Shown here: piece by piece, positions 1-64,000 of the stretch
How the letters are laid out: each line of letters starts with the position of its first letter
Position numbering within the stretch: the first letter of the stretch is position 1
Assembly: GCF_025150745.1 (NCBI RefSeq)
Contig: NZ_CP102282.1
Location: forward strand, 631,501 to 695,500
DNA length: 64,000 nt
Direction: 5' to 3'
Source: Eubacterium ventriosum
GTDB taxonomy: Bacteria; Bacillota; Clostridia; Lachnospirales; Lachnospiraceae
The notes under the pieces: model-generated
What the model saw: the letters and a program-made list of their open reading frames with translations, nothing else
Databases searched by the model: none
Told to the model about the DNA's origin: nothing
Position numbers and translations under genes: made by a program

Positions 1-767
1 CAACAGATGAAAGTGATGAAATCGGACAGCAGACAATGACAGACAACTTAGTAAACCAGGGTTACAACGCTTTAATGTTAAGCCCAATCTCAGATTCAAA
101 CTTAACAGCATCAGTTGATAACGCTAAAGGCAAAAAGATTCCTACAATTAACGTAAACGATGGATTAATCGCATCAGCAGATTACTTCGTAGGACCAGAT
201 GCTTACCAGAATGGTGAATTAGCAGCTGAATGGGTTTCAAAACAGCTTGGTGACAAAGGTGATGTAGCTATCGTAATCGGTATGGCAAAAGCTTTCGCAG
301 CTCGTGAAAGAACAGCAGGATTCAAGGGATGGATCAAAGACAACAATTCAGGACTTAACGTAGTAGCAGAACAGAATGCTGACTGGGATAGACAGAAAGC
401 TAAAGAATTAGCAAGCACATGGATTCAGCAGAACCCAGACTTAAAGGCTATCTTCTGTAACAATGATGATATGGCTTTAGGTGTAGTAGAAGCAGTTGAA
501 GAAGCTAAGAAAGATATCTTAGTAGTAGGTGTTGATGGTATCGGTGAAGCTTATGACTCAATCAGAGCTGGTAAGTTAGATGCAACAGTTGATTCATTTG
601 GTTACTATATGTCACAGGTTGCTACAGAAGTAACATTAAGAGTATTAGCTGGACAGGATATTCCTAGAGTAACACATACTCCACAGGCTCTTATCGATAA
701 GACTAACGTAGATAAAGACGCAAAAGACATCATTGGTTGGACAGATCCAAAATATGTATCAGAATAG
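1..767 (+). CDS. Sugar ABC transporter substrate-binding protein, RbsB-like (5' end outside window)
   Basis: Periplasmic-binding-protein-like type 1 fold that would capture a sugar outside the cell and deliver it to the downstream ATPase and permease. The reading frame is open from the first bases of the window, before the first internal ATG at 36, so the lipoprotein signal and the first part of the N-lobe lie upstream. Visible family features are a segment starting NQGYNALMLSPISD (place where sugar-binding proteins read 'I..P.D'), NDDMALGVVEA, and VVGVDGIGEAYDSIRAGKLDATV, the usual C-lobe signature of ribose/allose/galactose binders. It is followed by an RbsA-type ATPase and RbsC-type permease. 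The sugar cannot be fixed from sequence; ribose is favoured by the PfkB kinase and RpiB isomerase downstream, allose is an alternative. Confidence 0.92.
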   Translation, partial: TDESDEIGQQTMTDNLVNQGYNALMLSPISDSNLTASVDNAKGKKIPTINVNDGLIASADYFVGPDAYQNGELAAEWVSKQLGDKGDVAIVIGMAKAFAARERTAGFKGWIKDNNSGLNVVAEQNADWDRQKAKELASTWIQQNPDLKAIFCNNDDMALGVVEAVEEAKKDILVVGVDGIGEAYDSIRAGKLDATVDSFGYYMSQVATEVTLRVLAGQDIPRVTHTPQALIDKTNVDKDAKDIIGWTDPKYVSE

Positions 768-803
768 TTTAGACACAATAATTTAGAAGATTTGATTTGT
801 AAA

Positions 804-831
804 GTGGGAGAAAGGTAAAACTTTCTCCCAC
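804..831 (+). promoter_or_regulatory. Intercistronic hairpin between binding-protein and ATPase genes
   Basis: A perfect 11-bp stem (GTGGGAGAAAG at 804-814 pairing with 821-831) with a 6-nt loop and no T-run after it. Position between a binding-protein gene and its transporter genes suggests an mRNA-stabilising or partial-attenuation element that keeps binding-protein message in excess, as is common in such operons. That role is inference; the hairpin is seen directly. Confidence 0.6.
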
Positions 832-852
832 ATATATAAAGGAGGAACGATT

Positions 853-2349
853 ATGGCGAAGGCTGTTGAATTTGTTAAGATTAACAAACGCTTTCCGGGA
901 GTACACGTCCTTAAAGATATCTCTTTTTCAGTAGAAGAAGGTGAAGTTCATGCATTGCTTGGTGAAAATGGTGCAGGAAAATCAACACTATTGAATATTT
1001 TGCATGGAGTTTATCCTGAATATGAAGGAGAGGTAAGACTTCATGGTGAAAAGGTAAGCTTTAAAGACACAAATGATGCTATTGTAAATGGCAAAATATC
1101 TAAGGTTCATCAGGAAACATTGGTAGTAAAAGATCTTACCGTTGGACAGAACGTAACAATGGGATATGAACCTAAAAAAGGAATCTTTATTGATTTCAAA
1201 AAAATGAATAAAGATGTAGACGTAATATTAGAAGACTTAAACTGTAACTTTAAATCATCAGATTTGGTTGCAACATTAACAGCAGGTGAAATGCAGATGT
1301 TAGCAATTGCAAGAGCATTATATCATCATTCAACGATTATATCTCTTGACGAGCCAACAGCTTCACTTACAACAAAAGAAACAGAAGCTTTGTTTGAAGT
1401 AGTAAGAAAACTTAAAAAACAGGGCGTAACAATATTATATGTAAGTCATAGATTGGAAGAAATTTTCCAGATTTGTGACAGAGCAACAATTCTTCGAGAT
1501 GGAGAATATATCCAGACAATGGACATTGCAAGTACTACAAGAGATGAACTGATTCACGCAATGGTTGGTCGAAATGTTGCAGCAGTGGCATCAAGACTTA
1601 AACCTAGTCCAATGACAGATGAAGTAGTATTAAAAGTAGAACATTTATGTAATGAAAATTATAATGATGTAAGTTTTGAACTTCACAAAGGCGAAATCTT
1701 AGGATTCTTCGGATTAGTTGGAGCAGGAAGAACTGAAGTCATGAGAACACTGATTGGTGCAGATCAGAGAACATCAGGAAAGATTATTCTTAAAGGTAAA
1801 GAAGTAAAGAATGGCTGGAATACAACAAAAGCCTTAAAAGCCGGCATCGGTTTATTACCTGAAGACAGAAAAACACAGGGATTTATGAATCTTTCTAATA
1901 ACTATGAAAATATAGCAATATCAAGCTTAGAGAAATATATGACAGGTCCATTTACAGACACAAAGAAGAAGATTAAAAACGCAGAAGTTTACTTCGAAGA
2001 AATGGACGTACATCCAAGACGTGTTGATTATATGACAAGCAACATGTCAGGTGGTAACCAGCAGAAAGTTATTTTGGCAAGATGGATGTCTACAGATGTA
2101 GATATAATTATCTTCGATGAACCTACAAAAGGTGTTGACGTAGGTGCTAAGGCAGAAATTTACAGACTTATGGAACAGTTAGTAGAAGATGGAAAGAGTA
2201 TTATCGTAGTTTCATCAGAATTACCTGAAGCCATGGGTATAAGCGACAGAATGATAATTATGAGTGAAGGAAAAATAACAGCTGAGTTAACAAATAAGGT
2301 TGACTTTGTAGAAGATTCAATTCTTGATTTAGCAATTGGAGGTAATTAA
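853..2349 (+). CDS. Sugar ABC transporter ATP-binding protein, RbsA/MglA-like
   Basis: Double-domain ATPase (498 residues, normal for RbsA/MglA) that powers monosaccharide import at the inner face of the membrane. Domain 1 has Walker A GENGAGKST at residues 37-45, an altered signature beginning LTAGEMQ, and Walker B ending SLDEPTASL. Domain 2 has a degenerate P-loop (GLVGAGRTE), a good signature MSGGNQQKV and Walker B FDEPTKGVD. That asymmetry is usual in this family. Strong ribosome site AAGGAGG sits 7 nt before the ATG. It lies 85 bp after the binding-protein gene and its stop is 1 bp before the permease start, so the three form one operon. Confidence 0.95.
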   Translation: MAKAVEFVKINKRFPGVHVLKDISFSVEEGEVHALLGENGAGKSTLLNILHGVYPEYEGEVRLHGEKVSFKDTNDAIVNGKISKVHQETLVVKDLTVGQNVTMGYEPKKGIFIDFKKMNKDVDVILEDLNCNFKSSDLVATLTAGEMQMLAIARALYHHSTIISLDEPTASLTTKETEALFEVVRKLKKQGVTILYVSHRLEEIFQICDRATILRDGEYIQTMDIASTTRDELIHAMVGRNVAAVASRLKPSPMTDEVVLKVEHLCNENYNDVSFELHKGEILGFFGLVGAGRTEVMRTLIGADQRTSGKIILKGKEVKNGWNTTKALKAGIGLLPEDRKTQGFMNLSNNYENIAISSLEKYMTGPFTDTKKKIKNAEVYFEEMDVHPRRVDYMTSNMSGGNQQKVILARWMSTDVDIIIFDEPTKGVDVGAKAEIYRLMEQLVEDGKSIIVVSSELPEAMGISDRMIIMSEGKITAELTNKVDFVEDSILDLAIGGN

Positions 2350-2350
2350 A

Positions 2351-3328
2351 ATGAAGAATATATGGAATAAATATAAACGTGAGTTTGTAGTATTGCTGGC
2401 AACCTTGGTTATGGCAGTTGTCTTTACAGTACTAAACAGTAACTTTTTAAATTATAACAACTTTGTAACTATTTTACAGCAGATGGTATTAAACGGTGTA
2501 CTTGCAGTAGGTATGATGTTTACAATCATCACAGGTGGTATCGACCTTTCAGTAGGTTGTACATACGCAATTACAGGTATTATAGTTGCTTCATGTACAG
2601 TAAACTATGGAATGAATCCATTCCTTGGAATTTTAGTAGGACTTGTAGTTGGTGCAGTTCTTGGTGCATTTAACGGATTCTTAATTAATAAGATGAAGTT
2701 ACAGCCATTTATCGCAACATTAGGTACAATGAGTTTATACAGAGGTCTTGCTTACGTAGTAACAGGTGGTGTACCTGTAACAAACGTTCCGGACTCATAC
2801 AGAAACATCTTCAACGGAGAATTAGTTGGAGGAATCAGATACTACATTATAGTTATGGTAGTTGTATTCGTAGTAGCACACATTCTTTTATCAAAGATGA
2901 GAAGTGGTGATTACTTATATGCAGTAGGTGGAAACGAAGAAGCAGCTAAGTTATCAGGTGTTAACGTAGTTAAGACAAAATACATTGCATACATCTTCTG
3001 TGGTGTTTGCTCAGCAATTGCAGGTATGATTATGTTAGCAAGCTTAGGTTCAGCAGAAGCAACAGCAGGTAGCGGATATGAAACAAACGCAATCGCAGCA
3101 GCAGCTATCGGTGGAACAAGAATGGCAGGTGGTAAAGGTACAGCACTTGGAACATTCATCGGTGCATTAATGTTAGCAGTATTAAAAGTAGGTATGGTAG
3201 TTATCAACGTTGACTCATTCTGGCAGTTCGTTGTAACTGGTATTATTATCATCGTAGCTTCATACTTCGAATTCATTCAGCAGGACGTTGCAGGATTTAT
3301 TTCAAGACATAAGAAAGCTGCAAACTAA
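2351..3328 (+). CDS. Sugar ABC transporter permease, RbsC-like
   Basis: Integral membrane permease of the BPD_transp_2 (RbsC/XylH/AlsC) family, 325 residues, with about eight to ten hydrophobic spans. Family marks include TGGIDLSVG after the second span, NG.L..K..LQPFIATLGTMS in the middle and the conserved loop with AVGGNEEAAKLSGVNV. The reading frame is open to a TTG at 2336, but GGAGG at 2338-2342 is correctly spaced before the ATG at 2351, so I use that start. Translation probably couples with the ATPase gene, whose stop ends at 2349. A terminator-like hairpin follows at 3398. Confidence 0.95.
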   Translation: MKNIWNKYKREFVVLLATLVMAVVFTVLNSNFLNYNNFVTILQQMVLNGVLAVGMMFTIITGGIDLSVGCTYAITGIIVASCTVNYGMNPFLGILVGLVVGAVLGAFNGFLINKMKLQPFIATLGTMSLYRGLAYVVTGGVPVTNVPDSYRNIFNGELVGGIRYYIIVMVVVFVVAHILLSKMRSGDYLYAVGGNEEAAKLSGVNVVKTKYIAYIFCGVCSAIAGMIMLASLGSAEATAGSGYETNAIAAAAIGGTRMAGGKGTALGTFIGALMLAVLKVGMVVINVDSFWQFVVTGIIIIVASYFEFIQQDVAGFISRHKKAAN

Positions 3329-3397
3329 AAAATAAACCGCAAAAAATTAATAAACATTGCGGCACTAATATATTTTCAATATGAATTGAATTATAAT

Positions 3398-3437
3398 AAA
3401 GGCGCAGGGAAAAATAAACTTTGCGCCTTTATTCTTT
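3398..3437 (+). terminator. Rho-independent terminator after the transporter genes
   Basis: AAAGGCGCA (3398-3406) pairs with TGCGCCTTT (3422-3430), followed by a T-rich run. The kinase gene starts 54 bp past the stem without a clear promoter of its own, so the terminator may be leaky and set relative expression of transporter and enzymes. Confidence 0.75.
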
Positions 3438-3483
3438 TTAATAATAGGAAACAAAATAAGTTTAGAGTAGGAGGAAAATAAGG

Positions 3484-4383
3484 ATGAATAAGAAAATCAC
3501 AGTTATCGGAAGTTTAAACTATGATGTTATCTTAAAAATTCCAAGATTACCTTTTAAAGGTGAAACATTAACAGCCAACGGAGCAGCATTTAGTGCCGGC
3601 GGAAAAGGTGCTAATCAGGCAGTTCAGGCAGCAAAATTAAAAACTCCAACTTATATGGTAGGATGTGTTGGAACAGATGCATCAGCAGACTTTTTGGTTA
3701 ACACAGCAAAAGAGTATGGTGTAAATGTTGATTATATTAGAAAAGTACCCGGAAGTAGTGGAATGGGAGTTATAAACGCAGTTGAAGACGGAAGCGTTTA
3801 TGCATGTATCGTAAGAGGTGCAAACTTTGAGGTTACAAAGGAAGATGTAGACAATGCAATGCCTATTCTTAAAGAATCAGGTGTATGTATTCTACAGAAC
3901 GAGATTCCGGTAGAAATTATTGTTTATGCAATTGATAAGGCAAAAGAAGCAGGATGTACAGTTGTATTAAATGCAGCACCTGCAATAGAATTACCTGAAG
4001 AATGTTTAAGTAAGGTAGACATTCTTGTAGTAAATGAAGTTGAGGCAGAATTTTACTGTCACGAAAAAATCGACTCAGTTGAAAAGGCAAAAACAGAAAT
4101 TAAGAAAATGGCAGAAAAATACAATAATAATGTTATTTTCACACTTGGAAAAGATGGAGCAGTGGCTTACGAAAATGGAACAATTGAATTTATTCCGGCA
4201 ATGAAAGTAGATGCGATTGAAACAACAGGAGCAGGAGATTCATATATCGGAGCAGTAAGTCATTCAATAATTGAAGGAAAGAGCCTGATTGAGGCTTGTA
4301 AGTTTGCAACTAAGTGTAGTGCAATTACAGTTTGCCGAATGGGAGCACAGCCTTCAATGCCAACTTTGGAGGACGTGGAATAA
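3484..4383 (+). CDS. rbsK: PfkB-family carbohydrate kinase, ribokinase-like
   Basis: Cytoplasmic sugar kinase (299 residues, normal length for ribokinase) expected to phosphorylate the imported sugar at O5 using ATP. N-terminal VIGSLNYDVIL and the GGKGANQAVQAAKL segment (about residues 38-52) match PfkB signature 1; the C-terminal TTGAGDSYIGA (about 247-257) is the anion-hole/catalytic Asp signature 2, with TTGAGD replacing the common DTTGAGD order. Ribosome site AGGAGG lies at 3470. Context with an RbsABC-type importer and RpiB favours ribokinase; kinases for other pentoses or for allose cannot be excluded. Confidence 0.88.
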   Translation: MNKKITVIGSLNYDVILKIPRLPFKGETLTANGAAFSAGGKGANQAVQAAKLKTPTYMVGCVGTDASADFLVNTAKEYGVNVDYIRKVPGSSGMGVINAVEDGSVYACIVRGANFEVTKEDVDNAMPILKESGVCILQNEIPVEIIVYAIDKAKEAGCTVVLNAAPAIELPEECLSKVDILVVNEVEAEFYCHEKIDSVEKAKTEIKKMAEKYNNNVIFTLGKDGAVAYENGTIEFIPAMKVDAIETTGAGDSYIGAVSHSIIEGKSLIEACKFATKCSAITVCRMGAQPSMPTLEDVE

Positions 4384-4396
4384 ACCCCGATTATTA

Positions 4397-4426
4397 TTGA
4401 CATTTTTAACCATTGAAGGATATTAT
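4397..4426 (+). promoter_or_regulatory. Sigma-A promoter of the DeoR/rpiB unit
   Basis: A consensus -35 TTGACA (4397-4402), 18-bp spacer and -10 TATTAT (4421-4426), placed 55 bp before the DeoR-family start. This gives the regulator and isomerase their own transcription start inside the gene cluster. Confidence 0.7.
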
Positions 4427-4438
4427 ATAGGTATAACT

Positions 4439-4457
4439 GTAACGTTTTTATCGTTAC
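4439..4457. promoter_or_regulatory. Palindromic operator candidate in the DeoR leader
   Basis: GTAACG (4439-4444) and CGTTAC (4452-4457) form a perfect inverted repeat with a 7-nt centre. It begins 12 bp after the -10 box, so over or just after the expected transcription start, an ideal place for repression. The adjacent DeoR-family protein is the natural candidate to bind it, which would make the unit autoregulated. The protein-site pairing is inference. Confidence 0.55.
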
Positions 4458-4480
4458 GGTGACACACAGGAGGAAAAGAT

Positions 4481-5221
4481 ATGATACCTTATGAAAGAAG
4501 ATTACAAATAGCAGAATTGCTTGAGCAGAATGAGGTTGTATCTTTGGATGAGTTTTGTAGATCTTTAGGGGGTGTCTCGGAATCGACAGTTAGAAGAGAT
4601 TTAAAAACCATGGAGAAAGAGGGAGAGATAACATTACTAAGAGGTGGCGGAGCTTGTTTAAAAAGAGGCAGCTATGAAGTTCCTGTTCTTTCAAAGAAAA
4701 GTAAGAATGTCAAACAGAAGGATGGAATTGCTAAGGTTGCAGCAAGTCTTGTAAATGACGGTGATTCGATTTATATCGATTCAGGAAGTACAGCCTTAGA
4801 TATGGTTAAATATTTAAAAGACAAAAACATAACAGTTGTAACAACAAATGCATTAATATGTTCAGAGTTGCAATCTCCTAATATTAAGTGTATTATAGCA
4901 GGTGGTGAAATCAATATTACTACTGCTTCAATTAGAGGAATTACAACAAACAACTTTTTAAAGAGTTACTATTTTGACAAAGCTTTTGTAGGAATATCCG
5001 GTTTCTCAAAAGAAGCAGGGTTTAACACACCGGATTTGTTAGAAGCTGAAAAGAAACGTATTGTCTGCAAGAATTCAGGCAAGGCGTATATAGTAGCCGA
5101 CAGTAGCAAGTCTGGCAAAAGCACATTATGTAAGGTACTTGACTTAGAACAGGCAACTTTAATTTGTGACAAAGTGACAGATGTAGTTGAAGCTGCAGCA
5201 GAATATATTATTGCTGAATAG
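4481..5221 (+). CDS. DeoR/GlpR-family transcriptional regulator
   Basis: 246-residue repressor-type protein. The N-terminal DeoR winged helix-turn-helix (about residues 1-57) carries the family signature SESTVRRDLKTMEKEGEI and RGGGA. The C-terminal DeoRC sugar-phosphate sensor domain contains DGDSIYIDSGSTALDM (phosphate-binding Ser/Gly turn), VVTTNALI and the late FVGISGFS motif. A ribosome site GGAGG precedes the ATG by 9 nt. It presumably senses a sugar phosphate made by the neighbouring kinase and controls this locus; the palindrome at 4439-4457 is a likely target. Confidence 0.92.
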   Translation: MIPYERRLQIAELLEQNEVVSLDEFCRSLGGVSESTVRRDLKTMEKEGEITLLRGGGACLKRGSYEVPVLSKKSKNVKQKDGIAKVAASLVNDGDSIYIDSGSTALDMVKYLKDKNITVVTTNALICSELQSPNIKCIIAGGEINITTASIRGITTNNFLKSYYFDKAFVGISGFSKEAGFNTPDLLEAEKKRIVCKNSGKAYIVADSSKSGKSTLCKVLDLEQATLICDKVTDVVEAAAEYIIAE

Positions 5222-5252
5222 AATTGTAGTGCAAAAGACAGAGGTGAACAAT

Positions 5253-5705
5253 ATGAAAATTGGAATTGGAAATGATCATGTAGCAGTTGAAATGAAGAAT
5301 GAAATCAAGGCATATCTTGAAGAAAAAGGACATGAAGTTGTAGATTTCGGTACAAATTCTTCTGAGAGATGTAATTACCCTGTATATGGCGAGGCAGTAG
5401 CCAATGCCATTGTTAACGGTGAAGTAGATTGTGGTGTTTTAATTTGTGGAACAGGTGTAGGAATTTCACTTTCAGCTAACAAGGTTAACGGAATTAGAGC
5501 CTGCGTATGTAGCGAGCCATATAGCGCAAGATTATCTAAGCAGCATAACAACACTAACATTATTGCATTTGGCGCAAGAGTTATTGGCATAGAACTTGCA
5601 AAAATGATAGTAGATGAATGGCTTAATGCAGAATATGAAGGTGGCCGTCATCAGGTTAGAATCGATATGATTAAAGACATCGAGGAAAAACAGAAACAGA
5701 AGTAA
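5253..5705 (+). CDS. rpiB: Ribose-5-phosphate isomerase B
   Basis: RpiB/LacAB-family isomerase (150 residues, typical) interconverting ribose 5-phosphate and ribulose 5-phosphate in the pentose phosphate pathway. It shows GNDHVAVEMK at the N-terminus (family form 'GsDHaG'), the conserved CNYPVY phosphate-binding stretch and VLICGTGVGISLSANK with the catalytic Cys. The frame is open back to 5187, but only the ATG at 5253 has a ribosome site (AGAGGTG) and starts at the conserved MKIGIGNDH. It follows the DeoR gene by 31 bp, so they are co-transcribed. Members of this family also act on allose 6-phosphate, so the substrate stays provisional. Confidence 0.93.
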   Translation: MKIGIGNDHVAVEMKNEIKAYLEEKGHEVVDFGTNSSERCNYPVYGEAVANAIVNGEVDCGVLICGTGVGISLSANKVNGIRACVCSEPYSARLSKQHNNTNIIAFGARVIGIELAKMIVDEWLNAEYEGGRHQVRIDMIKDIEEKQKQK

Positions 5706-5788
5706 TTTGCTATTTATAAATGGTAGATTATTAATGTAATAGTAATGTAACAGAAGAGTAATGGAATAAAAAGACAAGGAGAGATACT

Positions 5789-6025
5789 ATGAAGATTAAA
5801 AACATTGAAAACCCTGAAGAATTTTTAAAGGTAATTGACAGTTGTAAAGGAAGAGTTGAATTAATAACAGATGATGGAGACAGATTAAACTTAAAATCAA
5901 AGTTATGTCAGTTAGTTTCATTGTCAACAATTTTCTCTTCAGCAGCTAAGATTCCTGAAATGGAAATTGTAGCTCATGAATTAGAAGATTCAAAGAAAAT
6001 AATGGACTACTTAATGGGTTGCTAA
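5789..6025 (+). CDS. Small protein of unknown function at the end of the sugar operon
   Basis: 78-residue acidic/basic mixed protein, no membrane segment. I do not recognise a family. It contains ELITDDGDRLNLKSKL, then a hydrophobic Ser-rich middle and a helical C-terminus ending MGC. Good ribosome site AGGAGAG precedes the ATG. It lies 83 bp after rpiB, before a strong terminator at 6107, so it is probably the last gene of the unit. A regulatory or adaptor role would be pure guesswork. Confidence 0.7.
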   Translation: MKIKNIENPEEFLKVIDSCKGRVELITDDGDRLNLKSKLCQLVSLSTIFSSAAKIPEMEIVAHELEDSKKIMDYLMGC

Positions 6026-6106
6026 TTGATAAGATTACAGTGTAGAAATTTTAAATAGTATAGAAATAATTTTCTAAAAAGCGCGTTCAAAGAGACTTAA
6101 AAAGTC

Positions 6107-6152
6107 AAAAGACCTGTTGCACTTTAAACTTGGTGCGACAGGTCTTTTTTAT
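6107..6152 (+). terminator. Strong Rho-independent terminator
   Basis: AAAAGACCTGTTGCA at 6107-6121 pairs almost perfectly with 6133-6147, followed by a T-run. It closes the sugar operon and, being symmetric with A and T tails, could also stop the convergent gene at 6226. Confidence 0.88.
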
Positions 6153-6225
6153 TAATAGGAAAAATCTATTAATTTAAAATCCAACTGAGGATATAAACCT
6201 ATACTTAATAAGCTTAGTGAAAAGA

Positions 6226-6495
6226 TTAATCCTCTTCAATAACATAGAAGTCAAGATAGTCGAAATCTATTGATTCCACAAAACTGTCTGCATAAAATCT
6301 TGTTCGCGCAATACGTTTAAACTCGTTAATATTTGAATCAAGCCATATTGGATTGCTTAAATCAAATTCCTCGCAAATCTGTTCAAGAGCCATAAAAACC
6401 TTATGAGTTCTTGTCTCGTCAGGAATATCCAATTCAATAGTAGTGCTTTGTAACATTTTATTACTTTTAAAAGTACGTCCCCAAACTCTAAACAT
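6226..6495 (-). CDS. Conserved small protein of unknown function
   Basis: 89-residue acidic cytoplasmic protein starting MFRVWGR and ending DYLDFYVIEED. The pattern (W-G-R/K, DETRTHKVF, ICEEFDLSNPIWLDSN, DSFVESIDFDYL) resembles small hypothetical proteins that recur in Lachnospiraceae genomes, as far as I can recall; no function is known to me. The frame extends further upstream, but the extra N-terminus would be an implausible Phe/Tyr-rich stretch, and GGAG lies 7-8 nt before the ATG at 6495, so I use the short form. Confidence 0.75.
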   Translation of the reverse strand: MFRVWGRTFKSNKMLQSTTIELDIPDETRTHKVFMALEQICEEFDLSNPIWLDSNINEFKRIARTRFYADSFVESIDFDYLDFYVIEED

Positions 6496-6775
6496 AATAA
6501 TCTCCGTTCCATTAATATAGTATAAATAACATAATATAAATCCAAAGTAAGTGTAAGGGAAAACGGAGTAAAAGTAAAGAAAAAAGAAGTTAGACAAAAC
6601 TAACGCATAAGTATAAGTTTAACTTTAAATATTGTTAGAATAATGATATACTTAGGGGTAATGAGCACTATAAATAAGTGAGAAATGTATGGTAGTCATA
6701 AACAAAAAAAGAGGGAAGAGATGAAATAGGCATAGCTGTTTATACCGTTTTAAGAAAAGCGGAATGGAGTATTAT

Positions 6776-8827
6776 ATGGGAAATAAAAGAAAGAAAAAAT
6801 TACAGACTCAGGTAGGAAAATATTTAAAGGGACCGTTGTATTTTATTGCATTTTGGATAATGATTAATGTGATTACATATGCCATTGATGTAAGAGCAGG
6901 CGTAGTAATGAGTCTTGCCACATTTGTTTACATTATTTTAATGCTAAGCATAGCTATTAAGTATAATTCCAACGTAACTAAGAGACTTATAGACTTCGGA
7001 AGTGCTTACAGTCTGGTTCAACGACAGATGCTTAAGGAAATGGATGTGCCATATGGCCTTATTGACGAAAACGGAAAGATACTATGGACTAACAACCAGT
7101 TTGATACTTTATTTGAAAAGAGTGTTTTAAATAAGAACATTATGAATATTTTTGAAGGCATTAAGCCGGAATATTTGGTTTTTGATGACGAGAAACCTAA
7201 TCACGTTAAGCTTAGTTATAAAGACAAATTATTTGCGGTAACATTAACCAAGTTTGAGCTGAAAAATGATTATGAGGACAGCGCCCTTAATCTTTTGGAA
7301 GAAAATAGCGGTCAGTTAATTTCCATTTATTTAAGAGATGAAACATTAATCAGCAAGCTGGAAAAAGAGACTAAGGAAGAACGACTTGTAACGGCAAATA
7401 TTTATATTGATAACTATGACGAAGTGGTACAAAGTGTTGAAAACACACGAAGAACCCTTTTGGTAGCTTTAATAGACAGAAAGATTAATGTTTATTTTTC
7501 TCAATATGACGGAATTGTCAGAAAGCTTGAAAATGACAAGTATTTTGTAGTTTTCAAAACAAAATATATAAGCAAGATGCAGACTAACAAGTTTGCAATT
7601 CTTGACGAAGTAAAAACAGTTAATATAGGAAACAGCCTTCCTGTAACAATCAGTATCGGTATTGGTATGGGAGGAAACAGTCTGGTACAGAATTATGATT
7701 TGTCCACAACAGCCATTGACATGGCGCTTGGACGTGGCGGTGACCAGGCAGTGTTAAAAGACGGTAGTAAGGTTTATTATTACGGTGGAAAGACCAAATC
7801 AGTAGAAAAGAACACAAAAGTTAAATCAAGAGTAAAAGCCACAGCGTTTAGAGATTTGATTGAAACAAAAGAGAATCTTTATATTATGGGACATCATATA
7901 GGGGATAATGATTCCTTTGGCGCCGCAATAGGCTTATACAGAGTTGGAAAGACTATCGGAAAGAAGACGCACATTGTACTTGGAGATGTAAGTGGCAGTG
8001 TAGTTCCTTTAGTTGATGAATTTAAGAACTCAGACTCATATGATGAAGATATGTTTATTACAGGACCGGAAGCAGTTGCTGAAATGACTAAGAATGACGC
8101 CCTTATTATAGTTGACTGTAACAGAGCCTCATATACAGAATATCCTGAGCTTGTAAGAAGAGCCCAGTGTATAATTGTATTTGACCACCATAGACAGACA
8201 ACGGATTGCATTGACAATGCCCAGCTTTCATATGTTGAGTTATCATCATCATCAACTTGTGAAATGGTTGTTGAAATAATGCAGTACATTAATGAAACAG
8301 TTAAGCTTACAAAGCTTGATGCAGAGGCTTTATATGGCGGTATTATGGTTGATACAAACAACTTTATAAACCGTACAGGTGTAAGAACTTTTGAAGCGGC
8401 AGCATATTTGAAGAAGAATGGTGCAGATGTTGCAAGAGTAAGAAGAATGTTCAGGGATGATTTGTCAGATTACAAGGCTAAGGCATTGGCAATTCAGAAT
8501 ACTGAAATCTTTATGGATGGATACGCATTGTCAGTATGTAGTCCACAGGGTGCATCTTCACCTACAATTGTAGGCGCCCAGGCAGCCAATGAATTATTAA
8601 ATGTAAAAAATGTAAAAGCATCATTTGTATGTACACCATACAATGATCAGGTATATATAAGTGCCCGCTCAATTGACAAAATCAACGTTCAGGTTATTAT
8701 GGAACAGTTTGGTGGTGGCGGACACATGAATCTTGCCGGAGCTCAGGTTAGAAATAAGACAACCGGCGAGGTTATCGTTATGTTAAAGAAAGTTATTGAA
8801 ACGATGATAGAGGAAGGAGAAATTTAA
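6776..8827 (+). CDS. gdpP: Cyclic-di-AMP phosphodiesterase, GdpP/DHH family
   Basis: Membrane-anchored enzyme hydrolysing c-di-AMP, so it affects cell-wall and osmotic homeostasis. Order: two N-terminal membrane spans (about residues 20-65), a PAS-like segment, a degenerate GGDEF-like domain, then DHH and DHHA1 domains. Catalytic metal ligands are visible in [14 protein letters not shown] (about 370), IVDCNR and FDHHRQTTD (about 468); [11 protein letters not shown] (about 647) marks DHHA1. 683 residues is normal. A start at 6764 is possible, but GGAG at 6766-6769 is well spaced only for the ATG at 6776. The stop overlaps the rplI start by one base, the usual Firmicute order gdpP-rplI-dnaB. 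Confidence 0.95.
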
Positions 8828-9273
8828 TGAAGGTTATATTATTAGAAGATGTTAAATCTCTTGGGAAAAAAGGAGAGATTGTAAATGTAAATGACGGATA
8901 CGCAAGAAATTTCATTTTGCCTAAAAAGTTAGGTCTTGAGGCAACATCAAAGAACCTTAATGATTTAAAACTTCAGAAGCAGAATGACGAAAAAGTTGCA
9001 CAGGAAAAACTTGATGCAGCAAAGGCATTGGCAGAAGAAATCAAAGAAAAATCAATTACTGTTAAGATTCAGGCAGGGGTAGAAGGAAAGGTATTCGGTT
9101 CTATTTCAAGCAAGGAAATTGCCACAGAAGCAAAGAAGCAGTTAAACATGGATATTGATAAGAAGAAGATTGTAATTCCTGACGCAATTAAGTCACTTGG
9201 AACTTACAACGTTAACATTAAGTTACACAAAGACGTAACAGCTACATTAGCAGTAAAAGTTGAAGCAAAATAA
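8827..9273 (+). CDS. rplI: 50S ribosomal protein L9
   Basis: 148-residue L9. The N-terminal rRNA-binding domain begins [17 protein letters not shown] and holds the signature [13 protein letters not shown]; a Lys/Ala/Glu-rich connecting helix follows (about 45-80), then the C-terminal domain with VFGSIS. The ATG overlaps the last base of the gdpP stop codon (TAATG), so the two are translationally coupled, and dnaB follows 21 bp later. Confidence 0.98.
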
Positions 9274-9294
9274 GAATCCTAAGGAGAATACCAA

Positions 9295-10632
9295 ATGGAA
9301 GAGGCAGTAGTAAAAAGAGTAATGCCTCATAGTAATGAGGCAGAACAGGCAGTAATCGGCTCAATGCTTATGGATGCAGATGCCATTACAACTGCTATGG
9401 AAAAAATTTCAGAAGATGATTTTTATAACAAACAATATGGTTCTCTTTTTAAGGCAATGATAGAACTTTATAATGAAGGAAAAACCTGTGACCTTGTTAC
9501 AGTAAAGTCTAAGTTAGAGGAAACAGGGGTGCCTTCAGAAGTTGTAAGTCTTGATTTTATCAGAAATATATTGGAAATGGTTCCTACATCAGCTAACATT
9601 AAGCAGTATGCAGAAATTGTTTACGAAAAATCAGTTCTTAGAAATCTAATTCGTGCCAATGAAGATATTGCCGGCAAATGCTACGCAGGAAATGAAACAC
9701 TAGAGGCAATTCTTGAAGAAACGGAAAAGAAGATATTTGACCTGATTCAGTCAGGAAGCAGTGGAGATTACACTCCGGTAAGACAGGTAGTTCTTAATGT
9801 ATTTGAAAAGATTGAGAAAGCTTCCCAGACGAAAGGTTCCATTACAGGTTTGGAAACAGGCTTTACTAAGCTTGACCACCAGCTTTCAGGACTTCAGCCA
9901 TCAGATATGATACTTATTGCGGCGAGACCTTCCGTAGGTAAAACAGCTTTTGTTTTGAATATTACGGAAACAGTTGCAGTAAAACACAACATACCTGTTG
10001 CCATATTTAGTTTGGAAATGTCAAGCGAACAGCTTATTAACCGTATTATTTCACAGAACTCAATGGTAAGTTCCCAGAAAATGAGAAATGGTGACTTAAG
10101 TGACAGCGAGTGGGCAAACATAGTTGAATCAGCCAATATTATTGGTAATTCCAACATTATCATAGATGATACACCGGGTATAAGCATCGGCGAAATGCGT
10201 TCTAAGTGTAGAAAGTTTAAGTTGGAGAAAGATATACAGCTTGTTATAGTGGATTACCTTCAGTTGATGACAACCAACGGCAGATCGTCAAGCCGTGAAC
10301 AGGAAATTGCGGAAATTTCAAGAACCTTAAAGGGAATTGCAAGAGAGTTAAACGTTCCGGTTATTGCCTTATCACAGCTTAACCGAGCGGCTGAAACAAG
10401 AGAAGACAAGAAACCTATTATGGCAGATCTTCGTGAATCCGGTTCTATCGAACAGGATGCGGACGTTGTAATGCTTATGTCAAGATTTTACGATAAGGAA
10501 ACAAAGACAGAAGACAGAAACAGAATCATCGTAAACGTAGCTAAACAGCGTAACGGCCCTGTAGGTGAAGTAGAATTAGTATGGTTACCACAGTATACTA
10601 AGTTCGAAAATGCGGAAACAGAACAGGTGTAG
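9295..10632 (+). CDS. dnaB: Replicative DNA helicase DnaB
   Basis: Hexameric 5'-3' helicase of the replication fork (445 residues, standard). The N-terminal DnaB domain starts with PHSNEAEQAVIGSML; the RecA-like C-terminal domain has Walker A ARPSVGKTAFVLN, FSLEMSSEQL, the Walker B stretch LVIVDYLQLM and SQLNRA. No intein interrupts the usual P-loop site. Ribosome site AAGGAG precedes the ATG. It is the third gene of the gdpP-rplI-dnaB operon. Confidence 0.98.
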   Translation: MEEAVVKRVMPHSNEAEQAVIGSMLMDADAITTAMEKISEDDFYNKQYGSLFKAMIELYNEGKTCDLVTVKSKLEETGVPSEVVSLDFIRNILEMVPTSANIKQYAEIVYEKSVLRNLIRANEDIAGKCYAGNETLEAILEETEKKIFDLIQSGSSGDYTPVRQVVLNVFEKIEKASQTKGSITGLETGFTKLDHQLSGLQPSDMILIAARPSVGKTAFVLNITETVAVKHNIPVAIFSLEMSSEQLINRIISQNSMVSSQKMRNGDLSDSEWANIVESANIIGNSNIIIDDTPGISIGEMRSKCRKFKLEKDIQLVIVDYLQLMTTNGRSSSREQEIAEISRTLKGIARELNVPVIALSQLNRAAETREDKKPIMADLRESGSIEQDADVVMLMSRFYDKETKTEDRNRIIVNVAKQRNGPVGEVELVWLPQYTKFENAETEQV

Positions 10633-10726
10633 GTGACTGTAGTAGACATCTGGCGACAAAGCTACAGAAAGTCGTTTTTTTCGCAGTGTTAAAAATATTG
10701 AACAAGGCATATAATGAATTTATAAT

Positions 10727-10757
10727 GGAGATGTTCCAAAAGGGAGCATCTCCTTTT
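10727..10757 (+). terminator. Terminator after dnaB
   Basis: An 11-bp stem, GGAGATGTTCC (10727-10737) against 10743-10753 with one G-T wobble, and a TTTT tail. A second, weaker hairpin (CGAC 10654-10657 with GTCG 10671-10674) followed by a run of T lies just after the dnaB stop and may assist. Confidence 0.7.
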
Positions 10758-10790
10758 CGATGCTCCAATTCGATTTTTAAGGAGGAGTAT

Positions 10791-11516
10791 ATGGGGGAAA
10801 AAAGATATATTATTTCGGACGCATCAAAGATGCTCAATGTTGAATCACATGTTTTAAGATATTGGGAAGAAGAACTTGAAATCAAAATTCCAAGAAATGA
10901 AATGGGACACAGATACTACACTGAAGATAATATCGAAAGCCTTAGAAAAGTCAGGGACTTAAAGAAGCAGGGCTACAGCCTAAAGGCAATAAAAAATATG
11001 GTAAACCCTAAGAAAGCAACCAGGGAAAATAAAGAATCAAATGAAAGACTGACAGTAAGACAGCCGATTTCACTGATGGAAGTAAGGGAGAAAAAAGTCG
11101 GGGTGGAGAATTGCTATCAGGAAGTGCCGGAGGCAATGTCTGGCAGTGTACAGAGTGTGGTACAGAATATGACACAGAGTAATGGGCAGAATGCAGAAAG
11201 TGCAGGCTTGAAGTTAGAACAGTTCCAGAACCTTATGAATAAGGTTGTTTCAAAGGCATTAAAAGAATCCACAACGAACCTTGGAAAAGAGCTAAGTGAC
11301 AACGTAAGCGAAAACGTTCTAAAAGGAATGAATTATATGATGAGAGTTCAGGATGAAAAGGAAGAAGAACGTTATCGAAAACTTGATGAGCTTATGAGAA
11401 ACAAGCAGAAGCTAAGCCGTCGAGAAAAAAGAAAAAAAGCAAAAGCAGAAAAACTTCTTTTGAAAAACAAGAAAAAAGGAATGGCTCATTTCGGGAAAAA
11501 ACCGCAGACTACATAA
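10791..11516 (+). CDS. MerR-type helix-turn-helix protein with coiled tail
   Basis: 241 residues. N-terminal MerR-like DNA-binding fold: ISDASKMLNVESHVLRYWEEEL, then MGHRYYTEDNIESLRKVRDLKKQGYSLKAIKNM (about residues 1-75). The middle is Gln/Ser/Asn-rich and low in structure (about 100-150), and the C-terminus is a strongly charged helix ending in a Lys/Arg-rich block. No Cys or drug-binding domain, so not a metal or multidrug sensor of the classic type; similar architecture is found in RacA-like chromosome-anchoring proteins, which is only a possibility here. GGAGG lies 6 nt before the ATG at 10791; longer starts have no ribosome site. Confidence 0.8.
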   Translation: MGEKRYIISDASKMLNVESHVLRYWEEELEIKIPRNEMGHRYYTEDNIESLRKVRDLKKQGYSLKAIKNMVNPKKATRENKESNERLTVRQPISLMEVREKKVGVENCYQEVPEAMSGSVQSVVQNMTQSNGQNAESAGLKLEQFQNLMNKVVSKALKESTTNLGKELSDNVSENVLKGMNYMMRVQDEKEEERYRKLDELMRNKQKLSRREKRKKAKAEKLLLKNKKKGMAHFGKKPQTT

Positions 11517-11732
11517 ACAAAAATACATTATAGAAGAATGCTGCATCGCATATAAAATGCAAAAGATATTAAAAAAATGCAACACATAAAGAGACAGATA
11601 ATAAGGACAAATAGCAAAAATAATTTAAAGATACAATAAAAATATTAAAAAATATTAAAAGAAAGACGATAAGAAATATTATAAAAAATATTATAAAAAA
11701 TATTATGAAAAGTTACATAGATAATATTACAT
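11517..11732. other. AT-rich gap without genes
   Basis: Very A-rich, with several copies of a short AAATATTA / AAAATATTAT word between 11640 and 11708. I see no coding frame with a ribosome site. It separates the plus-strand MerR-like gene from the convergent ferredoxin. Confidence 0.6.
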
Positions 11733-11775
11733 AAAAAATGCCATCCTTTACATAAAGTAAAGATGGCATTTTTTA
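11733..11775. terminator. Bidirectional terminator between convergent genes
   Basis: AAAAAATGCCATC and its complement GATGGCATTTTTT form a long stem with A-tract and T-tract on the two sides, so it can end transcription from the MerR-like gene (plus) and from the ferredoxin (minus). Confidence 0.88.
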
Positions 11776-11826
11776 TACCTATACGGTACATAATACGCTC
11801 CAAAGAGAGCGTATAAATTATAATAA

Positions 11827-11997
11827 TTAGTCTAATGTGATTGAATCTGTTGGGCATGCACCTGCACAAGCGCCACATTCGATACATGTATCTGCATCGA
11901 TTACGCAAACGCTACCATCGTTGCTAATAGCTCCTACTGGGCAAGTACCTTCACATGCACCACAACCGATACATCCGTCAGTAATTTTGTAAGCCAT
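11827..11997 (-). CDS. 2[4Fe-4S] ferredoxin
   Basis: 56-residue clostridial-type ferredoxin, an electron carrier for anaerobic redox enzymes. Read on the minus strand it begins MAYKITDGCIGCGAC and ends SITLD, with two full cluster motifs CxxCxxCxxxCP: CIGCGACEGTCP and CIECGACAGACP. Ribosome site AAGGAGG is 7 nt before the ATG at 11997. It is shorter than 60 residues, so a length cut-off would miss it. Single-gene unit ended by the bidirectional hairpin at 11733. Confidence 0.96.
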   Translation of the reverse strand: MAYKITDGCIGCGACEGTCPVGAISNDGSVCVIDADTCIECGACAGACPTDSITLD

Positions 11998-12097
11998 TAT
12001 GTAAGCCTCCTTTGATTTTTTATACGTTTATAATAATACAATTATCCCAATATTGCAATAAATAAAAAAGTTAAAAATTTAACAATAACAAGAAACA

Positions 12098-12820
12098 TCA
12101 AGCGTCACGAACCACTGTAAGCACCCTTCCAAAGTAGTGAACATCATCGATATTATCGATGAAAAGCGAGTTTTTGTCGCCATTAATGGGAGCAAGCTCC
12201 AGCCTGATTCCTGGAATATATTTACGAATATACACTTTATTTCCAATAAGAAAAATCCCTGTCTCACCGGATTCAGGAAAACGGTCCTTGCCAATCAGAA
12301 GAATATCGTTGTCAAAATAAGTAGGTGAAAGATTTCGTCCAACAATCTTAATCCCACACAAAACAATGTCACCAAAATCTTTTTTGTAAGCAGAAATATT
12401 AACAATATTCGTAGAAATACTGTCAAAAACCATTCCATCCTGAACATAGCCCGTTGGCGTAAGAACAGAAATGCAGTCGGTTTTGTGAGATTTGTTGTAG
12501 TCGGCAATGCGGGACTCAAAATAGGCAATTTCCACAAGTAGATTAAAAACCCTTGGTGGAAGTGATTTTTTATCAATGGTATTAATGACTGAGCGCCCTA
12601 AAATATAGTCAATGCTACAATTCAGCGCATCGCAAACCTTTGAAATAGTATAAATAGTGGGATTGTTAACCTTACCCCCAACTAATTTCTTGACGGATTC
12701 ATATGGAAGCTCAGCCTCATCGGCAAGCTGTCGGATAGACCAATTCTTCTGATATAAAAGACGATTAATATTTTCAACCATAATGTTTTTGTTGGTGATT
12801 TTGTTAGAATTTTGATTCAT
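12098..12820 (-). CDS. XRE-family repressor with S24-like C-terminal domain, catalytic Ser replaced
   Basis: 240 residues. An N-terminal XRE helix-turn-helix (about 15-75: LLYQKNWSIRQLADEAELPYE..) binds DNA; a linker leads to a LexA/CI-type S24 fold (about 118-240, with TGYVQDGMVF, GDIVLCGIKIVG, NKVYIRKY). Where the family has G-x-S-M-x-P the sequence reads G161-R-N-L-S-P166, so the nucleophile is Asn163, and the catalytic Lys position looks like Arg199. Self-cleavage is therefore unlikely, and the domain may act as a dimerisation or ligand-sensing module. Start at 12820 rests on a G-rich ribosome site. It faces the Spo0A-domain gene divergently. Confidence 0.85.
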   Translation of the reverse strand: MNQNSNKITNKNIMVENINRLLYQKNWSIRQLADEAELPYESVKKLVGGKVNNPTIYTISKVCDALNCSIDYILGRSVINTIDKKSLPPRVFNLLVEIAYFESRIADYNKSHKTDCISVLTPTGYVQDGMVFDSISTNIVNISAYKKDFGDIVLCGIKIVGRNLSPTYFDNDILLIGKDRFPESGETGIFLIGNKVYIRKYIPGIRLELAPINGDKNSLFIDNIDDVHYFGRVLTVVRDA

Positions 12821-12856
12821 AAATTAAGACGCCCCCCTTATTAAGATGTATTCCTT

Positions 12857-12893
12857 GGCACATAAAAAACAACAATATAACAAAATTTGTGCC
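12857..12893. promoter_or_regulatory. Inverted repeat in the divergent regulator promoter region
   Basis: GGCACA (12857-12862) and TGTGCC (12888-12893) are perfect inverted copies separated by 25 bp, 37 bp upstream of the XRE repressor start. A plausible operator for that repressor, spanning its own promoter. Not proven. Confidence 0.35.
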
Positions 12894-12908
12894 TTTCTAT
12901 GCCTTTTT

Positions 12909-12940
12909 TTTACAAAATTATGCATTTATTATATAGCATA
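12909..12940 (+). promoter_or_regulatory. Promoter candidate with palindrome over the -10
   Basis: TTTACA (12909-12914), 17-bp spacer and TATAGC (12932-12937) precede the Spo0A-domain gene. TATGC (12919-12923) and GCATA (12936-12940) form an inverted repeat over the -10, consistent with operator control. Confidence 0.35.
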
Positions 12941-12982
12941 TAGAAAAAAATTAAAATATCTATGGAAAAAATGGAGGGAAAA

Positions 12983-13564
12983 ATGAACAAAATGGAGAAA
13001 AACAGTAGCGAAAAACTATTAAAACAACTTATTGCAACATTAAAGATGGAAGGAAACCAGATGCCGGGCGGTGTTCTGGAAAGCGATGATTATAACATAA
13101 TAATCATTAAACCAAATCAATTACAACAGGAGAATGCCGGAGAAAAGCAGAGTAGAAAATACAATGAATCGTACAGTGAAAATCAAAGAGAGAATTTTGA
13201 TGATTTGTATGGAGAACGAAAAGGCAAGAAAGAGTTAGAGAATATCATTTCAAGGAAGCTTATAGGACTTGGCATACCGACTAGATTAAAAGGTTATAAA
13301 TATATACTGGCAGCAATTGAGCAGGTTTTAGAAGATGAAACATCACTGGAAGGTGTAACTAAGATACTTTACCCGGATGTTGCAAAGAAATATAATTCGA
13401 CACCTCAAAGAGTAGAAAAAGCCATTAGGCATGCAATAGAAGTTGCATGGACAGATAATGTAGTAGAACTTAGACGTGAATTTGAGGATGGCAGAGAAAA
13501 CAGACGCCCCACAAATTCAGAGTTTATATCAAGAATAAGTACATATATAAAAATGACAGCATAG
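12983..13564 (+). CDS. Stand-alone Spo0A C-terminal-type DNA-binding protein
   Basis: 193 residues. The C-terminal ~105 residues closely follow the Spo0A effector domain: IGLGIPTRLKGYKYILAAIE, TKILYPDVAKKYNSTPQRVEKAIRHAIEVAW and RPTNSEFISRIS are near-matches to the Spo0A DNA-recognition region. The N-terminal half has no phosphoacceptor receiver domain; it is charged and probably disordered apart from a short helix at the start. It should therefore bind 0A-box-like DNA without phosphorelay input. GGAGG at 12973-12977 decides for the ATG at 12983 over the one at 12962. The divergent S24-type repressor may control it. Confidence 0.88.
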   Translation: MNKMEKNSSEKLLKQLIATLKMEGNQMPGGVLESDDYNIIIIKPNQLQQENAGEKQSRKYNESYSENQRENFDDLYGERKGKKELENIISRKLIGLGIPTRLKGYKYILAAIEQVLEDETSLEGVTKILYPDVAKKYNSTPQRVEKAIRHAIEVAWTDNVVELRREFEDGRENRRPTNSEFISRISTYIKMTA

Positions 13565-13686
13565 ATGGGGAAGATATTCATTGAAGCGAAAAGTAGCCGT
13601 ATGCCAAAGGAGAGGCGAAAAGGCAGGCAGTAAGGATGAATATTGATATATAGAAATGTGAATATAGAAAGTTAATGAATTAGTTG

Positions 13687-13727
13687 AAGGATACCGTGTG
13701 GAGGCTAGTGCCACACGGTATCCTTTT
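13687..13727 (+). terminator. Strong hairpin terminator before repeat array A
   Basis: A perfect 15-bp stem (AAGGATACCGTGTGG at 13687-13701 with 13711-13725), 9-nt loop, then TTTT. It is followed by a G-rich linker and, 44 nt after the stem, by the first palindrome of array A; array B has the same arrangement. Confidence 0.85.
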
Positions 13728-13769
13728 GTGCATAGTGGGGGAGGGAAATAAGTTAAGCAATTGAGTAGC

Positions 13770-14183
13770 GTACCCAGAGAAATGTAAAAAATAAAATGTC
13801 GGGGTACGTTTTCGGTGAATAGGAGTGTGCTGAAGCCACAATAAGTGATGTACGAGAAGGTGCGTACCCAGAGAAATATAAAAAATGAAATATCGGGGTA
13901 CGCGACCACCAAAAAGCAAGGAAAATATGAAACATAATGTATGAGAAAGACGGAAATGTACCCCGAAAAAGGCGAAAAATGAAATAGCGGGGTACAAAGC
14001 CACTAAAAAGCAAGGAAAATATGAAACATAATGTATGAGTAAAGCGAAAATGTACCCCGAAAAAAGTCAAAAATGAAATGTCGGGGTACGCAAACACCAA
14101 AAAGCAAGGAAAATATGAAACATAATGTATGAGGAAGACGAAAACGTACCCCGAAAAAAGTTAAAAATGAAATAGCGGGGTAC
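13770..14183. repeat. Array A: five 38-bp palindromes at exact 94-bp period
   Basis: Units at 13770, 13864, 13958, 14052 and 14146, each 38 bp, with arms of the form GTACCCCGA...TCGGGGTAC (the first two have a slightly altered left arm, GTACCCAGA) around a 20-nt A-rich centre that is itself conserved. The four spacers are all 56 bp; spacers 2-4 are almost identical to one another, while spacer 1 belongs to another type also found in array B. No ribosome sites or plausible genes lie inside; because 94 is not a multiple of three, the long minus-strand reading frames here are by-products of the repeat. Confidence 0.95.
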
Positions 14184-14610
14184 GCGACCACCAAAAAGGC
14201 AAGAAAACAACCACAACAAATAGGGAAATAAGCAAATGTTGTGGTATGAAACAGAAAAAATAGAGCAAGAAGAAACAATTTTACCCTACCCACCATGCCC
14301 ACGCTGTTTTTTACAATTCCAACAATTGTTTTACATAGATTTAATCTTTCCCGCACTTTGGTTTTAACAATGAATCTCTAGAATAGCAGATGATAAGACT
14401 TATCAATAAGGATTCTATATGAAATACATTCAGGAGTACCGAGGAATAATAAAGGACATTAAGGAACAGTAAGGATATCAAGTAACACTGATGAATAGCA
14501 AAGAATACTAAGAAATATTCAGGAATAACAAAGAACATCAGGTAATACTAAGCTATACCCTAGAATGTATTAGGAGAGTTGCCGAGAAGGCAGAAGGAGA
14601 AAAGATTAGA
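14184..14610. other. Intergenic region with inverted repeat and degenerate short repeats
   Basis: ACCACAACA (14210-14218) and TGTTGTGGT (14237-14245) form a hairpin. From about 14390 to 14570 there are many degenerate copies of a short word of the type AAGGAATA / CAGGAATA spaced 13-16 bp apart. No gene is seen. The ribosome site for the following gene (AGAAGGAGAAAAG) is at its end. Confidence 0.5.
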
Positions 14611-16734
14611 ATGAGAAAGAAGAAAATTACACAAATTTCAGCAATCGCTATGGCTATGGCAATGGCAGTAACTCCAACAGCAAATGTTTTTGCTTATGGA
14701 GAAACATCAGGAAACAGCACATTGTTCTCTGACACACAGAAGGTTTCAGATTATAGTACTTGGAAAGATTCAGTTTGGAATAAAAAAGATACAGAAGGAA
14801 CTCTTACAAGAAAAGGTGAAGCTTACGATTCATCAAAAATAATTCTTACACCCGGTAAGACAGCAAAGGATTTAGGCTTTGCTTGGTATAGCGAAAACAA
14901 GGGCACACCGGCAGTTAAAGTAGGAAAGAAAGCTGATTTAAGCGATGCAAAAGTTTACACAGGAACAGCAACAGACATTAATCGTTCAAATCAGAAAACT
15001 ACATATAAAGCATCAAACAAAGTAACTATAGAGGGTGCTTTTGAAGAAAATACAACATATTACTATAGCTACACAGATGACACAAAAAATCCTAATTGGA
15101 GCGAAGCACAGGCTTACACAACAAAGAAAACATCCAGTTTCCAGACAATACTTGTAGGTGACCCACAGATTGGTGCATCAGGATCACAGGGACAGGGAAC
15201 AGATGATGATATTAATATTGCAGTTGATACATTTAACTGGAACAAAACATTAACACAGGCAAAAGCAACAGCACCTAATGCAAGTTTTATTTTATCAGCA
15301 GGTGACCAGATTGACTTCTCAGGAGTTGACAGTTCAGACGGAAAAAACGTAAGAGAAAGCGAATATGCAGGATTTACATATCCGGAACTTTTGAGAAATC
15401 TTCCTTTGGCAACAACAATCGGTAACCACGAAAGCAAGGGTACAGACTATAAGTATCACTACAACAACCCTAACGATGGCGACAAACTTGGAAGCACAAA
15501 CTCAGGTTCAGATTACTACTTTAGCTACGGTGATGTTTTGTTTATCAGCTTAAACAGTAACAACAGAAACACAGTTGAACACAAAGAATTATTAAAGAAA
15601 GCAGTGGCAAGCCACAAAGATGCTAAGTGGAAAGTTGTAATGTTCCATCATGACATTTACGGTTCAGGACAGCCACATTCAGACACAGACGGAGCAAACT
15701 TAAGAGTGCTTTTCGCACCATTAATGGACGAATTTGGAATTGATATATGTTTGACAGGACATGACCATTCATATGCAAGATCATATTTAATGGCGGACGG
15801 CACAGCAATTGACTACGGAAATTCAGTTGCAGTAAACCCTGAAGGAACACTTTATATTGCAGCAGGTTCAGCATCAGGTAGTAAGTTCTACAAACTTGCA
15901 ACAACAAAACAGTACTACATTGCAGAGCGTTCAAATACACAGATTCCAACATTCTCTACAATTGATTTTTCAGAAAATTCACTTGTACTCAGAACATATG
16001 ACTACAACGGAAACAAGTACGCAGACGATTATACACTTTACAAAACAAGTGATAATTTATCAATGAAAGATTTGATTGCTCAGGCAAAAAATATCAAAAA
16101 CGATGGTTACACAGATGAAACTTGGAACAAGCTCCAGAGCGAAATCAAGAGTGCAGAAAAGTTAATGCAGTACACCGGCGAAGACAAGGGGGCAGCACAG
16201 CTTTCAAGTGCATATGACAAGACTAACGACGGCGACAATGCTAAGGACATGGTTAACTACTACGGTTACGCACAGGGCGATTACAAAAAAGATGGAACAA
16301 CAACACTAAAGACAGGTTTTTCAACATTGCTTGACAAGACAATGGACAAAAAACTTATCATAGGAAGATTACTTTTTGAAAACCAGTACAACAATATCCT
16401 TAAGGCAGAAGCAGGCTTAAAGAAAAAAGATGCTGGAAAGACAACAACTCCTACAAATACAACAAAACCGGCAGCTAAGCTTACATTAAAAGCCGGCAAA
16501 AAAGCAGTTAAGGCAGGCCAGACAGTTACTTTGAAGAAGGGCAAAACATTACAGCTTAACCTTACAATCAACGGAGTAACAGGCAAGAATGTTAAGTACA
16601 AAACTTCAAACAAGAAGATTGTAAAAGTTACCGCAACAGGAAAACTCAAAGCTTTAAAGAAGAGCAGCAAGAAAGTGAAGGTAACGGCAAAATTCGGAAA
16701 CCAGAAGATTAGCTTTAAGGTGAAGACAAAATAA
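14611..16734 (+). CDS. Secreted metallophosphatase, purple-acid-phosphatase-like, with Ig-like tail
   Basis: 707 residues. A signal peptide (MRKKKITQISAIAMAMAMA.., cleavage near residue 28) is followed by a fibronectin-like N-domain of purple acid phosphatases (about 80-170) and a calcineurin-type metallophosphoesterase domain (about 175-460) with all metal-binding blocks: GDPQIG, AGDQID, GNHES, FHHDIYG and GHDHSYAR. A helical region follows, and then a Lys-rich Big_2-like Ig domain (about 620-707, with TLKKGKTLQLNL and VKYKTSNKKIVKVTATGKLKAL) that probably binds the cell surface. Likely releases phosphate from extracellular organic phosphates. Monocistronic as far as visible. Confidence 0.9.
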   Translation: MRKKKITQISAIAMAMAMAVTPTANVFAYGETSGNSTLFSDTQKVSDYSTWKDSVWNKKDTEGTLTRKGEAYDSSKIILTPGKTAKDLGFAWYSENKGTPAVKVGKKADLSDAKVYTGTATDINRSNQKTTYKASNKVTIEGAFEENTTYYYSYTDDTKNPNWSEAQAYTTKKTSSFQTILVGDPQIGASGSQGQGTDDDINIAVDTFNWNKTLTQAKATAPNASFILSAGDQIDFSGVDSSDGKNVRESEYAGFTYPELLRNLPLATTIGNHESKGTDYKYHYNNPNDGDKLGSTNSGSDYYFSYGDVLFISLNSNNRNTVEHKELLKKAVASHKDAKWKVVMFHHDIYGSGQPHSDTDGANLRVLFAPLMDEFGIDICLTGHDHSYARSYLMADGTAIDYGNSVAVNPEGTLYIAAGSASGSKFYKLATTKQYYIAERSNTQIPTFSTIDFSENSLVLRTYDYNGNKYADDYTLYKTSDNLSMKDLIAQAKNIKNDGYTDETWNKLQSEIKSAEKLMQYTGEDKGAAQLSSAYDKTNDGDNAKDMVNYYGYAQGDYKKDGTTTLKTGFSTLLDKTMDKKLIIGRLLFENQYNNILKAEAGLKKKDAGKTTTPTNTTKPAAKLTLKAGKKAVKAGQTVTLKKGKTLQLNLTINGVTGKNVKYKTSNKKIVKVTATGKLKALKKSSKKVKVTAKFGNQKISFKVKTK

Positions 16735-16783
16735 ACATAAAAATTCTAATAGGTGAAGACAAAATAAACATAAAATTTCTCAT
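16718..16783. repeat. 33-bp tandem duplication across the stop codon of the metallophosphatase gene
   Basis: The 33 bp beginning AGGTGAAGACAAAATAAACA at 16718 are repeated at 16751 with few changes, so the last codons and the stop are duplicated into the 3' flank. Coding is not altered. Confidence 0.85.
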
Positions 16784-16858
16784 AAGTGTGTTGAAAATGT
16801 CGAAAGACAAAATTGAGTCAGAGACAGGCTCAAAAAAGAAAAAGTAGAAGGATTTAAG

Positions 16859-17965
16859 ATGAAGAAATATTCAAAGATTATATTTGTTATTTTTCTCATA
16901 ATCTTCTCAGCAGGACTTTGGTTGTTGAACTCCAACATAACCAGAGTCCCTTTGCTATCCGATGACAATTTTTATTTTGTTAAGGGGCAGGTGCAGGAAG
17001 TTATTGAGGACAATACCACAAATAAAGAGGTAAACGGCGGTAGCCAAACTGTAAAAGTTAAGATAACATCAGGAAAATATAAAGGAAAAACCTGCGAAGC
17101 CAACAATATGAATGGCTATCTTTACGGAACTTACTGCAAAAAAGGGACAAAAGTAATTGTTCAGTTAAGCAGTTTTGGCGAAGAACTGTCGGGCAGCATT
17201 TACGGCTTTGACAGGGGAGCTTTTATTTGGATTATTATAGCAATACTTGGAGTGGCACTATTCCTGGTTGGCGGAAAAAGAGGCATTAAATCAATGCTGG
17301 CGTTGGTGTTCACATTTATATGCATTATATATTTGTACATACCGCTAATGTATATAGGTTTTTCGCCATTCTGGGCGGCTATTCTTGTTGTAGTTGCGGT
17401 TACAATAGTGTCGGTTTATCTTATTTGCGGAGGCAACCGAAAAGGGTTGTGCGCAATGCTTGGAACAATTCTGGGAGTCCTAATTGCAGGAATTTTTGCA
17501 ACTATTTTTGGAAAAATAACGCGAGTGACAGGCTACAATATTGAAGACATTGAGACTATGGTCTACGTGGCGCAGAACAGCAAACTTCAGATAGGTGGCG
17601 TGCTTTTTTCGGGCATCCTTATTGCGTCCCTTGGGGCTGTAATGGACGTGGCGGTTTCCATATCCTCAACCATTGAAGAAATCCACAACAAAAAGCCGGA
17701 GCTTACATCAAAAGAATTGTTTAAGTCAGGCATAAATGTTGGCAAAGACATGATGGGAACAATGTCAAACACACTTATACTTGCTTTTACCGGTGGCGCA
17801 GTAAACACTATGATATTAATATACGCCTACATAATGCCATACCTGCAGGTAGTGAATATGTACTCAATAGGCATTGAGGTGATTAAAGGCATCTCAGGCA
17901 CACTAGGCATAGTGCTGACCGTGCCACTGGTGTCGCTGATATCGGCGAAGGTGTATGGCAAGTAG
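16859..17965 (+). CDS. YibE/F-family membrane protein
   Basis: 368 residues. An N-terminal membrane anchor (about 7-25), an extracytoplasmic beta-rich domain (about 35-120, VKGQVQEVIED..YKGKTCEANN), then about seven membrane spans with LVGGKRGIKSMLALVFTF and ASLGAVMDVAVSISS..EI, both typical of the YibE/F (PF07907) family. The function of the family is not established; a transporter role has been proposed. Ribosome site AAGGA sits 6 nt before the ATG. The sequence at its 3' end is duplicated in tandem downstream (17945-18032). Confidence 0.9.
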   Translation: MKKYSKIIFVIFLIIFSAGLWLLNSNITRVPLLSDDNFYFVKGQVQEVIEDNTTNKEVNGGSQTVKVKITSGKYKGKTCEANNMNGYLYGTYCKKGTKVIVQLSSFGEELSGSIYGFDRGAFIWIIIAILGVALFLVGGKRGIKSMLALVFTFICIIYLYIPLMYIGFSPFWAAILVVVAVTIVSVYLICGGNRKGLCAMLGTILGVLIAGIFATIFGKITRVTGYNIEDIETMVYVAQNSKLQIGGVLFSGILIASLGAVMDVAVSISSTIEEIHNKKPELTSKELFKSGINVGKDMMGTMSNTLILAFTGGAVNTMILIYAYIMPYLQVVNMYSIGIEVIKGISGTLGIVLTVPLVSLISAKVYGK

Positions 17966-18032
17966 TGGGGGAGATGTGCTTCCGGTTGGCGAAGGTGCAT
18001 GGCAAGTAGTGAGGGAGATGTGCGTCCGGTTG
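17945..18032. repeat. 44-bp tandem duplication spanning the stop codon of the YibE/F gene
   Basis: Two 44-bp copies (17945-17988 and 17989-18032) beginning GCGAAGGTG and ending CCGGTTG differ at only a few bases; a third copy starts and breaks off. The first copy contains the end of the gene with its TAG stop. Downstream copies are non-coding. Confidence 0.88.
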
Positions 18033-18067
18033 GCGAAACACTATTGGAAACGCAAGAGAAGCTAAAG

Positions 18068-18108
18068 AAAGCATACTCTGGGGCGAAACGCCTCCAGAGT
18101 ATGCTTTT
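18068..18108 (+). terminator. Strong hairpin terminator before repeat array B
   Basis: AAAGCATACTCTGG (18068-18081) pairs with 18094-18107, and the inner GGCG/CGCC extends the stem across one bulged base; a T tail follows. Its geometry, the motif CTTTTGTGC just after it and the distance to the first palindrome match the hairpin before array A, although the stem sequences differ. Confidence 0.85.
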
Positions 18109-18151
18109 GTGCGTGGTGGGGGGAAGAGTGTGGATGGTGTGGTGGAGGGTT

Positions 18152-18753
18152 GTACCCCGAGAAATGGCAAAAATAAAATGTTGAGGTACGTTTTTGGTGA
18201 ATAGGAGTGTGCTGAAGCCACAATAAGTGAAGTGTGAGGAGGCGCGTACCCCGAGAAATGTTAAAAATAAAATGTTGGGGTACGTTTTTGGTGAATAGGA
18301 GTGTGCTGAAGCCATAATAAGTGATGTACGAGAAGGCGCGTACCCCGAGAAATATAAAAAATGAAATGTCGGGGTACGCAACCGCTAAAAAGCAAGGAAA
18401 ATATGAAACATAAAATATGAGTAAAACGAAAATGTACCTCGAAAAAAGTTAAAAATGAAATATCGGGGTACGCGACCACTAAAAAGCAAGGAAAATATGA
18501 AACATAATGTATGAGGAAGACGGAAATGTACCCCGAGAAAAGCAAAAAATGAAATAGCGGGGTACGCTACCACCAAAAAGCAAGGAAAATATGAAACATA
18601 ATGTATGAGAAGGACGGAAATGTACCCCGAAAAAAGCAAAGAATGAAATGTCGGGGTACGCAACCGCTAAAAAGCAAGAAAAATATGAAACATAATGTAT
18701 GAGCAAGACGAGAATGTACCCCGAAAAAAGCGAAAAATGAAATGTCGGGGTAC
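18152..18753. repeat. Array B: seven 38-bp palindromes at exact 94-bp period
   Basis: Units start at 18152, 18246, 18340, 18434, 18528, 18622 and 18716, every one 94 bp after the last. Arms GTACCCCGA / TCGGGGTAC, with single-base decay in units 1, 2 and 4. Spacers are all 56 bp; the first two are the type that contains GAATAGGAGTGTGCTGAAGC, the rest the type containing AAAAAGCAAGGAAAATATGA, the same order as in array A. Array B thus looks like a longer copy of A. No genes inside. Confidence 0.95.
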
Positions 18754-18900
18754 AAAGCCACCAAAATAAAGAATTGACAATAGTATCCCCATAATAATTG
18801 ATATAAAAGATAAAATATAGGTATCAAAAAATATGTATACATAGTATAATATTATATGTATCAAGAAATACAAATATAGAAGAAAGGAGGATAAGGCAGG

Positions 18901-19734
18901 ATGGATTATTTAGAAAAGTATGCACAGGAAAGATTAGAAAAGCTGAAAGGTATGCGAAGACAATGTGTGGCTAATTTGAAAGGTTTGCCGGAAGGAAAAG
19001 TGTATGTAAAAAAGAAGCGAAAGACAAATCAATTCTATAAGATAACGCCAGACGGGGACAGAAATGGGAAGTATATTAAAGCCGGCGAAAGAGATGTGGC
19101 AGAAAGTCTTGTGAAAAGGGAATACAATGAGAAGTGCTTAAAGGAGATAGAAAAAGAAATTAGGGCACTAGAAAAAATGCTAAAAACCTGCAATTCAGAA
19201 AACCTAGAAAATGTAATCAGCAAGCTTGCCCCGGTCAAGCAGACAATGGTTATGCCGCTGGTATTGCCACGAGAAGATTTCATCAAACAGTGGGAAGAAG
19301 AAAAGCAGCAACTTAAAGAAAAAATGTGGTCAATGGTTATGAAATCTTATGATGAATCCATGGACGACGAAGAAGGCGTGTTCACGGAAAAAGACGAAAA
19401 GGTTCGCTCCAAGTCAGAAAAAATAATTGCAGACAAACTCAATCTAATGGGGATACCGTACATATATGAGTTACCGCTACATTTGGATGGACTAGGTTAC
19501 ATAAAACCAGATTTCACAGCATTAAATCCGGACACCCGCGAAGAATGCATATGGGAGCATTTTGGAATGATGGAAAATCCGGAATATGCGTCAAAGGCAA
19601 TGAACAAACTAAATGTTTACGCAAGAAACGGCTATACTGTGGGGGACAATCTTATAATTACAATGGAAGGTCAAAGCCAGCCTTTGAACACAAGAAATCT
19701 TGATAAAGTAATTAGAAAAAATTTGATGACATAA
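18901..19734 (+). CDS. PD-(D/E)XK-like nuclease-fold protein of unknown role
   Basis: 277 residues. The N-terminal half is charged and helical (about 1-110: coiled segment, a beta hairpin with KVYVKKKRKTNQFYKITPDG, which resembles a small nucleic-acid-binding or substrate-like fold). The C-terminal half has the order of a PD-(D/E)XK nuclease core: E173 in RSKSEKIIADKL, D204 in KPDF, and E219 in IWEHFGM followed by K and Y-rich helix (KAMNKLNVYARNGY). The 'WEH-[LF]-G' form occurs in nuclease-like domains linked to helicases and phage proteins. Good ribosome site AAGGAGG. It starts 147 bp after array B; no partner gene is obvious. Nuclease activity is an inference. Confidence 0.75.
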   Translation: MDYLEKYAQERLEKLKGMRRQCVANLKGLPEGKVYVKKKRKTNQFYKITPDGDRNGKYIKAGERDVAESLVKREYNEKCLKEIEKEIRALEKMLKTCNSENLENVISKLAPVKQTMVMPLVLPREDFIKQWEEEKQQLKEKMWSMVMKSYDESMDDEEGVFTEKDEKVRSKSEKIIADKLNLMGIPYIYELPLHLDGLGYIKPDFTALNPDTREECIWEHFGMMENPEYASKAMNKLNVYARNGYTVGDNLIITMEGQSQPLNTRNLDKVIRKNLMT

Positions 19735-19821
19735 TAAAAAGAAGTTATGGTATTGATTGCGTCACCAACGGTGATGTAATTAGGAAAAAAAGTTAAATAT
19801 TGGAATGAAATAAGGGGAGAG

Positions 19822-19851
19822 ATAGGCAACTGTGAAAGGTTGCCTATTTTT
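19822..19851 (+). terminator. Terminator after the PD-(D/E)XK-like gene
   Basis: ATAGGCAAC (19822-19830) pairs with GTTGCCTAT (19839-19847), followed by TTTT. Confidence 0.8.
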
Positions 19852-19891
19852 GAGCAAAAAAAAGAAATTTAGATTCAAATAGGACAAAATT

Positions 19892-19919
19892 TTTTGAAAA
19901 ACGATTTCAGTGCTATAAT
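19892..19919 (+). promoter_or_regulatory. Extended -10 promoter of the YczE/YitT-type gene
   Basis: TGCTATAAT at 19911-19919 is a consensus extended -10; TTTTGA at 19892 is a weak -35 at 16 bp. It lies 24 bp before the ATG of the membrane protein gene. Confidence 0.55.
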
Positions 19920-19942
19920 ATTATCTGGAAAGAAGGCAAAGA

Positions 19943-20665
19943 ATGAATAATAAGAGTCCTAACAAGAAAATAATAAGGGGGATTATATACATTACCGGTT
20001 TGCTGACGTTGGCACTGGGAATTATTTTGAATACCAAGGCGGGCTTGGGAGTTTCGCCCATTATATCGGTGTCATACAGCATTTCGCAGATTATGAAAAT
20101 CAACTTCGGAAATATGACATTCATACTGTATGGGATTTTTGTGGTTATTGAATTTATACTCCACATGATAATTAACCATCGCAAAAAATCCAAAGGACAA
20201 AATTATAATTTGAAAAAAATGTTATTGATGGACGCTTTGCAGTTCCCGTTGAGCTTCTTTTTTACAAGATTTATGAATTTGTTTTCAGCGTATATACCAA
20301 ATTTTGAGGAAGATATGCTGGGGACCGTGTGGGGAACGATGCCAGTGAGAGTGCTGGTGTTACTGGTTGCCATTGTGCTGACGGGAGTTGGCGCGGCAAT
20401 GTCCCTTGATATGAGAATTATTCCAAATCCCGGGGACGGAATTGTGCAGGCGATTTCCGACTTTGTGGGCAAAGATGTTGGCCTTGTAAAGAATTGTTTT
20501 GACGTGTTTAACATATGTCTTACAACTGTGATGTGCCTTGTTTTTATAGGTCACATAGTGGGCATTGGAATTGGAACAGTAATCGCGGTAATCGGCGTTG
20601 GTCGAGTAATTGCAGCGTTCAACTTTGTGTTTATGAAGAAATTTGTGAAACTTGAAATTGAATAA
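19943..20665 (+). CDS. YczE/YitT-type integral membrane protein
   Basis: 240 residues with five to six hydrophobic spans. Starts with a cationic stretch then YITGLLTLALGIILNTKAGLGVSPI, the hallmark of the YczE/YyaS/YitT group, and later SLDMRIIPNPGDGIVQAI and a Gly/Ile-rich last span (GIGIGTVIAVIGVGRVI). The biochemical role of this family is unknown to me. Ribosome site is weak (AAGAAGG). Single gene between its own promoter and terminator. Confidence 0.85.
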   Translation: MNNKSPNKKIIRGIIYITGLLTLALGIILNTKAGLGVSPIISVSYSISQIMKINFGNMTFILYGIFVVIEFILHMIINHRKKSKGQNYNLKKMLLMDALQFPLSFFFTRFMNLFSAYIPNFEEDMLGTVWGTMPVRVLVLLVAIVLTGVGAAMSLDMRIIPNPGDGIVQAISDFVGKDVGLVKNCFDVFNICLTTVMCLVFIGHIVGIGIGTVIAVIGVGRVIAAFNFVFMKKFVKLEIE

Positions 20666-20679
20666 GGAAGCATTCTTGG

Positions 20680-20720
20680 AAAAATAACCGTTTAGACCGA
20701 AAGGCTGGACGGTTATTTTT
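20680..20720 (+). terminator. Terminator after the YczE/YitT-type gene
   Basis: AAAAATAACCGT pairs with ACGGTTATTTTT across an imperfect loop, ending in a T-run. Confidence 0.8.
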
Positions 20721-20812
20721 GTGGAAGCTGGTGATAAATAAAGGTTTAGACAGGTTTTGTGTGAATTGAACTATATATTTGTTATGTGAAATGAATGGTG
20801 GTTTGGGCATGC

Positions 20813-21318
20813 GTACCTCAAAAAATGGAAAGAAGAAATGTCGGGGTACATTTTTAACAAATACAAACTATATGTTGTGCAAAAACAGCGGTAGTTTGAG
20901 AATGTGTACCCCAAAAAACAAGAAAAAAGAAATGTCTGGGTACGTTTTTGACGAATACAAACTATATGTTGTGCAAAAACAGCGGTAGTTTGAGAATGTG
21001 TACCCCAAAAAACAAGAAAAAAGAAATGTCGGGGTACGTTTTTGACGAATACAAACTATATGTTGTATAAAACAAGCTGAAATTAGGGCGAGCGTACCCC
21101 GACATTTTAAAATTGTGAAAATTTGGGGTACAAAGCCATAAAAAACTATAAAAATTAAGACGCATATTATATGTAGAAACAAGAAACGTACCCCGAAAAT
21201 TAGACAAAATGAAATATCGGGGTACGGAAGAAATAAAATAGTTGCAAATGCAACATATAATGAAAACAAAAATGAAAAACGTACCCCAATATTGCGAAAA
21301 CCTCAAATATTGAGGTAC
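20813..21318. repeat. Array C: six diverged palindromes, 93-94 bp period
   Basis: Units at 20813 (37 bp), 20906, 21000, 21094, 21188 and 21281 (38 bp each). Spacers are 56, 56, 56, 56 and 55 bp. Arms GTACCCC..GGGGTAC are kept while the rest differs: units 1-3 have a different A-rich centre from A/B, unit 4 (21094-21131) is in the opposite orientation, and spacers 3-5 share little with each other. Despite this, spacing is held to within one base. Confidence 0.92.
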
Positions 21319-21342
21319 GCGATCGGCAACGGTCACATAAGA

Positions 21343-21540
21343 AAGCTTCTCCACTCCCCCACACTACAGCCTCTAACGCCTTATATCTCATCCGCCCCAC
21401 GACACAACAAGCTTCTCCGCTCCCCCACACTACAGCCTCTAATGCCTTACATCTCATCCGCCCCACGACACAACAAGCTTCTCCGCTCCCCCACACTACA
21501 GCCTCTAACGCCTTACATCTTATCCACTCCACGACATAAT
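21343..21540. repeat. 66-bp tandem repeat, three copies
   Basis: Copies start at 21343, 21409 and 21475, each beginning AAGCTTCTCC and differing by a few bases. The repeat is much richer in G+C than its surroundings. As 66 is a multiple of three, several frames on both strands stay open through it, but none has a ribosome site; I treat it as non-coding. It lies beyond the terminator of the minus-strand J-domain gene. Confidence 0.88.
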
Positions 21541-21623
21541 CTACAACACTATGCCGTTCATCCACTTTAAGCCATAACGTCCAACACTAAACATCTAACA
21601 TCACTCCCTCCCCACTACGCAAA

Positions 21624-21692
21624 ACACCCCTGCCGAACCAACCACGGTGTCCTGTGGCAGACAGGACACCGTAGAAGCTTCCCAGCAGGGGT
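21624..21692 (-). terminator. Terminator of the minus-strand J-domain operon
   Basis: Nested stems: ACGGTGTCCTGT with ACAGGACACCGT inside, ACCCCTGC with GCAGGGGT outside. Reading on the minus strand it is followed by GTGTTTTG. It lies about 70 bp past the J-domain stop codon. Confidence 0.75.
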
Positions 21693-21722
21693 AAATAAAA
21701 CACAATAATATTAAAATCGAAT

Positions 21723-21770
21723 AATACTAGCAACAATACTAGCAACAATACTAGCAATAATACTAGCAAC
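21723..21770. repeat. 12-bp tandem repeat (four copies) over the stop of the J-domain gene
   Basis: AATACTAGCAAC (one copy ends AAT) repeated four times at 21723, 21735, 21747 and 21759. Read on the minus strand each copy is TG(T)-TTGC-TAG-TAT-like, so the Cys codons and the TAG stop of the gene are reiterated in its 3' flank. Confidence 0.9.
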
Positions 21771-22515
21771 AGCACATGTTAAGCAAACATAATGTTGTGC
21801 AAGGATCAGCGCAACACATTGCACCGGAATCGCCACCATATGAATACTGGCGGGTGTTGTACCACTGACCACCACTTTCAAGTGTCTGGACAAGTCGCTG
21901 GTATGTCTGATTGTTAGGCTCCATTTCAAGAGCAGTTTTTGCAAAATCAAGAGCCATGACATTGTTACCTAGACCGTTGTTTGCCAAAGAACTTAAGAAA
22001 TACCACTGAGCGGTACGGTCCTGAATATTGCTCAGGACATTTAAAGCTTCCTGAAAACGCCTATTGTTAATGTAGTTAGAAGCAGCAGTGTAATAGGAAG
22101 CATCCTGACCGTAATACTGGCTGGACTGTCCCTGCCCACTGTTAAAACCGCCGAAGCCTCCAAAACCACCAAACAAATCATCAAAAGGATTGCCGGAATA
22201 ACCACCACCGTAGTTGCCGTTACCTGAACCACCGTAGGCAGAACCACCATTACCATAGCCACCGGAACCATAACTGCCGGAACCGTAGCCACCATAAGAA
22301 CCACCATAGCCACCTGAATAACCATTCTTACGCTCATCCATAATCTGATTGTAAGCCTGACCAACTAACTTAAACATCTCCTCCGCCTTATCCTTATTAG
22401 GATTGTTAATATTAGCATCGGGATGATACTTGCGACTTAATTTTCTATATGCCTGTTTTACTTCATCATCTGTGGCATCTCGTGAAATGCCAAGAACCTT
22501 ATATGGATCACTCAT
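21763..22515 (-). CDS. J-domain (DnaJ-like) protein with Gly-rich linker, TPR-like region and Cys-rich tail
   Basis: 250 residues. Residues 1-65 are a J domain with the essential HPD at 31-33 (RKYHPDAN) and QAYRKLSRKY, so it should stimulate an Hsp70 (DnaK). Residues 70-130 are a Gly/Tyr/Ser linker; 140-215 contain a TPR-like helical pair (RRFQEALNVLSNI, ALDFAKTALEMEPNN). The tail has eight Cys within 25 residues (CCADPC..LC..CCC), which could bind metal or be a lipid-attachment-like patch. No DnaJ zinc-finger domain, so it is a specialised co-chaperone. Third gene of a minus-strand operon with DUF5685 and zinc-ribbon genes, whose arrangement recurs in related Clostridia as far as I recall. 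Confidence 0.88.
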   Translation of the reverse strand: MSDPYKVLGISRDATDDEVKQAYRKLSRKYHPDANINNPNKDKAEEMFKLVGQAYNQIMDERKNGYSGGYGGSYGGYGSGSYGSGGYGNGGSAYGGSGNGNYGGGYSGNPFDDLFGGFGGFGGFNSGQGQSSQYYGQDASYYTAASNYINNRRFQEALNVLSNIQDRTAQWYFLSSLANNGLGNNVMALDFAKTALEMEPNNQTYQRLVQTLESGGQWYNTRQYSYGGDSGAMCCADPCTTLCLLNMCCC

Positions 22516-22570
22516 ATCAAACTCCTAAAAACCAAAGTTATGTAAACCAACACCTACCAGCTTCACGACC

Positions 22571-22739
22571 ACCTTCGGCTCGCTGAATCGAACTCCACAA
22601 GTTGTTCGAACCTTCGGCTCGCTGAATCGAACTCCACAAGTTGTTCGAACCTTCGGCTCGCTGAATCGAACCCCATAAGTTGTTCGCACCTTCGGCTCGC
22701 TGAATCGAACCCCACAAGTTGTTCGCACCCAGGCTCGCC
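22571..22739. repeat. 39-bp tandem repeat, four full copies plus a decayed fifth
   Basis: Copies begin ACCTTCGGCTCGCTGAATCG at 22571, 22610, 22649 and 22688, with a degenerate start at 22727. It is GC-rich compared with the genome. Each unit contains GTTCGA and TCGAAC as inverted arms. 39 bp keeps three minus-strand frames open, giving a possible 13-residue peptide repeat (with NNLW), but the only starts there (GTG at 22777, ATG at 22764) lack a properly spaced ribosome site. It fills the gap between the DUF5685 and J-domain genes of the operon. Confidence 0.9.
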
Positions 22740-22783
22740 AGTGTAGTAACATCAAGGTGAACATATATCCGGCTCACATTCCT

Positions 22784-23626
22784 TTAGTCATTTTCTTTCT
22801 TCTGTTCCCTTCTCGCCTTCAACGTCTTATAGTAGACCGTCCAAACCCCGGCGTAAAGGATATTTCTAAGAACCTCAGCATTCTCCAAAATAGGAAGATA
22901 CTCGAACTCCTTAGAGCATTCAGCCATCATCATCTGTAGCATGCCCTTTATTCTATCATCAAACCCCTGTTCATTGCAAATAGATTTGAAAGGATTGTAA
23001 TGATTCTTCTTAATATCCTCCTCCAAATCATCATAGGCATCAAGAATATAAATAAATTTGCCAAGGAAAAAACCAATGCGGCTAAGAGAAGCAGCCCACT
23101 GGTCGTCTTTTGGAACAAAAAGGACAGACATAATGCGAACGAAAAGCCCTGCCATAACGTCAATGTTCGTCTCATTCTCTTTTTCGCGGGTACCTAATTC
23201 GGTGAGAAGAGACGAAATAGAATCCGCCTTTGCGGCGTAATCAAAAGAATCGTCAGGGTGCTTAGTATTCAAAAGCTTGGCAAAAGCAAGCTTCAAAACA
23301 CTGCGGTCATCATTCCAGTCGTCCATAGCCTTATAATAAGATAATAAAATATTCATATCAGCCACGTAATCTGAGTAAATACTGGAAGACATAGGCTGTG
23401 CCTTAAGGGGATGACGAATACATTTGTGCTCAGAATGAGCAACCTTCGGTTCGTACAAAGAAGTAAGAAGCATTACAAGAAAAGTCATATCATAAGAAAG
23501 TGTAAACTGCCCGACAAAACCATAGCGGGACCTTAAAGAATAACACAAACCACAATAAAAACTCTTGTAAACATCAAACTCCTTAAATTTTAATTCCGGT
23601 TTATTAATAACAACATATCCAAACAT
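22784..23626 (-). CDS. DUF5685-family protein
   Basis: 280 residues, starting MFGYVVINKPELKFKEFDVYKSFYCGLCYSL, the typical opening of DUF5685 proteins with its CGLC motif; further conserved Cys/His in HKCIRHPLK and an Asp-rich helix ILDAYDDLEEDIKK. The all-helical content and DAYDDLEED motif recall prenyl-synthase/phytoene-synthase-like folds, but no enzyme activity is known to me. 6 bp after the zinc-ribbon gene, so in the same transcript. Confidence 0.85.
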   Translation of the reverse strand: MFGYVVINKPELKFKEFDVYKSFYCGLCYSLRSRYGFVGQFTLSYDMTFLVMLLTSLYEPKVAHSEHKCIRHPLKAQPMSSSIYSDYVADMNILLSYYKAMDDWNDDRSVLKLAFAKLLNTKHPDDSFDYAAKADSISSLLTELGTREKENETNIDVMAGLFVRIMSVLFVPKDDQWAASLSRIGFFLGKFIYILDAYDDLEEDIKKNHYNPFKSICNEQGFDDRIKGMLQMMMAECSKEFEYLPILENAEVLRNILYAGVWTVYYKTLKARREQKKEND

Positions 23627-23632
23627 AAAAAA

Positions 23633-24043
23633 CTAACTTCTTCTTATAAAAGTGGCGTTGCACTTAGGGCAACGAATCTGAATCTTACCGTGTCCTTTAG
23701 GAATACGAATCCTCTGGCCACATCCTGGACACTTGTAGAAATGATAATACTTGCGCTGACCGGCAAGGTTCTTCTCATTGGCAACCTTGTTGCGCCAGCT
23801 ACCGAGAATACGCATATACTTCTCGTTTTCAGCAGCACGCTTATAAATATTACGTGAAAACATTCTAAAATAAGTATAAAAAATAAGAAGCAAAATCAAA
23901 GTACTAAAAAGGGAACCAAGTCTTCTTGGAACAAAAAGCGAAATAATACACAACGCAATTGTAAGCCCAAGCAAAAACTTAGAAAACTGATCTGCACCAT
24001 ATCTTCCATACATAAATTTTGAAAATCTATCTCTCCAATTCAT
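23633..24043 (-). CDS. Membrane protein with C-terminal zinc ribbon
   Basis: 136 residues. Two adjacent hydrophobic spans (about 22-60), a basic stretch, then a zinc ribbon CPGCGQRIRIPKGHGKIQIRCPKC at the C-terminus facing the cytoplasm. I prefer the ATG at 24043 because GAGGTG is 8 nt upstream; the ATG at 24049 is only 2 nt from it. First gene of the minus-strand operon with DUF5685 and the J-domain protein, where it may act as membrane adaptor. Confidence 0.82.
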   Translation of the reverse strand: MNWRDRFSKFMYGRYGADQFSKFLLGLTIALCIISLFVPRRLGSLFSTLILLLIFYTYFRMFSRNIYKRAAENEKYMRILGSWRNKVANEKNLAGQRKYYHFYKCPGCGQRIRIPKGHGKIQIRCPKCNATFIRRS

Positions 24044-24049
24044 AAACAT

Positions 24050-24579
24050 GTCACCTCACCAATCATCTTGAATATTGTAGACTGATCATTCAATATAAAA
24101 AACAGTCATCTTAATACTGAAGACCAATCATCTGAAATATTGTAGTCGATATTAAGAGTGTAAGTCCAATGCCCGATAAAAGCAATGGCAAAGGGTTTGA
24201 ATTTACATTTAAGTCATAAAAGTTTACAAATATGTAAAAAATGATAAGCGTGAAAACGTTTTTATTAAAAAAGAAAACAAACTGACTAAAAATGCTGAAT
24301 TATTACTAAAATGACAATATCTCGCATTGAAATAAGTCGAAAAATAGAGTATTATGGAAAGGAAAAAGAGCGAAACAACGTTAGCTATAAGCTATGGGTG
24401 GATATAAGTGATTTTTATAAACGATGTATAAATATGCACAAAGCATATGATAAAAGTAATAAATACAAGAATATGCATCAGGTTCTTTATAAATATGTAA
24501 AGCTTATAAATAGACAACAAAGGGAAGGCAATAGTATACAAAAGACGTTGTGTAAAAAATAGGAGGGGAGATTCACTGC
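24050..24579. other. Upstream region of the exopolysaccharide locus with imperfect direct repeats
   Basis: Between the divergent zinc-ribbon gene and the sugar transferase. AATCATCTTGAATATTGTAG at 24061 recurs as a close copy at 24126 and in part near 24104, so three degenerate direct repeats lie in the promoter zone. A frame of 83 residues at 24311-24562 has no ribosome site and unusual composition. The long AT-rich leader may hold the locus promoter, but no good -35/-10 pair stands out to me. Confidence 0.45.
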
Positions 24580-26016
24580 ATGTACGTGAAGAAGAACAGC
24601 TGGGTTAAGCATTTAGACTTTATACTGGCTGATTTGTTGTGCATTAATTTAACGTTATTGATTGCATATTTTCTACGTAATGGAGTACGTAATGTATATG
24701 CGCTAAAGGAGTACAGAACACTTCTTTTTGCAATAATGGCACTGCATTTCTGCGTAAGTTTTTTTTCGAATACATATTCAGACATCCTAAGAAGAGGATA
24801 TTTTCAGGAATTTAAAAGAGTACTTGTTCATAATACAGAATTAATGCTATGTGTAATGGTATTTATGTTCTTTACTCATACAGGAGCAACATACTCAAGA
24901 TTAATGATTTTTGCATTCTGGGTAATGGACATTTTTGCAATGTATTTTGTACATATTTGCTTAAAAACATTTTTAAGAAAAAGAGATTACCGAGAGAAGA
25001 AGCAAACTAAACTTTTGATAATTACTACACCGGAAAATATGGAGAAAGTAATCAGTGAAGTAAACGATGGACCGGACAAGAGTTTTGAAATAGTAGGAAT
25101 AGCATTAAACACAAATGAGGAAGGAATTAAAGAGTGCCAGGGAATACCGGTAGTTTCAGAAGTAACAGATATGTATGACTATGTTTGCAAAAATGTTGTA
25201 GATGAAGTTTTACTTAATTTAAACTATCCATCAGATAAGTTTGATCAGATAGTGGAAACTTTAGTTAATATAGGAATTACCGTAGATATTAAATTAAATA
25301 TTAAGTTTAATGGTGGAACTCAGGAGTTCGGACACATTAACGGTACTAAGATTATAAGAACAAGTGCCAATACTGTAACAATAACAGAGATGGCATTAAA
25401 GAGAGCCATGGATATATGTGCAGGTGTTGTTGGATGTTTAGTTACAGGCATACTTTTTATATTTGTAGCACCAGCCATTAAGATAGCAGATCCTAAGGGA
25501 CCTGTATTCTTCGGACAGAAGAGAGTTGGTCGTAACGGAAGAACTTTTACAATATATAAGTTCCGTTCTATGTATGTAGATGCAGAAGAACGCAAGAAGG
25601 AACTTATGGAAAAGAACAAGATGGAAGGTCTTATGTTTAAGATGGACGCTGATCCTAGAATTATAGGAAGTGGTCCGGACGGAACAAGGAAGGGACTTGG
25701 ATATTATCTTAGACATCTGTCTATAGATGAATTCCCTAACTTCTGGAGCATCTTAAAAGGTGATATGAGTCTTGTGGGAACAAGACCACCAACAATGGAT
25801 GAATACAATCAGTACGAATTACATCACAAGAGCCGTCTGGCAGCAAAACCGGGACTTACAGGAATGTGGCAGGTAAGTGGCAGAAGTGATTTTACTGATT
25901 TTGAAGAAATAGTAAAAATGGACAGCGATTATATTAAGAACTGGAATATAGGACTTGATATAAAAATAATTCTGAAAACAGTGCTGGTAGTGCTGGGACA
26001 GAAGGGATCGGTGTAA
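24580..26016 (+). CDS. Exopolysaccharide initiating sugar-phosphate transferase (polyprenyl glycosylphosphotransferase)
   Basis: 478 residues, the WbaP/WcaJ length class. N-terminal four to five membrane spans (about 15-140), a Rossmann-like middle (about 145-260), then the bacterial sugar transferase domain (about 270-478) with FFGQKRVGRNGRTFTIYKFRSM, LSIDEFPNFWSILKGDMSLVGTRPP and PGLTGMWQVSGRSD. It moves a sugar-1-phosphate from a UDP-sugar onto undecaprenyl phosphate, the first step of repeat-unit assembly. Ribosome site AGGAGGGG. First gene of the polysaccharide locus. Confidence 0.95.
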   Translation: MYVKKNSWVKHLDFILADLLCINLTLLIAYFLRNGVRNVYALKEYRTLLFAIMALHFCVSFFSNTYSDILRRGYFQEFKRVLVHNTELMLCVMVFMFFTHTGATYSRLMIFAFWVMDIFAMYFVHICLKTFLRKRDYREKKQTKLLIITTPENMEKVISEVNDGPDKSFEIVGIALNTNEEGIKECQGIPVVSEVTDMYDYVCKNVVDEVLLNLNYPSDKFDQIVETLVNIGITVDIKLNIKFNGGTQEFGHINGTKIIRTSANTVTITEMALKRAMDICAGVVGCLVTGILFIFVAPAIKIADPKGPVFFGQKRVGRNGRTFTIYKFRSMYVDAEERKKELMEKNKMEGLMFKMDADPRIIGSGPDGTRKGLGYYLRHLSIDEFPNFWSILKGDMSLVGTRPPTMDEYNQYELHHKSRLAAKPGLTGMWQVSGRSDFTDFEEIVKMDSDYIKNWNIGLDIKIILKTVLVVLGQKGSV

Positions 26017-26046
26017 TATTTGGCAAAATATGCAAGGGGATAAAAA

Positions 26047-27186
26047 GTGCATAAGAAAAATAAAGATAAATTAAGAATCGCAATGTTAGGTCATAAGAGA
26101 ATACCTTCAAGAGAAGGTGGCGTGGAAATTGTGGTGGAAGAACTTTGTACAAGAATGGTTAACAAAGGTCACAAAGTAACATGCTACAACCGTGGCGGAC
26201 ATCATGTTAGCGGTAAGGAATTTGACAGTGCGAAGATTAAAAACTACAAAGGAATAAACCTGAAAACAGTGCCTACAATAAACTGTAAAGGGTTGGCAGC
26301 AATGTCAGCCTCAGTTTTTGCAGGCATAAAAGCGTCTATGGGAAGATACGATATTGTTCATTTTCACGCAGAAGGACCTTGTGCAATGTTATGGCTTCCT
26401 AAGTTATTCGGCAAGAGATGCATAGCAACTATTCACGGACTTGACCACCAGAGAGCAAAATGGGGCAAGCTTGCAAGCACTTATATAATGATGGGGGAGA
26501 AGTGCGCAGTAAAGCACGCAGACGAAATAATAGTATTGAGCCGTGGCGTGCAGGATTATTTCAGAGAAACATATAGCAGAGAGACTAAATTTATTCCAAA
26601 TGGAGTAAACAGACCGATAATAAGAGAACCACAGATTATAAAAGCAAAATTCGGATTGGAAAAAGATGATTACATCCTATTCCTGGGACGACTAGTTCCT
26701 GAAAAAGGGCTTAAGTATCTGGTAGAAGCTTTTAAAAAAGTAAAAACAGATAAGAAATTGGTAATAGCCGGTGGAAGTTCAGATACAGATGAGTTCGCTA
26801 ACGAACTAAGACAGATGGCAAAAGATGACGACAGAATAATCTTTACAGGATTCGTTCAGGGAGAAGAATTGGATGAGTTATATAGCAATGCGTATGTATA
26901 CACACTTCCAAGTGACCTGGAGGGAATGCCACTGAGCCTGCTTGAAGCAATGAGCTATGGAAATTGTTGTCTTGTATCAGACATAGATGAATGTGCATCT
27001 GTTGTAGAAGACAAGGCGTTGGTGTTCAAAAAGTCGGATGTAGATGATTTGAGAGAAAAATTACAGCAGGCTTGTGATAAGCCTAAGATGGTTAAGAAGT
27101 ATAAAGAAGAAGCTGCAGATTTCATTTGTGAGAAATACAATTGGGATGATGTGGTTGAGAAAACAATGGAGTTGTATAGAGGATAG
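26047..27186 (+). CDS. Glycosyltransferase family 4
   Basis: 379 residues, GT-B fold. N-terminal GHKRIPSREGGVEIVVEEL is typical of GT4 enzymes that begin polysaccharide elongation; the C-terminal donor domain has LFLGRLVPEKGLKYLVEAF and the EGMPLSLLEAMSYG motif with the E-x7-E signature. GTG start: AGGGG lies 7 nt upstream and no ATG is better placed. Likely adds the second sugar to the lipid-linked acceptor; specificity unknown. 30 bp after the initiating transferase. Confidence 0.92.
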   Translation: MHKKNKDKLRIAMLGHKRIPSREGGVEIVVEELCTRMVNKGHKVTCYNRGGHHVSGKEFDSAKIKNYKGINLKTVPTINCKGLAAMSASVFAGIKASMGRYDIVHFHAEGPCAMLWLPKLFGKRCIATIHGLDHQRAKWGKLASTYIMMGEKCAVKHADEIIVLSRGVQDYFRETYSRETKFIPNGVNRPIIREPQIIKAKFGLEKDDYILFLGRLVPEKGLKYLVEAFKKVKTDKKLVIAGGSSDTDEFANELRQMAKDDDRIIFTGFVQGEELDELYSNAYVYTLPSDLEGMPLSLLEAMSYGNCCLVSDIDECASVVEDKALVFKKSDVDDLREKLQQACDKPKMVKKYKEEAADFICEKYNWDDVVEKTMELYRG

Positions 27187-27189
27187 AAT

Positions 27190-28389
27190 ATGAAGATTTT
27201 AATGGTTAATAAGTTTCTGTATCCAAATGGAGGAAGTGAAACATACATATTTAAGTTAGGTGAATACTTAGAAAGTCATGGACACGAAGTTCAGTATTTC
27301 GGAATGGAACATGAAGGAAGATGCGTTGGAAATCATACAGAAGCCTATACATCTGATATGGACTTTCATGGAGGTTCAAAACTTTCTAAACTGACTTATC
27401 CAATTAAAACAATATATTCAAGTGAGGCAAGAAAGAAAATCAGACTTGTTCTTGAAGACTTTCAGCCTGATGTGGTTCATTTAAACAATTTTACATATCA
27501 GATAACTCCAAGTGTTATATTAGAAATAAAGAAATGGTCAAAACAAACAGGACATAAATGCAAGATTGTATTTACCGCACACGATTATAATCTGGTTTGC
27601 CCAAATCATATGTGTAACAATCCTAATACACACGAAAACTGTGAAAAGTGTTTAGGTGGACATTTTATGAATTGCTTTAAAGAAAAATGTATTCATGGAA
27701 GCACAGCTAAATCAGCAGTTGGAACAATGGAAGCAATGTTTTGGAAAATAAAGGGAACATACAAGTATATTGATTCTATGATATGCTGTAGTGAATTTAT
27801 GAAAACAAAATTGGACACCAATCCATTGTTTGCAAAGAAAACAATTGCTTTACACAATTTCATAGATAAGGTTGAATGGAAAGAAACAGAGAAGAAGGAT
27901 TATGTTCTTTATTTTGGAAGATTTTCAGAGGAAAAGGGAATAGGAACTCTTATAGATGTTTGTAAGAAACTTCCGAACATTCAGTTTATATTTGCGGGAA
28001 CAGGTCCTTTGGAAGAAGAGATTAATGGAATTAGCAATATTGAAAATTTAGGCTTTCAAAAGGGAGAAGCTCTTGAAAAACTTATAAGAGAAGCAAGATT
28101 TTCTATATATCCATCAGAATGGTATGAGAATTGTCCATTTTCAGTAATGGAAAGCCAGATGTATGGAACGCCGGTTCTTGGTGCTAATATTGGAGGAATT
28201 CCTGAACTTATATCTGTAGGCAGTACAGGAGAGTTATTTGAAAGTGGTAATGGAGAAGATTTAAAGAATAAAATCGAAGAATTGTGGAATCACAAAGAAA
28301 AGTTAGATAAATACAGTGAAAACTGTAAAGATATTAACTTTGATACGATTGAAGAATATTGTAATAAATTGATTAAGATATATGAATAA
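27190..28389 (+). CDS. Glycosyltransferase family 4 with Cys-rich insert
   Basis: 399 residues. Starts KILMVNKFLYPNGGSETY; donor domain with LYFGRFSEEKGIGTLIDV and SVMESQMYGTPVLG. A Cys-rich segment (CPNHMCNNPNTHENCEKCLGG, about residues 137-157) follows a HDYNLVC motif, as seen in a subset of GT4 enzymes and possibly binding zinc. Starts 4 bp after the previous gene, so translationally coupled. Confidence 0.92.
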   Translation: MKILMVNKFLYPNGGSETYIFKLGEYLESHGHEVQYFGMEHEGRCVGNHTEAYTSDMDFHGGSKLSKLTYPIKTIYSSEARKKIRLVLEDFQPDVVHLNNFTYQITPSVILEIKKWSKQTGHKCKIVFTAHDYNLVCPNHMCNNPNTHENCEKCLGGHFMNCFKEKCIHGSTAKSAVGTMEAMFWKIKGTYKYIDSMICCSEFMKTKLDTNPLFAKKTIALHNFIDKVEWKETEKKDYVLYFGRFSEEKGIGTLIDVCKKLPNIQFIFAGTGPLEEEINGISNIENLGFQKGEALEKLIREARFSIYPSEWYENCPFSVMESQMYGTPVLGANIGGIPELISVGSTGELFESGNGEDLKNKIEELWNHKEKLDKYSENCKDINFDTIEEYCNKLIKIYE

Positions 28390-28411
28390 AAGGGAAAAGG
28401 GAGAGAACGTA

Positions 28412-29587
28412 ATGGCAGAGAAAAAATTAAATGGTACAGTTATCGTAACATACAGATGTAACGCACGTTGTTCAATGTGTAACAGATACAAAGCACCATC
28501 AAAACCGGAAGAAGAAATTTCAATAGAAACAATCAAGAAGTTACCTAAGATGTACTTTACAAATATAACAGGCGGGGAACCTTTTATACGTACAGACTTG
28601 AAGGACATTGTTAGAGAATTATATAAGAAGAGTGATAGAATCGTTATTTCAACTAATGGGTTCTTCACAGATAGAATTGTTGACTTATGCAAGGAATTTC
28701 CTAATATCGGAATTCGTATTTCAATTGAAGGTCTTGAACAGACAAACAATGAAATCCGTGGATTGGATGACGGATATAACAAAGGCTATACAACACTTAA
28801 AAAATTACGCGAAATGGGAATGAAGGATGTTGGTTTCGGCATGACAGTTCAGGACAAGAATGCACCTGACTTAGTACCACTTTATGAAATCTCTAATGAA
28901 ATGGGAATGGAGTTTGCAACTGCTTCGTTACATAACAGTTTCTATTTCGTAGAAGCAAAGAATATAATCAAAGACCGTCCGATGGTAGCAAAGAATTTCG
29001 AAGATTTAATTAACGAATTGCTTAGATCAAAGAGTCCTAAGAAATGGATGAGAGCTTACTTTAATCACGGACTTATTAATTATATTTATGGACAGAAAAG
29101 ATTACTGCCTTGTGATATGAGTTTTGACACATTCTTTATTGATCCATACGGAGATGTAATGCCATGTAACGGAACAAAAGATAAAGAAGTGATGGGTAAC
29201 TTAAACAACCAGAGCTGGGATGAATTATGGAATAGCCCTGAAGCAGAACAGGTTAGAGCAAAGGTTCGTTGCTGTGATAGAGATTGTTGGATGATAGGTT
29301 CAGTGTCTCCTGCAATGCATAAGTACATTTGGAAACCTGGGTTCTGGGTACTTAAACATAAGTTTAAAGCTTTGTTTAGCAAACATCCATATAGCATGTA
29401 TGAGAATAAAATTGTACGTGACTACAGAGATGGCAAGGTAACTAAAGAAGAATTAGATAAATGCAGTACTTGTGATATGTGCGCAACAATTAATGACGGA
29501 TTAAGTGATGCTTCAAGAGAGCAGCTTAAAGATAAGAGCGGTGAAGAAATAGTTGATGCAGATATTGCAAAACAGATGGAAGAATAG
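28412..29587 (+). CDS. Radical SAM protein with SPASM-like C-terminus
   Basis: 391 residues. The radical SAM motif CNARCSMC binds the [4Fe-4S]-SAM cluster near the N-terminus; ITGGEPFIR and STNGFFTDR are the following family motifs. The C-terminal part has many Cys (LPCDMS, MPCNGTKD, CCDRDCW and CSTCDMC), so extra Fe-S clusters of SPASM/twitch type are likely. Such proteins occur in polysaccharide loci, but the modification made is not known. The frame opens at 28382, overlapping the previous gene, but GGGAGAG at 28400 fits the ATG at 28412. Confidence 0.88.
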   Translation: MAEKKLNGTVIVTYRCNARCSMCNRYKAPSKPEEEISIETIKKLPKMYFTNITGGEPFIRTDLKDIVRELYKKSDRIVISTNGFFTDRIVDLCKEFPNIGIRISIEGLEQTNNEIRGLDDGYNKGYTTLKKLREMGMKDVGFGMTVQDKNAPDLVPLYEISNEMGMEFATASLHNSFYFVEAKNIIKDRPMVAKNFEDLINELLRSKSPKKWMRAYFNHGLINYIYGQKRLLPCDMSFDTFFIDPYGDVMPCNGTKDKEVMGNLNNQSWDELWNSPEAEQVRAKVRCCDRDCWMIGSVSPAMHKYIWKPGFWVLKHKFKALFSKHPYSMYENKIVRDYRDGKVTKEELDKCSTCDMCATINDGLSDASREQLKDKSGEEIVDADIAKQMEE

Positions 29588-29623
29588 GTGCTATTAAGCG
29601 AACATAGGGAGAAATAAATACAT

Positions 29624-30871
29624 ATGAAAGTTATTGCTTTAAAAAATATAATTTTAGAAAAAAATACTATCACATATAAGTTTGATATTCCAAAAGAATT
29701 AAGAAAACATATTAATAGGGAATATATTGATGAACATAATCAAGGAACTTTATTTGTGAGACCACAAAAAGAAACAAAATTGGAAGAAATTCCAAAATCT
29801 ATATTGTCGATTCCGTTTATTGGGACGATGATGGGAATTGCAATGTTGTATCAAATTCCTATTAAAGTTGATGAAGTGGATGCTGACTATTTGAAATCAA
29901 CACAAGAACTAGGATTGATTTTTAACAAGATGTATCCACAAGGAAATCTGAAATTGAAAGTGATTTCAGATAGAGTTATTGAAAATAAAAAGAACAGTGT
30001 TGGAACAAACAAAACATCGGTGTTCTTTACAGGTGGAGTTGATGCTACAAGTGCATTGGTTGAAACAATTAATTTAAAACCGTTATTGATAAATATAGTT
30101 GGTGGAGACATAGCACTTTCAAATCAAAAAGCACATAGCAGATTAGAGGAGTATTTTAACAAAGTTAAAAATAATATTCCAGGAGTAGACTATTGTTTTG
30201 TTGAATCTAATTGTAGAGAATTGTTTAAAGAGTATTCCTTTGACGAGAAATTCAAAAAGTTTATTGATAGAGAACTGTGGTGGGGATATTGGGCAAGCGT
30301 TGCACATATAGTTGTGATGACTGCTGTTATAGCCCCAGTGATTTATTCGAAAAATATCAATTGCCATTATATAGGATCTTCGCATTCATCACTAGATAGC
30401 ACATTTGATGCCAATAATGAAGAAATAATTAATGCAATTAATTATTGTGGTTGTAAATTTATATCAGCTGATGCGGACTTGGATAGAAATGAGAAGGTTA
30501 AAAAGATAGTAGATTATTCTTCTAAAACAAACAAGTATTTCGAATTACAGGTTTGCTGGAATAAACAGGAGGGAATGAATTGCTGCAAATGTGAAAAATG
30601 CTATAGAACAATGATGAATATTTTGTCGGCACATGGGGATCCTAATAAATTTGGGTTTAGATATGATACTAAAAAAATGAAAGAAATAAGAACATTCTTA
30701 GAAACAACACCGATAAAATTAAGTTATTGGGAAACGACACAACATATGTTTGTGAAAGAGAAGGGTTATTGGAAAGATACTGAATTATCATGGTTTATTG
30801 ATTTTAAATTTAATAGACCTAAAGCATATGCCTATAAGATAATTAAAAGAGTAATAAGTAAGTTCAAATAA
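29624..30871 (+). CDS. PP-loop ATPase-like protein with QueC-type zinc site
   Basis: 415 residues. After a ~125-residue N-terminal region, FFTGGVDATSALV (about 137-149) is a PP-loop of the SGGxDS class, which activates a substrate by adenylation. Near the C-terminus CWNKQEGMNCCKCEKCYRTM gives a cluster of Cys as in the zinc site of QueC-like enzymes. IGSSHSSLDSTFD may be the substrate loop. It is not QueC itself (length, context). Likely installs an amide, nitrile or amidine-like group on a sugar or on a small precursor for the polysaccharide; the exact reaction is unknown. From here on codon use shifts towards CAA and ATA. Confidence 0.7.
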   Translation: MKVIALKNIILEKNTITYKFDIPKELRKHINREYIDEHNQGTLFVRPQKETKLEEIPKSILSIPFIGTMMGIAMLYQIPIKVDEVDADYLKSTQELGLIFNKMYPQGNLKLKVISDRVIENKKNSVGTNKTSVFFTGGVDATSALVETINLKPLLINIVGGDIALSNQKAHSRLEEYFNKVKNNIPGVDYCFVESNCRELFKEYSFDEKFKKFIDRELWWGYWASVAHIVVMTAVIAPVIYSKNINCHYIGSSHSSLDSTFDANNEEIINAINYCGCKFISADADLDRNEKVKKIVDYSSKTNKYFELQVCWNKQEGMNCCKCEKCYRTMMNILSAHGDPNKFGFRYDTKKMKEIRTFLETTPIKLSYWETTQHMFVKEKGYWKDTELSWFIDFKFNRPKAYAYKIIKRVISKFK

Positions 30872-30900
30872 TAGATTTAACTAAAAAAGCGAGGACGCAA

Positions 30901-31809
30901 ATGAGTGATATTACAATTCTAACACCTACTTATAATAGAGAGAAGCTTCTGCACAAACTGTACAAGTCCTTATGTAATCAGAAAGATAAAGAGTTTGAGT
31001 GGATTGTTGTTGACGATGGAAGCAGTGACAATACAGACGAGTATATTGAGACAATACAGAAGAAAGCAGATTTTCCCATTAGGTATTATAAAAAAAATAA
31101 TGGGGGGAAGCACACGGCTCTTAATTATGGATGCCAATATGTTAAAACTAAATTGGTGTTTATTGTTGATAGTGATGACACACTAACAGATGATGCAATT
31201 TTAACTATTCAAGAAACATATGAAAAATATAAAGATGAAGGTGATCTTTGTGGCTTTAGTTTTTTGAGAGGAAAATCAAATGGTGGTTATTTGAGCACAT
31301 CAGGAGTGCCAGAAGATGGAATGAGGGAGTCATATGTTGAGTGTAGAATTAATAGGAAAATCGGTGGAGATATGGCTGAAGTTTGGTATACTCATTGCTT
31401 GAAAGAATATCCATTTCCGGAATTTAAAGATGAGAAATTTTTAGGAGAAGATATTGTTTGGATACAGATGTCTAAGACGTATAAGATGAGATTCTTTAAT
31501 AAAGTTATTTATATTTCGGATTATCTTGAAGAAGGATTAACTAATAATCGAAGAAGACACAACATAAACTCTCCGAATGGATGTGTAGCAAGAGCAAAAG
31601 TGTTTTTGGAATCAGACTCTAATATTAAAGCAAAGGTTAAATCTGCATTACAATATCAAATTTATGGAAGATTTGCAAAGAAAAAAATACATTATTTGTT
31701 TAAAAATACAAAGAATAAGGTTTTATTTATTGTTTCTTTCTTACCAGCAAAGATTATATATGTAAAATGGAAAAAAACATTTGAAATTAGTGGTGTTACA
31801 CAAACTTAA
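30901..31809 (+). CDS. Glycosyltransferase family 2
   Basis: 302 residues, GT-A fold. ILTPTYNREKLLHKLYKSL and VDDGSSDNTDE form the nucleotide-sugar site; FIVDSDDTLTDDA provides the DxD metal ligand; the C-terminal part ends in an amphipathic/cationic stretch that may sit at the membrane. Ribosome site is weak (GCGAGG). Probably adds one sugar of the repeat unit. Confidence 0.93.
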   Translation: MSDITILTPTYNREKLLHKLYKSLCNQKDKEFEWIVVDDGSSDNTDEYIETIQKKADFPIRYYKKNNGGKHTALNYGCQYVKTKLVFIVDSDDTLTDDAILTIQETYEKYKDEGDLCGFSFLRGKSNGGYLSTSGVPEDGMRESYVECRINRKIGGDMAEVWYTHCLKEYPFPEFKDEKFLGEDIVWIQMSKTYKMRFFNKVIYISDYLEEGLTNNRRRHNINSPNGCVARAKVFLESDSNIKAKVKSALQYQIYGRFAKKKIHYLFKNTKNKVLFIVSFLPAKIIYVKWKKTFEISGVTQT

Positions 31810-31853
31810 TTTTGATAAATAAATATTCAAAAAAATAATATGGAGAAATTTTG

Positions 31854-32882
31854 ATGAAGAAAATTGGAATATTAACTTTTCATGGCGCAGATAATTTAGG
31901 TGCAGTTTTGCAAGCATATGCACTATGTGAGTTTATAAATAAAGAAATTAATTTTAGAACGGAAATAATTGATTATGAATGTGAAGAAGTAGAGAAAACT
32001 AGATATGTACAAGGTGGAAATTTTGTGAAAAAAATCCCACTAGCATTATATTATAGGATAAAACGTCATAGCTTTGACCGTTTTAGGAAAAAAAATTTAA
32101 TGTTATCTAGTAATAAATATAAAAAAGAAAATATAAAAAAGTGTAATACAATGTATTCAACATTCGTAGCGGGAAGTGATCAGATTTGGAATATTGGATG
32201 TTCTGGCAATGATACCACTTATTTTTTGGATTTTGTTGAACAAGAAAAAAGAAAAATATCATATGCGGCTAGTATGGGGACTACAGAAATGGAAAAAGAA
32301 AAAGTAGATGAATTAAAGAATTATTTAAATAGTTTTGATGCAATTTCTGTAAGAGAAGCATCATCTATAAAAAAATTAGATTTGCCTAAAGATACTTCGA
32401 TACTGCCAGATCCGGTTTTTTTATTGACATTGGAACAGTGGAGAAGGGTTGCTACTAAAAGAAAATTAAAAAAAAGATATGTCTTTGTTTATTTGATTCA
32501 AGAGGATGTAAATGTGCTTAAGTCTGCAAAAAAGTATGCAAAAGAAAACGAATGTGACATTATAATAAATAAAAAAAGTGTAGAATTTATTTTAAATAAT
32601 GCGCCAGATCATTTTTTGTGGTGGATTGAAAACGCAGAAGCTGTTTTTACAAATTCATTTCATGGAACAGCTTTTTCTATTATATTTGAAAAGCTACTTG
32701 GCGCTGATATAATATTAAAAAATGGAAAACATAATAACCGAATTGAAGAATTGTTTGATTCGGCAGGATTAAAGGAGTGCATTATTTCAGAAGAGAATTA
32801 TGTACCAAAGAAAGCGAATGCAAAAAAATGGTTAAATATGCAGAGAAAAAAGGCGTATGAATTTTTAAAGGAAAATATATAA
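31854..32882 (+). CDS. Polysaccharide pyruvyl transferase family protein (copy 1)
   Basis: 342 residues of the PF04230 family (CsaB/WcaK type), expected to attach a ketal-linked pyruvate to a sugar of the repeat unit. Motifs: FHGADNLGAVLQAYAL at the N-terminus, AGSDQIWN, SYAASMG, VREASSIKKL, PDPVFLL and TNSFHGTAFSIIF. ATG at 31854 has GGAG 8 nt upstream, better than the TTG just before it. It is followed 18 bp later by a FrhB-type gene, a pairing that is common in gut-bacterial capsule loci. Confidence 0.92.
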   Translation: MKKIGILTFHGADNLGAVLQAYALCEFINKEINFRTEIIDYECEEVEKTRYVQGGNFVKKIPLALYYRIKRHSFDRFRKKNLMLSSNKYKKENIKKCNTMYSTFVAGSDQIWNIGCSGNDTTYFLDFVEQEKRKISYAASMGTTEMEKEKVDELKNYLNSFDAISVREASSIKKLDLPKDTSILPDPVFLLTLEQWRRVATKRKLKKRYVFVYLIQEDVNVLKSAKKYAKENECDIIINKKSVEFILNNAPDHFLWWIENAEAVFTNSFHGTAFSIIFEKLLGADIILKNGKHNNRIEELFDSAGLKECIISEENYVPKKANAKKWLNMQRKKAYEFLKENI

Positions 32883-32900
32883 AATTAAAAGGTGGAAAAA

Positions 32901-33864
32901 ATGCAAACTTTTTACAAATTTAAACACTGTGATATAAATGTGGAGAAAAATAGTTCATCAGGAGGAGCTTTTACGATGATTTCAGATAGAATATTAGAAT
33001 CAGGAGGAGTTGTATATGGCTGTGTTTTAAATGAAAAGTTTAATGCAATACACATTAGAGCAGAAAGAACAGAGCAAAGAGATAAAATGCGAGGCTCTAA
33101 GTATATTCAAAGCAATATTAGTGAAGCATTCCAGCAAATTGCTGTGGATTTGGCAAATAATAGAAAAGTCTTATTTTCTGGAACACCATGTCAAGTAAAT
33201 GCTATTATTAACTATTTAAAAATTAAAAAAATTTGTATGGACAATTTTTTTCTGTGGAAGTAATATGTCATGGGGTTGGAAGTGAAAAATTTTTCCATGA
33301 TTATATAAAGGACAAAGAAAAAAGTATCATTCAAAAGCAGTTAACGTGAAATTTAGAGCAAAATATAGAGTTGGGCAAAAACAAGATATGGCGATAATAT
33401 TTGAAAATGATAAAGAGTATCACGCAGCCTCAACGAATTTAGATTGGTTTTTTTCAGTATATTTAAAAAATTTGATTTTACGACCTTCATGTTATGAATG
33501 TAAATATGCACAAGAACACAGGGTTTCAGATATTAGTGTTGCAGATTTGTGGAAAGAAAACGAAATAGGAGACTGGTCTCTTGTTATATGTAATACAAAA
33601 AAAGGAAAAACTTTGTTAAATGGCAATGATTGTGGTGAACTAATGGTTATAAATAAGTCAGAAGTTTATCAACCACATATGAAGTCACCGTGTAATGTGC
33701 CATCAAATAGAAAAGTATTTTGGCAAATATATTTGAAAAAAGGATACAAAGAGGTGCAACGATACATAGGAAACAATACGCTTAAAAGCAAAACAAAATA
33801 TGTTTTTGCTCATATGTTAAGAATTTCTCATGTGGACAAGTGGGTTAAAAAAATAAGAAGATAA
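32901..33864 (+). pseudogene. FrhB/FdhB-type (coenzyme F420 hydrogenase beta subunit) protein gene, two frameshifts
   Basis: The frame from 32901 (ribosome site AGGTGG) encodes the conserved start (SSSGGAFTMISD, FSGTPCQVNAI) but stops at 33261-33263. In the next frame CHGVGSEKFFHDYIKDKEK continues the protein to about 33325, then the family C-terminus (CYECKYAQEHRVSDISVADLW) continues from about 33330 in yet another frame to 33864. Restoring one T in the T7 run at 33245-33251 and one A in the A6 run near 33318 would give a single ~320-residue protein. Either a genuine double-frameshift pseudogene or two homopolymer under-calls; both are single-base losses in homopolymers, which makes sequencing error plausible. 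Confidence 0.85.
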
Positions 33865-33905
33865 AGTAAAAAAGGAAAAATTATATTTAGGAGAAGTGAA
33901 AGAAG

Positions 33906-34613
33906 ATGGAAGGAATACCAAAAATAATTCATTATTGTTGGTTTGGTGAGGGGAAAATTCCAAATCAATATCAAAAATATATAAAAACATGGGAAAAAAC
34001 ATTTCCAGAGTATCGTATTTGCAAATGGGACGAGAAAAATTTTCCAATGGAAAAATACAAATATGCGATGGAGGCTCTAAAATCGGGGAAAATGGCTTTT
34101 GTGAGTGATGTTGCAAGAATGTATGCATTGTATGAATATGGTGGAATATATTTTGACACTGATGTTGAAGTTATAAGAGATTTTTCAGAATTGTTAAAAG
34201 ATCATGGTGTTGTGCTAGGAACAGAAAGTGAAAATAAAACTATAGGGACTGGATTTATGGCTTTTGTTCCTCACCATGAAATTTGTAAAAGTATGTTAGA
34301 GTATTATAAGACAAATAGTTATTATAAGCAGAGTGCAACAATGTCTAATACACAAATTTTAGCACATTTGTTAGAAGAGAAATATGGAATAAAAGCTCTA
34401 GAAAAAATACAAAAAAAAGGGGATATGATTATATATCCATCGGAATACTTTACGGCTCATAAAGGAGTAACATCTAAAACACGATGTATTCATCATTTTG
34501 GGGCGTCATGGTTACCTTTAGACAGGAGAGTAAAGGATAAAATAATAAAATATAAAAATAGAATTATTAGAAGGATAAAAAGGAAATGTAAAAATGGGAA
34601 AAAAGGCAAATAA
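33906..34613 (+). CDS. Capsular polysaccharide glycosyltransferase (GT32-like)
   Basis: 235 residues. Starts with IPKIIHYCWFGEGKIPNQYQ, the usual opening of the DXD-sugar-binding family (PF04488), and carries KMAFVSDVARMYALYEYGGIYFDTDVEV with the DxD metal site. Similar to galactosyl- or mannosyltransferases of capsule loci. Its stop lies 20 bp inside the next gene. Confidence 0.92.
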   Translation: MEGIPKIIHYCWFGEGKIPNQYQKYIKTWEKTFPEYRICKWDEKNFPMEKYKYAMEALKSGKMAFVSDVARMYALYEYGGIYFDTDVEVIRDFSELLKDHGVVLGTESENKTIGTGFMAFVPHHEICKSMLEYYKTNSYYKQSATMSNTQILAHLLEEKYGIKALEKIQKKGDMIIYPSEYFTAHKGVTSKTRCIHHFGASWLPLDRRVKDKIIKYKNRIIRRIKRKCKNGKKGK

Positions 34614-35703
34614 AGTTGGAATTTTAACATTCCATAGAGCTAATAATTACGGAGCAGTTTTGCAAGCTTATGCATTGCAAACATATTTAGAAACTATAGG
34701 AGTGAATGCAGAAATAGTGGACTATAGGAGTGCATATTTAGAAAAGGCTTACAGAGGACATTCTTTGGCAAATAAGGATATTAAAAAGTTACTACGTGAC
34801 CTATCTGATTGGCCAATAAGATATTTAAAAAATAAAGCATTTGAAAAATACAGAAAGCAATATTTGAATTTGAGCAAAACTTACTTAGAAAATAATGTTA
34901 TTGAATCAAATAATATGTATGATTATTTTTTGTTTGGAAGCGATCAAATTTGGAATTATAATTTGTCAGGAAAAGATAGCAATTATCTAGGGGCGTTTGT
35001 TTCAGATAAGAAAAAATTAAATTCATATGCAGCGAGTTTTGGAACATATAGAACAAGAGAAAAAGAATATTTGGAAATGTTAAAACGTTTTAATAAAGTT
35101 TCGGTGAGGGAAGAAAGTGGCCGAAAGTTTTTTAATGAGATTACAAATAGAACAGATACAAAATTAGTTATGGATCCTGTTTTTTTAATAAACGAGAATA
35201 AATGGAAAAGCTTAGTTAATGAAAAAAAAGTAAAGAGATATATTTTTCTATATACATTACAAGGAGAAAAAACAAAGATGAAGGAGGTTGCTCAGTATCT
35301 TGCTGATAGGACAGGATTAAAAATAGTGGAAATGCAAGCTTGGTTAAGACCAAAACCAAAAAATTTTATACCAAGATACTGTGACACTCCTATAGATTTT
35401 TTAAGCTGGATAAGTGGAGCTGATTATGTTATTACAGATTCTTTCCATTGTACAGCTTTTTCAATTATATTTAAAAAAAAGTTTTGGGTAAAGATAGCCG
35501 AGTGCTCAGAAATAAGTGATAGCAGAGTAGGCAATTTGCTTCATTTATTACATTTAGAAGAAAGAGTTATAGGTAAAAATTTGGAAAAATGGGATATAGA
35601 TGCTATGCCGAAATATGAAGAAGCACTAGATAAACTAAAGGAAGAAATAAATTTTTCTAAAGAGTTTGTTAATACAATAATAAAAGGGGAGAAAATTAAG
35701 TGA
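34594..35703 (+). CDS. Polysaccharide pyruvyl transferase family protein (copy 2)
   Basis: 369 residues with the same motif set as copy 1: FHRANNYGAVLQAYAL, FGSDQIWNYN, SYAASFGT, VREESGRKFF, DPVFLIN, TDSFHCTAFSIIF. Overall only moderately similar to copy 1, so they probably act on different sugars. Overlaps the preceding glycosyltransferase by 20 bp and the following gene by 4 bp, so tightly coupled. Confidence 0.92.
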   Translation: MGKKANKVGILTFHRANNYGAVLQAYALQTYLETIGVNAEIVDYRSAYLEKAYRGHSLANKDIKKLLRDLSDWPIRYLKNKAFEKYRKQYLNLSKTYLENNVIESNNMYDYFLFGSDQIWNYNLSGKDSNYLGAFVSDKKKLNSYAASFGTYRTREKEYLEMLKRFNKVSVREESGRKFFNEITNRTDTKLVMDPVFLINENKWKSLVNEKKVKRYIFLYTLQGEKTKMKEVAQYLADRTGLKIVEMQAWLRPKPKNFIPRYCDTPIDFLSWISGADYVITDSFHCTAFSIIFKKKFWVKIAECSEISDSRVGNLLHLLHLEERVIGKNLEKWDIDAMPKYEEALDKLKEEINFSKEFVNTIIKGEKIK

Positions 35704-36941
35704 AATCACGATTAACTTTAAATAATTTAATAGCAGGATTACAAACTTTTTTTATTTGTATGACTTTATATGCAGGAGAAAAAGGCATTATGGGATATGC
35801 AGGAGAAAAATTAATCCTTGCTATTGTATTTTCACTTATAGGTGTATTTTTGAATAAAAAAAGAGTCAAAATAAATAGAAGATTTAAAGCATTAATAGTT
35901 ATGACGTGTCTGATGGCTGTAGTAATTACCTATAGCTATTTTCATAGTTATTGTCCAGAAGTAACGTTTCCATATTGGTTGAGATTTATATTTGTTGTAC
36001 TTTTTTCTTGTATATGTTTTGATGTTGACTATGTTTTGAAATTGTGTGAATATTTACAGAAAATTGGAGTATTTATTGCAGTGATATATATTGTGACATG
36101 GCCAGTTATGGGACGTGATGCGGGAATATATATGGATTACCAGTATACAGCTCAGGTTGTATCATTTTCTACAGCTTTTACAGTCACGAAATTATTTAGT
36201 AAAGATTGTAATGTTTTTAGAGAATTGATTAATTTAATGATTTTAATTTTGACAATATTAATTACAGGGAAAAGAATGCTATTTGTAATACCTCTTATTT
36301 TAGTGATTATTATTGCAATCATGTCAAAGGATAACCAAAAATATAAAAAATTTTTTATATTATTGGTTATAGCAATTATAGGAATTGGAACAATAAGTTT
36401 GACAATGCCGTCTGCTTTAAATGCAATTAACCGTTTGCTGGACTCAAGTGGAGATACAAGTTTAAATTCTCGTGTGTATTTTTGGGAATATGCAATGATG
36501 TTATGGTCAAGAAATAAAATATTTGGAATAGGATTTGCTTGCTTTCCAAGACATATAGCAACAGCAGGTGTAAATTTAGCAAAATATCATTATATAAATG
36601 CATGGGCAGCACATAACATATATTACCAAATGTTGGCAGAGATAGGTATAGTTGGAACTGTCGTCTTTTGTAGTGTATTTGTTTTGGGAATAGTTTATAC
36701 AATTTATATTTATAAAAAAATTAAGTCTTTGAACAATACACAATACAGTAGAGTGGTTTTAGTTTCGTTATATTGTCAATTATGGTTTATTATATACGGC
36801 TTTACAGGGAATCCTCTTTACTTGGCAGGACAATTTTTTATAGAAATATTTGGATTGATCCTTATAAGTAGTATTCGAAATAAACTGGTCAAGACGAATG
36901 TTGGATATATAATAAGAGATATAAATAAGAATGAAAATTAA
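35700..36941 (+). CDS. O-antigen ligase / Wzy-type polysaccharide polymerase
   Basis: 413-residue integral membrane protein with about ten to twelve spans, Ile/Phe-rich. One large extracytoplasmic loop contains SLNSRVYFWEYAMMLWSRNKIFGIGF and ..AHNIYYQMLAEIGIVG, the Wzy_C-type (PF04932) pattern with conserved Arg and His. GTG start: AGGGGAG 8 nt upstream makes it clear, overlapping the previous stop. Polymerises lipid-linked repeat units on the outer face of the membrane. Confidence 0.88.
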   Translation: MKSRLTLNNLIAGLQTFFICMTLYAGEKGIMGYAGEKLILAIVFSLIGVFLNKKRVKINRRFKALIVMTCLMAVVITYSYFHSYCPEVTFPYWLRFIFVVLFSCICFDVDYVLKLCEYLQKIGVFIAVIYIVTWPVMGRDAGIYMDYQYTAQVVSFSTAFTVTKLFSKDCNVFRELINLMILILTILITGKRMLFVIPLILVIIIAIMSKDNQKYKKFFILLVIAIIGIGTISLTMPSALNAINRLLDSSGDTSLNSRVYFWEYAMMLWSRNKIFGIGFACFPRHIATAGVNLAKYHYINAWAAHNIYYQMLAEIGIVGTVVFCSVFVLGIVYTIYIYKKIKSLNNTQYSRVVLVSLYCQLWFIIYGFTGNPLYLAGQFFIEIFGLILISSIRNKLVKTNVGYIIRDINKNEN

Positions 36942-36971
36942 TAATAGTTAGTTGATAGATGGAGGTTATAT

Positions 36972-38492
36972 ATGAAAAAATCTAAAGCAAAAAAAAATGT
37001 TGTAGTCGGCTTTACGGGACAATTAATTATATTGCTTTTGGGTATGGTTTTTCCAAGAGTTATCTTAAAAAATTATGGCTCAGATGCAAATGGTCTTATA
37101 AGTACGATAACACAAATTTTTTCATATATGGCACTTCTTGAAGCGGGAATAAGACAAGCAGCAAAAAATGAATTATTCAAATGCATTGCAAAAAAAGATG
37201 AAGAACAAATATCTGTGGTTGCGACAACTGCAAAGCGATATTTTCAGAGAGTGACAGTGTTATATGGAATAGGGGTAATAATTCTTTCTGTAATGGCACC
37301 TGTTTTTGTAGTTAGTAATTTAGATAAAGAGGTGATTTTTTTTGCAGCGTTCTTTGAGGGAGTGGCAGGTGTATTGTCATTCTACTTTGTTCAAACTCCA
37401 TCATCGATTTTATCTGCATTTGGAGAGGATTATGTAAATACAACGGTTGAAGTATTTAATAAAGGTATAAGTTATTTGGTTAGAATAGGCCTTGCAACAG
37501 TAGGAGCGAGTTTGTTTCTATTACAATTTTCTTATTGCATTATAACTATTGCAAAAGTAATATTTTATGTTACATATTTTAGACGAAAATATAAATGGAT
37601 AAATTTTAAAGCGGGAAGTGGAAAGGAAAAATTAAGAGATCGTAATGCATATGTTATTAATGAATTAGCATGGACAATATTTTCTTCAACTGATAACATA
37701 ATACTTTCTACATTTGTAAGTACTAAAATGGCAAGTGTGTATGTTATATATAATATGATATTTAGTGCTTTGAACACATTACTAAATGCAGTATATACAA
37801 GTATAAATTATTTGCTGGGACAGGCATTTCATGAGAATATAAAGAAATATGAAATACTTCATGACAATTTTACTTCAATATTTTTGGGAGGAATGACAAT
37901 TTTAATGTCTATAGCATATATATTAATTTTGCCATTTATAAGCATATATACAAAAGGGGTGTCAGATATTAATTATATATATGCGTCATTGCCGGTATTT
38001 TTTTGCCTGATTAGAATTTTTTCATGGAGCAGATATGTAACAGGAAATCTAACTGGTTTGGCGGGGTATGCGAAACAAACAAGTTATATTTCTATTTTAG
38101 AAGCGTTTATGAATATTTTTATATCGATTGTACTTGTACAAAAAATGGGAATTATGGGAGTCTTAATTGGCTCAACAATAGCATTACCTGTTAAAGTTAT
38201 ATATTGTGCATACATATCTGATAAAAAAGTTATGAATAGATCTTGTAAAAAAACGATAGTTATTTATGGATTAAATTATCTGTTTTTTTTCTCAATTGTA
38301 TTTGCTTCTAGATTCATAAAATTAAGAATAAATACATTTTATGATTTGATTTTTTGGGGAGTAATTATTACAGTTGTGATTGGCATAGCGGGGGGGACAA
38401 TAAATATGATAGCAAATCCAAATCTTTTAAAGTGGTTAACAAATTCATACCTAAGGAAAAAAAGTGAGAATAAAAGTTCATACAAATTGTAG
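36972..38492 (+). CDS. Wzx-like repeat-unit flippase
   Basis: 506 residues with about 12-14 membrane spans; N-terminal KKNVVVGFTGQLIILLLGMVFPRVIL is a usual Wzx/MATE-like opening. The positively charged loops alternate as expected. It would move lipid-linked repeat units to the outer face for the Wzy-like polymerase. GGAGG 8 nt before the ATG. Confidence 0.92.
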   Translation: MKKSKAKKNVVVGFTGQLIILLLGMVFPRVILKNYGSDANGLISTITQIFSYMALLEAGIRQAAKNELFKCIAKKDEEQISVVATTAKRYFQRVTVLYGIGVIILSVMAPVFVVSNLDKEVIFFAAFFEGVAGVLSFYFVQTPSSILSAFGEDYVNTTVEVFNKGISYLVRIGLATVGASLFLLQFSYCIITIAKVIFYVTYFRRKYKWINFKAGSGKEKLRDRNAYVINELAWTIFSSTDNIILSTFVSTKMASVYVIYNMIFSALNTLLNAVYTSINYLLGQAFHENIKKYEILHDNFTSIFLGGMTILMSIAYILILPFISIYTKGVSDINYIYASLPVFFCLIRIFSWSRYVTGNLTGLAGYAKQTSYISILEAFMNIFISIVLVQKMGIMGVLIGSTIALPVKVIYCAYISDKKVMNRSCKKTIVIYGLNYLFFFSIVFASRFIKLRINTFYDLIFWGVIITVVIGIAGGTINMIANPNLLKWLTNSYLRKKSENKSSYKL

Positions 38493-38590
38493 GATGTGTT
38501 CTTTTTTGCTTTTATTGAGATAAAAAATAACATTAAAAATAGAATTAAAAAAATATTTGTAGTTTAATAGGTGCAGGAGATAAATACAAT

Positions 38591-39547
38591 ATGCCAAATA
38601 CGGTTAACACAAGAGTATATGCGGGAAGAATCAAAGAAAAGAAGATAGTGATGAAAAGCTCATCAGGAGGAGCTTTTACAGCAATATCGGATTACTTTAT
38701 AGAAAGAGGAGATGCAGTTATAGCTGCGGTATATGAGTATGATAATTACAATTTAAATTATAAAATAATTCAAAGCAAAAGTGATAGAGACAAAGCTATA
38801 GGATCGAAATATATGCAGAGTCGAATGGGAAATATATATAATGAGGCTTACTATTGGTTGAAACAAAATGTAGACAAAAAGATTTTATTTGTTGGAATGG
38901 GATGTCAAGCAGATGGATTTAGAAAGTTTTGTGAAATGAAAAAAATTCGTGACAGAGTATATATCGTAGATATTGTTTGTCATGGAATGCCTAGTGCAAA
39001 ACTTTGGAAAGAGTATGCAGAATATATTGAAAATAAATATAACGGGAAGATTAAATATCTTACATTTAAAGATAAAAGAAATGGGTGGAAAAATCCGAGT
39101 GCATTAGTTGAAATAGAAGGAAAAGAGATTATGATAAAAGACTATGTGAATGTTTTTTATAGCGGATGTGCATTGCGTCCATATTGTTATAAATGCAAAT
39201 ATGCAACTATTGTAAGAAAAACTGATTTGACAATAGGTGACTTTTGGCATATTGAGGAGACAATTCCAGAATTTTTTGAACCAGAGGGAACTTCATTGTT
39301 TTTGATTCATACAGAATATGGAGTTGAATTATTTAATCATATAAAGCAACGTTTATTTTACAAAAAAAGTGATATTAAGCAGTGCTGGCAATATAATCTA
39401 GAAAGACCAACTGAAAAACCAAAGGATAGAGAAAAATTTTGGAACGATTATAGGAGAGGTGGGATTTTTCTTATCGTTAAAAAATATGGATTAAATTCAC
39501 TTTTTGCAAAAATAAAGTATAGGATAAATAAAATTTCAAGAAAATAG
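38591..39547 (+). CDS. FrhB/FdhB-type protein (coenzyme F420 hydrogenase beta subunit family), intact
   Basis: 318 residues. KSSSGGAFTAISDYFIERG and VGMGCQADGFRKF are the N-domain marks, GSKYMQS a conserved loop, VCHGMPSAKLWKEY and CALRPYCYKCKYATIVRKTDLTIGDFW the C-domain with four Cys that can hold an Fe-S cluster. In F420-lacking bacteria this family is thought to use flavin with ferredoxin electrons. In capsule loci it is often fused to a ferredoxin domain and adjacent to a pyruvyl transferase. Here the ferredoxin domain is a separate gene 21 bp downstream. The frameshifted paralogue at 32901 shares its N-terminal motif. Confidence 0.88.
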   Translation: MPNTVNTRVYAGRIKEKKIVMKSSSGGAFTAISDYFIERGDAVIAAVYEYDNYNLNYKIIQSKSDRDKAIGSKYMQSRMGNIYNEAYYWLKQNVDKKILFVGMGCQADGFRKFCEMKKIRDRVYIVDIVCHGMPSAKLWKEYAEYIENKYNGKIKYLTFKDKRNGWKNPSALVEIEGKEIMIKDYVNVFYSGCALRPYCYKCKYATIVRKTDLTIGDFWHIEETIPEFFEPEGTSLFLIHTEYGVELFNHIKQRLFYKKSDIKQCWQYNLERPTEKPKDREKFWNDYRRGGIFLIVKKYGLNSLFAKIKYRINKISRK

Positions 39548-39567
39548 AAAGGTAGCAAAAAACAGAT

Positions 39568-39756
39568 ATGAAAAAAAAACCAATATTATATAATAGGAAG
39601 GAAGAATGTTGTGGATGTATGGCTTGTTATGCGGTGTGCCCAAAGAAAGCAATTGATATAGTGATTGATGAAGAAGGGTTTGAATATCCTTTAATTAATT
39701 GTGAAAAATGCGTTGGGTGTGGTATCTGCTTAAAGGTCTGCCCAATTAAATCATAA
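39568..39756 (+). CDS. Short 2[4Fe-4S] ferredoxin-type protein, possible remnant of a Fd-FrhB fusion
   Basis: 62 residues with two clusters: CCGCMACYAVCPKKAI and CVGCGICLKVCPIKS. In typical capsule loci this domain is the N-terminus of a longer Fd-FrhB protein; here translation stops immediately after the second cluster. It could work in trans with the upstream FrhB protein, or be the left-over of a fused gene. Ribosome site is poor (AAAGGTAGC at distance). Confidence 0.8.
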   Translation: MKKKPILYNRKEECCGCMACYAVCPKKAIDIVIDEEGFEYPLINCEKCVGCGICLKVCPIKS

Positions 39757-40091
39757 AAATTAAGGTATCTTATAAGTACTAGTGAGACAGTAAAAATGAA
39801 GAATTGATGGGGCAATGTATATGAGACATAGTATTACATTATGTTTAAATTATATTAATGTACAAATACACTGAAATCTTGTTATATATATGGAAGACGG
39901 AAAGAGGATGAGTTATGGCATTGACGCAACAAAGACTCACAGATAGTGGGGGAGTTAAATTAAGATTAGCAATGGAATTAAGAGATGTTTTGATACCAAA
40001 GAACAACTATAAATTAGGGTAGCATTAAAATGAGTATGGAAATATATGAGAATAGGTTGTAATATGATATTAGTTATACGAAAGGTTTACT
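39757..40091. other. Gap after the capsule cassette
   Basis: No gene supported. A small open frame at 39915-40022 (35 residues, MALTQQRLTD..) lacks a ribosome site. Sequence is AT-rich up to about 39900 and less so afterwards; this is the right boundary of the AT-rich polysaccharide block. Confidence 0.45.
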
Positions 40092-40709
40092 ATGGATAAG
40101 GCAAATGAAATAATCACTAAAATCATAAAAGAAGTGCTTACAGCACTTTATCAGCCTTTTGGTGCGGCAGTGCTAATGGCTTTTGTTTCTATGTTTGTTT
40201 TTCTTTATGCAAAGGAACACGGCTGGAAGAAGGGAAGCCTGATTAAAAACATTTTTGGAATATGGTTTAAAAATTTTAAGGAAAGCTCTACATTTAGAAG
40301 GGCTTTTCTTTTAGTGTTTTATTCTACAATGATTCTTTTTAGAACTATTCTGAATAGAGATATTTGGTTTAATCCGTTAGATTATATTATGGGGGGATGG
40401 GGGCTTCATAATTCTGATGGGACCTTGTCTACGGAGCCTATTGAGAATTGCATGCTTTTTATACCTTTTGCTGTGCTTTTGCTTTGGGCATTTAAGGACG
40501 ATATTCTTGGAAGCGATGTAAGGCTTGGAAAGGTTCTATGGAAGTCCACCGTTGTAGTTGGAATTTTTTCTTTTGGAATCGAATTTTCGCAGTTGTTGTT
40601 CCATCTTGGTACGTTCCAAATATCGGATTTGGTGTACAACACGCTGGGCGGAACCGTTGGTGGCGCGGTGTACTATGTGATATATAGGATTAGGCACAAA
40701 GGGGAATGA
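40083..40709 (+). repeat. Long direct repeat, copy 1 (partner 42675-43301)
   Basis: About 627 bp shared at high identity with 42675-43301, beginning at ACGAAAGGTTTACTATGGA just upstream of each VanZ-like gene and ending at its stop. The two copies are in the same orientation, about 2.6 kb apart, and flank the dehydratase gene. Confidence 0.9.
40092..40709 (+). CDS. VanZ-like membrane protein (copy 1)
   Basis: 205 residues. Three to four hydrophobic spans, with FLLVFYSTMILFRTILNRDIWFNP (PF04892-like) and GIEFSQLLFHLGTFQISDLVYNTLGGTVGG, the usual C-terminal VanZ pattern. Function of stand-alone VanZ-like proteins is unclear; teicoplanin resistance should not be inferred from the fold alone. 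About 93% identical by eye to the copy at 42684. Ribosome site AAAGG. Confidence 0.88.
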   Translation: MDKANEIITKIIKEVLTALYQPFGAAVLMAFVSMFVFLYAKEHGWKKGSLIKNIFGIWFKNFKESSTFRRAFLLVFYSTMILFRTILNRDIWFNPLDYIMGGWGLHNSDGTLSTEPIENCMLFIPFAVLLLWAFKDDILGSDVRLGKVLWKSTVVVGIFSFGIEFSQLLFHLGTFQISDLVYNTLGGTVGGAVYYVIYRIRHKGE

Positions 40710-40882
40710 TGGATACTACAGTTGATATTTTTGGCTTTTACGTGTATAACATAAGTACCAAGAGGAAAACTCTTCCTATAAAACAGGATATGAAGCATAA
40801 GGAGTTTGCTTCCGTTGTACTGGCAACGTTAAAACTTTACATCAACTCTTTAGCACAGTGGATAATAAAGCTGAGTGGGTGA
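40709..40882 (+). CDS. Possible small ORF coupled to VanZ copy 1
   Basis: 57 residues (MDTTVDIFGFYVYNIST...), with its ATG overlapping the VanZ stop (TGATGG). Unrecognised. The second VanZ copy lacks such a follower, so it may be the remainder of a broken gene. Confidence 0.25.
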   Translation: MDTTVDIFGFYVYNISTKRKTLPIKQDMKHKEFASVVLATLKLYINSLAQWIIKLSG

Positions 40883-40937
40883 GAGGCTTATGATTGATGG
40901 AAAGCATCACAATTAAACCAGCTATTTTGTATTTTTG

Positions 40938-40973
40938 GAGAAACCTTAGATAAAAGAGGTTTCTCTTTTTTTA
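40938..40973 (+). terminator. Terminator downstream of VanZ copy 1
   Basis: GAGAAACCT (40938-40946) pairs with AGGTTTCTC (40957-40965), with T-run after it. Confidence 0.85.
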
Positions 40974-41077
40974 ACCCCAAAAAGAACTTGTGTTCGAATA
41001 AAGGGAGTGGTATAATTAACTGTAGAAATTTAATAATGGATACATATAATATAGTTAAAGTAGATTAAACGAAGTGT

Positions 41078-41236
41078 ATGATACTTATTGCTATAGTTAT
41101 GTCTTTGTTAACGTCAATATTTTACGTATATTTTTGGGGAATAAGAACCTTGATGGCTCATAATTGTAATATTCAATACGAATCAGTTTGGTTCATAAGA
41201 AAGGAAATTACTTTCGAAAAATATAGAAAAAAGTAA
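41078..41236 (+). CDS. Possible small membrane protein
   Basis: 52 residues: MILIAIVMSLLTSIFYVYFWGI then a charged tail ending FEKYRKK. One membrane span. Ribosome site is weak (GAAGTG). Not recognised. Confidence 0.35.
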   Translation: MILIAIVMSLLTSIFYVYFWGIRTLMAHNCNIQYESVWFIRKEITFEKYRKK

Positions 41237-41241
41237 AAAAA

Positions 41242-41424
41242 ATGGATTCAAATGATATTACAGATACAATGATAGCAGAACTATATAAATTGAATTATAT
41301 AAATAAAATGAAAATGAGATTTATTAGTAAAACAATAAAAGCATTTGGAGCATCAATAATAATATTGGTTATTATATTAGCGTATGTAGGTATAGTTAAT
41401 ATGATGAATGTAGTTAATAAATAG
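41242..41424 (+). CDS. Possible small membrane protein
   Basis: 60 residues: soluble N-terminus, then a C-terminal span (ASIIILVIILAYVGIVNMM). Begins 5 bp after the preceding small ORF, so the two would form a pair, but it has no recognisable ribosome site except through coupling. Not recognised. Confidence 0.35.
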   Translation: MDSNDITDTMIAELYKLNYINKMKMRFISKTIKAFGASIIILVIILAYVGIVNMMNVVNK

Positions 41425-41491
41425 AGGCAGGAAAAATGGCAAGGTCGATTATTGATGTGTGCAGTATTGCAATAAAATAAGATTGGAATTT

Positions 41492-41543
41492 CTCGACTAA
41501 AGAATTAAAAAATTAATCAAGGATAGTCAAGAATTTAGTCGAG
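41492..41543. promoter_or_regulatory. Inverted repeat upstream of the dehydratase
   Basis: CTCGACTAAA (41492-41501) and TTTAGTCGAG (41534-41543) are perfect inverted copies with a 32-nt loop, 78 bp before the gene. Could be an operator or leader hairpin. Confidence 0.35.
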
Positions 41544-41620
41544 GATTTAGTTAAGGATAAGGAATTATTGAACTAATTTTGCCTTTGGAACAAATATTAG
41601 TTTTTTAGGAGCAAACAATT

Positions 41621-42640
41621 ATGAACATTATCGTAACCGGTGGAGCCGGATTTATCGGAAGTAACTTTGTATTTCATATGTTGAATACATATCCTGATTA
41701 TAGAATTATTTGTGTGGACAAGCTCACTTACGCAGGTAACTTATCCACTCTTGAACCAGTTATGGACAATCCTAATTTCCGTTTTTGCAAAATCGACATT
41801 TGCGACAGAGATGCAATTTACGGACTTTTCGAGGAAGAACATCCTGACATGGTTGTTAACTTTGCGGCAGAAAGTCATGTAGACCGTTCAATAGAGAACC
41901 CGGAAGTGTTCCTTAACACTAATATTCTTGGTACTGCAGTTCTTATGGATGCCTGCAGAAAGTATGGTATTAAGCGTTATCATCAGGTATCTACTGACGA
42001 AGTTTATGGCGACCTTCCTCTTGACAGACCTGACTTGTTCTTTACAGAGGAAACACCAATTCATACAAGCAGTCCTTACAGTTCGTCAAAGGCAGGGGCT
42101 GACCTTTTGGTTCTTGCATATCACAGAACTTACGGACTTCCTGTTACAATCAGTAGATGTTCTAATAACTATGGACCATATCACTTCCCAGAGAAGTTGA
42201 TTCCCCTTATGATTGCCAATGCATTAAATGACAAGCCACTTCCTGTATATGGCAAGGGCGAAAATGTTCGTGACTGGTTATATGTTGAAGATCATTGTCG
42301 CGCAATTGACTTGATTATTCACAAGGGAAGAGTTGGCGAAGTTTACAATGTTGGTGGTCACAACGAAATGAAGAACATTGACATTGTTAAGATTATCTGT
42401 AAGGAATTAGGCAAGCCTGAAAGCCTTATTACATACGTAGCTGACAGAAAGGGACACGATATGCGTTACGCAATCGATCCTACTAAGATTCACAACGAAC
42501 TTGGCTGGTTGCCGGAAACTAAGTTTGTTGACGGTATTAAGAAGACTATCAAATGGTATCTTGACAATAAAGAATGGTGGGAAACTATTATTTCGGGAGA
42601 ATACCAGAATTATTATGAAAAGATGTATGGTAACAGATAG
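41621..42640 (+). CDS. rfbB: dTDP-glucose 4,6-dehydratase
   Basis: 339 residues, extended SDR. TGGAGFIGSNF is the NAD-binding loop, FAAESHVDRSIENPE the RmlB signature, STDEVYG the active Thr-Asp-Glu, and YSSSKAGAD contains the catalytic Tyr and Lys. Converts dTDP-glucose to dTDP-4-keto-6-deoxyglucose, the branch-point to dTDP-rhamnose and other deoxysugars. No rfbA, rfbC or rfbD is near in this window, so the rest of the route must be coded elsewhere. GGAG precedes the ATG. Codon use is like the host, unlike the AT-rich cassette. Confidence 0.95.
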   Translation: MNIIVTGGAGFIGSNFVFHMLNTYPDYRIICVDKLTYAGNLSTLEPVMDNPNFRFCKIDICDRDAIYGLFEEEHPDMVVNFAAESHVDRSIENPEVFLNTNILGTAVLMDACRKYGIKRYHQVSTDEVYGDLPLDRPDLFFTEETPIHTSSPYSSSKAGADLLVLAYHRTYGLPVTISRCSNNYGPYHFPEKLIPLMIANALNDKPLPVYGKGENVRDWLYVEDHCRAIDLIIHKGRVGEVYNVGGHNEMKNIDIVKIICKELGKPESLITYVADRKGHDMRYAIDPTKIHNELGWLPETKFVDGIKKTIKWYLDNKEWWETIISGEYQNYYEKMYGNR

Positions 42641-42674
42641 CAATATGTTGCGGTAGAATAGTTATCCATACGAA

Positions 42675-43301
42675 AGGTTTACTATGGACAAAGCAAATGA
42701 TATTATTACTAACATTATAAAAGAGGTGCTTACTGCACTTTATCAACCTTTTGGCGCAGCAGTGCTAATGGCTTTTGTTTCTATGTTTGTTTTTCTTTAC
42801 GCAAGGGAACACGGCTGGAAGAAGGGAAGCCTGATTAAAAATATTTTTGGAACATGGTTTAGAAATTTTAAGGAAAGCTCTACATTTAGAAGGGCTTTCC
42901 TTTTGGTGTTTTATTCTACTATGATTCTTTTTAGAACGATTTTGAATAGAGATATTTGGTTTGATCCGTTAGGCGATGTTATGGGAAAATGGGGGCTTCA
43001 TAATGCTGATGGCACTTTGTGTACGGAGCCTATTGAGAATTTTATGCTTTTTATGCCTTTTGCGGTGCTTTTGCTTTGGGCGTTTAAGGATGAGATTCTT
43101 GGAAGTGATGTAAGACTTGGAAAAGTTCTATGGAAGTCTACCGTGGCAGTTGGAATTTTTTCTTTTGGAATTGAGTTTTCACAGCTACTGTTCCACCTTG
43201 GCACGTTCCAAATATCGGATTTGGTGTACAACACGCTGGGCGGAACCGTTGGCGGCACGGTGTACTATGTGATATATAGGGTTAGACATAAAGGGGAATA
43301 A
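42675..43301 (+). repeat. Long direct repeat, copy 2 (partner 40083-40709)
   Basis: Second copy of the ~627-bp repeat that contains the VanZ-like gene. Homologous recombination between the copies would delete or amplify the segment with the dehydratase gene. Confidence 0.9.
42684..43301 (+). CDS. VanZ-like membrane protein (copy 2)
   Basis: 205 residues, same length and spans as copy 1; substitutions are few and mostly conservative (for example DPLGDVMGKWGLHNADG where copy 1 has NPLDYIMGGWGLHNSDG). Both copies keep the frame, so both may be functional. 44 bp after the dehydratase gene. Confidence 0.88.
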   Translation: MDKANDIITNIIKEVLTALYQPFGAAVLMAFVSMFVFLYAREHGWKKGSLIKNIFGTWFRNFKESSTFRRAFLLVFYSTMILFRTILNRDIWFDPLGDVMGKWGLHNADGTLCTEPIENFMLFMPFAVLLLWAFKDEILGSDVRLGKVLWKSTVAVGIFSFGIEFSQLLFHLGTFQISDLVYNTLGGTVGGTVYYVIYRVRHKGE

Positions 43302-43355
43302 AACCAAAAAAGGAGCCGAAAAAAATAGCTGAAAGAAAACAGAAAATATTAAGTC

Positions 43356-43386
43356 AATCAGGGCTGGCATTGCACCAGCCCTGATT
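43356..43386. terminator. Hairpin between convergent genes
   Basis: AATCAGGGCTGG and CCAGCCCTGATT form a perfect 12-bp stem with a 7-nt loop between the convergent VanZ copy 2 and the minus-strand MBL-fold gene. Only weak T-runs flank it. Confidence 0.7.
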
Positions 43387-43452
43387 CTCTAAAAACTATT
43401 ATATAAATATTATCTGTGAAATAAGCCAAAAAGTTAAGAGATTTTGTATCTC

Positions 43453-45108
43453 TTACTTCAACTTCACCTTAATTGTCTTGCTCCAATTACCTTTTCCGTG
43501 CTTATTATATCCTCGAACACGTATGTAGTATGTTTTCTTTTTCTTCAACTTTGTAATTGTAGCTGAGTTTTGCCAAGTTGTTTTTATCTTTAGTGTTTTC
43601 GTATTTTTCTTAAATCGTTTGTTAGTGGAGTACTGGACATAGTAGCCACTTTTTCCGCGGGCAGTCTGAGCTTTCCATTTTACATAAATAGAAGTTTTTG
43701 AATATTTCTTTGCTGACTTGATTTTTACAGTTGCAGGAGCAGGGTTCTTTTTTGTTTTTATTTTAACTGTTTTGCTCCATTTTCCGTAGCCAACATTTGT
43801 TTTATATGCCCTGATTTTAAAATAGTACTTTGTGTTATATTTAAGATTTTTGAAAGTAGTATTTGTAGTTTCAGGTTTTGTAATGTATTTATATTTAAAT
43901 GCCGTGTTAAATGTTTTGTCAGTGGAATACATTATTGTGTAACCTGTTGCGGAACCTTGCTTGCCCCAACTTAAATGTGCACTGTTATAAGAAGAAACGG
44001 AACCTTTCAGTGTTTCTTTCTTAGGCAAAATCAAAAATGTAGTTGAACATACGCTAACGTATTTAACTTCTGTTGCAGTAAGTTTAACCTTGGCAACACC
44101 GGTGTTAATGTTAGATGAATAAGTAATCTTGTAATGATATGCAGGAACTAACTGACCGTCAACGTACAAATTGACAGTAGGTTTGATTTGTTTACCTGTT
44201 GCGTAGAAAACGTTATTACTCAATGTTATCGTACCTTTTTTTATTGAAACAAAAGGATTGTTTTCTTTATTGGAAGTAGAAATTACACCGTTGTTAAAAT
44301 TGATAACTACATTAGCATCTGCAGTTCTATATAATTTGATAAAACGTCTTGCAAGTCTTTGAAGTACTGATTCCTTAGGAAATTCGCATATATCAGGAGT
44401 TCCGCAGGAAACAACTGCGTATTGTGGAGCAACTGCGTCAAGGAAGTTGGCACATGATGAAGCGGCAGCACCGTGATGACCTATTTTAAGAACATCAGCC
44501 TTAAAATTATAACCTTGTTTAAGAAGTTCATTTTCCATGGTAGATGGAAGGTCGCCGGTTAAGAGAATAGACTTGTTATCGCATGTGACACGCATAACAA
44601 TGCTGGCTTCATTATAGGTTGAACCTTGTGAACCGTCATAAATCACTTCCACAGTCGCATCGCCCAATTTGAATTTTTCACCTTCCACCGGAATCCTGAA
44701 AGGACAATCTTTCTCCTTAACGGTTTTTATAAAACTAAGGTAGTCTTTGCTTGGTTTTGTACATGGTGAGTAAATTACCTGACCGATTTCATATTCTTTG
44801 AAAACAGCAGGAAAACCGCCAACATGGTCCCCGTCAGGGTGGGTTGATATAACGTAGTCAATTTTTTTATTCGGAATGTTTAAAGATTTAAGATATGCAA
44901 GTACCTTTTCAGATATTTGTGAAATACCTGAATCCACAAGCATAAAATGTCCGTTACTTTCGATAACAATGGCATCACCCCTGTCAACATAAATGGCATG
45001 CATTTTCATTTGCCCTGCTTTGGCAGAAACATTAATTGCCAAAATGCTAAACATAAAAAGAGCAAGAAATGCAATAAACTTTGTTCCTAAATTAATTTTG
45101 TTTTTCAT
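43453..45108 (-). CDS. Secreted ComEC-type metallo-beta-lactamase-fold protein with fibronectin III domains
   Basis: 551 residues. Signal peptide or anchor (about 8-30). An MBL domain (about 33-270) has the metal-binding HPDGDHVGG, LLTGDLPS and KIGHHGAAAS, the form found in the ComEC C-terminal nuclease domain, here without the ComEC channel. An Ig-like linker follows, then two fibronectin type III repeats (about 385-455 and 460-551) typical of surface proteins in Lachnospiraceae. Probably an extracellular phosphodiesterase or nuclease; the substrate is unknown. Overlaps the upstream membrane protein gene by 17 bp. Confidence 0.85.
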   Translation of the reverse strand: MKNKINLGTKFIAFLALFMFSILAINVSAKAGQMKMHAIYVDRGDAIVIESNGHFMLVDSGISQISEKVLAYLKSLNIPNKKIDYVISTHPDGDHVGGFPAVFKEYEIGQVIYSPCTKPSKDYLSFIKTVKEKDCPFRIPVEGEKFKLGDATVEVIYDGSQGSTYNEASIVMRVTCDNKSILLTGDLPSTMENELLKQGYNFKADVLKIGHHGAAASSCANFLDAVAPQYAVVSCGTPDICEFPKESVLQRLARRFIKLYRTADANVVINFNNGVISTSNKENNPFVSIKKGTITLSNNVFYATGKQIKPTVNLYVDGQLVPAYHYKITYSSNINTGVAKVKLTATEVKYVSVCSTTFLILPKKETLKGSVSSYNSAHLSWGKQGSATGYTIMYSTDKTFNTAFKYKYITKPETTNTTFKNLKYNTKYYFKIRAYKTNVGYGKWSKTVKIKTKKNPAPATVKIKSAKKYSKTSIYVKWKAQTARGKSGYYVQYSTNKRFKKNTKTLKIKTTWQNSATITKLKKKKTYYIRVRGYNKHGKGNWSKTIKVKLK

Positions 45109-45928
45109 AATTAAGCCATGTCCTTTCTAAATAATAATATGTACGTTTCAGAATAATCCAAAAAACAATTACCATAAATACAAGTACGCCTTCAAAGAAT
45201 CTGCCCACAGCCAGGAGCATATTGAAATCTGAACCTATCCAGAAAACAAATGTGACTAAAATCTGTAGAACAAAAGTAACGAACCAAATCATTTTGCACC
45301 ATTTTCTTTCATCTCTACAGCAAATGTCCGTGCACATCTTAAGAAGTCCGCTACTGAACATAAAAGTAGTTATAACATTGCTTCCAAGATAAGCCAGTCC
45401 CAAAACAAGAGCTGTATTGCATAGAACTATTCCGTTAGTGAAGAATGGAAGTGCCAAAATAACAATGTGCAAAATTAAGGCGAACAATGTCGTAACTGAA
45501 CCGTATTTGAAACGGTTATTAACTTTAGCTAAGTTTAAGCATGCAATAAATATAAGAAGAAAACCTAAAGCATCACTGAAAATATCTACTGAAATATTTC
45601 CAAAATAAACGTGGTCAATAACTTTTGCCGTGCTCTGACCGGTGTTTGTTGATGAATTGGTTGAGCTATTATCATTTGTTGTATTATAATGTGAATTTTC
45701 ATCAGCTTTTTCTGAACTTGTGTTAATAACTTTGTAATCGCACCAGGCATTATAGTTAGATGCAATGTTATAATACTGAAATTCTCCGATTACCGAACCT
45801 GAATTGTTATATTTATGTGGATATTTAAATGGAGTTGTAACATTAACGTCCAATGTTATGAGAACGAAACCAATTGCCAGCATAAAAATAAAAAGTTTAA
45901 ATTTGTTTTTGAACATAAAAGCCTCCAT
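45092..45928 (-). CDS. Six-span membrane protein of unknown function
   Basis: 278 residues. First span at about 9-27, then a ~75-residue Ser/Asn/Thr-rich extracellular loop (NTTNDNSSTNSSTNTG), then five more spans and a basic C-terminus. Not recognised. Overlaps the MBL-fold gene and precedes it in the transcript, so it may help export or anchor that protein; this is inference. Confidence 0.75.
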   Translation of the reverse strand: MEAFMFKNKFKLFIFMLAIGFVLITLDVNVTTPFKYPHKYNNSGSVIGEFQYYNIASNYNAWCDYKVINTSSEKADENSHYNTTNDNSSTNSSTNTGQSTAKVIDHVYFGNISVDIFSDALGFLLIFIACLNLAKVNNRFKYGSVTTLFALILHIVILALPFFTNGIVLCNTALVLGLAYLGSNVITTFMFSSGLLKMCTDICCRDERKWCKMIWFVTFVLQILVTFVFWIGSDFNMLLAVGRFFEGVLVFMVIVFWIILKRTYYYLERTWLNYEKQN

Positions 45929-46058
45929 AATATTATGTGCATTTTCTTAGATTATAAAATATAAATTTTAAGTAAATACGATATTTTTGTGAAATAAAAA
46001 CGTTTAAGTACATTATATATGAACCACTTATGAAAAACAACTAATTAGGTGTTTGTGA

Positions 46059-46087
46059 TTGTATATTGCCAAATAAAATAGTATAAT
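46059..46087 (+). promoter_or_regulatory. Promoter of the L,D-transpeptidase gene
   Basis: TTGTAT (46059-46064), 17-bp spacer, TATAAT (46082-46087), 66 bp before the ATG. Confidence 0.55.
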
Positions 46088-46152
46088 AAGGGCGAATTCT
46101 GTTAAAGGGAATAAGCCGTAAAAGGCTTCAAAATAAGCAAAGGAGTAATGAT

Positions 46153-47631
46153 ATGAAGAAAATCACATCAAAATTAGTAGCAGTATTAATGATTGTTGTT
46201 ATGGCATTTGGTATTTCAGGCACAGCAACAGTTAAGACAGAAGCTAAAGAAAGCAAAGGTTATGTTATTAAAGTTAACTTAGGAACAAACTGTACAACAG
46301 TTTACAAAAACGGAAAAGCAATAAAGGCTATGATTTGTTCACCAAGTAATGAAACACCTACGGGAACATTTTATACACCTGTTAAATACAGATGGCATGA
46401 GATGATAGGAAATTGTTATGCACAGTATTGTACAAGAATTACAACCGGCATCTTATTCCATTCAGTTTGGTATTACAAGAATGGTGATAAATCAACAATG
46501 TCAGTTAAGGCATACAATGTAATGGGACAGAAGGCATCACACGGTTGTGTAAGACTTTTATGTAAAGATTCTAAGTGGATTTATGATCATTGTGCATTAG
46601 GAACAAAGGTTGTAATTTTTAGAGGAACAAAGAAGGATGATCCTATTAAGAGACCTTCATTTACACCTATTACAAACGGTAAGTTTACAGATTGGGATCC
46701 AACTGATCCTGATCCTAAGAATCCATACAAGAGCAATAAGCCTGTAATTACTGCAAAAGTAAAGACTATTGAGTATGGAACAAAAGTTAAATTGTCTGAC
46801 TTAATTACAGTAAAAGACAGAGCAGGCAACGTTCTTACGAAAAAAAATGCAAAGATTACTACAGTTGGTAAGATTAAAACATCTAAATTAGGAAAGTATA
46901 AGATTAAATTTAAAGTAAAAGACAGCTTAGGAAACTCAAAGACTAAGACTTTAACATTTAAAGTAGTAGATACAAAGAAACCTGTTATTTCAGGCGCAGT
47001 AAAGAATCCTGATGTAGCTTTAAATAGTTCAGTTAATGTTTTAGCTAATGTTACTGCAAAGACAGCAGCAGGCAAGAATATTACTTCGAAAATAAAAGTT
47101 ACTGTTAAGTATAATAAGAAGAAAGTTAAGATTAAGAATGGTGTGGTTAAGTTTGCAAACAAGGGCAAATATTACATTACATATAAAGTTAAGGGCACAA
47201 ATAAGAAGACAGCAAAGAAGACTATTAAATACGTTGTAAAAGACCACAAGGTAAGTCTTACAATGAAGAATACAACTGTAAAGGTTAAACAGAACAGCAC
47301 ATTTAATCCTTTGAATTATGTAGCTTCAGTTAAGGATTACAAGGGTAATGCTTTAAATATTAAGAACAGCGTTACAGTTACAGGAAAGGTTGATACAAAG
47401 AAACCTGGAACATATATATTAACATATAAGGCACAGTACTCAAATCAGGCATACACTGCAAGAACAGCAACACTTAAAGTTGTAGTAGAAGCTGTTGCAC
47501 AGCAGCCTACAACAAAGCCTGTTACAACACAGCCTACAACCAAGGTACCTGAAACAACAACTAAGGTACCTGAAACAACAACTAAGGCACCTGAGACAAC
47601 AACTGTACCGGAAACAACAACATCTAAGTAA
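46153..47631 (+). CDS. Secreted L,D-transpeptidase (YkuD) with Ig-like repeats and Thr-rich tail
   Basis: 492 residues. Signal peptide (about 1-31), YkuD domain (about 36-155) with the catalytic motif SHGCVR, Cys132, and the preceding HS..YY strand; it would cross-link peptidoglycan via 3-3 bonds or attach proteins. Then three Lys-rich Ig-like domains (about 190-455), and a tail of repeated VPETTTK units. No LPxTG motif at the end. Similar tails are seen in other secreted proteins of this window (metallophosphatase). AAAGGAG ribosome site. Confidence 0.93.
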   Translation: MKKITSKLVAVLMIVVMAFGISGTATVKTEAKESKGYVIKVNLGTNCTTVYKNGKAIKAMICSPSNETPTGTFYTPVKYRWHEMIGNCYAQYCTRITTGILFHSVWYYKNGDKSTMSVKAYNVMGQKASHGCVRLLCKDSKWIYDHCALGTKVVIFRGTKKDDPIKRPSFTPITNGKFTDWDPTDPDPKNPYKSNKPVITAKVKTIEYGTKVKLSDLITVKDRAGNVLTKKNAKITTVGKIKTSKLGKYKIKFKVKDSLGNSKTKTLTFKVVDTKKPVISGAVKNPDVALNSSVNVLANVTAKTAAGKNITSKIKVTVKYNKKKVKIKNGVVKFANKGKYYITYKVKGTNKKTAKKTIKYVVKDHKVSLTMKNTTVKVKQNSTFNPLNYVASVKDYKGNALNIKNSVTVTGKVDTKKPGTYILTYKAQYSNQAYTARTATLKVVVEAVAQQPTTKPVTTQPTTKVPETTTKVPETTTKAPETTTVPETTTSK

Positions 47632-47656
47632 ATAATAGAAGAAAGAGGGGCAATAA

Positions 47657-48358
47657 ATGTTTTCATATGAGACAACAGTAAGTTACAGCAGAACAGATAG
47701 AAATGGAAAAGTTCCAATGCATGAGATATTAAATCTTTTGCAGGATTGCTCCACCTTTCATTCAGAAGATATTGGTCGTGGCGTAAGTTATATGAAAAGA
47801 GAGGCCAGGGCGTGGGTACTTGTTGCATACAAAGTTATAGTTAACAGACCTATTATGTTTGGACAGAAAATAACAATAGGCACATCTCCTTCAAAGTTTA
47901 GCAGCATGTTTGCTTCAAGACAGTATTTCATAAAAGATGAAAATGGAGATTATCTTGTTCAGGCAGACAGCCTCTGGGTTCTTATTGATATTCAGACACG
48001 AAAACCTTTAAGAATTACTGAAGAGGATTCAAGTGTTTATAAACCGGAACCGATATTTGATAATATAAAGGCGTCAAGAAAGATTAGGTTTAGTAGTGAA
48101 AGAACAAAATTAGAGTCGTTTAAGGTTTTAAAAACTTACATAGACAGCAATGGTCATATGAACAATGCTAATTATTTAAGGGCGGCTGAAGAATTTTTAC
48201 CAACAAATTTTCCTTGCCATGAGGTAGATATTGTGTATAATAAAGAAGCTATGGAAGGTGAAATTATTACACCATATCTTTATAGCGAAGAAAATGGAAT
48301 AGGTATTAGCTTCGAAAATCAAAGTGGAGAGACACTTACAAGAATAATGCTTATGTAA
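47657..48358 (+). CDS. Acyl-ACP thioesterase (FatA-like)
   Basis: 233 residues with double hotdog fold (PF01643). YSRTDRNGKVPMHEILNLLQDCSTFHSEDIG opens the first domain; VLVAYKVIVNRPIMFGQ and the second-domain SNGHMNNANYLRAAEEFLP with the conserved Asn/His follow. Releases fatty acids from ACP during lipid synthesis. AAGAGGGGC ribosome site. Confidence 0.92.
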   Translation: MFSYETTVSYSRTDRNGKVPMHEILNLLQDCSTFHSEDIGRGVSYMKREARAWVLVAYKVIVNRPIMFGQKITIGTSPSKFSSMFASRQYFIKDENGDYLVQADSLWVLIDIQTRKPLRITEEDSSVYKPEPIFDNIKASRKIRFSSERTKLESFKVLKTYIDSNGHMNNANYLRAAEEFLPTNFPCHEVDIVYNKEAMEGEIITPYLYSEENGIGISFENQSGETLTRIMLM

Positions 48359-48361
48359 TGA

Positions 48362-48402
48362 TAAAAGAGGTTATGGCGTTAAAGTCTGACCTCTTTTTTA
48401 TA
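48362..48402 (+). terminator. Terminator after the thioesterase
   Basis: AAAAGAGGT and ACCTCTTTT flank a loop of about 17 nt, with a long T-run. Loop is large, so strength is uncertain. Confidence 0.65.
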
Positions 48403-48452
48403 AAAGTGCTAATATCAGGTAAACTATAAAAAATAGAACGGAGAGACAAAAA

Positions 48453-49277
48453 ATGGAATTAGGAAGAACACAAAAATTAGAAATAGTAAGAATGGTAGAT
48501 TTTGGTGCATATCTTGGCACAGAGGAAGAACAGGTGCTTCTTCCAAAGAAGCAGGTTCCTGAAGGAGCAAATGTTGGTGATGAAGTAAAGGTATTTATTT
48601 ACAGAGATTCACAGGACAGACTTATAGCAACAGTAAACAAGCCTTTAGTTGAATTAGACGAAACAGCAGTTTTGACAGTTAAGGAAGTTTCAAAGAATGG
48701 TGCATTTCTTGACTGGGGCTTAGAAAAAGACTTATTTTTGCCATACAAGGAGCAGACAGTTTCAATTAAGTCAGGGGATAAGGTATTAGTAGGAGTATAT
48801 TTGGACAAAAGTAACAGATTATGTGCAACAATGAAGGCGTATAAGTTCTTAAAATGTACCTCAACATATGAACCTGATGATGTTGTAACAGGAACAGTTT
48901 ATAACTACAATCCTGAGTACGGTGTTTTTGTTGCTGTAGATAATAAGTATCACGGACTTGTGCAGAAGAAAGAGCTTACAACAAGATTAGAAATCGGTCA
49001 GCAGATTCAGGCAAGAGTAAAAAGTGTAAGACCTGATGGCAAATTAGACCTTTCACTTAGAAAGAAAGCATATTTACAAATGGACGAAGATGCCGAAAAA
49101 ATATATAAATACATTGAGAATAACGGTGGTCAGTTAGGATATACAGATAAGGCTAAACCTGAGGTAATTAGAGAAGATTTTCAGATGAGCAAAAGTGAAT
49201 TTAAAAGAGCTATCGGCAGATTGCTCAAAGAACACCGTATAATCATTGGCGAAAGTAACATATTTTTAAATAAATAA
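48453..49277 (+). CDS. CvfB-like S1 RNA-binding protein
   Basis: 274 residues. Three S1-like segments in order (about 1-65, 66-135 and 140-205: VVTGTVYNYNPEYGVFVAVDNKYHGLVQKKEL) and a C-terminal winged helix (about 215-274), the architecture of CvfB, an RNA-binding regulator of virulence and other genes in Firmicutes. GAGAG ribosome site precedes the ATG. Single gene as far as visible. Confidence 0.9.
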   Translation: MELGRTQKLEIVRMVDFGAYLGTEEEQVLLPKKQVPEGANVGDEVKVFIYRDSQDRLIATVNKPLVELDETAVLTVKEVSKNGAFLDWGLEKDLFLPYKEQTVSIKSGDKVLVGVYLDKSNRLCATMKAYKFLKCTSTYEPDDVVTGTVYNYNPEYGVFVAVDNKYHGLVQKKELTTRLEIGQQIQARVKSVRPDGKLDLSLRKKAYLQMDEDAEKIYKYIENNGGQLGYTDKAKPEVIREDFQMSKSEFKRAIGRLLKEHRIIIGESNIFLNK

Positions 49278-49416
49278 TAGGGGCTGTATGCAATATTAAC
49301 AAAGATTTTTTTGTTATTTTGTTTATTTACAATATAGCATTTTTAGTGTCAGTGATTTAGAATACAATCAGACGCGAGATAGAGAAACTATTTCAATACT
49401 AGGAGGAATTTTTAAA

Positions 49417-50535
49417 ATGGCAAGTTTATCATTAAGAAATATCTGCAAGGTATATCCAAACGGATTCTGTGCAGTAAAAGATTTTAACCTTGAAATCAAG
49501 GATAAAGAATTTATCATCTTCGTAGGACCATCTGGTTGTGGTAAATCAACAACACTTAGAATGATCGCAGGTCTTGAAGAAATTTCATCAGGAGAATTAT
49601 ACATCGGAGATAAGTTAGTAAACGATGTTGAACCAAAGGATAGAGATATCGCAATGGTATTCCAGAACTACGCTTTATATCCACATATGACAGTATATGA
49701 TAATATGGCATTTGGTCTTAAGTTAAGAAAAGTACCTAAGGCTGAACAGGAAAGATTAGTTAAGGATGCAGCTAAGATTCTTGACCTTGAACAGTTACTT
49801 GATCGTAAGCCTAAGGCTTTATCAGGTGGTCAGAGACAGAGAGTTGCTATGGGACGTGCTATCGTTCGTAACCCTAAGGTATTCCTTATGGATGAACCTC
49901 TTTCAAACTTGGATGCTAAATTAAGAGTACAGATGCGTGTGGAAATCGCTAAGATTCATAAGAGATTAGGCGCAACAATCATCTACGTAACACATGACCA
50001 GACAGAAGCTATGACACTTGGTACAAGAATCGTAGTTATGAAGGATGGTGTTGTACAGCAGGTAGATTCACCTAAGAACTTATATGATAAGCCAGTTAAC
50101 TTATTCGTAGCAGGATTCATGGGTTCACCACAGATGAACTTCATCGATGCAGAAGTTGAACAGGAAGGTGCTGACGTTAAGCTCCACATTGGACAGGCTA
50201 GAACATACATTACAGTACCAGCTGAACAGGCTAGAAGGCTTATTGACGGTGGTTATGTTGGTAAGACAGTTGTTATGGGTATCAGACCAGAAGATGTTCA
50301 TGATGAAGAAAGCTTCATCGAAATGTCACCTGATAGTGCATTTAAGACAACAATCAGAATTTACGAATTACTTGGTGCTGAAGTATACTTATACTTTGAC
50401 GTTGAAGGATTCGATTGTACAGCAAGAGTTAATGCTCGTACAACAGCTAGACCTGGTGATGAAGTTGTTATGGCAATGGATCTTACAAAACTTCACATCT
50501 TTGATAAGGATACAGAAAAAGTTATCACAAACTAA
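49417..50535 (+). CDS. ABC transporter ATP-binding protein, UgpC/MsmK-type
   Basis: 372 residues. Walker A GPSGCGKSTT, signature LSGGQRQRVAMGRAI, Walker B FLMDEPLSNLDAKLR, then the C-terminal TOBE/OB-type domain (about 235-372: VVMGIRPEDVHDEE). Lone UgpC/MsmK-type ATPases commonly energise several sugar permeases encoded elsewhere, which fits the absence of permease genes here. The codon use is highly biased, pointing to high expression. AGGAGG ribosome site. Confidence 0.94.
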   Translation: MASLSLRNICKVYPNGFCAVKDFNLEIKDKEFIIFVGPSGCGKSTTLRMIAGLEEISSGELYIGDKLVNDVEPKDRDIAMVFQNYALYPHMTVYDNMAFGLKLRKVPKAEQERLVKDAAKILDLEQLLDRKPKALSGGQRQRVAMGRAIVRNPKVFLMDEPLSNLDAKLRVQMRVEIAKIHKRLGATIIYVTHDQTEAMTLGTRIVVMKDGVVQQVDSPKNLYDKPVNLFVAGFMGSPQMNFIDAEVEQEGADVKLHIGQARTYITVPAEQARRLIDGGYVGKTVVMGIRPEDVHDEESFIEMSPDSAFKTTIRIYELLGAEVYLYFDVEGFDCTARVNARTTARPGDEVVMAMDLTKLHIFDKDTEKVITN

Positions 50536-50548
50536 TATATATATTTAT

Positions 50549-50580
50549 CAAAAGACTGCCCGATTTGGGCAGTCTTTTTT
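50549..50580 (+). terminator. Terminator after the ABC ATPase
   Basis: AAAGACTGCCC pairs with GGGCAGTCTTT across a short loop, then T-run. Confidence 0.92.
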
Positions 50581-50767
50581 ACTTAATAAGAAATTCCTTT
50601 GGACTTTTTATTAGGCTCTTTGTCAAGAGTGGGGGTAAAAAGATTTTTGGCAAAAATTACAAGATAAAAGTACTATTGATTAGCTCTTTTCTCTTGTTTT
50701 TTGTCATAAACTGGTTTAAAATATAGTTTGACAGAATGTACGAATTTTTTAGAACAAGGAGTGGCCT

Positions 50768-51856
50768 ATGATATCAAATCAGATTTTACAGAATACAATA
50801 GAAGGAATAAAAAGTATTTCAAGGGTAGATTTACATGTGGCAGATACAGACGGAAAGATTATTGCCAGTACTTCCCAGTTAGGAGATGAGTTTGGACATG
50901 CTATAATTAGCTTTGTTAATTCTCCGGCAGACAGCCAGTCAGTACAGGAATACCAGTTCTTTAAGGTTTATGATGAAAGCCAGTTAGAACTGATTCTGAT
51001 AGCTCAGGGAACAAGCGATGACGTATTTATGGTAGGAAAGATGGCTGCCTTCCAGATTCAGAATCTGCTTGTTGCATATAAAGAAAGATTTGATAAAGAC
51101 AATTTTATCAAAAACTTATTATTAGACAATCTACTCCTTGTTGACATTTATAATAGATCAAAGAAGTTGTACATTGATGTGGATGCAAGAAGATGTGTCT
51201 GTATTATTGAAACAAAGAACGAAAAGGACAGTGTTGCTTTAGAAACAGTTAGAACATTGTTCTCAGGTAATAAGAAAGACTTTATTACAGCAGTAGATGA
51301 AAAAAGCATTATTCTTGTTAAGGAGTTAGAAGAAAAACAGGGATATGAAGATATTGAAAAGATAGCAAGGACAATTGTGGACATGCTTAACACAGAGGCA
51401 ATGGTTAAGGCTACTGTAGCATACGGAACTATTGTTAAGGAGATTAAGGAAGTATCACGTTCATACAAGGAAGCAAGAATGGCCCTTGATGTAGGAAAGA
51501 TTTTCTTTAGCACTAAGAACGTAATTGCTTACAATAATCTTGGAATCGGAAGATTAATTTATCAGTTACCAATTCCACTTTGCAAGATGTTCATTAGCGA
51601 GATTTTTGAAGGAAAGTCACCGGATGAATTTGACGAAGAAACATTAACAACAATTAATAAGTTCTTTGAAAACAGCTTGAATGTATCTGAAACATCAAGA
51701 CAGTTATATATTCACAGAAATACTTTAGTATACAGACTGGACAAGTTGCAGAAGAGTACAGGACTAGATTTAAGAGTATTTGAGGATGCAATTACATTTA
51801 AGATTGCCCTTATGGTTGTTAAGTACATGAAATATATGGAGAACACAGATTTTTAG
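50768..51856 (+). CDS. CdaR/PucR-type transcriptional regulator
   Basis: 362 residues. The N-terminal ~130 residues resemble a sugar-diacid-recognition sensor (RVDLHVADTDGKIIAST.., Diacid_rec-like); a GGDEF-like middle domain follows, and the C-terminal PucR-type helix-turn-helix is clear in NKFFENSLNVSETSRQLYIHRNTLVYRLDKLQ. Next to the shared sugar ATPase, so a sugar or sugar-acid response is plausible. AAGGAG ribosome site. Confidence 0.88.
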   Translation: MISNQILQNTIEGIKSISRVDLHVADTDGKIIASTSQLGDEFGHAIISFVNSPADSQSVQEYQFFKVYDESQLELILIAQGTSDDVFMVGKMAAFQIQNLLVAYKERFDKDNFIKNLLLDNLLLVDIYNRSKKLYIDVDARRCVCIIETKNEKDSVALETVRTLFSGNKKDFITAVDEKSIILVKELEEKQGYEDIEKIARTIVDMLNTEAMVKATVAYGTIVKEIKEVSRSYKEARMALDVGKIFFSTKNVIAYNNLGIGRLIYQLPIPLCKMFISEIFEGKSPDEFDEETLTTINKFFENSLNVSETSRQLYIHRNTLVYRLDKLQKSTGLDLRVFEDAITFKIALMVVKYMKYMENTDF

Positions 51857-51878
51857 AAAATAAATAGTTAAAATGTAG

Positions 51879-51911
51879 CAATATGAAGGCCCACTATGGA
51901 CCTTCATATTG
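51879..51911 (+). terminator. Hairpin after the CdaR-type gene
   Basis: CAATATGAAGG (51879-51889) pairs with CCTTCATATTG (51901-51911). No T-run follows, so a terminator function is probable but not certain. Confidence 0.5.
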
Positions 51912-52046
51912 TGCTAGTGGAGCAAATTCAATTCAGAAATATATTAAAATTTTATTACAAGGATTGTTACGTGCTTTGCCCACCCACAAAAAAAACACAT
52001 TTGTGTTATATATTTCTATTTAGAGCAGAATATTAGGAGGCATATA

Positions 52047-52733
52047 ATGATTAAAATAGAAGGTGTAAGTAAGTCTTATGGCAACGGTGCACCGGCGTTA
52101 AGCAATTTAAATCTTGAAATAGAGGAAGGAGAGTTTGTATTTGTTGTTGGAGCCAGTGGCTCAGGAAAGTCAACATTTATCAAACTGCTTCTTAAAGAGT
52201 TAAATCCCACAGAGGGAACAATAGTGGTAGATAATGTTAATTTATCAAAGCTTAAATCAAGAGGAACAGCTAAGTATAGAAGAAAGGTTGGAGTTGTTTT
52301 TCAGGATTTCAGATTGTTACAGGATAGAGATGTTTACTCAAATATTGCTTTTGCACAGAGAGTAATAGGGGCGTCACCAAGAGAGATTAAAAAGAATGTG
52401 GCAAGAGTATTATCTTTGGTGGGACTTTCAGAAAAATATCGTTCCAATCCGTCAGAATTGTCAGGTGGTGAGCAGCAGAGAGTTGCCCTTGCAAGAGCAC
52501 TTGTCAATAAACCACAGTATATTTTGGCTGATGAACCTACAGGAAACCTTGACCCTGAAAATTCATGGGAGATTATGAAACTGCTTGAAAAAGTTAATGA
52601 GCAGGGAACAACAGTTATTGTTGTTACACATAACATGGAAATAGTTAAGGCTATGAACAAGCGTGTCATAACTATGAAGAAAGGTGTAAAAGTAGAGGAC
52701 AGCAAAGGGGAGGAACAGACAGATGAATACTAG
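52047..52733 (+). CDS. ftsE: Cell division ATP-binding protein FtsE
   Basis: 228 residues. Walker A GASGSGKST at 35-43, LSGGEQQRVALARAL signature, ILADEPTGNLDP Walker B. Together with FtsX it regulates peptidoglycan hydrolases at the septum or side wall. Its stop overlaps the ftsX start by 11 bp. AGGAGG ribosome site. The C-terminal 20 residues are acidic. Confidence 0.95.
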   Translation: MIKIEGVSKSYGNGAPALSNLNLEIEEGEFVFVVGASGSGKSTFIKLLLKELNPTEGTIVVDNVNLSKLKSRGTAKYRRKVGVVFQDFRLLQDRDVYSNIAFAQRVIGASPREIKKNVARVLSLVGLSEKYRSNPSELSGGEQQRVALARALVNKPQYILADEPTGNLDPENSWEIMKLLEKVNEQGTTVIVVTHNMEIVKAMNKRVITMKKGVKVEDSKGEEQTDEY

Positions 52734-53631
52734 AACAGCAAACTACTGTTTAAAACAGGGTTTTGTAAACATAAAGAGAAACAAACTGTTTTCCCTTGCA
52801 TCAATAGGAACTATTGCTGCATGTACATTTTTAATAGGTGTAATTTTTACAATTATTATAAATGTAAACTTTATGGAAAAAAAAGTTGAGCAACAGGTTG
52901 GGGTAACAATATTCTTTAACGAAGGGTTAAGCCAGCAGGGAATAGATGATATTGGAAAAACAATTAAGTCAGATTCCCGTGTAAAGAGCTATGAATATAC
53001 ATCGGCAGAACAGGCATGGGAAAGCTTTAAGAAGAATTATTTTAAAGATAATCCTGATTTGGCAGAAGGATTTTCAAAAGAGAATCCATTGGCTAATTCA
53101 GCATCTTACACAGTTTACTTAAAGAGTATTAACGACCAGAAAGCTTTTGCAACAGCAATGGAAAAGGTTCAGGGTGTAAGACAGGTTAAGTATTCAAACC
53201 CAACTAGAGAGTTTCTTACAAACTTTGGCAAAATGTTAGGATATGCGTCTATTGCATTGATTATTATTTTGCTTGGTGTTGGTATTTTCCTTATAAGCAA
53301 CACGGTTATGATTGGTATTTCAGTAAGAAGACACGAGATTAAAATTATGAAGCTTATTGGAGCAACTAATAGTTTTGTAAGGGCACCATTTATTATAGAA
53401 GGTGTGACAATCGGTTTATTAGGTTCAATAATTCCGCTTGTTATAATAAGACTTGTTTATGACAAATTAATTGATCTTATTATGACTAAATTTGGTGTAC
53501 TTGGCAACAGTATTCCTTTTGCGTCAGTTCATCAGATTTTTTTGGTTCTTGTTCCATTAGGACTTGGAATTGGAGCAGGTATTGGTTTAATAGGATCAAT
53601 TGTGTCAATGAGAAAGCACTTAAAGGTATAA
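52723..53631 (+). CDS. ftsX: Cell division membrane protein FtsX
   Basis: 302 residues, four spans: one at about 22-48, then an extracytoplasmic domain (about 50-165), then three spans (173-200, 225-250, 270-300). NIKRNKLFSLASIGTIAACTFLIG and MGISVRRHEIKIMKLIGAT (read as IGISVRRHEIKIMKLIGATNSF) are family marks. It should signal across the membrane to the M23 hydrolase encoded next. Confidence 0.95.
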   Translation: MNTRTANYCLKQGFVNIKRNKLFSLASIGTIAACTFLIGVIFTIIINVNFMEKKVEQQVGVTIFFNEGLSQQGIDDIGKTIKSDSRVKSYEYTSAEQAWESFKKNYFKDNPDLAEGFSKENPLANSASYTVYLKSINDQKAFATAMEKVQGVRQVKYSNPTREFLTNFGKMLGYASIALIIILLGVGIFLISNTVMIGISVRRHEIKIMKLIGATNSFVRAPFIIEGVTIGLLGSIIPLVIIRLVYDKLIDLIMTKFGVLGNSIPFASVHQIFLVLVPLGLGIGAGIGLIGSIVSMRKHLKV

Positions 53632-53671
53632 AGTTAATTGAGTTAACAGGGAAAGAGATAAGGAGAAAGTA

Positions 53672-54934
53672 ATGAGAAAATCTAAAGTATTAAGTTTTGT
53701 TCTCGTGGCAGCATTGGCAGTTACTGCTATTCCAATTAATGCATTTGGAACAGTTAGCGATGAGAAGAATAAGCTTTCAGATTTGCAGAATCAGAAGCAA
53801 CAGGCTCAGGATGAAAATAATAAACTACAGAAATCTAAGTCTGATGCACAGGAGTATATTCAGTCAGTTGATAAGAAGTTAACTAATTTGGCTACAGAGA
53901 TGTACAAGACTAATCAGAAATTATCAAAAACAGAAGGCAAGATATCTAAGACTCAGAAGGAATTGGACAATGCTCAGGTTAGCATAAATGAGCAGTATGA
54001 AGATATGAAGCTTAGAATCAAATATATGTATGAGAATGGTGATACTCAGATGATAGATTTGATTTTTAATTCAAAGAGCATAACTGATTTCTTAAATAAG
54101 GCAGAGTACATAACAGAGTTATCACAGTATGACAGAGATATGCTTAATAAGATGAAGAAGACTAAAGAGAAAATAGCTTCTGCAAAGAGTACTCTTGTAA
54201 CTGAGAAAAAGAATCTTCAGACAATACAGGCACAGCAGAAGAGTGACCAGACTAAACTTACTAATCTTTCAGCATCAAAGCAGCAGGAACTTAAGAATTA
54301 TGAAGATTTGATAGCACATAATGAGGCTACTTCTGATGAATTGGAAGCAGAAATCAGTGCACAGGAAAAGAGAGTTGCATCTGTTGAAGAACAGAGCAAA
54401 AACCAGGCAGCTGCTGAGCAGGCAAGACGTGAAGCGGCAGCAAAGAAACAGCAGGCAGCTAGTTCAAATAGTAGTACAGGCAATACATCATCAAATACAG
54501 GAAGCAACACAACAGATACTTCAAACAGTGGAAATTCAGGAAGTAGTGGAACAGTTTCAGGCGGTGGATTTACATGGCCACTTCCGGGACATACAACTAT
54601 ATCTTCAGGATATGGATATAGAGGTTCTGAATTTCATAAGGGTATTGATATTCCGGCATCAGCAGGAACCACTATTGTTGCAGCAGGTTCAGGTACAGTA
54701 GAGTGGGCTAATTATAGTACAACAGCAGGCAACTGGATTGGTATTAATCACGGCAATGGTGTATATAGTGTATATATGCATATGTCTGCACTTTTAGTTT
54801 CGGCAGGAACAAAGGTAAGCGCAGGACAGAGCATTGGACTTGTAGGAAATACAGGAGCATCACAGGGTAACCATTTACATTTTGCAGTACGTAAGAACGG
54901 GGCATATGTTAATCCTTGGGATTATTTAAAATAA
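53672..54934 (+). CDS. Secreted M23 peptidase with N-terminal coiled coil (EnvC/PcsB-type)
   Basis: 420 residues. Signal peptide (about 1-26), long coiled coil (about 30-250, Gln/Lys/Asn-rich), a Ser/Asn/Thr-rich linker, and M23 (LytM) domain (about 300-420) with SGYGYRGSEFHKGIDI, MHMS and HLHFAVRKNG, so the zinc ligands H..D, H-x-H are present and the enzyme is probably active. Placed 40 bp after ftsX, the expected partner. Confidence 0.93.
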   Translation: MRKSKVLSFVLVAALAVTAIPINAFGTVSDEKNKLSDLQNQKQQAQDENNKLQKSKSDAQEYIQSVDKKLTNLATEMYKTNQKLSKTEGKISKTQKELDNAQVSINEQYEDMKLRIKYMYENGDTQMIDLIFNSKSITDFLNKAEYITELSQYDRDMLNKMKKTKEKIASAKSTLVTEKKNLQTIQAQQKSDQTKLTNLSASKQQELKNYEDLIAHNEATSDELEAEISAQEKRVASVEEQSKNQAAAEQARREAAAKKQQAASSNSSTGNTSSNTGSNTTDTSNSGNSGSSGTVSGGGFTWPLPGHTTISSGYGYRGSEFHKGIDIPASAGTTIVAAGSGTVEWANYSTTAGNWIGINHGNGVYSVYMHMSALLVSAGTKVSAGQSIGLVGNTGASQGNHLHFAVRKNGAYVNPWDYLK

Positions 54935-54954
54935 ACTTGAATTAAGGAGTCATG

Positions 54955-56136
54955 ATGAAAAAGAATAAGAACCGTTTTTTACTTGGATTCTTTTTTGGAA
55001 TGCTTGCCATGGCAGTTGTGGTAGGTGGTGTTGGAACAGGTTTGTATTTTGCAAACCAGAACACATCCGGAAAAACAATCAGTGAAAAAACATCACAAAA
55101 GCTTGATTATATAAATAAACTTATAGATGCTAAGTTCTTAAATAAGGTTAATGAATCTGACTTGGAAGATGGAATTTATAAAGGATTGTTGGAAGGCTTA
55201 AATGATCCGTATTCTGTTTATTACACGGCAGAAGAATACCGGAAAATGATGGAACAGACGTCAGGAACTTACAGCGGAATAGGTGCTTTGGTATCTCAGA
55301 ATGCTGAAACAGGAATAATTACGGTAGTTAAGGCTTTTGCCGATGCACCGGCTGCAAAGGCAGGAGTAAAGAACGGAGATATTATTTATAAAGTAAAGGG
55401 CAAAGAAGTAACTGGTGTTGACATTAACAATGTTGTTACTGAAATGAAGGGCGAAAAAGGAACAACAGTTGACATAACTGTTTACAGAGAGTCCGAAAAG
55501 AAATACATTGACTTTACAATAACAAGAGATCAGGTTAATGAGCCTACTGTTGAATATAAGATGCTTGATAAGAAGAAAAAGATTGGTTATATACAGATAA
55601 GTCAGTTTGAAGAAGTTACTTATGACCAGTTTACGAAAGCATTGGATGACTTGAAGAAGCAGGGAATGAAGGCTGTTATCTTTGATGTTAGAAGCAATCC
55701 GGGTGGATTATATGAGACAGTCTGCAAGATGCTTGATGAAATACTTCCTGAAGGAAATTTGGTTTCAACTAAGGATAAATATGGAAATGAGGAAAAGCAG
55801 ACTTCAGACAGCAAGTGTCTTGACATGCCGATGGTTGTTTTGCAGAATAAGGACAGCGCCAGTGCATCAGAAATTTTTGCAGGTGCAATTCAGGACTTTA
55901 ATGCAGGAAAAATCGTAGGCACACAGTCATTTGGTAAAGGAATTGTACAGACAATTCTTCCATTAAGCGACGGCTCAGCGGTAAAACTTACAGTTCAGGA
56001 TTATTATACTCCAAGTGGCAAAAACATTCACGGAAAGGGAATAACTCCTGATGTGGAAGCAGAATTGGAAGAAAATGCAACAAGCGATACACAACTTGAA
56101 AAGGCAAAAGAAACAATTATGGAATTAATGAAATAA
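54955..56136 (+). CDS. S41 carboxyl-terminal processing peptidase (CtpA-like)
   Basis: 393 residues. N-terminal membrane anchor (about 8-30), PDZ domain (about 100-180: GIGALVSQN..VKNGDIIYKVKGKEV), peptidase S41 domain with ISQFEEVTYDQF, FDVRSNPGGLYE and the catalytic Ser in KDSASASEIFAGA and Lys in GTQSFGKGIVQ. Probably trims peptidoglycan hydrolases or their regulators. AAGGAG is 5 nt before the second of two adjacent ATGs (54955). Confidence 0.93.
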   Translation: MKKNKNRFLLGFFFGMLAMAVVVGGVGTGLYFANQNTSGKTISEKTSQKLDYINKLIDAKFLNKVNESDLEDGIYKGLLEGLNDPYSVYYTAEEYRKMMEQTSGTYSGIGALVSQNAETGIITVVKAFADAPAAKAGVKNGDIIYKVKGKEVTGVDINNVVTEMKGEKGTTVDITVYRESEKKYIDFTITRDQVNEPTVEYKMLDKKKKIGYIQISQFEEVTYDQFTKALDDLKKQGMKAVIFDVRSNPGGLYETVCKMLDEILPEGNLVSTKDKYGNEEKQTSDSKCLDMPMVVLQNKDSASASEIFAGAIQDFNAGKIVGTQSFGKGIVQTILPLSDGSAVKLTVQDYYTPSGKNIHGKGITPDVEAELEENATSDTQLEKAKETIMELMK

Positions 56137-56142
56137 TGAACA

Positions 56143-56193
56143 GAAAGACCGTACATATATCTTGCAAACGAAGATATATGTATGGTCTTTTTC
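56143..56193 (+). terminator. Terminator after the division-hydrolase block
   Basis: Long stem AAAGACCGTACATATATCTT / AAGATATATGTATGGTCTTT with small loop, followed by T-run. Confidence 0.9.
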
Positions 56194-56369
56194 TATGCTT
56201 TGAATAACTGTATAAAATAAGTAAAAGGGTAAATGAAAAAGGTTCCTTTTTATTTTGACAAATGCTTATGAAAAAATTAAATTTGTAAAGTGTCAAAACA
56301 GACAAAGTTTTTACGAAAGTTTTGGTTATTTATTTGTCTAAAAATCATATTAATAGGCTGGGTTTTACA

Positions 56370-56398
56370 TTGTTATCGTGACGTTAAAATGCTATAAT
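56370..56398 (+). promoter_or_regulatory. Promoter of the EAL-domain gene
   Basis: TTGTTA (56370-56375), 17 bp, TATAAT (56393-56398) within an extended TGCTATAAT, 43 bp before the ATG. Confidence 0.6.
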
Positions 56399-56440
56399 AT
56401 GCAATTATAGAGGCGGATGTATTAAAAAAGGGACAAAATT

Positions 56441-59326
56441 ATGAAGAAAAAAACGAAAATTTTAATATCCATTGCAGTAATGATTTTTATGATATGCGCG
56501 GTTAATGTATCTTTTGTTAAAGCAGAAAGCAAGGTAATTAAAGTAGGTTATATTGATTATCCGGGATTTATACAAAAGATGGATGACGGCTCTTATGAAG
56601 GCTATGGCGTAGAGTATCTGAATGAGATAGCTAAGTACAATAACTGAACATATGAGTTTGTGGAGAATACATGGGAGCAGACTTTAAAAGATTTAAAGAA
56701 CGGAAAAATCGACATAATATGTCAGGCTCAGAAAACAGCAGAAAGAGAGAAAGACTATATTTTTTCTAATTATTCTGTTGGAAGCGAGTTTACAATTGTA
56801 TATGCCAATCTTAAATCTAATATTTATTATAAAGATTTAGAAGGTATGAATAACAAAAAAGTAGGCATGTTAAAAGACAGCTATCAGATGTTAACATGGA
56901 CCAACTATGCTAACAAGAATAAAATAAAATATACACCGGTATATTATAATTCTGAAACAGAAATTGTTCAGGCCTTAAAGGATAACAAAATTGACCTTGC
57001 AGCAGTGGGAAGTATATCACTTCACAAAGGAATGAGAGTTGTTGACAGATTTAATCAGGAGCCTTTCTACATTGTGACAGGAAAGATGAATGGAAAATTT
57101 ATGGCTGAAGTAGATAGGGCATTAGATGAAATTAGAAATGATTCTCCTTATTTTCAGCAACACCTTCAGGATAAATATTATAGTGAAAGTGCATATTCCA
57201 ATCAGCCCCTTTTGACGAAAGAGGAAAATGAATATATTGAAAGATACAAGGAGATTGTGGTTGGATTAAAAGCTGACAGTATTCCATATAGCTATAAAGA
57301 GGCTCATAAGATTACAGGATTATTTAAAGGGGTTCTTGACCTGATGGGCGGAAAGTCCAAATTATCAATTCGAATAGAATATGTAAGTGATCCGAAAAAG
57401 TTTCTGGAAGAGGGGACTAATAGATTTTACATAGGAAATTCATTGGGATCAGGTGTGTCAACAGTAAAGGGTAAGTATTGGCATTCTAACAATATTTTTA
57501 GCGTTGACCAGGTAATTGTAAAACGTAAGAATACTTCAATAAGCCAGGATAAAGTGTCAAGCGTAGCTGTGGTAAAAGATGCATTATATAATAGTCAGAC
57601 TAAACTGTTATATGTAAACAGTGATGAACAGATTAAGAAATATGACAGCGTAAAAGAATGTATGGAGGCTGTCCGTACCGGAAAAGTTGATTTTGCAATT
57701 AATGATATTTATTCAGTTAATTATTATATGCAAAGTAAACGTTATGCAGACAGTTTGGCAGCAGTCAGTGAGTATAATGAGTCTTCTGCATATTGTCTGT
57801 TAGCTTCAGCTCAGGTTAATGATATATTGAAATCTGTAGTAAACAAGCTGATTAGTTCTATTTCAGATGAAGAAATAGATAATGTTTGTGTTAAATATTC
57901 CAGCGGAATAAAATATAATGCTTCGCTTACAGAACGAATAGAAGACAATCTTGCTTTGATAATTCTGGGAATTGCAATTGCAATATTATTGATAGTTCTT
58001 GGATATGTTGTTATTTCAAAAAAGACTAATGCATTAATTCAAAGCAAAGAAAATGAAATTCTTCGAAGAAAAGTAGAAATTGATAAGCTTACGGGCTTGT
58101 ATAATATTGATATTTTCTATGAAAAAGTTGCTGAAAGACTTAGAATAAGCGATGAAGAATTTTATATTATGAACATAAACATTAACAGATTAAAGGTTGT
58201 TAATGATATTTATGGCATAGAAGAAGGTGATGAGCTTATTAAGCATGTGGCTGACAGATTAAAGATGTTCAGAGATTCACAGACAGATGGAGACAATATT
58301 CTTCTTGCAAGAATGTCAGATGATAACTTTTTTGCACTTTTGACTAAGGAACAGTACGATTTAATTAAGACTTTTGACTTGGTTGATGACTATCATTTGA
58401 AAATAAATATAACTGTGCGAACAGGGTTATATTTGGTTGATGATAGAACACTTCCAATTAACGTTATGTGTGACAGGGCACAGATAGCAACGGATACTGT
58501 AAAAGAAGGAATGAAGAAAGTTGGTATATATAGCAGACAACAGGGAGATCAGTTAATCTTTGAACAGAACATACTGAATGACATAAATGGAGCAATGAAA
58601 CAGGGGCAGATTGTTATATATGTTCAGCCGAAATATGATGTTGTTCATAAAAAGATTGTAGGCGGAGAATCGTTGGTAAGATGGTTACATCCGAAATTTG
58701 GAATGATACCATCATTTAAATTTATAACAGTACTTGAAAAGAATAATTACATAACAAGGCTTGATTATTATGTTTGGGAGAAAACGTGTCAGTTATTGCG
58801 TTATTTAAAGGATAAAAACGGAAGTGTACTTCCTATTTCTGTTAATGTTTCAAGAGTAAATTTCTATACAACTAATCTGGTATCAAATCTTTTGGAGCTG
58901 GTTGAAAAATATAATTTGGAACCAAAGGATTTGCAACTTGAAATTACGGAAACAGTATATACTGAGGAAAAGCAGGTAATATATTCAATAATAAGTGAAT
59001 TGCAGGAAGCAGGATTTAAGATTTTGATGGATGATTTCGGAAGCGGATATTCATCACTTAATATGTTAAAGGATGCGCCTATAGACGTACTTAAATTGGA
59101 TATGGCGTTTATGCGAAATTTGGATAATGAAAATGAAAGAAACAACATAATTGTTGAGTCTATTGTAGAATTGTCCAAAAAATTAAATATTTCGGTAGTA
59201 GTAGAAGGTGTTGAGTCAGAAAAACAGGTTAACTTCTTAAAATCAATTGGAGCAGAAGTGATTCAGGGATATTATTTCTCAAAGCCAATACCTACGGACG
59301 AATATGAAAAGTTAATAGAGGAATAA
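56441..59326 (+). pseudogene. Membrane c-di-GMP phosphodiesterase-type receptor (two SBP_bac_3, degenerate GGDEF, EAL), interrupted by in-frame TGA at codon 69
   Basis: One continuous frame of 961 residues except for TGA at 56645-56647. Upstream: signal peptide and the start of an extracytoplasmic solute-binding domain. Downstream, in the same frame: the rest of that domain, a second one (about 250-500), one span (about 505-530), a GGDEF domain and an EAL domain. The GGDEF signature is SDDNF, so no cyclase activity. EAL residues are present: ESLVRW, NVSR, EITE, MDDFGSGYSS, KLD, VVEGVES, QGYYFSKP, so hydrolysis is plausible. The TGA is probably TGG-to-TGA; the reader codon after it (TYEFVENTW) is normal. 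A GTG restart at 56660 has no ribosome site and would lack the signal peptide. Confidence 0.88.
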
Positions 59327-59338
59327 TAAAAGAATAAC

Positions 59339-59388
59339 AAAAGTACAGAACAAACATTCGATTTTGCTCTGTACTTTTGTTCTTTTGA
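59339..59388 (+). terminator. Terminator after the EAL gene
   Basis: AAAAGTACAGA pairs with TCTGTACTTTT; a T-rich tail follows. Confidence 0.85.
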
Positions 59389-59489
59389 ATGATATACTTG
59401 ACAAGTAACAATACTAAGAAAAGTAGTTGATAAATGATTTGGGTTTGAAAATACTCAAATATTGATTAGAGCTAATTGGGAGAAATCAT

Positions 59490-61472
59490 ATGGATCATTT
59501 TGAATTAGTTTCAGAGTATAAGCCTACCGGGGACCAGCCACAGGCTATTGAAGAGTTAGTTGAAGGCTTTAAGAAAGGAAAACAATTCCAGACTTTGCTT
59601 GGTGTAACAGGTTCAGGTAAGACTTTTACAATGGCGAATGTTATTGAACAATTAAATAAACCTACACTTATTATTGCTCATAATAAGACTTTGGCAGCTC
59701 AGCTTTATGGTGAGTTTAAGGAGTTTTTTCCTAATAATGCTGTGGAATATTTTGTTTCCTACTACGATTATTATCAGCCGGAGGCTTATGTTCCAAGCAC
59801 AGACACATATATTGAGAAGGATTCATCAATTAATGATGAAATAGATAAGTTACGTCATTCGGCAACAATGGCTTTAATGGAGCGTAAAGATGTAATTATT
59901 ATTTCTTCAGTTTCATGTATATATGGTTTGGGAGACCCAATAGATTACAAGAACATGGTTGTGTCTTTAAGACCGAATACCATTAGAGATAGAGATGAGA
60001 TTATTCATAAGCTTATTGAAATACAGTATGACAGAAATGATATGGACTTTAAACGTGGAACTTTCAGGGTTCGTGGAGAGAATCTGGAAATATTTCCTGC
60101 TTCGTATACGGATAGTGCAATTAGAGTTGAATTTTTTGATGATGAAATCGAGAGAATTTCAGAGATTGATGCTTTAACGGGTCAGATTAAGAACGAGCTT
60201 GAACATGTAGCAATATTCCCTAATTCTCATTATGTTGTGCCACCTGAAAAGATGGAGCGTGCCATTAAGGATATAGAGAAAGAGTTAGAGGAACAGGTAG
60301 CATATTTTAAATCAGAAGACAAATTAATAGAGGCACAGCGTATTGCAGAACGAACTAATTTTGATATGGAAATGCTAAGAGAAACAGGTTTTTGTTCAGG
60401 AATAGAGAACTATTCAAGACATATGGCAGGTTTGGAGCCGGGAGCCACACCTCATACATTAATGGAATATTTCGGAGATGATTTCTTAATAATAGTAGAT
60501 GAGTCTCATATTACGATTCCACAGATTAGAGGAATGTATGCCGGTGACCAGTCAAGAAAGTCTACTTTAGTTGATTATGGGTTCAGACTGCCTTCGGCGA
60601 AGGATAACAGACCGCTTAATTTTGAAGAATTTGAAAGCATGATTGACCAGATGATGTTTGTGTCAGCTACACCTAATGTTTATGAACAGGAACATGAATT
60701 AGGCCGTGCAGAGCAGATTATAAGACCTACAGGATTGCTTGATCCGGAAGTTGAAGTAAGACCGGTTGAAGGACAGATTGATGACCTTATAACTGAGATT
60801 AACAAGGAAGTTGCCAAGAAGAATAAAGTTTTGGTAACAACTTTGACGAAGCGTATGGCTGAGGATTTGACAGATTATATGCGCGATGTGGGAATTAGGG
60901 TTAAATACCTTCATTCAGATATAGATACGTTAGAGAGAACTCAGATTATCAGAGATATGCGATTGGATGTTTTTGATGTTTTGGTTGGTATTAACCTTTT
61001 AAGAGAAGGTTTGGACATACCGGAAATTGCTTTAGTTGCAATATTGGATGCTGACAAGGAAGGGTTTTTACGTTCAGAAACATCACTTATTCAGACTATT
61101 GGACGAGCTGCAAGAAATGCAGAAGGCCACGTAATAATGTATGCTGACAATATTACTGATTCAATGGATAAAGCCTTAACGGAAACTAACAGACGTAGAG
61201 AGATTCAGCAGAAATACAATAATGAGCACGGCATTACTCCAACAACTATTAAGAAGGCTGTTCGAGACCTTATTAGCATCTCCAAAGAAGTGGACAGAAA
61301 GATTAGCGACGTTGAGAAAGATCCTGAATCAATGGATTATAAGGAACTTAAAAAGCTTATCGAAAAGGTTAAGAAGAAAATGGAAAGAGCTGCAGCAGAA
61401 CTTGATTTTGAAACGGCTATTGAAATGCGAGATAAGTTGGCAGAATTAAGAAAGTTGCAGGAAGATAACTAA
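59490..61472 (+). CDS. uvrB: Excinuclease ABC subunit B
   Basis: 660 residues, standard. Walker [13 protein letters not shown] (about 38-49), the beta-hairpin [19 protein letters not shown] helicase motif (IVDESH), DNA helicase motifs ([35 protein letters not shown]) and a C-terminal UVR motif (about 620-655) for UvrC contact. GGGAG ribosome site. Repairs bulky lesions with UvrA, which follows 76 bp later. Confidence 0.98.
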
Positions 61473-61548
61473 AAATCTATAACGGAATTTATTTGGAAAA
61501 GATATAAAATAACCAAATAACAAAGATAGAAAAAGATAGGAAAATAAA

Positions 61549-64000
61549 ATGAAAGACAATAAAAAATATATTCATATAAAAGGTGCAAATGAGCACAATT
61601 TGAAAAATATTGATATTGATATACCAAGAGATGAATTTACGGTAGTAACAGGTTTAAGCGGTTCAGGTAAGTCATCCCTTGCTTTTGACACTATTTATGC
61701 AGAAGGACAGAGAAGATATATGGAATCATTGTCTTCTTATGCAAGACAGTTCTTAGGGCAGATGGAAAAACCACAGGTTGAAAGTATTGAAGGATTGCCA
61801 CCTGCTATTTCAATTGATCAGAAATCAACAAACAAGAATCCACGTTCAACAGTTGGAACAGTAACAGAAATATACGATTATATGAGATTGCTTTATGCAA
61901 GAGCAGGTATTCCACATTGTCCAAAATGCGGACGTGAAATAAAGAAACAGACAGTTGATGAAATGGTAGATCGTATTCTTATGCTGGAAGAACGTACTAA
62001 GTTTCAGATATTGGCACCTGTTGTAAGAGGAAAGAAAGGACGTCACGAAAAAGTATTTGAAAGTGCTAAGAAAAGTGGCTATTTGCGAGTAAGAGTTGAT
62101 GGCAATATGTATGAACTAACTGAAGAGATTAAGTTAGAAAAAAACATAAAGCACAGTATCGAAATTATTATAGACCGACTTAGCATTCGTGAAGGAATTG
62201 AAAAGCGTCTTACTGATTCTGTTGAAAATGCTTTAAAGCTTGGCAACGGACTAATGATAGTAGATGTTATTGGTGGGGAAGAGATGACTTTTAGTCAGAA
62301 TTTTGCCTGCCCTGACTGTGGAATAAGTATTGACGAAGTACAGCCTAGAAGTTTTTCTTTTAATAATCCTTTTGGGGCTTGTCCTGACTGTTATGGTTTG
62401 GGATACAAGATGGAATTTGACGAAGACCTTATTATTCCTGATAAGAGTTTAAGCATTAATCAGGGAGCAATTGTAGTATTGGGGTGGCAGAGTGCAAATG
62501 ACGGAAAGAGTTTTAGTAATGCGATACTTCAGGCATTGGCTTTAAAATACAATTTTTCTCTTGATACACCTTTTGAGGATTATCCAAAAGAGATACATGA
62601 TATTTTGATTTATGGAACAAATGGTGAAAAAGTAGCCGTAAGATACAAGGGGCAAAGAGGTATTGGAGTTTATGATATTGCTTTTGAAGGATTAATTAAA
62701 AATGTAGAAAGACGATATCGTGAAACAAGCGCAGAGTCAACAAAGGCAGAATATGAAACATTTATGAGATTTACGCCATGTGCAACATGCCACGGACAGA
62801 GACTTAAAAAGGGATCGTTGGCTGTAACTATTGGAGATAAGAATATTTATGAAATGACAGAAATGTCTGTAAGAGATTTGCGCCAGTATTTGGATGAATT
62901 GCAATTGACTGAAACTCAGCTAAAGATAGGAAAAGAGATTTTGAAAGAAATTAAAGGACGTCTTCAATTCTTAGTTGACGTTGGACTTGATTATCTTAGT
63001 CTTTCAAGAGCTACGGGAACTTTGTCAGGTGGAGAGGCTCAGCGTATACGTTTGGCAACTCAGATAGGTTCAGGCTTGGTTGGTGTTGCTTATATAATGG
63101 ATGAGCCAAGTATTGGATTGCATCAGAATGATAATGATAAGCTTCTTGCAACGTTGAAGCATTTAAGAGATTTGGGAAATACTTTGATTGTAGTTGAACA
63201 TGATGAGGATACAATGCGTGCAGCAGATTATGTGGTTGACATAGGTCCGGGAGCAGGAGAACACGGTGGACAGGTTATTGCTACAGGAACTGCAGAGGAT
63301 ATAATGAAAAATCCTAATTCAATTACAGGAAAATATTTAAGTGGAGAGATTAAAATACCTGTTCCGAAAACACGTAGAAAACCAAAAGGTTTCTTAAAAG
63401 TAGTTGGAGCCAAGGAAAATAACCTAAAGAACATTGATGTAAAGGTGCCAATTGGGGTATTTACATGTGTAACAGGTGTTTCAGGCTCAGGTAAAAGCTC
63501 ACTTGTTAATGAAATATTATATAAGAGTCTTGCAAGAAAATTAAACAGGGCAAGAACAATTCCCGGAAAATGCAAGAAGATAGAGGGAATGGAGCAGCTT
63601 GATAAGGTAATAAATATTGATCAGTCACCAATAGGCAGAACTCCACGTTCAAATCCGGCAACATATACGGGAATGTTCGATATGATAAGGGACCTTTTTG
63701 CGGCAACAACCGATGCAAAAGAAAGAGGTTACAAGAAGGGAAGATTTAGTTTTAATGTAAAAGGCGGTCGTTGTGAAGCGTGTTCAGGTGACGGAATTTT
63801 AAAAGTTGAAATGCACTTTCTTCCTGATGTATATGTTCCATGTGAGGTCTGTGGCGGAAAGCGTTACAATAGGGAAACACTGGAAGTACACTACAAAGGT
63901 AAGACTATTTATGATGTTCTTGAAATGACAGTGGAAGAAGCATTGGATTTCTTTAAGAATGTGCCTAGAATTCTTAACAAGGTACAGACATTGTATGATG
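61549..64000 (+). CDS. uvrA: Excinuclease ABC subunit A (3' end outside window)
   Basis: The frame is open from ATG at 61549 to the window end, 817 codons; full length should be ~940 residues. First ABC module: [12 protein letters not shown] (about 31-42), [17 protein letters not shown], zinc finger [13 protein letters not shown]. The signature [21 protein letters not shown] and [10 protein letters not shown], then the second module [13 protein letters not shown] (after IGVFTCVT) and a zinc knuckle [10 protein letters not shown]. Ribosome site is modest (AGATAGG). Confidence 0.97.

Follow-up and report, generated by a model that had tools for sequence, protein, structure and literature searches.

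We consider it likely that the palindrome arrays of the window (the whole stretch of 64,000 nucleotides that was analysed) are double-stranded recognition arrays of a PD-(D/E)XK-like, helix-phasing protein family that has spread its own sites. Sequence analysis establishes the anatomy of the arrays, their association with a gene family, the helical quantisation of their periods, the tracking of the protein tree by period class and the conservation of the half-sites; binding, dimer formation, nuclease activity and protein-driven spread are what we infer from them. Together, the data point to an undescribed system of a protein and a DNA array in many gut Clostridia, and a literature search found no description of such a gene–array system. 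More tentatively, the system may be a new selfish or domesticated element of the Clostridia, in which a PD-(D/E)XK-like protein would read helix-phased pairs of half-sites, would switch half-site and number of turns in the course of evolution, and would spread the arrays.

The arrays and a neighbouring nuclease-like gene

The features of the window are as follows.

Array A, 13770–14183, + strand: five palindromic units of 38 bp, period 94 bp
Array B, 18152–18753, + strand: seven units, period 94 bp; upstream autocorrelation of the gene 0.91 at lag 94
P0001, 18901–19734, + strand: gene of a 277-aa PD-(D/E)XK-like protein between arrays B and C; candidate array binder
Array C, 20813–21318, + strand: six units, 93/94 bp; in a convergent gap, a + gene followed by a − gene

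A recount bore out the original prediction of 5, 7 and 6 units (18 in total) with starts 94 or 93 bp apart. Units start at 13770, 13864, 13958, 14052 and 14146 in array A and run from 18152 to 18716 in array B (n = 7), each step being 94 bp; in array C, they start at 20813, 20906, 21000, 21094, 21188 and 21281, with steps of 93, 94, 94, 94 and 93 bp. The predicted spacers of 55–56 bp were likewise found in all three arrays. The arms GTACCCC...GGGGTAC, claimed for every unit, are exact in only 11 of the 18 (0 matches expected from 100 shuffles), whereas the shorter core GTACC...GGTAC is present in 18/18. A promoter scan of 13500–22000 gave 15 predictions, against 22.7 in shuffles.

Array B ends ~148 bp short of the nuclease-like gene, on its upstream side, and we read it as the home array of that gene. 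In an alignment of 53 family members (P0001 included), E173, P203-D204-F205 and E219-H220 are invariant, and the first 160 residues are less conserved than the active-site-like part. The acidic residues expected of the PD-(D/E)XK nuclease superfamily (E173, P203-D204, E219) are thus in place; the usual motif has a lysine where this family has the histidine H220. Residues 161–273 match the PADLOC PDC-S68 models (E = 2.7e-26), while a scan of Pfam and NCBIfam returned nothing above cut-off and no transposase family was matched; among solved structures, the best matches were weak (E = 0.5–0.72), three of four being endonuclease I. Judged by these residues and the names of the PADLOC models, the family appears PD-(D/E)XK-like. 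Unannotated, it occurs in 51 of 150 genomes from the host's taxonomic family. Three of 50,697 phage records matched the protein, one a 4.2-kb fragment aligned over 99% at 33% identity, so that there may be a link to phages; a search of viral contigs found no close relative. The 94-bp lattice pattern had no match in viral contigs; a phage origin via the 64-bp lattice was set aside, the two stretches obtained there resembling GC-rich chance repeats.

The pairing of gene and array extends well beyond the window. A strict-period array lies within 700 bp of the gene in 52 of 71 family loci (53 if L178, a simple repeat, is counted) and in 0 of 85 control windows; the latter replaced a first upstream-array control (25/225), dropped because its loci had been picked for arrays. 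Arrays are upstream at 48 of 69 testable loci and downstream at 9 of 71, and with a threshold of 0.50, 16 of 69 lack an array on both sides, five of these scoring 0.42–0.49. Of the 18 in the class-level set, 8 show an array upstream. The counts exclude L153 and L154 (short upstream DNA) and the partial genes L125, L132 and L140; a 74-bp array lies near L132. The half-sites beside family genes differ between loci.

The predominantly upstream position would also suit an operator or decoy controlling a harmful nuclease-like protein, with scattered arrays titrating it or making the cell dependent on it, and the PDC-S68-type C-terminal domain, common to candidate defence proteins, is present in 31/31 members scanned. 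We nevertheless think this rather unlikely: arrays reach ~13 units (the L109 span), far beyond an ordinary operator, four loci (L118, L158, L166 and L183) carry their array on the downstream side alone, and the proteins scanned beside arrays of the host genome are unrelated to one another.

Copies across the genome and the genus

The host genome holds 14 arrays, all with a period of 94 ± 1 bp, 41 exact copies of the palindrome and 67 copies of the 38-bp form with at most two mismatches (reversed control, 0); its dnaA lies at about 516 kb. At the loci fetched, neighbouring starts within arrays are 94 bp apart in 45 of 49 cases, 93 in three and 95 in one, and four more palindrome pairs, 167–168 bp apart, are a different repeat. 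Two outcomes would have counted against the original prediction, and neither was observed: across this genome, the copies are not single or randomly spaced and, as far as tested, they match no known transposon or REP family.

Four sister species carry 64/65-bp versions of the arrays. Among 23 genomes of the genus, GTACC arrays occur in all five with a GTACC-type gene, although these may be close relatives; none were seen in the other 18, most of which were scanned with the 38-bp and GTACCCC forms only, patterns blind to 39-bp units. The GCACCC type, with a 63-bp period, is dispersed mainly in the two genomes that have a home array of this type, G007 and G017 (palindrome counts: G007 55, G017 18, G010 14, G004 1, G008 1; the reversed control gave 0 for each of the five). 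For the patterns and genomes searched, dispersed extragenic arrays therefore co-occur with their home gene, and do so for both half-site types tested (GTACC and GCACCC). A scan of named genomes for GTACCCC pairs gave 21 stretches, four of them from sister MAGs (RUG11188 twice, RUI397 and Tb.RUG.215); the other 17 proved on checking to be other GTACC repeats of different unit and spacing. The 64-bp pattern, blind to 94-bp arrays, hit 7 of 397 genomes from other genera of the family, by eye unrelated GTACC repeats.

The gaps that hold arrays are 23 tandem, 20 convergent and 1 divergent, against 36, 9 and 18 among other 150–1500 bp gaps at the same loci; they are thus poorer in divergent (Fisher 0.0003) and richer in convergent gaps (Fisher 0.0007). 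Such a bias could be expected if a nucleoid, topoisomerase or insulator protein bound the arrays at gene 3' ends, as gyrase does with E. coli BIME-2, a role in chromosome architecture that seems to us improbable. It leaves the gene association unexplained, and the position bias could reflect tolerance alone; 104 sister periods have no marked 10.5-bp A/T periodicity inside; and GTACC arrays turned up in no more than 5 of the 23 genomes of the genus, so there is no general need for them.

Periods, half-sites and the helix

Array periods across the family cluster at 52–54, 62–65, 71–75, 83–86 and 94 bp, corresponding to 5 to 9 helical turns; the one exception is 57.5 bp, half of 115, periods of at least 100 bp having been halved before testing. 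At 10.5 bp, the resultant R is 0.80 for 51 clusters (90% identity) and 0.73 for 24 clusters (50% identity; none of 5000 uniform draws reached this). The best free helical repeat is 10.15–10.35 bp at identity cuts from 0.9 to 0.4; a 35% cut leaves two clusters and is uninformative. On the tree of 53 proteins, the period class changes 13 times, compared with 23.6 for shuffles, of which none in 200 went as low. The window protein and the sister GTACC-type proteins fall into separate clades, yet the GTACC half-site is common to both.

In three diverged orthologous pairs of sister arrays, half-site columns are 0.92–0.97 identical and the remainder 0.42–0.63, the scored columns being those exact in either sequence, on which the alignment may be anchored. 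In 62 units of the host, no variable arm position exceeds shuffles in pairing; in 97 sister units, there is a weak pairing excess at position 6 only, and positions 10–12 are paired less often than in nearly every shuffle. Since the arm positions do not covary, the arms look like double-stranded half-sites rather than RNA hairpins. The motif TATGTTG[CT] stood out in 19 spacer clusters (at a single fixed position, exact in 8 and near in ~6 others; none of 500 shuffles reached this). It also occurs beside some sister arrays at other offsets, so we set it aside as a third half-site; it may be a separate site.

The original prediction had offered protein sites arrayed along one face of the helix or, alternatively, a repeat RNA, and is borne out in part. 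The first option gains support from the near-whole-turn periods across the family, the half-sites kept in the sisters and the 94-bp spacing kept between diverged neighbouring units of the window. The roles it suggested for such sites, in partition, nucleoid or anchoring, are conceivable. It did not mention the nearby gene to which the arrays seem to belong, the occurrence of this module elsewhere with different half-sites and periods, or the dispersal through the genome. A repeat RNA, such as the antitoxin RNA array preceding the toxin gene in type III toxin–antitoxin systems, is very improbable, even though tandem repeats precede the nuclease-like gene and, of 10 sister arrays flanked by tandem genes, 9 have their A-rich strand as coding strand: the arm test and the helical quantisation, which is not expected of RNA, led us to set the hairpin aside, many arrays have no nuclease-like gene alongside, and no Rfam family reached its gathering threshold in the window. 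Equally little speaks for a functionless minisatellite with a period set by tandem duplication; Tandem Repeats Finder does pick up the arrays, many adjacent periods are 0.83–0.91 identical and three of the four periods compared between arrays A and B are 0.91–0.94 identical (the fourth 0.86), but unit neighbours of as little as 0.45–0.56 identity are still 94 bp apart, as the original prediction had noted of diverged spacers, half-sites are conserved where the remaining bases diverge, periods are quantised across families and the same half-site and period recur at many loci.

Proposed mode of spread and relation to known systems

Under the recognition-array reading, each unit, an inverted pair of half-sites (GTACC here), would probably be bound by a dimer, and nine turns per period (5, 6, 7 or 8 in relatives) would align the bound proteins on one face of the DNA. 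A protein lineage tends to hold its period class while half-sites vary between lineages. Within a locus, arrays might grow by whole periods; across the genome, they would enter gaps mostly downstream of genes, the simplest route being recombination begun by the nuclease at its own sites. An unannotated, widespread gene family thereby gains a candidate DNA partner open to testing, and a set of odd repeats becomes a system with measurable rules: a near-whole-turn period, a period class tracking the protein and varying half-sites. If true, this would be a second route of palindrome spreading in bacteria, unrelated to REP/RAYT, and a natural series of protein–site pairs for studies of recognition and helical phasing.

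Unlike in a CRISPR array, unit sequences are variable and spacers turn up repeatedly, both inside one array and in different arrays; no cas genes were among the flanking proteins scanned. The candidate defence proteins of PADLOC PDC-S68, a name for which our literature search found no paper, have a homologous C-terminal domain, but their models span ~1200 positions, whereas P0001 is short, has an N-terminal part of its own and is accompanied by arrays. Plasmid centromeres such as F sopC consist of tandem units; each contains an inverted repeat, and a single protein reads them. A replicon has one such array, together with ParA/ParB genes. Here, in contrast, the arrays are numerous and chromosomal, and the gene is nuclease-like. 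A scan of flanking proteins showed no parA/parB-like partners among these array neighbours. To our knowledge, BIME-2 has no cognate gene alongside and no quantised period, although it resembles our arrays in its palindromes arrayed in intergenic regions. In E. coli, BIME-2 arrays are bound by gyrase (PMC6379681).

REP/RAYT modules (REPtrons) and REPINs combine dispersed extragenic palindromes with a cognate enzyme gene and enzyme–palindrome co-evolution (PMC8266576, PMC3116915). The arrays described here are similarly extragenic, dispersed genome-wide and associated with a putative enzyme gene. RAYTs are HUH enzymes working on single-stranded hairpins. P0001, however, matches PD-(D/E)XK-type PADLOC models and not the HUH transposase, the arms here lack covariation and have anti-paired core positions, and the spacing is fixed at whole helical turns. 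The best reading of this comparison is that the overall logic would be REP/RAYT-like but built from unrelated parts.

Palindrome arrays in the window and beyond

On recount, the three arrays of the window hold the 5, 7 and 6 units of the original prediction, at the spacing it gave.

13770..14183: array A, every start-to-start step 94 bp
18152..18753: array B, every step 94 bp
20813..21318: array C, steps of 93, 94, 94, 94 and 93 bp
18901-19734: gene of a 277-aa PD-(D/E)XK-like protein (P0001), between arrays B and C

The arms running from GTACCCC to GGGGTAC, which had been attributed to all units, are exact in 11 of the 18 (against none in 100 shuffles) and not in the remaining seven. Across the genome, a single contig of 2.86 Mb, there are 41 exact copies and, with up to two mismatches, 67 matches to the 38-bp form (reversed control, none); at least three units stand together in 14 arrays among the stretches fetched. 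Between array neighbours in these stretches, 45 of 49 distances are 94 bp, three are 93 and one is 95. The spacing is indeed kept despite divergence, as adjacent window units of only 0.45 to 0.56 identity remain 94 bp apart. The periods of array A match those of array B, 4 kb away, at 0.86 to 0.94 identity, a likeness in which copying between arrays is visible.

Three further features lie close by or share the genome. A 66-bp tandem repeat of 2.9 copies (window 21343-21536) follows array C immediately and is separate from the palindromes, and a gene beside array A (window 12962-13564) encodes a short protein whose C-terminal DNA-binding domain is that of Spo0A. A second repeat consists of paired 38-39-bp palindromes at a distance of about 167 bp, between which lie TTATGTAAAC-like motifs.

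Second repeat (167-bp palindrome pairs), own genome G000, contig C1, at about 14676 (L001), 273253 (L005), 293659 (L055), 1043410 (L074), 1435539 (L075) and 2767129 (L011)

Many palindromes occur in five of 23 genus genomes, namely our own and four sister species (G004, G007, G008 and G010); the other 18 have at most five each of the 38-bp form, and the five in G017 are single palindromes. Longer units were sought in their GTACCCC form in 60 relatives, and with other sequence in three genomes (G007, G010 and G017). The sister arrays have a period that is usually 64 or 65 bp, with a 26-bp spacer; a few steps are 63 or 66 bp or roughly double that period. Downstream of a Fer4_20 and Pyr_redox gene, three sisters carry a 64/65-bp array and our genome a 94-bp array in the corresponding gap. 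Matches to the 64-bp pattern in 7 of 397 family genomes, a pattern blind to 94-bp arrays, were by eye unrelated repeats. Lentisphaerota strain zth2 has four copies (L012, L015, L018 and L031) of another GTACC-rich dispersed repeat, which lacks the unit and period of the window arrays. With flanking genes taken from simple ORF calls, array-bearing gaps are tandem in 23 cases, convergent in 20 and divergent in 1, against 36, 9 and 18 for other gaps of the same loci (Fisher, 0.0003 for divergent and 0.0007 for convergent).

A nuclease-like gene with a home array

When the proteins flanking own and sister arrays were compared, the matches came from shared-neighbourhood loci (L001, L002 and L059) and, otherwise, from ORF 18901-19734. 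With a cut-off of E 1e-8, each of the five array-bearing genomes contains 3-5 matches to the family of this ORF, vs 0-2, a few of them partial, in the 18 others (one-sided Mann-Whitney 0.00016, kinship ignored). Relatives are found in 51 of 150 family genomes and 17 of 291 class genomes, our own being counted in both, and we studied 71 loci (24 genus, 29 family and 18 class), the best-scoring among the matches listed. At autocorrelation of at least 0.50, an array lies upstream in 48 of 69 testable loci and downstream in 9 of 71, and on either side in 53 of the 71, or in 52 once L178, a simple repeat, is left out; 16 testable loci have one on neither side, and none of 85 control windows reached 0.50. 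Among the 24 genus genes, 23 have the array upstream and one (L118) downstream. Their half-sites, the single arms of the inverted pairs, read by eye as GTACC, CTGTACCATA, AATTACGTGT, TTACATGC, GCACCCAC, GTGCACCC, GGGCATATA, TGCATAGA, TAGGTGG, TAGTAGC, ATTCGTA and CTACGAG; they differ between loci and were drawn from 20 of the 24, the remaining four (L120, L121, L123 and L134) carrying GTACC arrays. At several loci (L136, L151, L165, L124, L135 and L141), the gene-array module lies, by eye, downstream of genes resembling those of ribosomal protein S9 and EF-Tu.

Half-sites and helical phase

In 97 distinct sister units, the half-site consensus is approximately RGYGTACCNTR, inverted, 33 bp apart and with an A-rich centre. 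Pairing between the arms exceeded shuffles at none of the variable positions in the 62 own units; in sister units, position 6 alone did so, weakly (about 2% of shuffles equal it), and, owing to the A-richness of one strand, positions 10-12 paired less than in almost all shuffles. Together, these results argue for units that would act as double-stranded half-sites rather than as hairpins. In three diverged orthologous array pairs, half-site columns, scored as those exact in either sequence, are identical at 0.96, 0.97 and 0.92, and other columns at 0.62, 0.63 and 0.42. A motif near GCAACATAATGTATGAA recurs at a constant position in many of the own spacers; it also occurs in flanks close to sister arrays (L041, L047, L049, L099, L100, L102 and L113) and, in sister home loci, beside what we judged by eye to be promoter-like sequence.

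The 52 array periods fall at 52-54, 62-65, 71-75, 83-86 and 94 bp; a single outlier of 57.5 was obtained by halving a 115-bp unit. For a repeat of 10.5 bp, clustering at 90% identity (51 clusters) gives a resultant length of 0.80 and clustering at 50% (24 clusters) one of 0.73, and none of 5000 uniform draws reached the observed value; left free, the best-fitting helical repeat is 10.15-10.35 bp for identity cuts from 0.9 to 0.4, and at 35% two clusters are left and the test is empty. On a tree of 53 proteins, period class changes 13 times vs 23.6 in shuffles: one clade of 15 has six turns in 14, another has five turns in all 10 members with a period, and half-sites vary within each.

Dispersal of sites and likeness to known systems

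Dispersal of the arrays appears to follow the home gene, for the two half-site types covered, GTACC and GCACCC. GTACC arrays occur in 5/5 genus genomes with a GTACC-type gene vs 0/18 others, searched chiefly with the 38-bp pattern (Fisher 3e-5). G007 has 55 GCACCC palindromes, spread over 13 contigs and, among the matches listed, for the most part spaced at 63 bp, and G017 has 18, these being both genomes whose gene has an upstream GCACCC array. The search gave 14 matches in G010 (six in its own GCACCCAC home array and eight elsewhere) and one each in G004 and G008, with a reversed control of 0 in all five. The lone palindrome of G004 (contig C33, near 59057) lies about 720 bp past the 3' end of L138, a family gene with an array that today carries a different half-site, as though one type of site had given way to another.

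The simplest account is that a DNA-binding, nuclease-like protein would read paired half-sites in helical phase, and such a protein may have multiplied its own recognition sites. We did not find this system in searches of the open-licence literature, in which two REP surveys were checked for named terms only. Over 53 aligned members, invariant residues include E173, Y189-E190, P203-D204-F205, E219-H220, G222, Y229 and E256, and residues 1-160 are less conserved. No Pfam family is common to more than two of 31 members scanned, and no solved structure matched the protein significantly; of the four weak matches (E 0.5-0.72), three are endonuclease I. PADLOC PDC-S68 models match all 31 members and the HEAT_CxxC_PDDEXK model 20 of them. 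Four plasmid records resemble the protein in the C-terminal domain only, which belongs to AAA or RecD-like proteins where annotated, and three phage records match the protein, one of them, a 4.2-kb record called Bacteriophage sp. (MT839528.1), encoding a full-length relative that covers 99% of it at 33% identity.
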